This document shows positions 1 through 34,501 of a stretch of 34,501 bases of DNA, one piece after another. Under the pieces are notes generated by a model. The model did not search any database. It was given only the letters and a program-made list of their open reading frames with translations, and had not been told where the DNA came from. Source of the stretch: Methylocystaceae bacterium (lineage in GTDB: Bacteria > Pseudomonadota > Alphaproteobacteria > Rhizobiales > Beijerinckiaceae); NCBI GenBank assembly GCA_009773555.1, contig WSXZ01000042.1:1-34501 (forward strand), in the 5' to 3' direction. How positions within the stretch are numbered: the stretch's first letter is position 1; each line of letters starts with the position of its first letter. Position numbers and translations under genes: made by a program.

Positions 1-426
1 CCCTGGCCCTCGATCTTCGACCGCTATGTGCTGATGTTTCAAAGAGAGGTCGCGCTGCGCATCGTCGCAACGCCGAAAGAGCGCGCCGATTATGGTCGGC
101 TCGCGGTGCTGTGCGGCTGGCGCGCGAAGGCGCGCATTCTTTTCGATGTGTCGCCCGCCGCCTTCACGCCGCCGCCGAAAGTGACCTCTTCCGTCATTGA
201 GCTGACGCCAAATCCCACGCCGCTTCACTGCGATCTGCGCGCATTGTCGCGCGTCACGCAAGCCGCCTTCGGACAGCGCCGCAAGATGTTGCGGCAAAGT
301 TTGAAGTCGCTTGGCGTCGATGCGTCGGCGCTGCTTGCGGCGGCCGGAATAGATGAAACCAAACGTGCGGAAGAAATCGACGTCGCCGGTTTCGTCGCTC
401 TGGCCAATGCGCTTTCGGCTCAGTGA
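1..426 (+). CDS. rsmA: 16S rRNA (adenine(1518)-N6/adenine(1519)-N6)-dimethyltransferase, 3' part
   Basis: The window opens inside this gene. The frame is open from base 1 and ends at TGA 424-426, giving about 141 residues of a protein normally near 270-285. RsmA (KsgA) dimethylates two adjacent adenines at the 3' end of 16S rRNA during late 30S assembly. Visible landmarks are the FQREVA segment that follows the catalytic domain, the [13 protein letters not shown] segment, and the helical C-terminal domain with an [10 protein letters not shown] stretch. The N-terminal SAM-binding half lies outside the window. The gene converges with the toxin-antitoxin pair and gmk on the other strand. The call is secure; only the start is missing. 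Confidence 0.95.
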
Positions 427-493
427 CGCTTGCGGGAGAATTGTGGTGCATGGCGCGATGACGCGATTCGCACGTTTTTCCGCGAATGAAATT

Positions 494-793
494 TCAGAAA
501 AGCCAGGGCCGCCGGCTGGAATGACGGATATGAATTACTTCGATCGTTTCTCCTTGAATGCGGTAGAAAATCTTATAGGCGGATTTTGGAACGAATTTGA
601 CGAATATTCCTGGCCGTTGCGTTCGCACGCCAATGGCGGGGTTGTCGGCGATGAGGAGGATCGCGTTACTTAGTCTTGCGGCGATGAGTCGCTTCGCTTG
701 CGGAGAACGTTCGGCGAGATAGGCGAATATTGAAGCGAGGTCGCGTTGTGCAGCCGGCGCATAGCGGATTTTTAAGCCATGAATTTCTTCCAC
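494..793 (-). CDS. RelE/ParE-family toxin of a type II toxin-antitoxin pair
   Basis: This encodes a 99-residue basic protein. An N-terminal stretch (IRYAPAAQRDLASIFAYLAE) matches the ParE/RelE fold entry, the middle has an NPAIGVRTQRPG segment, and the C-terminal half ends in YKIFYRIQGETIEVIHIRHSSR, the usual strand pair of the family. Such toxins either cleave mRNA at the ribosome (RelE) or poison gyrase (ParE); the sequence looks closer to ParE, but the target cannot be read from sequence. The start is a GTG at 791-793 inside the end of the upstream antitoxin gene, so the two overlap by 22 nt and are probably translationally coupled. Antitoxin first, toxin second is the usual order. Confidence 0.85.
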   Translation of the reverse strand: MEEIHGLKIRYAPAAQRDLASIFAYLAERSPQAKRLIAARLSNAILLIADNPAIGVRTQRPGIFVKFVPKSAYKIFYRIQGETIEVIHIRHSSRRPWLF

Positions 794-1005
794 AACGCCG
801 CCATTTCTTCGGCCGGGGCGAAGTCCCCGCGCTCGACCTCGGCCAGTCCTTCCAGAACCGCCGCCTCTTCTTCAGGCGTCATCGCGTAATGGCCGGAACG
901 CGCCGCCTCAATCTCGCGCGCGGCCTCGGCCAGAGCCTCTTGGTCCTCGGCGGGCCAGTTCTCGATCGCGGGCAGCAGGTGCTTGAGAGCGCTGATCATG
1001 GCCAT
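772..1005 (-). CDS. Antitoxin of the ParE/RelE-type pair
   Basis: This is a 77-residue, strongly acidic protein, rich in Glu and Ala in its second half, with a conserved-looking MTPEEEAAVLEGLAEVERGDF stretch and a terminal WKKF motif. Small acidic proteins of this style directly upstream of a ParE/RelE toxin act as the neutralising partner, wrapping the toxin and usually repressing their own promoter. No clear ribbon-helix-helix DNA-binding domain is visible, so autoregulation is not certain. ATG at 1003-1005 is used here; a second in-frame ATG two codons later is equally possible. It overlaps the toxin start by 22 nt. Identification rests mainly on the neighbour and composition. Confidence 0.75.
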   Translation of the reverse strand: MAMISALKHLLPAIENWPAEDQEALAEAAREIEAARSGHYAMTPEEEAAVLEGLAEVERGDFAPAEEMAALWKKFMA

Positions 1006-1044
1006 AGCATAACATGAAACGGACGCTCGGCGAGTGACCGCGCC

Positions 1045-1686
1045 TCACTCGCTCAAAAGCTTGGCGACGAATTGCTCGATTTCCTTGTCGCGCCTTGGCC
1101 GTCTCTGCCGTTCGGCGCGCAGGATCGCGATCAGATCGTCGAAGGCGCGCTGCAGATCGTCGTTGACGATCACATAGTCGTAATCTTTCCAGCGCGCGAT
1201 TTCCTTGCGCGCATTCTCCAGCCGTCGCGCCATCGCGTCGCGCGAATCCTCCGCGCGCCGCTCAAGTCGGGCGCGCAATTCATCCATGGACGGCGGCAGG
1301 ATGAAGACGGTGACGGCGTCAGCGCCCATCTTCTCGCGCACCTGGCGCGTGCCCTGATAGTCGATGTCGAAGAGGCAGTCGCGGCCTTGCGCAAGGATGT
1401 CTTCCACCGGCCCGCGCGGCGTGCCGTAGAAATTGCCGTGAACCTCGGCCCATTCCAAAAGTTCGCCGGCGTCGCGCATGGCGGCGAATCGACGCTCGGG
1501 GATGAAGCTGTAGTGGATGCCGTCGACTTCGCTCGAACGTCTTGTGCGCGTCGTCACCGAAATCGACAGCGTCAGATCGAGATCGCGGTCCTGCAGCAGC
1601 ATTCGCGTCAGCGTCGTCTTGCCCGCGCCGGAGGGCGAGGAAAGGATGAGGACAATGCCGCGGCGGCTGGATGGAGTTGGAAGCAT
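1045..1686 (-). CDS. gmk: Guanylate kinase
   Basis: Guanylate kinase phosphorylates GMP (and dGMP) to the diphosphate with ATP, an essential cytoplasmic step in guanine nucleotide synthesis. The P-loop SPSGAGKTT lies near residues 17-25, followed by the GMP-binding region (SVTTRTRR, the GIHYSFI segment, and EWAEVHGNFYGTP) and the lid and adenine-binding region with RLERRAEDS. Length from the chosen ATG (1684-1686) is 213 residues, normal for the family. A TTG eight codons upstream would give 221 residues but has no better ribosome site and adds a poorly conserved leader. It is the last gene of the minus-strand mltG-yicC-gmk run, an order common in Alphaproteobacteria. Confidence 0.96.
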   Translation of the reverse strand: MLPTPSSRRGIVLILSSPSGAGKTTLTRMLLQDRDLDLTLSISVTTRTRRSSEVDGIHYSFIPERRFAAMRDAGELLEWAEVHGNFYGTPRGPVEDILAQGRDCLFDIDYQGTRQVREKMGADAVTVFILPPSMDELRARLERRAEDSRDAMARRLENARKEIARWKDYDYVIVNDDLQRAFDDLIAILRAERQRRPRRDKEIEQFVAKLLSE

Positions 1687-1713
1687 GACTTTTCGAGACG
1701 TAGTAGCCAATAG

Positions 1714-1736
1714 TGAGTAGCGAGTTAGCGAGTAGC
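1714..1736. repeat. Short imperfect tandem repeat between yicC and gmk
   Basis: The yicC-gmk gap carries reiterated GAGTAGC/GAGTTAGC units, about three imperfect 7-8 base copies, many of whose frames contain TAG or TGA. It is low-complexity sequence of no known function. Its position just upstream of gmk makes replication slippage a possible source of length variation. Confidence 0.5.
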
Positions 1737-1758
1737 GGCCGCTCTGTCCACTCGCGAC

Positions 1759-2646
1759 TCACTCGATGTTTTGAACCTGCTCGCGCAGCTGCTCGACCTC
1801 GATCTTCAGTTCAAGCCCGATCGCCGAGAGCGCAGCGTCGTTCGATTTGGCGCAAAGCGTGTTGGTCTCTCGGCCAAGCTCCTGCGCCAGAAAATCCAGA
1901 CGCCGGCCGATCGGCCCGCCCGCAGCGAGCAGTTTGGACGCGCTGTCGACATGCGCCTTCAGACGGTCGAGCTCCTCGCGAATGTCGGCTCGAACCGCAA
2001 GCAGCGCCGCCTCCTGATGCAGTCGCGCCGGATCGAGGGAGTCGGCGCTCTCCAGGAGGCGCGCGAGCTGCTGCTTCAGCCGCGCGCGAATCGCTTCTGG
2101 CTGGCGGGCTGGCGCCGCGTCGGCCTGCGCGGCGAGGATCGATATGCGATCGAGCCGCTGACGAAGAACCGCCGCCAGGGCGTCGCCCTCCGCGGCGCGC
2201 GAGGCGGTCAGCGCGTCAAGGGCTTCATCCAGCGATCCGAGAATATGCGCGTCGAGCTCGGCGCGATCGGCGTCGGACAGCTCCGGCTCGACGATCTCGA
2301 CCACGCCGCGCACCGCAAGCAGACCATCGAGCGTCGCGGGTCCGACATTGGCGGGCGGCGGGCGTTCGGAGAGCGCGGCGAGAAGGGCGTCGAGAGCGGC
2401 GCGGTTGAGACGGGCGACCTGGCTCTCGTCTTCGCGCTTTGCGACAAGATTTGCGAAGACCGCCCCGCGGGTGAGCCGCGCCGCGATTTTTTCCCGCGCC
2501 TTGATCTCCACGAAGTCGAAATCGGGCGGGGCGCGCAGTCGCAGATCCAGCCCTTTGGCGTTGACGCTCTTGAGCTCCCACGCGTAGCGAAAGGCGGCGA
2601 CGGCGCCCTGAACGCGGGCGAATCCCGTCATGCTGTGAATGCTCAT
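1759..2646 (-). CDS. yicC: YicC-family endoribonuclease
   Basis: This is a 295-residue protein beginning SIHSMTGFAR, the hallmark N-terminus of the YicC/YloC family, and ending with the conserved C-terminal block (EELDRLKAHVDSA, RRLDFLAQELGRETNTLCAKSND, LKIEVEQLREQVQN). YicC proteins are now known as endoribonucleases; in E. coli the protein promotes decay of the small RNA RyhB and affects stationary-phase survival. Length is normal. It sits between mltG and gmk on the same strand, which is a typical arrangement. The ATG at 2644-2646 is the only start that keeps the full conserved N-terminal motif. Confidence 0.93.
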   Translation of the reverse strand: MSIHSMTGFARVQGAVAAFRYAWELKSVNAKGLDLRLRAPPDFDFVEIKAREKIAARLTRGAVFANLVAKREDESQVARLNRAALDALLAALSERPPPANVGPATLDGLLAVRGVVEIVEPELSDADRAELDAHILGSLDEALDALTASRAAEGDALAAVLRQRLDRISILAAQADAAPARQPEAIRARLKQQLARLLESADSLDPARLHQEAALLAVRADIREELDRLKAHVDSASKLLAAGGPIGRRLDFLAQELGRETNTLCAKSNDAALSAIGLELKIEVEQLREQVQNIE

Positions 2647-2721
2647 GTGCGGCGGCGGCTCCGAGACGGCGAATCGGCGTGAGGCCGACGTGCGCCGCGC
2701 CTGACTATCGCCGCGTCGGCC

Positions 2722-5550
2722 TTACCGCAAATCGGTCGTCGTAGGGACTGTCTTAGCTGAAGTGAGATCCCAGCTTTTGTCACGCAGCGGGTCGAGCGGC
2801 GTGCCTTCTGAGGCGTCGAAGGCGCGAGGACGCAAGGGCCGACCGCCTGACGCGGCCAAAGCCGTGGCGCCCGCCGGCGGCGCGGCGTCCTGAGGGAGTC
2901 GTCCGCCGAGCGCTTCGCCGGGAAGCTCGTCGGAGCCTGCCGAAAGTCCAAGACGCGCCGCGCGAGCCCTCTGTTCGGCGCGCTGCGCCGGCGAGACCGG
3001 ATAGGCGGCGATCTCGCCGCCATCGTCAGGCTGAGCGTCCGGACTTTCGCTGGCGATCGTCGTCATATCTGGATTGAGCCGCTCTTCCTCCGCAGGGCGG
3101 GCCGCCGGCCGGCCGGCGAGAAGCATCGGGTCGAACAACGTCTTGGCGCGCAGCTGCACGGATTCCTCGGTAAAAAACGGTCGCGCCGGCCGCAAGGCGG
3201 CAAACTCAGCCGCCTGAACCTGCGTGCGGTCGCCATAGCCGCCGAGGAAAAAATCGGCGTCGGCGAAGGCGAATTTGCCGAGCCGGTGGGTGGGACCGTC
3301 GTCCGGCGCCATGGCGCGGTTCGGCGGAAAGTCTTCGTGACTGTCAGCAAGCGTGACGAGACGTCCGATGGGCGCCTGCGTGCGCTTATCGGGTTTGGGC
3401 GCGGCCGGCGCGGGGACGCCGGGCGTGGCGCGATCAACCGCGCCATCGGTCTTGTCCTTCTCCAGTCGCCGCCAGTTCTGAACGTTGCGCGAATGCTGGT
3501 CGAGCGATTCGGAGAAGACATGGCCGCCCGTGCCGTCGGCGACAAAATAAAGATCGCGCGTCGGCGCCGGATGCGCGGCGGCTTCAAGCGCGGCGCGGCC
3601 GGGATTGGCGATCGGTCCCGGCGGCAGACCGTCGATGGCGTAGGTGTTGTAAGGCGTCCACTTCTCGATCTCGCTGCGCAAGATCGGCCGGCCGAGCGTC
3701 GACTTGCCGCCGACGAGGCCGTAGATGATCGTCGGATCAGACTGAAGGCGCATGCCTTTGCGCAGCCGATTGACGAAGACGGCGGCGACGCGCGGTCGCT
3801 CTTCGTTCTTGCCGGTCTCCTTTTCGACGATCGACGCCAGCGTCACCAGTTCGTAGGGCGTGCGCAACGGCAGGTCCGGCGAGCGCTTCGCCCAGATCGC
3901 GTCGAGCGTCTTGCGCTGATCCTCCTGCATCTTGGCGAGGAGACGCCCCCGAGGGTAGCCGCGCGGGTATTTGTAGGTCTCGGGCAGTAGAGCGCCTTCC
4001 TTCGGCAGATCGACGATATCGCCCGCCAGCAGTTCGGCCTCTTTCAGCTTTTGCACAATTTGTTCTGACGTCAGGCCTTCCGGAATGGTCACGCTGTGCA
4101 TGATCTGGCGGCCGGAGGCGATCTGATCGATCACGTCGCGAACGCTGATGTTTTTCTTGAAGGCGTATTCGCCCGGCTTCAGCTTGCCAAGCTTGCCTTC
4201 GAGAACGATCCCGAGCTGCATGAGCGTCGAATTGGCGATGACGCCTTCGCGCTCGAGTTGAGAGATGATCTCAAGCAAGTCGCTGCGCGGCGGAATATAG
4301 ACGACCTTGTCGGCCGCGAGCGGTCCGGGCTCTTTCAGCTTGTGCATAGCGGCGATGACGCCGAAGACGCCGGCGACCAGCGCCACGAGAACAAAACTCA
4401 GGAAGCCGCTCGCCACGGAAAGCGTTCCCTCGCGGCGCTTACGCTTTTTCGGCGGAGGCGCGGCTTCTGCTGGCTTAGCGCTATGCGCAGCGCGCCGCCG
4501 GAATATGCCGCCGCCCGCTGCAGCGGCGTCGGGCTTTGCCGTCGAAGGCGGGCCGGCAGGTCCGAGCGACGCTGCTTCAGCCCTTGGCGCCGTTGGCCGC
4601 GGAGGAGGGGTCCATGGCGGGGGAGCTGGCGATGCGGGCGCCGCGTTGGCAGGCGCGACATAGCCAGTCGGGGCGGCCGCTGGCGCCGCTTGCGCCAGTG
4701 GCGGGGGCGCGCTCGGAGGTGGAGCCGCGGGCGGATGGGAGGGAGGCGTTTCGGCCTTTGCCGCGATGGGCGGCTGCGGCGCCGGCGGCGGAGCTGCGGC
4801 AGGCTGGATGGGAGTTGCGGGGACGGGCGAAGCGACGACAGCGGCTGGCGGGGCGGGAGCTTTTGGCGTCTCGGGCGGAGGCGTTTCGGTCTTCGCCGCA
4901 ATTGGCGGCTGCGGCGCTGGCGGCGGAACCACGGCGGCTTGGACGGGCGCTGCCGGAGCCGGCATGACGATGGCAGCCGCAGGCGGGGCGGGAGACTTCG
5001 GCGGCTCGGGCAGAGTCGGTTCGACCTTTGTCGCGAGCTGCGGCTGCGGGATAAGCGGCGGAACCATGGCGGGCTGGATGGGCGCCGCCGGAACCGGCGC
5101 GGCGCGGTCGGCCGCTGGCGGGGCGGGAGCCTTGGGCGGCTGCTCGGCTAGAGGCGCTTCCACCTTCGCCGCAATGGACGGCTGTGGGGCTGGCGGGGGA
5201 ACCAAGGTGGGTTGGAGCTGCTGCGCCGGAATCGGCTTGGCGGCGTCAGCCGATGGTGAGGAGGGCGCGTTTGGCGGCTCGGGCGGAGTCGCTTCGACCT
5301 TCGCCGCGATCGGCGGCTGCGGCATTGGCGCAGACGCAACCGTGGCGGGCTCTTTCACCAGCGCGGCGTCAGGCGCCGAAACTTCCATCGGCGGCGCGCC
5401 GGAGTCCTCTGCGGACGTGTTCACGCTGGATTGCGCTGTGAGGTCTTCGCGCTGCAGCGCGCCGCTTTCGGCCGAGGTCGGCTCGCTCGGCGCCGCCGAT
5501 GCGGCGTCTGTTGGTTTTTCGGGCGCGCCTTTATTGTCCGCTTCGCTCAT
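2722..5550 (-). CDS. mltG: Endolytic murein transglycosylase MltG with long Pro/Ala-rich N-terminal region
   Basis: MltG cuts nascent glycan strands at the periplasmic face of the inner membrane and so sets strand length. This version has 942 residues, against roughly 340-450 for typical members. Residues 1-370 are a Pro/Ala-rich, probably disordered cytoplasmic region holding four tandem units of about 45 residues plus a partial fifth. A basic stretch (PPPKKRKRR) precedes a single membrane helix at about 377-400. The YceG catalytic domain follows: LysM-like part about 415-490, SVTIPEGLT about 486-494, and LASIVEKETG at 571-580 with the likely catalytic Glu at 576 by analogy with E. coli Glu218, then LQSDPTIIYG and TPYNTYAIDGLPPGPIANPG. 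About 240 further residues of unknown function end the protein. It lies downstream of fabF, as in many Alphaproteobacteria. The ATG at 5548-5550 follows no strong ribosome site, so the start is moderately sure. Confidence 0.93.
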   Translation of the reverse strand: MSEADNKGAPEKPTDAASAAPSEPTSAESGALQREDLTAQSSVNTSAEDSGAPPMEVSAPDAALVKEPATVASAPMPQPPIAAKVEATPPEPPNAPSSPSADAAKPIPAQQLQPTLVPPPAPQPSIAAKVEAPLAEQPPKAPAPPAADRAAPVPAAPIQPAMVPPLIPQPQLATKVEPTLPEPPKSPAPPAAAIVMPAPAAPVQAAVVPPPAPQPPIAAKTETPPPETPKAPAPPAAVVASPVPATPIQPAAAPPPAPQPPIAAKAETPPSHPPAAPPPSAPPPLAQAAPAAAPTGYVAPANAAPASPAPPPWTPPPRPTAPRAEAASLGPAGPPSTAKPDAAAAGGGIFRRRAAHSAKPAEAAPPPKKRKRREGTLSVASGFLSFVLVALVAGVFGVIAAMHKLKEPGPLAADKVVYIPPRSDLLEIISQLEREGVIANSTLMQLGIVLEGKLGKLKPGEYAFKKNISVRDVIDQIASGRQIMHSVTIPEGLTSEQIVQKLKEAELLAGDIVDLPKEGALLPETYKYPRGYPRGRLLAKMQEDQRKTLDAIWAKRSPDLPLRTPYELVTLASIVEKETGKNEERPRVAAVFVNRLRKGMRLQSDPTIIYGLVGGKSTLGRPILRSEIEKWTPYNTYAIDGLPPGPIANPGRAALEAAAHPAPTRDLYFVADGTGGHVFSESLDQHSRNVQNWRRLEKDKTDGAVDRATPGVPAPAAPKPDKRTQAPIGRLVTLADSHEDFPPNRAMAPDDGPTHRLGKFAFADADFFLGGYGDRTQVQAAEFAALRPARPFFTEESVQLRAKTLFDPMLLAGRPAARPAEEERLNPDMTTIASESPDAQPDDGGEIAAYPVSPAQRAEQRARAARLGLSAGSDELPGEALGGRLPQDAAPPAGATALAASGGRPLRPRAFDASEGTPLDPLRDKSWDLTSAKTVPTTTDLR
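4741..5310 (-). repeat. Tandem 45-residue (135-bp) Pro-rich repeats inside mltG
   Basis: Encoded units begin IAAK or LATK at residues 81, 126, 172, 217 and 262, giving periods of 45, 46, 45 and 45 residues. Each runs through an EPPK-like motif, an APAPPAA stretch, an xPVPAxPIQPA stretch and a PPPAPQPP end. The last unit is cut short after about nine residues. Regular spacing at both protein and DNA level points to unequal recombination or slippage within the gene. Confidence 0.9.
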
Positions 5551-5707
5551 CGCACTACGCCCATCAAACGTCGAAGATCACGCCGATTATCGCCCAGGAC
5601 TTACACTATGCCTCATTGTGGCGAATTCAGGAATGCGCCGCTTCGGTTCGCGAAGCTCCGGCGCATCGCGCGATAGACGTTCGAATGCGCCGGCTGAGCG
5701 CCCCTGC

Positions 5708-6970
5708 TCAGGAGGCGCGGCGAAACAGCAGCGAGGCGTTCGTGCCGCCAAAGCCGAAGGAATTCGACAAAGCGATATTGATTTCCTTCTCTCGGGCTTT
5801 GTGCGGCACGAGGTCGATCGTCGTTTCGACCGAGGGATTGTCGAGGTTGCGCGTCGGCGGCGCGACATTCGCCTGCATCGCCAGGATCGAATAGATCGCT
5901 TCGACGGCGCCGGCGGCGCCGAGCAGATGGCCAATCGCGGATTTTGTCGATGACATGGCGAGTTTGGGTTCGACGTTGCCCAGAAGACGTTCGACGGCCT
6001 TGAGTTCGATCTCGTCGCCGAGCGGCGTCGACGTGCCATGCGCATTCACGTAATCGATGTCGCTCACGGAAATGCCGGCGCGCTTCAGCGCCGCCTTCAT
6101 GCAGCGATAGGCGCCGTCGCCATCGGGCGCCGGGGCGGTGATGTGGTAGGCGTCGCCCGACATGCCGTAGCCGATAAGTTCGGCGTAGATTTTCGCGCCA
6201 CGCGCCTTGGCGTGCTCATATTCCTCGAGCACGACGCAGCCAGCGCCTTCGCCAAGCACGAAGCCGTCGCGGTCCTTGTCATAGGGCCGGGAGGCGGCTT
6301 CGGGGCGATCGTTGAAGCCGGTCGACAGCGCGCGGCAGGCGGCAAAGCCGGCGACCCCAATGCGATTGACGGGCGATTCGGCGCCGCCGGCGACCATCAC
6401 GTCGGCCTCGCCCACCGCGATGATGCGCCCCGCATCGCCGATGGCGTGCGTGCCGGTGGCGCAGGCCGTCACCACCGCATGATTCGGGCCCTTCAGGCCA
6501 TGCATGATGGAAACATAGCCCGCCACGAGATTGATGATTCGACCAGAGACGAAGAAAGGCGACACGCGCCGCGGTCCCTTTTCCCTCAAGGTGACGGAGG
6601 TTTCGTAAATGCCGCCGAGCCCGCCGATGCCGGAGCCGATCAGAACGCCAGTGGATTCCTGCTTCTCTGGGGTGTCGGCCACCCAACCGGAGTCTTTTAG
6701 CGCCTGCGTCGCGGCGCTCGCGCCATAGATGATGAAATCATCGACCTTGCGCTGCTCTTTGGGATCGAACCAGTCGTCAGGATTGAACGTGCCGTCGGCG
6801 CCGTCGCCGCGCGGCACGACCGCCGCAATCTGACACGCGAGGTCGGACGCCTCGAATGTGTCGATACGTTTGAAGCCGCATTCTCCGGCGGCGAGACGGC
6901 GCCAATTGGTCTCCACGCCGCAGCCCAAAGGAGATACGACGCCAAGACCGGTGACGACCACCCTGCGCAT
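5708..6970 (-). CDS. fabF: Beta-ketoacyl-[acyl-carrier-protein] synthase II
   Basis: FabF condenses malonyl-ACP with acyl-ACP to lengthen the fatty acid chain in the cytosolic type II pathway. All three catalytic residues are visible: Cys170 in the TACATGTHAIGDA segment, His311 in NAHGTSTPLGD, and His348 in SAIGHLLGAAG. The C-terminal NSFGFGGTNASL motif is intact. At 420 residues it has normal length. ATG at 6968-6970 opens with the conserved RRVVVTGLG. The gene follows acpP closely on the same strand, the standard acpP-fabF pair, and precedes mltG, so co-transcription is likely. Confidence 0.97.
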   Translation of the reverse strand: MRRVVVTGLGVVSPLGCGVETNWRRLAAGECGFKRIDTFEASDLACQIAAVVPRGDGADGTFNPDDWFDPKEQRKVDDFIIYGASAATQALKDSGWVADTPEKQESTGVLIGSGIGGLGGIYETSVTLREKGPRRVSPFFVSGRIINLVAGYVSIMHGLKGPNHAVVTACATGTHAIGDAGRIIAVGEADVMVAGGAESPVNRIGVAGFAACRALSTGFNDRPEAASRPYDKDRDGFVLGEGAGCVVLEEYEHAKARGAKIYAELIGYGMSGDAYHITAPAPDGDGAYRCMKAALKRAGISVSDIDYVNAHGTSTPLGDEIELKAVERLLGNVEPKLAMSSTKSAIGHLLGAAGAVEAIYSILAMQANVAPPTRNLDNPSVETTIDLVPHKAREKEINIALSNSFGFGGTNASLLFRRAS

Positions 6971-7061
6971 GGCTCTACTCTCGAACTGTTATGTTGTCGG
7001 AAATGGCGGCGTCGGCGAAGCCTCGCGAGAGGATCCGCCGAGCGCTTGAATCTTCAGTTCG

Positions 7062-7301
7062 TCAGGCGGCTTTCGCCTTTTCGAGGAACTTCACTGCATC
7101 GCCCACAGTGAGAATCGTCTCGGCGGCGTCGTCGGGAATCTCGACGCCGAATTCTTCCTCGAAAGCCATGACGAGTTCGACGGTATCGAGCGAATCGGCT
7201 CCCAGATCGTCGATGAAATTGGCTTTGTCGACGACCTTGTCGGCTTCGACGCCGAGATGCTCGACAACAATCTTTTTCACGCGCTCGGCGACATCGCTCA
7301 T
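7062..7301 (-). CDS. acpP: Acyl carrier protein
   Basis: ACP carries growing acyl chains on a 4'-phosphopantetheine arm. The attachment site is Ser37 in [19 protein letters not shown], the diagnostic motif. The protein has 79 residues and is strongly acidic, as expected. It lies 91 bp upstream of fabF on the same strand. ATG at 7299-7301 follows a purine-rich AAAAGAAG stretch. Supply of this protein is used by fabD, fabG and fabF in the same region. Confidence 0.97.
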
Positions 7302-7599
7302 CTTCTTTTATCCCTGTCTGCGTTTGGCGCCTCACGCGCCGTGTGGCGATTTAGAGCAGGCCTGCTGGCGCGCTCCGTGATCGCCCTTCATCCCTTTAAC
7401 GTGCAATCGCGCGCCGATCGCCCTGATGTGTGCGAGACGCGTTGCGACTTGCTCCACCGGGTTTAAATCGCGGCGACGCCGCCCCTCAGCGGCGAGGTCT
7501 GGTAGCATACTTCCCTGAGCATGGCGAGAGGCGCCCCCGCGTTCTCACGCACGCGGCGAAAGGTGGCCGCAGACGCGTTTTCCAGGCGATTCGCCTCTT
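7302..7599. other. Non-coding gap between fabG and acpP
   Basis: No credible reading frame is seen in this stretch of almost 300 bases. The long gap suggests that acpP, normally among the most strongly expressed genes, has its own promoter here. I could not pick a confident -35/-10 pair. Frames crossing the region are extensions of antisense or out-of-frame reading of fabG. Confidence 0.5.
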
Positions 7600-8337
7600 C
7601 TAGATCATGGCCATGCCGCCGTTGACGTGCAGGGTCTGCCCGGTGACATAGGCCGCCTCGGCGCTGGCCAGATAGACGCAGGCGGCGGCGACGTCGGCGC
7701 CGGTCCCGAGCCTTCCGGCGGGCACCATGCGAAGGATCGCCTCCTTCTGCGCGTCTGTCAGCGCCTCGGTCATAGGGCTTTCGATGAATCCGGGCGCGAC
7801 GCAATTGACGGTCACGCCGCGCGAGGCGACCTCGGCGGCCAGCGACTTCGACATGCCGATCATGCCAGCCTTGGCGGCGGCGTAATTACCTTGCCCCGGA
7901 TTGCCGGTCACGCCGACGACCGAAGTAATCTGGATAATTCGGCCGAAGCGCTTTTTCATCATCCCGCGCAGCGCCGCGCGCGACAGGCGAAAGGCCGACG
8001 TCAGATTGACGTTGATGACGGCGTCCCAGTCCTCGTCCTTGAGGCGCATGAACAACATGTCGCGGGTGATGCCGGCGTTGTTGACGAGAATGTCCAGGCC
8101 GCCCATCGCCGCCTCCGCCGCCGGCACCAGCTTCTCGGTCTCGTCCTTTTGCGAAAGATTGCAGGGCAATATGTGCGTGCGGCCGTTCAATTCGCCGGCA
8201 AGCGCCTCGAGTGCCTCTTTCCTCGTGCCGGAAAGCGCCACGATCGCGCCGGCGGCGTGAAGCGCGCGCGCGATCGCCGCGCCGATTCCACCGCTCGCGC
8301 CCGTGACGAGCGCAGTCTTGCCGTTGAGATCAAACAT
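7600..8337 (-). CDS. fabG: 3-oxoacyl-[acyl-carrier-protein] reductase
   Basis: FabG reduces 3-oxoacyl-ACP to 3-hydroxyacyl-ACP with NADPH in fatty acid elongation. It is a short-chain dehydrogenase of 245 residues with the cofactor motif TGASGGIG at about 12-19, NNAG at 86-89, and the catalytic set Ser139, Tyr152 and Lys156 (NYAAAKAG). The ending, LHVNGGMAMI, is typical of FabG. The start at ATG 8335-8337 is preceded by GAGGGGAAG at good spacing. An upstream in-frame start would add nine unconserved residues. It sits in the fab cluster, separated from fabD only by the beta-barrel gene on the opposite strand. Confidence 0.96.
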   Translation of the reverse strand: MFDLNGKTALVTGASGGIGAAIARALHAAGAIVALSGTRKEALEALAGELNGRTHILPCNLSQKDETEKLVPAAEAAMGGLDILVNNAGITRDMLFMRLKDEDWDAVINVNLTSAFRLSRAALRGMMKKRFGRIIQITSVVGVTGNPGQGNYAAAKAGMIGMSKSLAAEVASRGVTVNCVAPGFIESPMTEALTDAQKEAILRMVPAGRLGTGADVAAACVYLASAEAAYVTGQTLHVNGGMAMI

Positions 8338-8759
8338 GTCTTCCCCTCTCCTCCCTCGCGCCATGGCGTGAGTCTTATAGCTCAGTTCGGGGAGTGGCCT
8401 TTTTTCAGCCGCGGTTCAACTTCAAACGACCGCCTCCACTACGGCGGACGCCACCGACGCCCGATCGGATATTGGGAGAAAGTGGGCGTCAGTTCGGCTT
8501 CGTTTCGCAAGCGACGGATTCGAGACTGATTTGCTCAACAACGCATCGGAATCCGCGTCAACTTTCATTGTGGCGTAACTGCAACAGTCGAAATCTTTTG
8601 GGTCTTTTGGGCCTGATTTTACCTTCTGTTTGTTGTTTCCCGCGAGAAATTTGCGCACAGTCCGCCGTGCTTGGGGGTCAGCGTCCTTGAACGTCCGTAA
8701 GAGTCACGGGACTGACGCGCGCCTATTAATTTAAGTTGGCTCAAATGAAGGATAGAGAG
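8338..8759. other. Divergent intergenic region between fabG and the outer-membrane protein gene
   Basis: This 422-bp region has no convincing gene. It must contain the promoters for fabG (leftward) and the beta-barrel gene (rightward). The right half is visibly less GC-rich, with T-rich runs around 8590-8640 and a TATTAAT at 8724-8730 that could serve as a -10 element, but no matching -35 is clear. A 78-codon minus-strand frame here (8422-8658) shows no family features. Confidence 0.5.
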
Positions 8760-9539
8760 ATGAAGACAGCGATCTCGGCCCTGGCTCTGGCGACGGCGCT
8801 TTTCGCCGGCGCCGCGAACGCCGCCGATCTACCCTCCCACAAGGCTCCTCCGCCGTACATCCCCCCGCCGCCGATCATGACCTGGACCGGGTTCTACGCC
8901 GGTCTTAACCTCGGCGGTGGCTTCTACGCCAGCAATTCCTCCAATCAGGGTTGGAACGGCGGCTGGAACAACGGCAACAACAACACCGGCGGTGTCATCG
9001 GCGGCGGTCAGCTCGGCTATAACTTCCAGGTTACGCCGATGTTCGTCGTCGGCGTCGAGACCGACTTCCAGGGCACCAGCCTTGGTTCGGGCGGCGGCAA
9101 CAACAACAACTGGTGGTTGTTGGGCGGCGGCTTCGGCGGCGGCGGCGCTGGTTCGGCGCGCCTGAACTGGTTCGGCACCGTTCGCGGCCGCGTCGGCATC
9201 ACCCTGCTGAGCCCGCAACTGTTGGTCTACGGCACGGGCGGCTTCGCCTATGGCGAAGTGCAGCGCAACAGCTGGTTCAACCAGAACAGCGCCGTGCAGA
9301 CGGGCTGGACCGCTGGCGGCGGCGCCGAGTGGATGTTCTTCCCGAACTGGTCCGCCAAGGTCGAGTATCTGTATACGCAGATCAGCGGCAGCAACAGCAA
9401 CAACAACTGGCTGTTTGCGTTCAACCCGGGTTGGGGCCTGAACAATGTGAACAACCGCACGCGCTTCCACACGATCCGCGCGGGCATCAACTACCACTTC
9501 AACTTCGGCTCCCCGGCGCCGGTGTTGGCCAAGTACTAA
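8760..9539 (+). CDS. Outer-membrane beta-barrel (porin-like) protein
   Basis: This 259-residue protein has a clear signal peptide of about 22 residues ending ANAAD. A proline-rich linker follows (residues about 25-40), then the TWTGFYAGLNLGGGF opening strand found in the small outer-membrane barrel family of Rhizobiales (Omp25/31-like). The body is rich in Gly, Asn, Trp and Tyr with alternating hydrophobic strands and several NNN runs in predicted loops. The closing strand contains HTIRAGINYHF, followed by an unusual dozen-residue tail. ATG 8760 is chosen because AAGGA lies 7 nt upstream; TTG 8736 and ATG 8745 are weaker. A strong terminator follows. It probably contributes to outer-membrane integrity; no substrate can be inferred. 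Confidence 0.9.
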   Translation: MKTAISALALATALFAGAANAADLPSHKAPPPYIPPPPIMTWTGFYAGLNLGGGFYASNSSNQGWNGGWNNGNNNTGGVIGGGQLGYNFQVTPMFVVGVETDFQGTSLGSGGGNNNNWWLLGGGFGGGGAGSARLNWFGTVRGRVGITLLSPQLLVYGTGGFAYGEVQRNSWFNQNSAVQTGWTAGGGAEWMFFPNWSAKVEYLYTQISGSNSNNNWLFAFNPGWGLNNVNNRTRFHTIRAGINYHFNFGSPAPVLAKY

Positions 9540-9571
9540 TCCGACGGATCGACCTTACGGTCGAGAGAATG

Positions 9572-9603
9572 GGCCCGGTCCTCGCGACCGGGCCTTTTCT
9601 TTT
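9572..9603 (+). terminator. Rho-independent terminator of the beta-barrel gene
   Basis: A nine-base-pair GC-rich stem (9572-9580 with 9586-9594, loop CTCGC) is followed at once by TTTTCTTTT. It starts 33 bp after the stop codon. This is a textbook intrinsic terminator, consistent with a strongly expressed single-gene unit. Confidence 0.93.
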
Positions 9604-9631
9604 GCGTCTTCCGTCTCTTGTCCGCGTCCCT

Positions 9632-9741
9632 ACAGCAGGTTCCGAAAAAGTTGACAGACTTTTTCGATGCGAATTGCTCCACCATTTTGATTTTGAGCGA
9701 TTCCTTCCCGATCACATGATTCCATGTGATCGGGAAGCGCT
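9632..9741. repeat. Double-hairpin palindromic element between the porin-like gene and fabD
   Basis: Two perfect inverted repeats lie side by side: a 9-bp stem at 9643-9651/9658-9666 with a 6-base loop, and a 15-bp stem at 9704-9718/9723-9737 with a 4-base loop. The element fills the gap between two converging genes. The combination resembles repetitive extragenic palindromes common in Rhizobiales genomes. The second hairpin could also end fabD transcription. Only one copy is in this window, so its repeat nature is inferred. Confidence 0.7.
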
Positions 9742-10689
9742 CTAAGCGAAGGCGCGATAGGCGTCGAAATCCGCGGGCGCGCCCACGGAAACGCCCGCTG
9801 CCTGCGGCGCGATCCGCTTCAAAAGCCCCGCGAGAACCTTGCCCGAGCCGCATTCGACGAACTTCGTCGCGCCGTGACTCGCCATATAGGCCACGCATTC
9901 GCGCCAGCGCACCGCGCCGGTGACCTGCTCGACGAGCAGTCGGCGAATCGTTTCCGGGTCCTGTGTCGGCTCCGCCGTCACATTGGCGACGACCGGAACA
10001 CGCGGGGCGCTGATCGCCGCTCCGGCGAGCGCTTCGCGCATGGCGTCTGCGGCGGGCTGCATCAGCGCACAATGGAAGGGCGCGGAGACCGGCAGCAGCA
10101 GCGCGCGTTTGATTCCCTTCTCCCTGGCGATATCGATCGCCTTGTCGACGGCGGTCTTCGCGCCGGAAATCACCACCTGGCCGCCGCCATTGTCATTGGC
10201 GACCTGGCAGACGCCGTTCGCCGCGGTCGTCGCCTCCTCTGCAACGGCGCGTGCTTGATCGAGATCGGCGCCGAGCAGCGCCGCCATGGCGCCTTCTCCG
10301 ACAGGGACCGCCTTCTGCATGGCGTCGCCGCGAATGCGCAACAGCCGCGCGGTGTCAAAAATCGTCAGCGCGCCCGCCGCCGCAAGAGCGGAATATTCAC
10401 CGAGCGAATGGCCGGCGACGAAGGCCGCGTCGCGCGGAAGTTCAAGGCCGCATTCGGCTTCCAGGGCGCGAATCGTCGCGAGCGAAACCGCCATCAGCGC
10501 CGGCTGGGCGTTGGCGGTGAGCGTCAGCTCGGCTTCAGGACCTTCGAACATCAGTTTCGATAGCGGCTGCGACAGCGCATCGTCGACCTCTGCGAAAACC
10601 GCGCGCGCGGGCTCGAAGGCGTCGAACAGCGCCTTCCCCATGCCGACCGCCTGAGATCCCTGACCGGGAAAAATGAAAGCCTTCTGCAT
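9742..10689 (-). CDS. fabD: Malonyl CoA-acyl carrier protein transacylase
   Basis: FabD moves malonyl from CoA to ACP, feeding fatty acid elongation. The 315-residue protein opens with AFIFPGQGSQAVGMG and carries the catalytic serine Ser95 in AGHSLGEYS. The catalytic His lies in the APFHCALM segment, and a conserved VVANVTAEP stretch follows. ATG at 10687-10689 is placed exactly before the conserved N-terminus, with AGGGACGG upstream; longer frames add unconserved residues. It would normally sit directly before fabG; here the beta-barrel gene and a palindromic element lie between them. Confidence 0.96.
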   Translation of the reverse strand: MQKAFIFPGQGSQAVGMGKALFDAFEPARAVFAEVDDALSQPLSKLMFEGPEAELTLTANAQPALMAVSLATIRALEAECGLELPRDAAFVAGHSLGEYSALAAAGALTIFDTARLLRIRGDAMQKAVPVGEGAMAALLGADLDQARAVAEEATTAANGVCQVANDNGGGQVVISGAKTAVDKAIDIAREKGIKRALLLPVSAPFHCALMQPAADAMREALAGAAISAPRVPVVANVTAEPTQDPETIRRLLVEQVTGAVRWRECVAYMASHGATKFVECGSGKVLAGLLKRIAPQAAGVSVGAPADFDAYRAFA

Positions 10690-10797
10690 GCGTAACCGTC
10701 CCTGCTTTATTATTGTTTGGGTCGCCGCGTGTGGCGCAGGGGGGTTCGCCGTGTCAAGTTGGCGGGCGTAAGGTTGAAACGCGCGCTGGAGCTGGAG

Positions 10798-11364
10798 ATG
10801 AGCCAAACGACATGCGGCGGCGACCGCGGCCGCTTCAATCGGCGCGCCGCGCTGGCGACGATCGGCGCAGGTTTCGGGCTAGCCTTTGGCGCCGCGCCGG
10901 CGCATGGCCATGCCAAGCGCGCGCCCGTCCTGCCGGAGGATGAGGGATTTATGCGCTTGGCGATCGCTGAAGCCGCCAAGGGCGACTTTCCCTTTGGCGC
11001 CGTCATCGTGCGCGACGGCAAGGTCGTCTCGACGGGACGCAATCTCGGCGTGACGAACAACGATCCAACCGCGCATGGCGAGATGGTGGCGATTCGCCGC
11101 TTCGTCGCCGACAATCCGGCCAAGGATCTCAAGGGCGCGACGCTTTACACGTCGGGCGAGCCCTGCCCGATGTGCATGGGCGCGATCGTCTGGTGCGGAC
11201 TCGGGCGTGTCGTCTACGCTGCGTCGATCGAGCAGCTTGAGAAGCGAATCGGCCAGATCATGATCACGAGCAAAGCTGTGGCGCAGGCCGCGCCGTTTGA
11301 AACCGTCGAGATCACCGGCGGCGTGCTGGCGACGGAGGCCCTGGCGCTCTTCGACAAGAAATAG
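10798..11364 (+). CDS. Nucleoside/guanine deaminase-family protein with Tat-like leader
   Basis: This 188-residue protein has the cytidine/deoxycytidylate deaminase fold. The zinc site is visible as His93-Gly-Glu95 (AHGEMVAIRR) and Cys123/Cys126 in EPCPMCMGAIVWC. The layout is closest to guanine deaminase (GuaD) and related nucleoside deaminases, but the substrate cannot be fixed. Oddly, residues about 11-38 look like a twin-arginine leader: RFNRRAALA, then a Gly/Ala-rich hydrophobic stretch, then an APAHG site. The enzyme may therefore act in the periplasm. ATG 10798 has GGAG just upstream; a GTG- or ATG-like start further up would add a basic, unconserved leader. It is transcribed divergently from fabD and ends at a strong inverted repeat. 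Confidence 0.83.
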   Translation: MSQTTCGGDRGRFNRRAALATIGAGFGLAFGAAPAHGHAKRAPVLPEDEGFMRLAIAEAAKGDFPFGAVIVRDGKVVSTGRNLGVTNNDPTAHGEMVAIRRFVADNPAKDLKGATLYTSGEPCPMCMGAIVWCGLGRVVYAASIEQLEKRIGQIMITSKAVAQAAPFETVEITGGVLATEALALFDKK

Positions 11365-11402
11365 CCGGCGCTAGCGCTGAGCTTGACCATTCCGGCGATT
11401 CG

Positions 11403-11433
11403 CTAAGGCCCCTCTTTTAAGGAGGGGCCTTAG
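11403..11433 (+). terminator. Inverted repeat after the deaminase gene
   Basis: A perfect 12-bp stem (11403-11414 with 11422-11433) with a T-rich loop lies 39 bp after the stop. No T-run follows on the plus strand, so it is either a hairpin terminator of lower quality or a transcript-stabilising stem. Confidence 0.6.
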
Positions 11434-11512
11434 GCTTCGAAACAGCGCTAGCCATTTCGCTGTCCGTCAGGTGACGGGCGGGACGCGGCATGGGCGATTA
11501 TGAGCCCGATGA

Positions 11513-11725
11513 TCAGCCCTTGCCCCATCGGCGCTTCTGCTTGAGGCAGCCGTTGCCGAACGTGCCCCAGGACGCCGGATTCTTCTTGCCGCAGCGCCAA
11601 GAGAGGGTGGCGTTCTCGACAGATTCACCCGGCGCCTTCAACGAAACGCCTATCGGCGCGGCGTTCGCATCGACGCTCAGAGAGCCGGCCGCGATCGCGG
11701 CGGCAAGAAACAATGCAGTCTTCAT
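11513..11725 (-). CDS. Small secreted cysteine-containing protein of unknown function
   Basis: The gene encodes 70 residues starting at ATG 11723-11725, with a GGAGAAAT ribosome site upstream. A signal peptide (MKTALFLAAAIAAGSLSVDANA) is followed by a short mature part of about 48 residues. It has two Cys (WRCGKKNPASWGTFGNGC) flanking a Trp/Gly segment, and a basic KQKRRW end. The two Cys could form one disulfide in the periplasm. The WxCG...GC spacing recalls short secreted proteins common in Bradyrhizobium-type genomes, but I cannot assign a family. A longer upstream extension is possible but has no initiation signal. Confidence 0.7.
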   Translation of the reverse strand: MKTALFLAAAIAAGSLSVDANAAPIGVSLKAPGESVENATLSWRCGKKNPASWGTFGNGCLKQKRRWGKG

Positions 11726-11949
11726 CAAATTTCTCCATAAATGAGTCTCAATAACATTTGCGACGAACACGAAATTTCTCCGCAAACGCTTGTCCTGCAA
11801 TTGCAAGACGAGACGACCTTACGAATAAAAGGGGCGGACGAACGTGCGGCGGCGCACGGCGGCGATGAGATCTGCAAGTGGCGGGAAATCCGCCTGATCG
11901 ACTCGCCAATCGCTGACAGGGAGCGTGCAGACTCGTCAGAGTCGCGCGC

Positions 11950-12525
11950 TCACTCGCGGGCGATCTCGACCAGGACTTCGTTGCGCCGGTTCCAAGGCAG
12001 CGTCCATGGCGGGTCGTAGAAGGCGTATTGCGGATCGCCCTTGGGAGAGATCCCCTGGCGTTTCAGATAATCGAGCAGCTTCGCCTGGTTTTCGGCGAGG
12101 GCGTCGTCTCCGGCGAGTCCGGAGAAGCGAATCGCCGCCATGCGCTTGCCCGGCGCGGCGGCGAGTTTGACCTCTGCGCTGTTGGGCTTGGGCAGGCTCG
12201 CCATGCTGTATTCGGCGGGCATGGTGAAGCGCACTTTCCAATCGCCGCCCTTCCACTCCTGTCCGACGGGGGCGGTCATGGCGATTTTCCGCTGCGGGGA
12301 ATTGTCGCCGAAAATATAACCGGCGAGGCGGCGGAAGCCTTCGCTAATGGCCGCGCCGCGCTCGCCGGCGACCGTCGTCTCCGCGACGATCTGCGGCGCG
12401 TAGTCGCGAATTTCGATGGCCCCTGACGAGGCGACCACCGAATATCGTGCATGCTCCACATCGGAATCCGCGCGTGCGGGGGCAGCCGCGATGAGCCCGA
12501 CGAGGATGGCAAGAAAACGCCGCAT
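11950..12525 (-). CDS. SOUL-family heme-binding protein, exported
   Basis: This 191-residue protein has a signal peptide of about 19 residues (ends APARA). The SOUL/HBP fold follows: EHARYSVVASSGAIEIRDYAPQIVAETTV near the N-terminus, the FRRLAGYIFGDN motif, IAMTAPVGQE, and a C-terminal YAFYDPPWTLPWNRRNEVLVEI block. SOUL proteins bind heme or porphyrins in eukaryotes; the role in bacteria is not established, and the export signal places this one in the periplasm. AGAGGA lies 8 nt before ATG 12523-12525. No heme ligand can be assigned with confidence. Confidence 0.88.
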   Translation of the reverse strand: MRRFLAILVGLIAAAPARADSDVEHARYSVVASSGAIEIRDYAPQIVAETTVAGERGAAISEGFRRLAGYIFGDNSPQRKIAMTAPVGQEWKGGDWKVRFTMPAEYSMASLPKPNSAEVKLAAAPGKRMAAIRFSGLAGDDALAENQAKLLDYLKRQGISPKGDPQYAFYDPPWTLPWNRRNEVLVEIARE

Positions 12526-12692
12526 CTCCTGGGTCCTCTTCTCTAATAGGTAAGATGAGGCGCGGCAGGGCGGCGGACCAGTCGGAACGGCGCCAATGAG
12601 GGGCGGTTTTTCGCCAGGGATGTCGGATCGACCGCATTTCGATTTTCCCCAGCCGAGGCCGGATGTAGAATAGCGCGACCTCGAGGCTGACG

Positions 12693-13892
12693 ATGAAGCT
12701 GGAACGGCGGCAAGATAGGGCTATCTCGGATGTCTTCATCACCGAGGAGCTGGAGCGCCGCGCTCCAAAGGAGACTGATTCACTTCAAGAAAAGCTGGCG
12801 CTACAAGATCTCGCCGGACGCATGGCCGACCATCCGGCGGAGGTTCTGCCTCGGTTTGTCGACCTGGCGATGGAAATGACCGGAGGCGTATCGGCGGGGC
12901 TCAGCCTTTACGAGCCAGATCCCGGCCCCGGCGTATTTCGGTGGCGCTATCTGCGCGGGCGGCTGGCGCCGTTCGAGCACGCGACGACGCCACGAAATTC
13001 TAGCCCCTGCGGGGTCACTCTCGACTGCAATAGACCGGTGTTATCGTCGCATCCGGAGCGCGTGTATGACTGGATTTCGGATGCCGGCATCGTCGTGCCC
13101 GAAGTATTGCTGGTGCCGCTTTATCTTGGCGGCAAGGAGCCGCTAGGAACGCTTTGGATTGTTTCCGACAAGGAAGGTCATTTCGACAGCGGCCATGCTC
13201 GTGTGCTGACTGAGCTTGCAGGGTTTGTGGGGATTGCGCTGCGAATGCTGGACTCTGAGCGGCAGCTCAAGGCTGCCCTGGAGCAGCAGGAGAGGCTGAC
13301 CAGCGAGATGAGCCACCGAGTGAAGAACCTCTTCGCGCTCACCGCAGGCATTGTCCGGGTGAGCGAGAAGGCGGCGAAGACTCCGGCAGAGATGTCAAAG
13401 ATGGTTTCGGGCCGACTGGACGCGTTGGCGGAAGCCGATGCTCTGGTGCGCCGTAGTTTCGCAAACAAAGCGCAGGCCGAAATGGTCGACCTCGCGGAAC
13501 TGGTCGCCAAGATCATGCGGCCGCATGCGCCGCCCGACACGCGAAGCCACTTCGTTGTGGAAGGTCCGCGGATTTTGTTGGGCCAGCGCGCCACAAATGG
13601 CCTTGCGCTGGTGTTGCACGAACTTGCGACCAATGCGGCGAAACACGGCGCGCTCAAATCACAAGAAGGCGTGGTGGCGCTTTCTTGGCGTGCTGAGGGG
13701 GAGCAACTCGTCCTGTGTTGGTTGGAGCGTGGCGGGCCCAAGATTGCGCGCCCGCCAGAAAGCAGCGGCTTCGGCACAAGATTGTCGCAGTCGACGATCA
13801 TCAGCCAATTCGAAGGCGAGCTGAGCTATGGATGGAAGCCTGACGGCTTGATCGTATCGATGAAAATTCCTGTCGTCGCCCTATCCAAGTAA
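12693..13892 (+). CDS. GAF-domain HWE-family sensor histidine kinase
   Basis: This is a soluble 399-residue kinase. Residues about 45-185 form a GAF-like sensing domain (VDLAMEMTGGVSAGLSLYE through LLVPLYLGGKEPLGTLWIV). The phosphorylation site is His208 in SEMSHRVKNLFAL. The ATP domain shows HELATNAAKHGAL (309-321), the W-L-E element in CWLERGG (343-347) that gives the HWE class its name, and the GFGTRLSQ glycine box. HWE/HisKA_2 kinases in Alphaproteobacteria often act on PhyR or on single-domain regulators. No response regulator gene is adjacent. No membrane segment is seen, so the signal is cytosolic. The start has a weak ribosome site and could shift by a few codons. Confidence 0.88.
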   Translation: MKLERRQDRAISDVFITEELERRAPKETDSLQEKLALQDLAGRMADHPAEVLPRFVDLAMEMTGGVSAGLSLYEPDPGPGVFRWRYLRGRLAPFEHATTPRNSSPCGVTLDCNRPVLSSHPERVYDWISDAGIVVPEVLLVPLYLGGKEPLGTLWIVSDKEGHFDSGHARVLTELAGFVGIALRMLDSERQLKAALEQQERLTSEMSHRVKNLFALTAGIVRVSEKAAKTPAEMSKMVSGRLDALAEADALVRRSFANKAQAEMVDLAELVAKIMRPHAPPDTRSHFVVEGPRILLGQRATNGLALVLHELATNAAKHGALKSQEGVVALSWRAEGEQLVLCWLERGGPKIARPPESSGFGTRLSQSTIISQFEGELSYGWKPDGLIVSMKIPVVALSK

Positions 13893-14036
13893 TACTCTGT
13901 CGGGGCGCGGAGCAACTTGAACGGCCATATCGGATTGCTCGAAGCTTTGCGCGTGGCATGTCCGTTATCTGGCTGCGTGAGCGAGTTGCATCAATTCGAG
14001 AGCCTGAAAGCCCACTTCTACAATTCACGTACTCGG

Positions 14037-14831
14037 TCACACGGTCGCTTTGTCAAATCCCCCCGGATACAGGATGCACCGCTTTCTGTCGGTCGAATCG
14101 ATCAGCGCCGTTGGGTTGGACAAAATCGATTGAACGGCTTTGTCGAGGGCTTCAGCTGATGGGGCGGAGATTGAACCCTCTCTTGGCAGCTGGTGCGCTC
14201 CGTCCTCGCGCAGTCGGTATTCGATGGTCGCCCAGGTCTGGCCCAGGAATGAACGCCATCGAATATTGGTTATATTCGCCGGAACCGCAGTGCCGTGTTC
14301 GAGCAGCCGTTTCTCCTGCAAATATAGCCGCTGACTCAAGAAAATTGAAAATCCGCACAACACCAGCAGACCGGCCGCTATACCGCCGCTAAATCGGAAA
14401 GAGCGGTGCGGAAAGAATGTTTCCTCCATGCGTGGGTAACGGACTGACGAAAGACTTGGATCGAGGGGGTCATAAACGATGCTAACTCTTGATCCGCGGC
14501 TCAGCTGATCGAAGTAGCTCCGCGCCACGTTATCCCAAGAACTGACCACTTCGCCTGTGAGAGTTATGAATTCATATGAAATCGATTCGAAATTCGTACG
14601 GCGCGCACTTTGTTCCGTCTGTCCTATCACGCGGCCTTCTACGGTAACGCCTCGGAGGCTTAAAGCCTGCTCTCGCAGCTTTGTGTAAGTCGTAGTTCCA
14701 AGTAAGGCGGCTGCCACACCGACACAAAGCGCCACAGCTATCCCCTGCTCGCAAAGAAACCTCGGTGATCTCGCCACCTTTCTTGGAAGCGGCTGGCGCA
14801 GCTCGGGAGGAGGCAACCAATGATCTGTCAT
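14037..14831 (-). CDS. DUF3592-like membrane protein
   Basis: This 264-residue protein has two predicted membrane helices: about residues 28-46 (GIAVALCVGVAAALLGTTTY) and about 148-166 (GGIAAGLLVLCGFSIFLS). The extracytoplasmic region between them contains a VEGRVIGQTEQ strand and a SRVSIVYDPLDPSLSSV segment. That V-x-Y-x-P-x-x-P pattern is typical of DUF3592 proteins. A second soluble part follows the last helix. Function is unknown. Base composition is visibly less GC-rich than the metabolic genes around it, hinting at a different origin. It converges with the histidine kinase gene. Confidence 0.7.
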   Translation of the reverse strand: MTDHWLPPPELRQPLPRKVARSPRFLCEQGIAVALCVGVAAALLGTTTYTKLREQALSLRGVTVEGRVIGQTEQSARRTNFESISYEFITLTGEVVSSWDNVARSYFDQLSRGSRVSIVYDPLDPSLSSVRYPRMEETFFPHRSFRFSGGIAAGLLVLCGFSIFLSQRLYLQEKRLLEHGTAVPANITNIRWRSFLGQTWATIEYRLREDGAHQLPREGSISAPSAEALDKAVQSILSNPTALIDSTDRKRCILYPGGFDKATV

Positions 14832-14901
14832 ACTGGTTATCCAACACAGCTGGCGATTCTCAGTAGTTGAATCGCAATAGATACAGACTGCAGAATGCCA
14901 G

Positions 14902-16784
14902 TTATCTCTCCGCCCTCTCTCGTACCAACTCCTCCACCACCCCAGGATCGGCGAGCGTCGATGTATCCCCCAACGCGCCGAACTCCCCTTCGGCGATCTT
15001 GCGCAGGATGCGCCGCATGATTTTTCCAGAGCGCGTCTTCGGCAGTCCCGGCGCGAATTGCACGATGTCGGGCGTTGCGATCGGCCCGATCTCGTGGCGC
15101 ACCCAATGCACCAGATCCTTGCGCAGATGTTCGCTCGGCGTCACGCCCTGATTGAGCGTGACGAAGGCGTAGATGCCCTGCCCCTTGATGTCGTGCGGAT
15201 AGCCGACGACGGCCGCTTCCGACACTTTCTCATGCGCGACGAGCGCGCTCTCGACTTCCGCCGTGCCGAGGCGATGGCCCGAGACATTGATGACGTCGTC
15301 GACGCGGCCGGTGATCCAGTAATCGCCGAAATATTTGCCGGGAAAGGCCGAGAAATAGGTCTGCGCGAAACGTTCGTGGTCGCCATAAACGGTGCGCATC
15401 TGTCCCGGCCATGAATCGGCGATGACCAGCAAGCCTTCGCACGCGCCTTCGAGAATATTGCCGAGTTGATCGACGATCTCCGGCGCGACGCCGAAGAACG
15501 GCCGCGTCGCCGAGCCGGGCTTCAGATCAATCGCGCCAGGAAGCGGCGAGATCAGCACGCCGCCGGTCTCCGTCTGCCACCATGTGTCGACGATCGGACA
15601 GCGGCCTTCGCCGACAACGCGGTGATACCATTCCCACGCTTCCGGATTGATCGGCTCGCCAACCGAGCCGAGCAGGCGCAGCGATTTGCGGCTGGTCTTT
15701 TTGACGGGCGCCTCGCCCGCCGCCATCAGCGCGCGAATGGCGGTCGGCGCCGTGTAGAAAATATCGACCTTATGCTTGTCGATGATCTCCCAGAAAGCAC
15801 GCCTTCGAACATCAGCGTCGTCGCGCCATTGGCGAGCGGGCCGTAGACAATATAGCTGTGTCCGGTCACCCAGCCGACGTCGGCCGTGCACCAATAGACG
15901 TCGCCCTCGCGATAGTCGAAGACGAGTTCATGGGTGAGCGATGTGTAGACGAGATAGCCGCCGGTCGTATGCAGCGCGCCCTTCGGCTTGCCGGTCGAGC
16001 CGGACGTGTAAAGGATGAACAGCGGATCTTCCGCGTCCATCTCCGCATAGGGACAATCGGCGTGCACGCGCGCGGCTTCTTCCTCATAGCGGAAGTCGCG
16101 GCCGGGCTGCATGTCGATCTCGGCGCCGGTGCGCGTCACGACGATGACCGTCTTCGCGGAAACCTTGTCGAGCGCCGCGTCGACATTGGCTTTCAGCGGA
16201 ATTCTCTTGCCGCCGCGCAGGCCTTCGTCCGCCGTGACGATGACCTGTGATTCAGCGTCGGCGATGCGCCCGGCGAGCGAATCCGGCGAGAAGCCGCCAA
16301 AGACCACTGAATGAACGGCGCCGATGCGCGCGCAGGCGAGCATGGCGAAAGCGGCCTCTGGGATCATCGGCAGATAGATGGTGACGCGGTCGCCCTTCTT
16401 GACGCCGTGCCTCTTGAGCACATTGGCGAAGCGGCAGACTTCTTCATGCAGCTCGGCGTAAGTGATGTGGCGCGAGACGGAAGGATCGTCGCCTTCCCAG
16501 ATGATCGCGGTCTTGTTGGCGCGCTCCGGCAGATGCCGGTCGATGCAATTCATCGCGACATTGGTCGTGCCGTCCTCGAACCAGCGTATCGAAACATTAT
16601 GGGTGTCGAAGCTCGTGCGCTTCACTTTCGTAAAGGGCGTGATCCAGTCGATGCGCTGCGCCTGCTCGGCCCAGAAGCCGTCGGGGTCTTTGATGGAGCG
16701 TTCGTAGAGCCGGCGATAGCTCTCGTGGTCGATGCGCGCGCGCGTTTTCCAGTCGTCGGGGACGGGGTAGATTTTTTGCGACAT
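14902..16784 (-). pseudogene. acs: Acetyl-CoA synthetase gene with internal frameshifting deletion
   Basis: Acs activates acetate to acetyl-CoA through acetyl-AMP. The upstream part (ATG 16782-16784, GGAG upstream) encodes residues 1 to about 328 with the normal N-terminus, the ATP loop [15 protein letters not shown] and [10 protein letters not shown]. After that Val (codon 15798-15800) the frame is lost. Reading resumes after two bases in another frame at [24 protein letters not shown] and continues normally to the end, including the acetylatable Lys in [11 protein letters not shown]. Family members have about eight residues between these blocks, so 22 nt seem to be missing; adding them restores one frame of 634 residues. 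Everything else is intact. It is either a recent inactivating mutation or an assembly fault. Confidence 0.9.
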
Positions 16785-16821
16785 TCGTTTCTCCATCGAC
16801 GCATTCCGTCACCGCTCCGCC

Positions 16822-16930
16822 CGTCATGGCCGGGCTTGTCCCGGCCATCCACGTCTTTATGACGACGCAGATTGGGAGAACATGGCGCAGTGTCTCGGCG
16901 TGGATGCCCGCGACAAGCGCGGGCATGACG
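16822..16930. repeat. Palindromic intergenic repeat, family 1, copy A
   Basis: The element lies upstream of acs. It starts CGTCATGGCCGGGCTTGTCC and ends with a near-reverse complement (GGATGCCCG...GGGCATGACG). Each end is itself an inverted repeat, giving two hairpins around a variable centre. The first 32 bases match copy B (27163-27247) exactly. Confidence 0.85.
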
Positions 16931-16953
16931 CCCATGGGATTGAAGTGCGCAGC

Positions 16954-17586
16954 TCATCCCTTGCGGGCGCGGGCGAGCTCCACATTGTGCTGCATGCGCC
17001 GAACCATGAGCCGCATCAGGTAAAAGCCAAATTGCGGAGTCTGCGCCGCGAGCTGCAAGAGATCGTCATAGCGCACGCAAAGAAGCTCGACGTCGGTGGC
17101 GGCGACCGCGGTGGCGGTGCGGCGATTTTCATTGGTGAACATGCCCATCTCGCCAAAGAGCGTTCCGGGCTTCAGCGTGACGTCGGGCTCGCGCAGATGG
17201 ATCTCGCCGTGCACCAAGAGATAGGCTTCCTCGGACAGATCGCCGATGCGATGCAGGACGAAGCCTTCGGACAGCTTTATGGGCCGCATATAGGGACGCA
17301 GCCATTCGAAATCGAAATCCTCGGAGGCGGCGGCGCGAATGTCCTGGACGAGCCGCCGGATCTGTCGGAGCCGTACGATGTTGACCGGGACCAGAAAGGC
17401 GTTGAGCGCGAAGAGCGGGTAGAGACCCTTGAGAAAAAAATAGGCGGCGAACAGCGCATTGGCGAGGATCGCCGCGATCCGCAGCGGGATCATGGTGTTC
17501 GACACATAAACGAACACGCTCGCCGCCGCGGCGAGATAGCCGATGACTTCGATAATCAGACCGTTCAGCGTCGTGGGCAGCGTCAT
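16954..17586 (-). CDS. Membrane-anchored cyclic-nucleotide-binding protein, Popeye-like architecture
   Basis: This 210-residue protein has two parts. Residues about 8-70 hold three closely spaced hydrophobic helices (LIIEVIGYLAAAASVFVYV, IPLRIAAILANALFAAYFFL, LYPLFALNAFLVPVNIV). Residues about 90-200 form a cyclic-nucleotide-binding beta-barrel. The phosphate-binding cassette reads FGEMGMFTNENRRTATAVAA, with the key Glu and Arg both present, so nucleotide binding is plausible. There is no C-terminal helix-turn-helix, so it is not a Crp-type transcription factor. Three helices followed by a cNMP domain is the layout of Popeye-domain proteins. Output is unknown. It is divergent from the DUF2243 gene. 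Confidence 0.82.
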   Translation of the reverse strand: MTLPTTLNGLIIEVIGYLAAAASVFVYVSNTMIPLRIAAILANALFAAYFFLKGLYPLFALNAFLVPVNIVRLRQIRRLVQDIRAAASEDFDFEWLRPYMRPIKLSEGFVLHRIGDLSEEAYLLVHGEIHLREPDVTLKPGTLFGEMGMFTNENRRTATAVAATDVELLCVRYDDLLQLAAQTPQFGFYLMRLMVRRMQHNVELARARKG

Positions 17587-17711
17587 GGCGAGATCGCTCG
17601 GACTTCAGCTTCGCCCAACACCTTTAGCAGAAGACTTTGTGAAAATGCGAGGGCGGAACACGTCGCGGCCCCGGGCGTTGCAAAGGTCTACGGGGTGGAG
17701 CAGGAATCGCC

Positions 17712-18224
17712 ATGACGCAGTCAGCCAGCATTCGTCCCGCCCGCGCCCGGGGCGCCTTTCCGACCGCCGCCGCGATCATTCTTGGCGTGGGCCTTGGCAT
17801 CTTTTTTGACGGCATCGTTCTGCATCAACTCTTGCAGTGGCATCATCTGGTCAGCAACTGGAGCCCCGCCGGCACTGTCGAAGGCATGGAGTTCAACACC
17901 TATTGGGACGGGATGTTGCACAGTTTCGCTTATGTCTGCGTCGGCCTGGGACTGTTCCTTCTGTGGCGCGCCTCGCGCCGCGCCGGTTACATGTGGTCCG
18001 GCCGGCGCCTGGCGGGCGCGCTGCTGATCGGCTGGGGCGGTTTCAACCTCTACGATGGCGTCATCAACCATCTCGTCCTCGGCATCCACCACGTGAATGA
18101 ACGAGTCGATCGCGCCCAGTGGCCGATCTATGACGCGGGCTTCATCATCTGGGGCGCCGCGATGTTGCTGGCCGGCTTTCTGCTTCTGCGCGGCGGCAAG
18201 GCGGAGGCGGGGAGCGAGGTTTAG
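17712..18224 (+). CDS. DUF2243 membrane protein
   Basis: This is a 170-residue protein with about four membrane helices. It contains the family hallmark [20 protein letters not shown], then [46 protein letters not shown] and a terminal helix. Histidines clustered at the helix ends (HQ, HH, DG..H, HHVNE) suggest a metal or heme site, but this is unproven for the family. Function is unknown. ATG 17712 is preceded by GGAGCAGGAAT. It lies upstream of leuD on the same strand with an 85-bp gap. Confidence 0.87.
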
Positions 18225-18309
18225 CGACCCCGCGCGCCTTCGCGCTTTGCCCTCGCTGCGGCGATTTGGTAAAGGGCGGGAGACTTCCTCGCGCCACACC
18301 GAAAGAAAC

Positions 18310-18915
18310 ATGGACAAATTCACCACGTTGACGGGCGTCGCGGCGCCGTTGCCGATCATGAACGTCGATACGGACATGATCATCCCCAAGCAATATCTCA
18401 AAACCATTCAGCGCACGGGCCTTGGCAAGGGCCTCTTTTCGGAGATGCGCTATCGCGACGACGGTTCCGAGAATCCCGATTTCGTCTTGAATCAGCCGGC
18501 CTACCGCAATGCGCGCATCCTCGTCGCCGGCGACAATTTCGGCTGCGGCTCGTCGCGCGAACACGCGCCCTGGGCGCTGCTCGACTTCGGGCTCCGCTGC
18601 ATCATTTCGACGAGTTTCGCCGATATTTTCTATAACAATTGCTTCAAGAACGGGATTTTGCCGATCGCGGTCAGCGAGGCCGAACTCGACAGGCTGATGG
18701 ACGACGCCAAGCGCGGCGCGAACGCCACCCTCACCGTCGACCTCGCCGCGCAGGAGATCCGCGGGCCGGACGGCGGCGTGATCACTTTCGACATCGACCC
18801 CTTTCGCAAGCACTGCCTGCTGAACGGGCTCGACGACATCGGTCTGACCCTCCAAAAAGCCGACAAGATCGACGACTACGAAAAGCAGGCTGCGGCGAAG
18901 CGCCCTTGGGCCTGA
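18310..18915 (+). CDS. leuD: 3-isopropylmalate dehydratase small subunit
   Basis: LeuD pairs with LeuC to isomerise 2-isopropylmalate to 3-isopropylmalate in leucine synthesis. The 201-residue protein shows [17 protein letters not shown], the substrate-recognition block [17 protein letters not shown], and [18 protein letters not shown], all canonical. ATG 18310 fits the known N-terminus ([15 protein letters not shown]) and follows GAAAGA. The partner leuC is not in the window; split leuC and leuD are common in Alphaproteobacteria. Confidence 0.96.
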
Positions 18916-19039
18916 CAGCAACATTGGCGCCGCAGCCCGGCGCCGAGCTAATGTTTCCGAAGCGGCGTTTGGCGCCCCTGATGGGGCGGCGAGCGTCGCT
19001 TCCAACCGCTGGACGCCCAGAGCGACGGACAAGGCGCGC

Positions 19040-20026
19040 TTGAGTTATCTTTCCGCCCTTTCCATGCGTTTTCGCGCCGCCGGCCAGTCGCTGGCGCGGC
19101 TCGCTCACGACGTGAGGCGTTCGCGAAAGCCCGACGACATCGCGGAAGGCCAATGGCGTGACGCCCAAAACTTAGGCGCCGATTCCGACGAGGCGGCGCG
19201 CGACGCAAACTTCTGGGGACCCGCGCCGACAAACGAACAGGCTGAGCCGCCGCCGGCGTTCGAGCCCGGCTCCGCCTATCGGGAACCTGCCGGATTCGAT
19301 GGCCAGGGCCTGCTTTCCATTCATAATCTCGCGAAGTCCTACAAAGCGCGCCGTGTCGTCGAAGACGTCAGCCTGCATGTGGCGCGGGGCGAGGCGGTCG
19401 GGCTGCTGGGTCCCAACGGCGCCGGCAAAACCACTGTTTTCTATATGATCACAGGGCTGGTGAAGCCCGACAAGGGCATGATTTCGCTCGACGGCTATGA
19501 TGTGACGCCGCTGCCGATGTATCGCCGCGCGCGGCTCGGAATCGGCTATCTGCCGCAGGAGGCGTCGGTGTTCCGTGGCCTCTCGGTGGAGGACAATATC
19601 CGCGCCGTGCTGGAGATCACCCAGCCCGACGTCAAAAAGCGCGAGGAGGAGCTGGAGGCGCTTCTCGAAGAGTTCCGCCTCACCCGCATGCGCCACACGC
19701 CCGCCGTCGCGCTCTCCGGCGGCGAACGGCGTCGCTGCGAGATCGCCCGCGCGCTCGCCGGGCACCCCTCCTTCATGCTGCTCGACGAACCTTTCGCCGG
19801 CATTGATCCGATTGCGGTCGGCGGCATTCAGGACCTTGTGCGGCATTTGAAAGCGCGCGGCATTGGCGTGCTCATCACCGACCACAGCGTTCGCGAGACG
19901 CTGGGGCTCACCGACCGCGCCTACATTATCTACAACGGCCATGTGCTGACCGAAGGAACGCCTGACGAAATCGTCGCCAATCCCGACGTTCGGCGCATCT
20001 ATCTTGGCGAAGATTTCCGCATGTAG
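19040..20026 (+). CDS. lptB: LPS export ABC transporter ATP-binding protein
   Basis: LptB powers extraction of lipopolysaccharide from the inner membrane with LptFG and LptC. The ATPase core occupies residues about 91-328: Walker [10 protein letters not shown] (about 124-132), Q-loop [13 protein letters not shown], signature [16 protein letters not shown], Walker [14 protein letters not shown], and the switch His in [11 protein letters not shown]. The first 90 residues are a low-complexity extension not present in the E. coli protein. The chosen start is TTG 19040; an in-frame ATG at 19064 is equally possible, and a later start nearer the core cannot be excluded. Being followed by rpoN, hpf and ptsN is the conserved proteobacterial order. 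lptA, often directly upstream, is absent here; leuD takes its place. Confidence 0.92.
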
Positions 20027-20255
20027 CGCCGCAGGCGCCGCTCGGCGGCGCCCCAGCCAACATTGATGCGACAGGGTCGTCTTCGCCCTGAGATATCGGG
20101 GCAGTTTGACGATCGAAGAAGGTTGATTAAGGCTTAGGCGATTTGCCCCGCCTCGCGCTGCTTTTTTGGCCCTAGGCGCGCTTAGGCGAAGTGATATAAG
20201 CAAGAACCGGGCCGCAGAGCGGCGGCCGATCGCGTATCGAGTGGGCCGAGCGACT

Positions 20256-21821
20256 ATGGCGATTTCCACCAAGTTGATGATGCGTCAGGGCCAAGCCCTG
20301 GTGATGACGCCGCAGCTGCTCCAGGCGATCAAGCTGCTGCAGTTTTCCAATTTGGAGCTTGCCGCCTTTTTGCATGATGAGCTCGAGCGCAATCCGCTGC
20401 TCGAAGCGCATGAAGGCGATGGCGGCGTCGACGCGGCCGATCCTTCCCAGGGCGCGGAGCCGAGCGCGGCGGAGCCCTTTGAAGGGCCGCAGGAGGGCGA
20501 CTGGGCGCAGCAGGATCTCGCCGTCGACTCGGCGACGCTCTCCGCCGATCTCGGAGCCGACATGAGCAACGCTTTTGAGCCCGAGGGTCCTTCGATCGGG
20601 GAGCGGGCGCGGGATGAAGCCCCTGACGGCGCCGGTCTGTCGGCGACCTCCTGGACCGGGGCCGCCGGCGGTGGGCCGGCTGACGGGGAAGCGCCCAATC
20701 TCGAAGCTTATGTCGCCGATCGGCAGAGCCTCCACGAGCATCTCGCCGAACAGCTCGCGCTCGCCTGCCCCGATCCGCGTCACAGGATCATCGGCCAGTC
20801 GATCATCGATGCGATCGATGAGAGCGGCTACCTGCGAGAGGAGCTTGCCGAGATCGCCGCGCGTCTCGAGGCGGACAGGGCGGAGGCCGAGCACATTCTG
20901 GCGACGATCCAGACCTTCGACCCTTCCGGCGTCGGCGCGCGCGATCTCGCGGAGTGTCTCGCGATCCAGCTTAAGGAGCGCGACCGCTATGATCCGGCGA
21001 TGCAAGCGTTCGTGGCCAATCTCCCGCTCGTCGCGCGCCGCGATTTTGCGCAACTCGCCAAGCTGTGCGGCGTCGACGATGAAGACATCGCCGACATGGC
21101 GGCGGAGCTGCGCCGGCTGGAGCCCAAGCCCGGCCGAGCGTTCGGCGGCGCCCCGATTCAGCCGCTTGTCGCCGACGTCATTGTTCGCGCCGCTTCGGAC
21201 GGCGCCTGGCATGTGGAGCTCAACGCCGACGCGCTGCCGCGAGTCTTGGTCAATCATAGTTATGCGGCGCAAGTCAGCGCCGTCGCCACCGGCCCCGCCG
21301 ACAAAAGCTTCATTTCGAGCTGCCTGCAGAACGCCAATTGGTTGACCAAGAGTCTCGAGCAGAGGGCACGCACTATTCTCCGCGTCGCTTCTGAAATCGT
21401 GCGATTGCAGGACGCCTTTCTCACGCATGGCGTCGAACATCTGCGTCCGCTGAATCTGCGCACGGTCGCCGATGCGATCGGCATGCATGAGTCGACGGTC
21501 TCGCGAGTGACGTCGAACAAATACATGATGACGCCGCGCGGCGTCTTCGAACTCAAATATTTCTTCTCCGCGTCGATCGCTACGACGAGCGGCGCCGCCG
21601 CGCATTCGGCCGAGGCGGTGCGCTTTCGCATCAAGCAGATGATCGATCGGGAAACGCCCGACGGCATCCTGTCGGACGACGCAATCGTCGAACGGCTGAA
21701 GGCGAGCGACATCGAAATCGCCCGGCGCACGGTCGCGAAATACCGCGACAGTTTGCGCATTCCATCCTCGGTCGATCGCCGCCGCGCCAAGCTTGCGCAG
21801 GCGCGCATGACCGCCCATTAA
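20256..21821 (+). CDS. rpoN: RNA polymerase sigma-54 factor
   Basis: RpoN directs polymerase to -24/-12 promoters and needs enhancer-binding ATPases to open them, typically for nitrogen metabolism. The 521-residue protein starts with the Gln/Leu-rich region I (QALVMTPQLLQAIKLLQFSNLEL, about 15-40). An acidic, variable region II follows (about 50-160), then the core-binding domain (about 160-350), the helix-turn-helix (LRTVADAIGMHESTVSRVTSNKYM) and the RpoN box ARRTVAKYRDSL at about 489-500. ATG 20256 gives the conserved MAISTKLMMRQ start. It lies 229 bp after lptB, so it may have its own promoter. Confidence 0.97.
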   Translation: MAISTKLMMRQGQALVMTPQLLQAIKLLQFSNLELAAFLHDELERNPLLEAHEGDGGVDAADPSQGAEPSAAEPFEGPQEGDWAQQDLAVDSATLSADLGADMSNAFEPEGPSIGERARDEAPDGAGLSATSWTGAAGGGPADGEAPNLEAYVADRQSLHEHLAEQLALACPDPRHRIIGQSIIDAIDESGYLREELAEIAARLEADRAEAEHILATIQTFDPSGVGARDLAECLAIQLKERDRYDPAMQAFVANLPLVARRDFAQLAKLCGVDDEDIADMAAELRRLEPKPGRAFGGAPIQPLVADVIVRAASDGAWHVELNADALPRVLVNHSYAAQVSAVATGPADKSFISSCLQNANWLTKSLEQRARTILRVASEIVRLQDAFLTHGVEHLRPLNLRTVADAIGMHESTVSRVTSNKYMMTPRGVFELKYFFSASIATTSGAAAHSAEAVRFRIKQMIDRETPDGILSDDAIVERLKASDIEIARRTVAKYRDSLRIPSSVDRRRAKLAQARMTAH

Positions 21822-22073
21822 TTGTCCTATGTCGTCCTTGGCTTGAAGCTTCGCCGGGAGTGAAGACTCCATTGACTTCGCACGCCGAGGCTTCTAACGC
21901 TGCGCGGAATTTCCGCTGTCTGGCGAGATGGCGGGCGATTCGCCGACCCCTCAGGCGGAGTTCCAGGGCGGATGGGGCGCATTGGGCGGTTGGTCTGACG
22001 GCGGCGCGGCAGGCGCGCGGCTGGCCCTTTCCGCGGCCGAAACTTCGCTCACAACGAAAGTTCGGATTGCAAA

Positions 22074-22667
22074 ATGTCTCTTAGGGTTTCCGGCAAGAAC
22101 ATCAACATTGGCGAAGCGCTTCGGGCTCATGTGACGCAGAGGCTGGAGACGGCCGCGGCGAAATATTTTGACGGCCGAGTCAGCGGCCACGTCACCATCT
22201 CGCCGGAGGGCTCGGGCTTTCGGGCCGACTGCAGCCTGCATCTCGCCTCAGGCATCGTGCTGCAGGCTGACGGCAGGGCGCAGGAGCCCTACGCCTCGTT
22301 CGATCAGGCGGCGGAACGCATCGAAAAGCGCCTGCGCCGCTACAAGAGCAGGCTCAAGAGCCATCACGAGCACGGCCACGGCGCGGGAGACGGCGCGCAG
22401 GCCGAGGTCGTCGCCTATCACGTGCTTGAGGCGCCCGATCAGGAAAATGAGGCGTCGGCGGAGTTCAGCCCCGCGATCATCGCCGAATCCACCACGCGGT
22501 TGCGCCGGCTGTCGGTTTCGGCGGCGGTGCTCGACCTCGACCTCACTGGCGCGCCGGTCGTGGTGTTCCGGCACGCCAACACCGGCCGCGTGAATGTCGT
22601 CTATCGGCGCGGCGATGAGAATATCGGCTGGATCGACACCCCCGAGTCGGAAGGCGACGCGCGCTGA
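22074..22667 (+). CDS. hpf: Ribosome hibernation promoting factor, long form
   Basis: The 197-residue protein has the N-terminal S30AE domain (SLRVSGKNINIGEALRAHVTQRLETAAAKYF through RIEKRLRRYKSRLK, about 2-100). This domain sits in the ribosome's mRNA/tRNA channel. A His-rich linker (SHHEHGHG) follows, then a C-terminal dimerisation domain (about 135-190: LSVSAAVLDLDLTGAPVVVFRHANTGRVNVVYRRGDENIGWID). Having both domains marks the long form that pairs 70S ribosomes into 100S dimers without Rmf. It lies between rpoN and ptsN as is usual. Confidence 0.95.
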   Translation: MSLRVSGKNINIGEALRAHVTQRLETAAAKYFDGRVSGHVTISPEGSGFRADCSLHLASGIVLQADGRAQEPYASFDQAAERIEKRLRRYKSRLKSHHEHGHGAGDGAQAEVVAYHVLEAPDQENEASAEFSPAIIAESTTRLRRLSVSAAVLDLDLTGAPVVVFRHANTGRVNVVYRRGDENIGWIDTPESEGDAR

Positions 22668-22834
22668 CGGCAAAACGTCGTGGGACGGCCATAATAACGG
22701 CCTCCTCGGCACGTATCTTGCCATTTTCCCACGTCCTTCGGGTTTTGGCGAAAATAGCGAGACGTTGAAATTTCAAGGATGGTCGGAGCCTTCCTCGGCC
22801 CTAGACCTCCCATGAGAAGCAGGATGAACGTCGC

Positions 22835-23299
22835 ATGCGGCCAACGGACTTGGTTTCGCCCGATTCGGTTTGCGCCTCGCTGAAGGCGACGACGAAGAAG
22901 CACCTTCTCCAGGAACTCAGCGAGAAGGCCGCGAAAATTTGCGGGCTTCCCGCGCGGGAGATCTTCGATGCGCTTCTTCATCGCGAGCGGCTGGGCTCGA
23001 CGGGAATTGGCGAAGGCATCGCCATTCCACACGGCAAGCTTGCGAAATTGAAGGGGATTTACGGGGTCTTCGGCCGGCTTGACCGTCCGGTCGACTTCGG
23101 CTCTCTCGACGGCGCGCCGGTCGATCTGGTTTTCATGATACTCACGCCCGAGAGTTCGGGCGCTGACCATCTCAAGGCGCTTGCCTGCGCGGCCCGCATG
23201 TTAAGGGAGCAAGGCCTCGTGGCGACGATACGCGGCACGCGTGACGACGACGCGCTGTATTCGCTGATCGCGCAGCGCTCGAAGCCATTCGCGGCATAG
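22835..23299 (+). CDS. ptsN: PTS IIA-like nitrogen regulatory protein
   Basis: EIIA-Ntr receives phosphate from NPr and regulates potassium transport, nitrogen and stress responses by protein contacts rather than sugar transport. The 154-residue protein has its phosphorylated residue His66 in GIGEGIAIPHGKL, followed by GVFGRLDRPVDFGSLDGAPVDLVFMILTPE, the typical IIA core. ATG 22835 has an AGGA site upstream; starts slightly upstream are out of conserved range. It is the last gene of the lptB-rpoN-hpf-ptsN set. Confidence 0.95.
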   Translation: MRPTDLVSPDSVCASLKATTKKHLLQELSEKAAKICGLPAREIFDALLHRERLGSTGIGEGIAIPHGKLAKLKGIYGVFGRLDRPVDFGSLDGAPVDLVFMILTPESSGADHLKALACAARMLREQGLVATIRGTRDDDALYSLIAQRSKPFAA

Positions 23300-23311
23300 T
23301 TGCGCCGCTCC

Positions 23312-23590
23312 TTAGAGCGGCGCGCTGCGTTTTTGGGCGCCGCCTCCATGGGAGGCATGTCCGCCTTTGCGGCCGGCTTCCGAAGCGAGCGCATGATCGC
23401 GCGAGAAGCTCCGCTTGGCCGGATTCACGCTTTGACCGCCCTTGCGCCCTGCCCGGGCCGCAAGATCGGGGTTCTGCGAGAAACTTCGTTTCTCGTCAGG
23501 AACGCTCTGGCCGCCCTTGCGTGCGATGGCCCGCTGCTTTTCGGGATCCATTGACGCAAAACCGCGACTGGATTTTTTATTCTCCTCCAT
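23312..23590 (-). CDS. KGG-repeat stress-associated protein
   Basis: This 92-residue hydrophilic, basic protein is made of repeats ending in KGG: RGFASMDPEKQRAIARKGGQSV, then KRSFSQNPDLAARAGRKGGQSV, then KRSFSRDHALASEAGRKGGHA. This is the stress-induced KGG motif family (B. subtilis GsiB, fungal Con-10). Members are intrinsically disordered and in Rhizobiales are typical targets of the general stress response. ATG 23588-23590 opens MEENKKSSRGF. It lies next to phyR-nepR-ecfG, supporting that assignment, and converges with ptsN with a gap of only 12 bp. Confidence 0.88.
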   Translation of the reverse strand: MEENKKSSRGFASMDPEKQRAIARKGGQSVPDEKRSFSQNPDLAARAGRKGGQSVNPAKRSFSRDHALASEAGRKGGHASHGGGAQKRSAPL

Positions 23591-23627
23591 GGGCCGCCTC
23601 TCGTGGTTTCCCAGCACCTTCGGCTAT

Positions 23628-23652
23628 AACTCGCCGGGTCGGCCAATGTTTC
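23628..23652 (-). promoter_or_regulatory. Possible weak EcfG-type promoter before the KGG gene
   Basis: Read on the minus strand, GAAAC is followed by 16 bases and AGTT, compared with the EcfG consensus GGAAC-N16/17-CGTT (one mismatch in each box). Its position, 38 bp before the start codon, fits a promoter. The match is weak and is supported mainly by the nature of the gene. Confidence 0.35.
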
Positions 23653-23746
23653 TGGGAGGCGGTGATTTATCTTCGCAGTCTCGAAGGATCCTTCCGTCGG
23701 GGCGGCGCGGGGTCAAAAAATCAATGTTTGCAATAGGATCAGAGAC

Positions 23747-24562
23747 TCACATGCCGACCCGCGGCGCGCTTTGTTCGCGGCGTCCGGCGCGGCGTTCGAA
23801 AAACAGCGCCTGACTGATGACGGCCTTCAGGCTTTCGACATTGAAGGGTTTGGCGATCAGAAAGGCCGGTTCGGGCGGCTCGCCGGTCAAAAACCGCTCA
23901 GGGTAGGCGGTGACGAAGATCACCGGGATGGACAGAGAGACGAGGATCTCGTTTACGGCGTCGAGCCCGGAACTGCCGTCCGCGAGCTGGATATCGGCGA
24001 GAATCAGTCCCGGGTTGCCTTCTTGGATGGCCGCCAGCGCCTCGGCGTGCGTGCGCGGCATGCCGACCACCCGATGTCCCAGCTCCTCGACGATGCTCCT
24101 CAGGTCATGGGCGATCAGGGGCTCGTCTTCGATAATCAGCACGTCGGTCGCGATCTGGTCGGCGATCTCGCCGTTTGCCGCCTCGATCAGGGCGCCAGCC
24201 TCGACCTCCGAAACCTTTAGAGTCTGACCAATCTGGTCGAGATCGAAGCCTTCCAGCGCCTGCAGCAAGAAGGCAATTCGCGGCTTCAGCGAAATCGCGT
24301 CGAGATTGCGTCGGCCGCTTTCCGCCAGCGCGCCGGAGCGGTCGGTGTGGGCGTTAATCGGCGACGCCGCCCAGACGTCAAGGAACAGACGATATACAGC
24401 GATGCGCAGGTCCTCGGAATCTGTAATGCGTCTTGGTTCCGCGACAACGGTTTCTAGAGTGGCCAGCACATAGGCGTCGCCACCCTCGCGATCGCCGACC
24501 AAGGCACGCGCAAAACGTCTCAAATAGGGAATATGCGCTGAAATTTCCTTTGACGCCGACAT
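23747..24562 (-). CDS. phyR: General stress response regulator PhyR
   Basis: PhyR is an anti-anti-sigma factor: once phosphorylated, its sigma-like domain captures NepR and releases EcfG. The 271-residue protein has the sigma-like domain at about 1-135 (ISAHIPYLRRFARALVG, then LDQIGQTLKVSEVEAGALIE) and a receiver domain at about 139-258. The receiver has acidic IEDEP, phosphoacceptor Asp190 in LILADIQLADGSSG, Thr in VTAYPE and Lys in IAKPF. Asp190 matches the numbering in Methylobacterium PhyR. It is divergent from nepR-ecfG, the classical layout. ATG 24560-24562 fits the conserved N-terminus. Confidence 0.96.
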   Translation of the reverse strand: MSASKEISAHIPYLRRFARALVGDREGGDAYVLATLETVVAEPRRITDSEDLRIAVYRLFLDVWAASPINAHTDRSGALAESGRRNLDAISLKPRIAFLLQALEGFDLDQIGQTLKVSEVEAGALIEAANGEIADQIATDVLIIEDEPLIAHDLRSIVEELGHRVVGMPRTHAEALAAIQEGNPGLILADIQLADGSSGLDAVNEILVSLSIPVIFVTAYPERFLTGEPPEPAFLIAKPFNVESLKAVISQALFFERRAGRREQSAPRVGM

Positions 24563-24662
24563 GTCTTACAACTCCAGCAGCATCTAGCCTCGCGGAGGAG
24601 AGGAGTGCGGGCTAAGCAGATTCAAAACTTGGACAATACGTCAAAACTGCTCGGCATTTTAG

Positions 24663-24687
24663 GGAACCAATCCTTCAGCGGTGCGTT
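24663..24687 (+). promoter_or_regulatory. EcfG-dependent promoter of nepR-ecfG
   Basis: GGAAC (24663-24667) and CGTT (24684-24687) are separated by exactly 16 bases, a full match to the alphaproteobacterial general stress promoter GGAAC-N16/17-CGTT. It lies in the phyR-nepR divergent gap, pointing to nepR. It implies positive autoregulation by EcfG, with transcription starting near 24694. Confidence 0.88.
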
Positions 24688-24885
24688 TTGCCTATCGTCC
24701 TTGCGGCGCAGTATAACGCGGCGGCTCCAGAAATCATGCATATTAAAATAGAGGGCTCCATGGGGAATAAGAATCCGGAGAATATAGTTGCGCGCGCGAA
24801 AGCAGACGACGACGCTTTCGCAGGCGACGGGCGGTATTCTTCCAAACCAGGCCCTCGAAGGGTGGAGACGTTTGCAGGGTGGGTG

Positions 24886-25128
24886 ATGACACGTGACGAA
24901 TTCGGCGATCGTCGCCGAGGAGTAGGGGAGGCGCGCTGCGGCGCGCAGCCGGTCCTGCGACAGCGGCCGGTGGAATTCCAGGACTCGATCGGAAAGGAGC
25001 TTCGCCATCTCTACGACGATGTCGCGGCTCAACCGGTTCCCGATCGGTTTCTGAAACTTTTGAACCAACTCGAAACGAATGTGCTATCCTCCCCGGCGAC
25101 ATCAAGCGCGCCGAGGAAGAGTGAGTGA
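24886..25128 (+). CDS. nepR: Anti-sigma factor NepR
   Basis: NepR binds EcfG under non-stress conditions and is removed by phosphorylated PhyR. The conserved core is plain: IGKELRHLYDDVAAQPVPDRFLKLLNQLE. The start is uncertain. ATG 24886 (GGGTGGGTG upstream) gives 80 residues, close to the family's usual 55-80. ATG 24760 (GAGGG site) or ATG 24736 would give about 122 or 130 residues with a non-conserved leader. A TTG at 24688 lies before the expected transcription start and is excluded. The TGA overlaps the GTG of ecfG by 4 nt, so the two are translationally coupled, keeping anti-sigma and sigma in proportion. Confidence 0.88.
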   Translation: MTRDEFGDRRRGVGEARCGAQPVLRQRPVEFQDSIGKELRHLYDDVAAQPVPDRFLKLLNQLETNVLSSPATSSAPRKSE

Positions 25129-25694
25129 AGGCAAGCGAAGAAGCGCATTTAGCAGGACAGGGACTAAAGGCTGATCTGATCTCAGCCATCCCGAGCTTGC
25201 GCGCCTTCGCGGTGTCGATTTGCGGAAACTCCGATCGCGCTGACGACCTGGTTCAGGAAACATTGGTCAAGGCTTGGGGCAGCCTCGCGACGTTTTCGGA
25301 AGGCACCAATCTCACCGCCTGGCTGTTCACGATTCTGCGCAACATCTACTACAGCGAATTTCGCAAGCGCCGACGCGAGGCTCCAGATCCCGACGGTCTG
25401 ATCGCCGGACGATTGGTCGCGCCGGACTCGCAGCACGCGCATATGGATTTTCTCGACTTCCGCGACGCGATGCAAAAATTGCCGCTCGATCAGCGCGAAG
25501 CGCTGATCCTGGTCGGCGCGTCCGGCATGTCATATGAGGAAGCTGCTCAAATCTGCGGCTGCGCGCCGGGCACGATGAAGAGCCGGGTGAACCGCGCCCG
25601 CAATCGGCTCTCCGAGCTGATGTCGGCGCCGCCGACCGCCGAGCCGCGCGAATGGTCCTCGGCCGAGGAGCTCTCCGCAGCCACGCGCGATTGA
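25125..25694 (+). CDS. ecfG: General stress ECF sigma factor EcfG
   Basis: This is a 189-residue ECF15-type sigma factor. Region 2 spans about 20-85 ([28 protein letters not shown] and [18 protein letters not shown]). Region 4 spans about 115-165 ([44 protein letters not shown]), the classic EcfG wording. The start is a GTG overlapping the nepR stop in a GTGA junction. It recruits polymerase to GGAAC/CGTT promoters such as the one upstream of its own operon. No sensor kinase gene follows. Confidence 0.96.
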
Positions 25695-25755
25695 ACGCTA
25701 CTCGGAAATGCCGCATAGGGAAGCGCGAAACGCGCCTTTTCATGCGAGCCATCCG

Positions 25756-27153
25756 ATGACCGACGATCAGAGAATTGAACGCGACTCCTTCGGCGATATC
25801 GCCGTGCCGTCCTGGGCGTATTGGGGCGCGCAGACGGAACGCTCGCGGGAGAATTTTCCGATCGGCGGCGATCTCATGCCGATCGAGATCGTGCATGCGC
25901 TGGCGCGCATCAAGCTCGCGGCCGCCAAGGTCAACGCCAGGAAGGGCCTGCTCGAGCCTAAAATCGCCGACGCGATCGTCGCCGCCGCGCGCGAGGTGAT
26001 CGACGGCAAGCTCGACGAGCATTTTCCGCTCGTCGTCTGGCAGACCGGGTCCGGCACTCAGACGAACATGAACGTCAATGAGGTGATCGCCAATCGCGCC
26101 AATGAAACGCTCGGCGCGCCGCGCGGCTCGAAATCGCCGGTGCATCCGAACGATCATGTCAATCTCGGGCAGTCGTCGAACGACAGTTTCCCGACCGCCA
26201 TTCACATCGCCGGCGCCACGACGATCTCCGGTCGGCTGCTTCCCGCCGTCGAGCGGCTGCATGTTTCGCTCAACGCCAAGGCGGTGAAATTCGCCAATAT
26301 CATCAAGATCGGCCGCACCCATTTGCAGGATGCGACGCCGGTGACGCTCGGCCAGGAGTTTTCCGGCTATGCGGCGCAGGCCGAATACGCGGAAAGGCGC
26401 ATCAGAACGACCCTCGCCGATCTTCTGCAGCTCGCCCAGGGCGGCACGGCGGTCGGCACCGGCGTCAACACCTTCAAAGGCTTTGGCGAAGAAGTCGCCG
26501 CCGACATCGCCGAGCAGACCGGACTGCCTTTCGTTTCGGCGCCTAACAAGTTCGAGGCGCTCGCGACTCACGATGCGATCGTCTTCGCGCATGGCGCGCT
26601 CAATGCGCTGGCGTCGGGCCTCTACAAGATCGCGAGCGACATTCGCCTGCTCGGCTCAGGGCCGCGCGCCGGCTTCGCGGAACTGAGGCTTCCCGAGAAC
26701 GAGCCCGGCTCGTCGATCATGCCGGGCAAGGTCAATCCGACCCAGGTTGAATCGCTCACAATGGTGTGCACGCGGGTTTTCGGCAACAATTCGACGATCA
26801 CCTTCGCCGCCTCGCAGGGCCATCTCGAACTGAATGTCCTGAAGCCGGTCGTCGGCTTCGCGCTGCTCGAATCGACGATCCTGCTCGCCGACGGCATCAA
26901 TAGTTTCGTCGCACGCTGCGTCGACGGCATCGAAGCGGATGAGGCCAACATCAAGCGTTTCCTGGATCGCTCGCTGATGCTCGTCACCGCGCTCGCGCCG
27001 AAGATCGGCTATGACGCGGCCTCGAAGATCGCCCGCGCGGCGCATAAGAATGGCACGAGCCTGAAGGAAGAAGCGCTCGCATCCGGCAAGGTGACGGAAG
27101 TCGAATTCGACGAAATCGTGCGGCCGGAGAATATGCTCGCGCCGAGCGCGTGA
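25756..27153 (+). CDS. fumC: Class II fumarate hydratase
   Basis: FumC hydrates fumarate to malate in the TCA cycle without an iron-sulfur cluster. The 465-residue protein shows [19 protein letters not shown] (about 97-115), [15 protein letters not shown], catalytic His189 in [11 protein letters not shown] and the signature [13 protein letters not shown] at 318-330 with the catalytic Ser319. Length is normal. ATG 25756 ([18 protein letters not shown]) fits family N-termini; an upstream start at 25708 adds 16 unconserved residues. A palindromic repeat follows the stop. Confidence 0.96.
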
Positions 27154-27162
27154 GCATCTGCG

Positions 27163-27247
27163 CGTCATGGCCGGGCTTGTCCCGGCCATCCACGAAACGC
27201 AGCGCAATGGATTGGCGTGGATGGCCGGCTCAAGGCCGGCCATGACG
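27163..27247. repeat. Palindromic intergenic repeat, family 1, copy B
   Basis: This shares its first 32 bases exactly with copy A at 16822. It ends in a GGATGGCCGG...CCGGCCATGACG arm, giving nested inverted repeats. It lies 9 bp after the fumC stop, where it may act as a transcript end. Confidence 0.85.
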
Positions 27248-27319
27248 GCGGTGGTGCGCCGCGCCTTCCCCTCGCCATGCATCCGCATTAGTTTCGGCTT
27301 CTCACTGAGGAGCTGATTC

Positions 27320-28708
27320 ATGGCCGCGCTCGACGCCGTGCTCACGACGATAGACGCCAATCTCGACGCTTCGAGAGAACGCCTGTTCGATCTCTTGCGC
27401 ATTCCCTCCGTTTCAACCGATCCGGCCTATAGCGCGCAATGTCTGCGCGCCGCGAACTGGCTCAAGGATCAGCTCAACGGCCTTGGTTACGAAGCGCAAG
27501 TGCGCGAGACGCCCGGCCATCCGATCGTCGTTGGCCACGCCAAGGCGAAGCGCAAGGATGCGCCGCATGTGCTGTTCTACGGCCATTATGACGTGCAGCC
27601 GGCCGATCCGCTGGAGCTGTGGGACACCGAGCCTTTCGCGCCTCACCTTGCCGAAGGCAAGGACGGCAAGGACATCGTCGCCCGCGGCGCCTCGGACGAC
27701 AAAGGCCAGCTGATGACCTTTCTCGAAGCGTGCCGCGCGTTCGAAGCGAATGGCGGCCTGCCCTGCAACGTCACTTTTCTGTTCGAGGGCGAAGAGGAGA
27801 CGGGGTCGCCCTCGCTTCCTGGCTTTCTCGCCGCGCATAAGGACGAACTCTCGGCGCCCGATCTCGCGCTCGTTTGCGACACCAGCATGTGGAACGCGTC
27901 GACGCCGGCGATCACGGTGATGCTGCGCGGGCTGGCGCTCGAAGAGGTGATCATCAAAGGGCCGAGCCATGATTTGCATTCCGGCATGTTCGGCGGGCCG
28001 GTGCTGAATCCGATTCATGTGCTGGCGAAAATCATCGCCGATCTGCATGACATCGAGGGCAAGGTGACGCTGCCGGGCTTCTACGCCAGCGTGCCGGAGA
28101 TTCCCGAAGAAATCGCCGAGCAATGGCGCGCGATCGACTTCGACGAGGCCAAATGGCTCTCCGAAATCGGCCTCACGCGCGTTGGCGGCGAAACCGGCCG
28201 CGGAATCATCGAGCAGATCTGGGCGCGCCCGACCTGTGACGTGAATGGAATCATCGGGGGCTACACAGGCGCAGGATCGAAGACGGTGCTGCCGGCGCAG
28301 GCGTCGGCGAAATTTTCCTTTCGCCTCGTCGGCAAGCAGGACGCGAAAACGATCCTCGAGAGCTTCCGCAGTTTCGTGCGCGAGCGCCTGCCGCCCGACG
28401 CCAAGGTCGAATTCTTGTCGCATGGCGCGTCGAACGCTCTGCAACTTCCCTTCGGCTCGGAAGCGCTCAATCGCGCGCGCCGCGCGCTTGCGGAAGAATG
28501 GCAGAAGGAAGCGGTGCTCGCCGGCTGCGGCGGCTCGATCCCGATCGTCGGCGCCTTCAAGCGCGACCTCAACATGGATTCGCTGATGATCGGCTTCGCG
28601 CATGACGACGACCGCATCCATTCGCCGAACGAGAAATATTCCGACACATCGTTCCACAAGGGAACGCGCTCCTGGGCGCGTGTGTTGCACGCGCTGGCGG
28701 CGGCTTGA
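27320..28708 (+). CDS. M20-family metallopeptidase (dipeptidase)
   Basis: This is a 462-residue zinc peptidase of the M20 family, close to dipeptidase/carnosinase-type members. Metal-site motifs are in order: GHYDVQPADPLELW (His89, Asp91), ARGASDDKGQ (Asp126), FEGEEETGSPSL (the catalytic Glu and a ligand Glu at about 159-160), a CDTSMW Asp near 188, and a late RIHSPNEKYS His. The inserted dimerisation domain contains HDLHSGMFGGPVLNPIHVL. It is probably cytoplasmic, hydrolysing dipeptides; the exact substrate is unknown. ATG 27320 is preceded by GAGGAG. Confidence 0.93.
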   Translation: MAALDAVLTTIDANLDASRERLFDLLRIPSVSTDPAYSAQCLRAANWLKDQLNGLGYEAQVRETPGHPIVVGHAKAKRKDAPHVLFYGHYDVQPADPLELWDTEPFAPHLAEGKDGKDIVARGASDDKGQLMTFLEACRAFEANGGLPCNVTFLFEGEEETGSPSLPGFLAAHKDELSAPDLALVCDTSMWNASTPAITVMLRGLALEEVIIKGPSHDLHSGMFGGPVLNPIHVLAKIIADLHDIEGKVTLPGFYASVPEIPEEIAEQWRAIDFDEAKWLSEIGLTRVGGETGRGIIEQIWARPTCDVNGIIGGYTGAGSKTVLPAQASAKFSFRLVGKQDAKTILESFRSFVRERLPPDAKVEFLSHGASNALQLPFGSEALNRARRALAEEWQKEAVLAGCGGSIPIVGAFKRDLNMDSLMIGFAHDDDRIHSPNEKYSDTSFHKGTRSWARVLHALAAA

Positions 28709-28781
28709 TTGCAGTTTTGTTGCGATCGACTCGATAGATAACGGGCCGCAGCTGCGTGAAACTCCATCATACTGAGGCGCC

Positions 28782-28836
28782 GCAGCCCTCGTGCTTCGAG
28801 ACGCGCCCTTTTGGCGCTCCTCAGCATGAGGGCTGC
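28782..28836 (-). repeat. Palindromic intergenic repeat, family 2, copy A
   Basis: GCAGCCCTC and GAGGGCTGC close the element. On the minus strand the inside reads CTGAGGAGCGCC...GGCGCGTCTCGAAG, the layout of a well-known Rhizobiales intergenic palindrome. It is in opposite orientation to copy B, 38 bp away. Confidence 0.8.
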
Positions 28837-28873
28837 TTGGCGCGGTTCGCGTTTTTCAATTCGCGTAACTCAA

Positions 28874-28926
28874 GGCCCCTCATCCTGAGGAGGCCTCGAA
28901 GAGGCCGTCTCGAAGGGCGAGGGGCC
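28874..28926 (+). repeat. Palindromic intergenic repeat, family 2, copy B
   Basis: GGCCCCTC and GAGGGGCC form the outer arms. Inside are CTGAGGAGGCCTC and GAGGCCGTCTCGAAG, matching copy A in organisation. The inverted pair ends just upstream of the riboswitch promoter and probably ends transcripts from the peptidase gene. Confidence 0.8.
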
Positions 28927-28957
28927 GATGATCCCTCCAGCGATCGTTGCCACGCTC

Positions 28958-28987
28958 TTGACCTGCGGCGCGATCCGCTTCTATTTT
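28958..28987 (+). promoter_or_regulatory. Sigma-70-type promoter of the cobalamin-regulated operon
   Basis: TTGACC (28958-28963) and TATTTT (28982-28987) are separated by 18 bases. The predicted start, about 28994, falls at the first base of the riboswitch's outer stem, which supports the assignment. Confidence 0.65.
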
Positions 28988-28993
28988 GCGGCA

Positions 28994-29170
28994 GACGGTT
29001 CCCTTCGGGGATCAAAATGGGAATGCGGTGAGCGCGCAGCTTCGTGCGCAATTCCGCGGCTGCCCCCGCAACTGTAAGCGGCGAGCCGACGACCACTAAG
29101 CCACTGGAGCCATAAGGCTCTGGGAAGGCGGTCCGAGGCGACAACCCGCGAGCCAGGAGACCTGCCGTCG
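28994..29170 (+). ncRNA. Cobalamin (AdoCbl) riboswitch
   Basis: The conserved core elements are in order: GGTTCCC...GGGATCAAAATGGGAA, then CTGCCCCCGCAACTGTAAGC, then the B12 box GCCACTG, GGGAAGGCGG, and CCGCGAGCCAGGAGACCTGCC. The outer stem pairs bases near 28994-28999 (GACGG) with CCGTC near 29165-29169. It lies about 125 bp before a TonB-dependent receptor gene. Binding of B12 should reduce expression of that receptor and probably the two genes behind it. Confidence 0.96.
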
Positions 29171-29293
29171 CTTCGTGGTCACGCGCGAAAGCGTCGGGCG
29201 GGGTGCACCGATGCGGCCGAAGCCCTGCGCCTTTAGCGGCGTGTGGCGGAGACCTTTCGCAGTGACGGCCCACGTCTCGCTGCGAGTCCAGCT

Positions 29294-31341
29294 ATGCCTT
29301 CCCACTTTTTTACGACCGCCTTGCGCGGCGCGTTTGTGCTGTCTTTATCCCTTCCCACTTCCGTCGCTTTCGCCCAGCAATCCTTGCCCGTCATCGAGGT
29401 CGGCCCGTTAAGTCCGGCGCAGCCAGGCTCGCCCGGCGCTGACGTTGAGGACCAAACCGTCGTCACGCCGACGCGCGTCGAGCAGCCGGCATCGAGCAGC
29501 GGCGCTTCGGTCAGCGTCATTCATGCGCGTGACATCCAGAAGCGCGGATCGCTCGGCTTCAACGACGTTCTGCGCGGGGGCCTGGCGCGCAGACCTCCGT
29601 CGCTTTGCGCGGCTCGACGCCCGGCCAGACGCTGGTGCTGATCGACGGCATTCGCATTGGCGATCCGACAAGCACGGACGGTTCGGTCGATTTCGGTCGG
29701 CTGCTTCCGACCGACATCGAGCGGATCGAAGTGCTGCGCGGTCCGCAGTCGGCGCTTTATGGCTCGGACGCGATGGGCGGCGTGATCAATATCATCACGC
29801 GCCGCGGCAAGGGCGGCCCGCAAGGCTGGCTGATGTCGGAAGGCGGCTCCTATGGAACGTCGTCGTCGCGCGCGTCGATCTCCGGCGCCGACGGACAGGG
29901 TTCCTACGCGCTGTCGATCTCCGGCCTGCATGCCGATGGCTTCCCGCGCTACGGCTATCGTCCGCAGCGTCCCATCTTCATCGGTGATCAGACGACGCCG
30001 CTGCCGCCGCTCCCCGCCAATGATCCGACGAACACTGTCGGCGTCACCGGGCGCATCGGCCATGACTTCACCGAAGATGCGCGAATCGAGGCGGGCATCG
30101 CCGGTTACGACAGCGCCATTCGCTACGACAATCCTTACGCCTTCAATCCTTTAAGCGTTTTCGATCCCTTCAATCATCAGCATGCGACATTCATGCAGGG
30201 CTATGTGCGGCTCGGCGCCGACATGTTCGACAAGAAGCTGCGCAACAGGCTGACGCTTTACGCCAATCGCGGCAATCGCGACGTCTGGTCGACGGAAGCC
30301 TGTTTCGACATGCTGACCTTCATGTCGCGGAATTGCCGCTTCGGCTATCTCGGCGGGCGCAGGGGCGTCGAATATCAAAGCGATATCGCGCTGGGGCCGC
30401 TGGGTCTTGCGACCATTGGTTCGCGCGTCGAGACTGAGACGGCGCAAACGTCGAGAGAAGCCTGGATCGTCGATAATTACGCGCCGACGCGCGCTGTCCA
30501 GACGACATGGTCCGGCTACGCGCAGCATCAGTTCACTTTGTTCGACCGGCTCGACATTTCTTATGGCGGGCGCGCCGACGCGGTGAGCAAGAACCAAACT
30601 TTCCTCACTTGGCGGACGATGGCGAATTTCCGCATCGACGAGATTGGCATGCGCCTGCGCGCCTCCGCTGCAACCGGCGCCAAGACCGCATCGCTCTTCC
30701 AGAGGTTTTCCGAATATGGCGATCCGGCGCTCGCGCCCGAACGCGTGCTCGGCTTCGACGCCGGCATCGATCAGAGCTTTTTTGGCGGTCTTGCCACCGC
30801 TTCCGTCTCCGTCTTCGCCAATCGCTACACGAATCTCGTGCAGTTCGGGAAGGCCGAGAGTTGCACGGCGACGCAGATCTTCGGCTGCTATTTCAGCGTC
30901 GGGCGCGCGGATACGCGCGGCGTCGAATTCTCGGGCGAAGCGAGTCTCGTTCCTGGCGTCTTGCACGCGCGGGGAAGCTACACGTTCCTCGCCGCGCGCA
31001 ATCTCGATGACGACGAGAACAGCATCTACGCTGGACGCACGCTGCTGCGCCGGCCGCGTCACAAGGGCATGTGGTCGGTGATTTATACGGGACTGCCGGG
31101 TCTTGAACTCGAAGCGCGGGCGAACATCGTCGGCGCCGCGCATGACGTGGACTTCATCTTCAACAAACGCGTGATGCTCGCGCCCTATGTGCGGCTCGAT
31201 CTCTTCGCGAATTACAAGCTGACAGACTCGCTGACGCTGCATGGTCGCATCGAGAATGTGGGCAATGCGCTTTACGAGGAAGTCTACAACTACTCGACGA
31301 CGGCGCGCGCCTTCTATGGCGGCGTGAAATACGCCTGGTGA
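29294..31341 (+). pseudogene. btuB: TonB-dependent cobalamin receptor gene (BtuB-like) with frameshifting deletion
   Basis: This is an outer-membrane receptor that would import cobalamin using TonB energy. A signal peptide (MPSHFFTTALRG...SVAFAQQ) and TonB-box/plug start (VVTPTRVEQPASSSGASVSVIHARDI) are followed by SLGFNDVLRG, where the frame breaks at about 29576-29580. The second frame resumes at GPGAQTSVALRGSTPGQTLVLIDG and runs intact through the plug (EVLRGPQSALYGSDAMGGVINIITRRG) and the 22-strand barrel to the C-terminal Trp. Family members have about ten residues at the break, so roughly 30 nt appear missing. Both halves are otherwise well conserved. ATG 29294 is preferred over the 29243 start because it opens the signal peptide. 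The riboswitch upstream supports a B12 role. Confidence 0.88.
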
Positions 31342-31344
31342 GAA

Positions 31345-32013
31345 ATGAACGGCAGGGAGATCGACATGGAAATCAACGCAGACCTAACGCCAAGCACAGC
31401 GCAAAGCATCGCGCCAGGCATAACGCCAGGCACCGCGCCAGGCGCCGCGTCACGACGCATCATTGAACCCGACGGCGCGGCGCTCGACGTCTTCTCGCTG
31501 CCGCTCGATACGGCGAGTCTCGAAGAACTGTTTCGCGACCTTTTCGAACATCACTGGCGCGAAATCGTCTTCGGGCCGATCATTCAAGGCGCGGCGTGGG
31601 AGATCCACGCCGACCGTCCGCCAACGCGCATCAGGCTGCTCGACGGCTATCTCACCGTCGCCTTCGGCGTCACGCATTTTCATGTCTGCATCGGCGAGAA
31701 TAGGGGATCGCGCGCTCGGCCGACGTCTCCCGAACTTGCAAAACTCAGGCGCACATCGCGCGCCGAACTCTATCGCCGGCGAAACACGAGTTGCGTGCCG
31801 ATGTCGTGGGGACTGCAATTGTTCAACGGCGCCGGCGAACAGCAGATCACCGTGCTGCTGCCTAATCCCTTCCTCGACGCGGTGACCGACAAGGTTCTCA
31901 AAGAACCGGATTGGTCGCGTCTCGCGCTGTGGGACAAATTGCGCGCGCGCTGGTTCGGCCTGCACGAACCCGATCCCATCGATCGTTCAGCTGGGCGGTC
32001 GCGCCGCGACTGA
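31345..32013 (+). CDS. Conserved hypothetical protein in the cobalamin-regulated operon
   Basis: I do not recognise a named function. The protein has up to 222 residues (215 if ATG 31366, which has a better GGGAG site, is used). Residues about 15-36 carry short PG-containing repeats (IAPGITPGTAPGA), probably disordered. The core (about 45-205) has a helical stretch LEELFRDLFEHHWREIVFGPIIQGAAWEIH, a strand with THFHVCIGENRGS (His-x-His-x-Cys, a possible metal site), then SWGLQLFNGAGEQQITVLLPNPFLD and a basic tail. There is no signal peptide or membrane helix, so it is cytoplasmic. Its start lies three bases after the receptor stop, so it is translated from the same transcript. A role in B12 handling is inferred from position only. 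Confidence 0.72.
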   Translation: MNGREIDMEINADLTPSTAQSIAPGITPGTAPGAASRRIIEPDGAALDVFSLPLDTASLEELFRDLFEHHWREIVFGPIIQGAAWEIHADRPPTRIRLLDGYLTVAFGVTHFHVCIGENRGSRARPTSPELAKLRRTSRAELYRRRNTSCVPMSWGLQLFNGAGEQQITVLLPNPFLDAVTDKVLKEPDWSRLALWDKLRARWFGLHEPDPIDRSAGRSRRD

Positions 32014-32068
32014 CGCGCCGCGCTTTTGAATTCGACTTCCCCTCTGTTCACTTGAAAGGAGAAACATC

Positions 32069-32623
32069 ATGTCGATTATGTCTGCCACTCTTCCGACGAC
32101 AAACCGCCGCGCGCTCTGGGCCGCGACTTTCATCGCCGCGAGCGTCATTCTCAGCTTCGGTTGGTCGTGCGCCTTGCCGCTCGCCGGCTTCGCCGCCGTT
32201 GCGGCGCTCACCAGCGCGCGTCGCGAGGCCCTGCTGCTGACGGGCGTAGTCTGGTTCGCCAATCAGGCCGTGGGTTTTCTTTTCCTGCATTATCCGACGG
32301 ACGCCATGACGCTGTTTTGGGGCGGCGCGCTCGGCGTCATCGCTTTGCTGTCGTGTGAAAGCGCCGGCCTTCTCGCGCGCCGCTTTCCTGGTTTCGCCGG
32401 CGGTGTCGCCGCTTTCCTTGCGGCGTTCGTCGTCTATGAGAGCCTGATTCTGGCGGTCACGGCGGCGACAGGCCCTGGCGTCGATCATTTCACCGCGCCG
32501 GTCGTGACGCGGCTCTTTTTGATCAATCTCGGCGCCTTTGTCGCGCTGTTGATGTTGAAGGCCGCAGGCGCCGCCGTCGCCAACCGCGATGCGACGAAGG
32601 CCTTCGCCTCGCGCCCGATCTAG
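32069..32623 (+). CDS. Six-helix membrane protein, candidate cobalamin uptake component
   Basis: This 184-residue, very hydrophobic protein has about six predicted helices: roughly 16-33, 34-50, 54-74, 80-97, 105-131 and 145-168. Cys residues at 34 (GWSCALPL) and 96 (LLSCESAG), and a central VWFANQAVGFLFLHYPTDA loop, are the notable features. ATG 32069 follows AAAGGAG. Six helices and about 185 residues are the size and topology of ECF-type substrate-binding (S) subunits. The solitary cobalamin subunit BtuM uses a conserved Cys to bind cobalt. I cannot show homology from sequence alone. Location behind a cobalamin riboswitch and a BtuB-like receptor makes B12 transport the best guess. Confidence 0.7.
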   Translation: MSIMSATLPTTNRRALWAATFIAASVILSFGWSCALPLAGFAAVAALTSARREALLLTGVVWFANQAVGFLFLHYPTDAMTLFWGGALGVIALLSCESAGLLARRFPGFAGGVAAFLAAFVVYESLILAVTAATGPGVDHFTAPVVTRLFLINLGAFVALLMLKAAGAAVANRDATKAFASRPI

Positions 32624-32757
32624 GGGGCGAGGGAGCGTCGACAAACAAAGGGGAGGCCGCGGCCCGACGCGGATCTTCGTCGGGCCGTGTTCTTGCGGCG
32701 TGTCGATATAGCGCCGATTGAGGCGACTTAGACGGCGCTGACTCGCGAAAATTCTGC

Positions 32758-33723
32758 TTAGTGAATATGCGCCTTGGCGCCAGCGCCGGCGTTCACATCA
32801 TTGCCGCTGTCGCGGCGGCAGGCCATTCGCACGCGTTCCCGCAGCCACATATGCGCGTGATCCTTTTCGTGGCGCGGATGCCAAAGCATCATCAACTCGT
32901 AGCGCGGCAGGTCGATCGGGATCGGTAGGATTTTGAGCGGCGCCAGCTGTACGAACTGCTCGGCCATCCTCTGCGGCAGACAGAGCATGAGGTCGGTCTT
33001 CTCGAGAATCCAGGGCGTCGTCAAGAAGTTCGGCAGGACAAGAAATACGTTTCTACGTAGTCCCAGCTTCGCGAGACTGTCATCGATCAGACCCGTCCCT
33101 GCTTCCCGCCAGCTGATCAGCACATGCTTGCATTCCAGAAATTGCGCCAGACTGATGTCATCGCCCGGGACTGCGGCGTTGGATTTTCTTGTGAGGCAAA
33201 CAATGCTCTCGCCCATCAACGCCTGCGAGCAGACATGCGGCGCGCCGCCGAAGATTGCGTCGAAGCCGATCGCCAGATCGATATTGTCTTTCTCGAGCAC
33301 GATGTGGGGCGGCCCGGTTATCGGCTGCCGAATATGCACCTCGATATGCGGGGCGATGCGGATCATCGACTCGGCAAGCGTCGGCAACAGGGCGAAGCCG
33401 ACATAGTCGCTTGTGGAGATCACGAAGCGTCGTCGGCTGGTCGCGGGATCAAATTCCGGCGGTGGTTTGACGATCCTTTCGATCTCCCGAAGCACGGCCG
33501 CCGTTGGCTCCAGTAACGCAAGCGCGCGCGCCGTAGGGACCAAACCCGATGCGGACTTCACCAGTATCGGATCGTCGAGCTGGTCGCGCAGCCTGCGCAG
33601 AATATGGCTCATGGCGGGCTGGCTTAGACATAGCTTTTCCGCGGCGCGCGACACGTTCTTCTCTTCGAGAAGCGCCTTCAACGCCAGCAACAGATTGAGG
33701 TCGAAAGACTTGAGGTTGACCAT
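32758..33723 (-). CDS. LysR-family transcriptional regulator
   Basis: This 321-residue protein has the N-terminal winged helix-turn-helix (FDLNLLLALKALLEEKNVSRAAEKLCLSQPAMSHILRRLRDQL, about 5-50). A linker and the effector-binding domain follow (about 95-300, RRRFVISTSDYVGFALLPTLAE onward). The wording is like the NodD/NahR branch, which often responds to aromatic or phenolic compounds, but the effector and targets are unknown. ATG 33721-33723 fits the family start. It is divergent from the methyltransferase gene, 250 bp away, so that gene is a possible target. The C-terminus ends with an unusual GNDVNAGAGAKAHIH stretch. Confidence 0.92.
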   Translation of the reverse strand: MVNLKSFDLNLLLALKALLEEKNVSRAAEKLCLSQPAMSHILRRLRDQLDDPILVKSASGLVPTARALALLEPTAAVLREIERIVKPPPEFDPATSRRRFVISTSDYVGFALLPTLAESMIRIAPHIEVHIRQPITGPPHIVLEKDNIDLAIGFDAIFGGAPHVCSQALMGESIVCLTRKSNAAVPGDDISLAQFLECKHVLISWREAGTGLIDDSLAKLGLRRNVFLVLPNFLTTPWILEKTDLMLCLPQRMAEQFVQLAPLKILPIPIDLPRYELMMLWHPRHEKDHAHMWLRERVRMACRRDSGNDVNAGAGAKAHIH

Positions 33724-33900
33724 CCTGTCGCTGCCTCTTGCGAATTGAGTCTGCTGTTCCGAACGCGTCGACGCAGCACGTCTAGGGGTTTAGTTCCCCG
33801 AATGAGTTCATAAGATTTTCGAATTTTACCGCGTCGGCGACAATCGATAAAGCTTCCGGCGGCTTGGGCCGGAACAAGATCCAAAAAGAGTGTCGTCCGC

Positions 33901-33921
33901 GAAGCGTCCGAGCGACGCTTC
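33901..33921 (+). other. Small inverted repeat upstream of the methyltransferase gene
   Basis: A perfect 8-bp stem (GAAGCGTC/GACGCTTC) with a 5-base loop lies in the LysR-methyltransferase divergent gap. It could be a leader hairpin or an operator. No T-run follows. Confidence 0.4.
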
Positions 33922-33973
33922 CGCGACGTCGGGCGAGCGGCGCAAGCGTCGAGGAAAGCCGAGGAGGACCGCC

Positions 33974-34501
33974 ATGTCCATCAATGTGCCTGCAGACCGT
34001 CCGCCGATCGATCCGCATCCGCTCAGCCCCTATGTCGCGTGGGCGGGGAATCGAAACCGTGATCCCATTCTCAGCATGTTCAGAGCGATCTTTCCGAACA
34101 GCGGCAATGTGCTGGAACTTGCGAGCGGCGCCGGCAACCACATCAACTATTTCGCGCCGCATTTCCCGACTCTGTCGTTTCAGCCCTCCGACTATGACGT
34201 CGAAGTGTTCGATTCGATCAAGAAGAAGCGCGACGAAGCAGGCGGCAAGAATATCTTCGATCCCATCAAAATCGATCTGACTGAGCCCCAGACCTGGCCC
34301 AGCGCCAGCGATCGGCTTTACGACGGCATTTTCGTCGTGAACCTCTTCCAGGTCGCGCCCGTCTCGATCTGCGACGGCATCGCTCAAGTCGCCGACCGCG
34401 TGTTGACCAAGGATGGCTTTGTCGCGATCTACGGGCCCTTCAAGGTTGACGGCAGTTATACGACCGAATCAAACGCCGCTTTCGATCAGGAGATCCTCGC
34501 G
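33974..34501 (+). CDS. DUF938-family SAM-dependent methyltransferase, 5' part
   Basis: The gene opens at ATG 33974 after a GAGGAGG site and runs off the window end, giving 176 residues of a protein normally near 200-220. Visible motifs are LSPYVAWAGNRNRDPILSMF near the N-terminus and the SAM-binding loop VLELASGAGNHINYFAPHFP. QPSDYD (with the Asp for the ribose), an IDLTEP segment and GIFVVNLFQVAP follow. This matches the DUF938/METTL26-like group, whose substrates are unknown. It is divergent from the LysR gene. The overlapping minus-strand frame at 33782-34387 is antisense noise. Confidence 0.85.
   Translation, partial: MSINVPADRPPIDPHPLSPYVAWAGNRNRDPILSMFRAIFPNSGNVLELASGAGNHINYFAPHFPTLSFQPSDYDVEVFDSIKKKRDEAGGKNIFDPIKIDLTEPQTWPSASDRLYDGIFVVNLFQVAPVSICDGIAQVADRVLTKDGFVAIYGPFKVDGSYTTESNAAFDQEILA

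Follow-up and report, generated by a model that had tools for sequence, protein, structure and literature searches.

A cobalamin-riboswitch operon of a Methylocystaceae bacterium with a candidate solo corrinoid importer and a candidate corrinoid-handling protein, DUF7676

The operon described here is best explained, with a probability that we put at roughly 60%, as a B12-repressed corrinoid salvage operon encoding BtuB, a solo S-component importer resembling BtuM and a chaperone that handles corrinoids. It lies in a stretch of 34,501 nt (hereafter the window; positions 1–34,501, forward strand, of contig WSXZ01000042.1, assembly GCA_009773555.1) from a Methylocystaceae bacterium whose genome is a 99%-complete draft in 144 contigs, the operon itself being that of a Methylocystis. 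On the plus strand, a cobalamin riboswitch is followed by a BtuB-type receptor gene, a gene for a DUF7676 protein and a gene for a 184-aa membrane protein (Table 1). The ORF coordinates agreed with the initial annotation of this DNA, which had described three genes running in one direction and separated by 3 and 55 bp, and its statement that no btuCDF genes follow also held, as the gene behind that of the membrane protein is a LysR regulator on the minus strand (32758–33723, Pfam search).

Table 1. Positions in the window of the features of the operon and the evidence for each.
Feature	Position	Strand	Evidence
Cobalamin riboswitch aptamer, RF00174	28979..29184	+	cmscan 125.2 bits, E 2.8e-31, model 1-189 of 189
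btuB-like receptor, first piece (signal peptide, TonB box region, plug start)	29294..29577	+	ORF 29243..29641; TIGR01779 weak match
31-bp deletion site, frame shift inside plug domain	29577..29578	+	Pairwise alignments, 4/4 Methylocystis relatives
btuB-like receptor, second piece (remaining plug and beta-barrel)	29605..31341	+	Pfam Plug, TonB_dep_Rec_b-barrel
DUF7676 protein, 222 aa, predicted HutX/ChuX/HemS-like fold	31345..32013	+	PF24724 E 9.3e-69
DUF7676 codons 111 to 115 (invariant H111, H113; nearly invariant C115)	31675..31689	+	Alignments A2, A3
Six-helix membrane protein, 184 aa, no known family	32069..32623	+	ORF; AF2 pLDDT 89.7
Codon of Cys34, only invariant cysteine, predicted periplasmic loop 1	32168..32170	+	27/27 in alignment A1
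Strong hairpin, possible transcript end	32658..32689	+	Behind last gene

The riboswitch had been called complete, and cmscan indeed aligned it with the full-length RF00174 model at a score far above the gathering score of 31.5 bits. The promoter that had been assigned to the operon fared less well: a promoter-like site is present at 28958–28987, but its −10 box ends on the first base of riboswitch stem P1 (28987 in the riboswitch alignment), so that transcription from there would begin within P1 and cut the aptamer. We therefore regard it as a doubtful promoter for the riboswitch, and rejected it as the primary operon promoter. A second promoter-like site (32052–32079) was rejected as an internal promoter, since it runs into the membrane-protein gene, which starts at 32069, and cannot serve that gene as annotated. 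Folding of positions 29160–29310 in search of a switch structure gave no signal (z = −0.73). A terminator between the receptor and the downstream genes, which the initial annotation had named as evidence against its own reading, did not appear, the terminator scan giving no terminator-like site within the 3-bp or the 55-bp gap. Behind the last gene, the stretch 32648–32700 folded at −30.7 kcal/mol (z = −2.5), with 3 of 200 shuffles equally good; the hairpin within it shows no clear T run and is missing from the list of the terminator scan.

The description of the first gene product as a BtuB-like receptor stood as far as its BtuB-type plug and barrel are concerned, but its gene does not read through as a single frame. 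In the plug domain the frame is split by a deletion of 31 bp, located after about base 29577 and either genuine or an artefact of assembly, so this strain does not have the one intact plug-and-barrel frame of a BtuB. The first piece, which probably starts at 29294, matched TIGR01779 weakly (E = 7e-7). The second frame is open from 29533 to 31341, and for the 578-aa receptor piece the best NCBIfam match was TIGR01779 (TonB-B12), at 179.4 bits, which is below the curated cut-off of 599.7; the best PDB sequence matches of the second piece were BtuB entries. Among the relatives, 10 of the 10 receptor proteins read were intact, with no frame break; Methylocystis rosea SV97 is one relative whose operon is intact. 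A search of the host genome found no second close BtuB, and this, like the broken btuB, counts against the salvage explanation. Both observations, along with the presence of a de novo cobW-cobN-cbiC B12 operon in the genome, would fit an operon that has lost its receptor frame and is decaying, without function, in this strain. We consider such decay unlikely: the DUF7676 and membrane-protein genes are open and conserved, the relatives keep the receptor intact, and the deletion may have arisen in the assembly, a draft of 144 contigs.

The initial annotation had proposed looking for btuCDF elsewhere in the genome. Matches to the BtuC, BtuF and EcfT families were absent: profile searches of this 99%-complete genome returned no FecCD permease and no Peripla_BP_2 protein, each of which was found in 13 of 14 control genomes, and no CbiQ/EcfT, found in 10 of the 14. 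The genome thus has neither BtuCDF nor an ECF module. In other bacteria, BtuCDF-like ABC genes occupy the same place behind a TonB receptor and DUF7676, whereas the present operon has no permease, binding protein or ATPase. The arrangement TonB receptor-DUF7676-BtuFCD-like ABC was seen in Azospirillum, Diaphorobacter, Paracoccus, Trichormus and Nostoc, and TonB receptor-DUF7676-membrane protein in Methylocella and Methylocystis; the membrane protein therefore takes the slot of the importer.

Co-occurrence of the membrane protein with cobalamin riboswitches in relatives, another of the checks proposed at the outset, was strong. At 18 of the 26 family loci and 33 of the 55 named ones, a riboswitch lay upstream on the same strand; at five of those 33 (L084, L086, L088, L108, L110) the membrane protein followed the riboswitch immediately, without an intervening receptor, and 7 of the 8 plasmid loci read had a riboswitch. 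DUF7676 was found in 13 of 149 genomes, all 13 of which also carried the membrane protein, itself present in 25 of the 149. A Peripla_BP_2 (BtuF-like) gene was paired with the membrane protein at five loci (L086, L094, L105, L108, L110), none of them showing a FecCD match inside 4.5 kb, and four other named loci (L097, L098, L101, L107) showed the arrangement cobT-cobS-membrane protein. No B12-linked neighbour was present at 10 of the 55 named loci (in the stretch covered) or at L050, L051, L052 and L054 of the 26 family loci, and at family locus L055 ABC genes were the only such neighbours; these loci, too, count against the salvage explanation. The neighbours of riboswitch-less members (patatin, DnaJ, chorismate synthase, DsbH-type thioredoxin) had no common theme that we could see. 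The membrane protein also occurs with or near ABC genes (L079, L111, L049, L055, L092), which speaks against the salvage explanation, and a FecCD gene is present somewhere in 16 of the 25 family genomes that carry it, so it is not a simple replacement of the ABC system. Lack of FecCD was not clearly in excess among carriers (9 of 25, versus 28 of 124 non-carriers).

Instead of corrinoids, the substrate imported by the membrane protein might be cobalt ions or some small precursor of B12 (such as alpha-ribazole or a benzimidazole), leaving BtuB and DUF7676 to work with another inner-membrane importer. Cobalt transporters too fall under cobalamin riboswitches, and PMC7689651 reports that a BtuF-like ABC system of Sinorhizobium meliloti proved to be a cobalt importer, CbtJKL. 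Some members of the membrane-protein family, moreover, follow cobT-cobS, the genes of lower-ligand assembly, and among 57 aligned membrane proteins residue 153 is acidic in five of the six cobS/cobT-linked members and in none of the 51 others. A metal-ion carrier would, however, be expected to have an invariant His, Asp or Glu, and none is invariant among 27 members. The genome already carries cbtA, and the slot behind BtuB-DUF7676, elsewhere held by binding protein, permease and ATPase, points to corrinoid, as does the pairing with BtuF-like proteins. We therefore think import of cobalt or of a precursor rather improbable.

As initially claimed, the membrane protein is predicted to have six helices. 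When both small proteins were compared with profile databases, as had been recommended, DUF7676 was found in Pfam and the membrane protein fell into no unrelated family: none of its 27 members had a match in Pfam or NCBIfam better than E = 0.011. The weak hits to Bax1-I (E = 0.011), EbrA (E = 0.012) and HgcAB_like (E = 0.14), each in 1 of 27 members, and to DUF6596 (E = 0.023, 2 of 27) were taken as chance, as was the lone match, to an antibody (E = 1.3), in PDB sequence searches with the single protein and the 27-member profile. Invariant among the 27 members are C34, A39, Q66, G69, Y75, P76, W84, F120 and N153. Cys34 is in the loop joining helices 1 and 2, and loop 3 of the window protein reads LHYPTD, with no conserved cysteine. 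In the window protein both termini and the surroundings of loops 2 and 4 carry basic residues, and those of loops 1, 3 and 5 have none; this positive-inside pattern, together with the predicted helices, is the basis for assigning loop 1 to the periplasm.

Among the best 50 of 105 Foldseek rows for the predicted model, five had a TM-score above 0.5, and all five were S-components (four TmRibU chains and 3p5n; TM 0.52–0.62), but their E-values were weak (0.67, for RibU, or worse), which tells against the salvage explanation. In the same 50 rows, PanT scored TM 0.43, the first row by E-value was a CcmABCD chain at TM 0.30, and none reached E = 0.001. The predicted likeness to the ECF S-components RibU and PanT is accompanied by differences, in that the riboswitch and partners here are of B12 type and EcfT is missing from the host genome. 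We propose the membrane protein as a candidate solo S-component-like corrinoid importer.

A known protein of this kind is BtuM of Thiobacillus denitrificans, which PMC6072759 describes as about 20 kDa in size, with six helices, an S-component-like fold, no ECF module in its host and one cysteine called invariant, Cys80 in loop 3. Our protein resembles BtuM, as described there, in size, helix number and B12 gene neighbourhood, in its host's lack of an ECF module (0 CbiQ/EcfT matches) and in that the side predicted to face the periplasm bears a conserved cysteine; the predicted fold class may be the same, at the weak scores given above. BtuN, known here by label alone, is named beside BtuB in a genome paper on Methylobacterium and in another on Rhodocyclus. 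The case could accordingly be an ordinary one, a BtuM-family transporter plus an annotated DUF, already covered by a predicted BtuM or BtuN name. This we hold to be fairly unlikely. The conserved cysteine is in loop 1 in our protein and in loop 3 in BtuM, and the genes beside ours encode BtuB and DUF7676, CobT and CobS, or a BtuF-like protein; the account cited gives btuR as a neighbour of BtuM. The profile of 27 members, run against PDB chain sequences at E up to 10, found no BtuM chain, although one is presumably in that set, its structure having been published. By these tests, and as far as BtuM is described in that source, we rejected the identity of the membrane protein with BtuM.

The 222-residue protein had been called uncharacterised; its size was correct, but it already belongs to a Pfam family, DUF7676 (PF24724, 230.6 bits against a curated cut-off of 27). 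The top 22 Foldseek rows for its AF2 model (pLDDT 84.1) consisted of 16 heme-chaperone-type chains and six rows of 3na2 and 2ph0, two structural-genomics proteins without stated function. The best match was HutX (5exv; E = 4.9e-4, probability 1.00, TM 0.54 by target and 0.41 by query), and the comparison with ChuX gave TM 0.57 by target and 0.43 by query. The predicted model thus has the HutX/ChuX/HemS fold, although TM-scores normalised by query were low (0.32–0.43), an observation unfavourable to the salvage explanation. By hhalign, DUF7676 matched HutX-like proteins weakly but above shuffles (Prob 71.9, score 40.1; at most 22.4 in 40 shuffles), and full-length HemS was not matched (Prob 7.3), which is also unfavourable. 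The Pfam models for HutX, ChuX and HemS matched none of 28 DUF7676 members at E up to 1, HemS (PF05171) had no match in the host genome, and PDB sequence searches with DUF7676, as a single sequence and as a profile, returned nothing. A TonB-linked tetrapyrrole uptake operon is the setting of DUF7676 and of HutX/ChuX/HemS alike; unlike them, DUF7676 escapes their Pfam models, has its own invariant HxH and Cys motif and is under B12 riboswitch control. CblC has a fold of the flavin reductase type, different from that predicted for DUF7676. The proposed task, to take imported cobalamin and remove its upper ligand, would be like that of CblC, a decyanating B12 enzyme as cited in PMC6072759. In searches of open-licence papers we found no corrinoid-handling protein of the DUF7676 kind described, and propose DUF7676 as a candidate cytoplasmic corrinoid-handling protein.

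The route initially suggested, in which B12 crosses the inner membrane without help from the standard ABC importer, is supported by the absence of FecCD and Peripla_BP_2, the riboswitch co-occurrence, the importer slot and the predicted S-component-like fold, from which we infer transport by the membrane protein. In the salvage explanation, scarcity of adenosylcobalamin would lead the riboswitch, judging from its aptamer, to permit synthesis of BtuB, DUF7676 and the membrane protein. BtuB proteins import corrinoid to the periplasm, and BtuB, whose gene is broken in this strain, would do so here. The membrane protein, as a lone S-component-like subunit without an ECF module, would then take the corrinoid across the inner membrane, its invariant loop-1 cysteine possibly close to the cobalt during transport; solo transport has a precedent in BtuM, for which it has been shown (PMC6072759). 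DUF7676, with its predicted HutX/ChuX-type fold, would accept the corrinoid in the cytoplasm and pass it on or remove its upper ligand, in some lineages perhaps with the help of an iron-sulphur partner.

SbmA/BacA-like proteins are another conceivable B12 importer in this genome, which weighs against the salvage explanation. Corrinoid entry via such an ABC protein or some other protein, with the membrane protein in an accessory role, whether as a sensor of corrinoids or as the anchor of a reductase, could draw on three SbmA_BacA matches in the genome, on cobalamin transport by mycobacterial BacA (reported in PMC10960864) and on the ABC genes with or near the membrane protein listed above, yet it seems improbable, given that none of the three matches is on either riboswitch-bearing contig and that at five named loci the riboswitch directly precedes the membrane protein.

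More tentatively, and with odds that we put clearly below even, the salvage operon may be a B12 counterpart of a heme uptake operon. A solo S-component-like family, distinct from BtuM and bearing the loop-1 cysteine, would hand corrinoid to DUF7676, which with a 2Fe-2S partner would reduce or de-ligand the cobalt; the importer would act alone or be fed by a BtuF-like protein (as in Zavarzinia, Parvibaculum and other cases where no permease lies close by). The membrane-protein family would be a concrete candidate for such an importer in methanotrophs and other alphaproteobacteria. DUF7676, a Pfam entry of unknown function, gains a proposed function through its riboswitch, receptor and importer neighbours and its predicted heme-chaperone fold, a proposal that draws on four bacterial groups: alphaproteobacteria, betaproteobacteria, cyanobacteria and actinobacteria.

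The initial annotation had described a promoter, a complete cobalamin riboswitch, a BtuB-like receptor and two uncharacterised genes in one direction, and we recovered this operon (see table) apart from the promoter, which was not borne out, and the receptor, which is split between two frames. A terminator scan of the window detected no terminator-like site in either gap. A strong hairpin lies 3′ of the membrane-protein gene, followed by a LysR gene on the opposite strand. Upstream of the riboswitch, the palindrome-like repeat CTCATSCTGAGG occurs as inverted copies at 28819-28830 and 28879-28890 (2 in the window vs 0.33 expected; as many in 4/100 shuffles).

Features of the window, and pairs of membrane-protein and Peripla_BP_2 genes at five other loci
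Feature	Position	Strand	Remark
Cobalamin riboswitch, full	28979-29184		125.2 bits
BtuB-type TonB receptor	behind riboswitch		two frames
DUF7676 ORF, 222 aa	31345-32013	+	gap of 3 bp to receptor
Membrane-protein ORF, 184 aa	32069-32623	+	gap of 55 bp to DUF7676 gene
DUF938 (methyltransferase-like) gene	33890-34501	+	runs off contig end
Membrane protein + Peripla_BP_2	L086:8028-9334		
Membrane protein + Peripla_BP_2	L108:7896-9256		
Membrane protein + Peripla_BP_2	L110:7965-9337		
Membrane protein + Peripla_BP_2	L105:8016-9163		
Membrane protein + Peripla_BP_2	L094:7341-8682		

The break in the receptor is a 31-bp deletion after base 29577, in the plug domain, as judged against all four Methylocystis relatives aligned, and the receptors of 10/10 relatives read through this place. 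No second close receptor copy was found in the strain's own genome (4.0 Mb, 144 contigs, 99% complete; closest named relatives Methylocystis), where ten further matches of ≤33 bits look like other TonB receptors. The deletion may reflect a recent loss or faulty assembly.

The same genome yielded no match to the BtuC-type permease family FecCD or to the BtuF-like family Peripla_BP_2, each positive in 13/14 control genomes, in keeping with the expectation that no complete btuCDF system lies elsewhere; the ECF module part EcfT/CbiQ was likewise absent (positive in 10/14 controls). Three SbmA_BacA-type matches were present, and proteins of this type are a conceivable alternative route for B12. A second cobalamin riboswitch (contig C114, 106712-106906, minus strand; locus L056) heads a cluster of cbtA, cobW, cobN, cbiC and tetrapyrrole methylases, and the strain therefore looks able to make B12, judging from this cluster alone. 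CobN was matched there in two ORFs (8455..9783 and 6387..8582), which may represent a second frame break.

An inner-membrane B12 route that does not use the standard ABC importer, as originally proposed, is the best-supported interpretation, and it is now extended by an S-component-like fold, a gene slot shared with BtuFCD and a heme-chaperone-like partner. The model of the membrane protein (27 sequences, pLDDT 89.7) has six helices. Foldseek returned no significant E-value for it, and its first row was a CcmABCD-complex chain (TM 0.30); among the best 50 of 105 rows, the five with a TM-score above 0.5 were all S-components (four TmRibU chains and 3p5n, 0.52-0.62), and BtuM was not among these 50. 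Because the protein of the window has its basic residues at both termini and around loops 2 and 4, with none around loops 1, 3 and 5, the latter three should be periplasmic. Invariant in an unbiased set (n = 27) were the start Met, C34 (loop 1), A39, Q66, G69, Y75 and P76 (loop 3), W84, F120 and N153.

The 222-aa protein belongs to Pfam PF24724, DUF7676 (E 9.3e-69), a name absent from the open-licence literature searched. Sixteen of the top 22 Foldseek rows for its model (28 sequences, pLDDT 84.1) were HutX, ChuX, HemS, PhuS or ChuS; the remaining six belonged to 3na2 (Leptospirillum) and 2ph0 (Erwinia), entries with no function given in their titles. E 0.001 was reached in five rows. TM-scores were 0.32-0.43 by query length and ≤0.57 by target. 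Its profile matched 12 HutX-like proteins in the same order with a score of 40.1 (Prob 71.9), against ≤22.4 in 40 column-shuffled controls, 93.8 for HutX-like vs HemS (positive control) and 10 to 12 for the membrane family (negative control); against full-length HemS, DUF7676 gave no significant match. Both alignments of DUF7676 show H111, H113 and N161 without exception, with R144 and C115 at or close to full conservation.

Across 149 family genomes, the membrane protein occupies 27 places in 25 genomes, and the suggested co-occurrence with cobalamin riboswitches was seen in 18 of 26 places (window excluded), upstream on the same strand. As for places lacking one, L044 lies on a short contig, the riboswitch-receptor unit is on the opposite strand at L047 (starting beside the membrane gene) and L046 (further away), and no riboswitch was found within the stretch examined at L050, L051, L052, L054 and L055. 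DUF7676 was found in 13/149 genomes, all 13 among the 25 carriers, and is rare across the phylum (3/398 sampled genomes).

A DUF7676 relative occurred in 14 of 72,556 plasmid records, eight of whose neighbourhoods were examined. The order TonB receptor, DUF7676, binding protein, FecCD permease, ATPase was present in five (Azospirillum, Diaphorobacter, Paracoccus, with its binding protein identified by tblastn, Trichormus and Nostoc), while Methylocella tundrae carries receptor, DUF7676 and membrane protein. In Streptomyces the only neighbour of this sort is a 2Fe-2S-binding protein. The Rhodococcus gene lies beside two FecCD clusters and a protein that ends in an FhuF 2Fe-2S domain. All but Streptomyces (7/8) had a cobalamin riboswitch. 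DUF7676 thus accompanies B12 riboswitches across four groups of bacteria, and BtuFCD-like genes elsewhere occupy the slot taken here by the membrane protein. The Trichormus and Nostoc versions of DUF7676 carry a fused thioredoxin-like 2Fe-2S ferredoxin domain, whose match falls just below the Pfam cut-off. On the Rhodococcus plasmid (L132:5516-7371), DUF7676, which overlaps the FhuF-type gene, faces a 2Fe-2S protein of thioredoxin-like type; the two FecCD clusters flank this region, and both have a cobalamin riboswitch.

Scanning the collection yielded 55 named loci. This set shares some members with the family set, and the loci are related to one another, so that the counts are not independent; 33 of the 55 had a riboswitch motif on the same strand ≤4.5 kb upstream. 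Nineteen of these 33 show riboswitch, receptor, DUF7676 and membrane protein, nine lack DUF7676, and in five the membrane gene directly follows the riboswitch. The 22 others include four with cobT-cobS-membrane protein (L097, L098, L101 and L107; three Hyphomicrobium, one metagenome bin), two with a receptor and no motif match, two in which DUF7676 precedes the membrane gene on a short contig, two with the riboswitch-receptor unit on the opposite strand, and Methylobacterium oxalidis and L092, described below. Ten of the 55 had no B12-linked neighbour in the stretch examined (four with <3.4 kb upstream), metE lying close by in one of them (L091). Residue 153 was acidic in L097, L098, L104, L107 and L111 among 57 aligned members (Glu rather than Asn in L097, L098 and L107), that is, in 5/6 cobS/cobT-linked loci (L101 being the exception) vs 0/51 others; these members are possibly a subfamily with a different ligand, or kinship may explain the pattern. 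A bin labelled Verrucomicrobiota (L080) has receptor-DUF7676-membrane protein, through either binning error or transfer.

Simple replacement of the ABC importer is doubtful, because L079 holds membrane protein and ABC genes in one cluster, ABC genes lie near the membrane protein at L111, L049, L055 (FecCD and ATPase genes upstream) and L092, and a FecCD gene occurs somewhere in 16/25 carrier genomes, where it may serve siderophores. It fits poorly with L079 and L111, where the membrane protein shares a B12 neighbourhood with genes for binding protein, FecCD and ATPase. L092, a 10-kb contig labelled Gammaproteobacteria, has two membrane-gene copies, DUF7676, receptor pieces and its ABC cluster on the opposite strand. 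In Zavarzinia, Parvibaculum, Rhodobiaceae, Ferrovibrio and M. oxalidis, a Peripla_BP_2 gene lies directly 3′ of the membrane gene, with no FecCD match ≤4.5 kb from these pairs, which possibly form an importer of binding protein plus solo S-component.

Cobalamin riboswitches repress at plentiful B12, and BtuB brings corrinoids to the periplasm. BtuM shows that a single S-component-like protein without an ECF module can support B12 uptake, its cysteine binding cobalt and cyanide being removed (PMC6072759). We did not assign the protein to BtuM, since the defining cysteine is in a different loop, on the same side, and a profile search of PDB chain sequences gave no link; the protein could be the BtuN of some annotations. 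The membrane protein would act like BtuM with its cysteine so displaced, and DUF7676 would be to B12 uptake what HutX, ChuX and HemS are to heme uptake; its 2Fe-2S partners hint that reduction is involved. The system would be of a known kind, the solo S-component importers, with the membrane protein as a probable variant and DUF7676 possibly as a new kind of partner.
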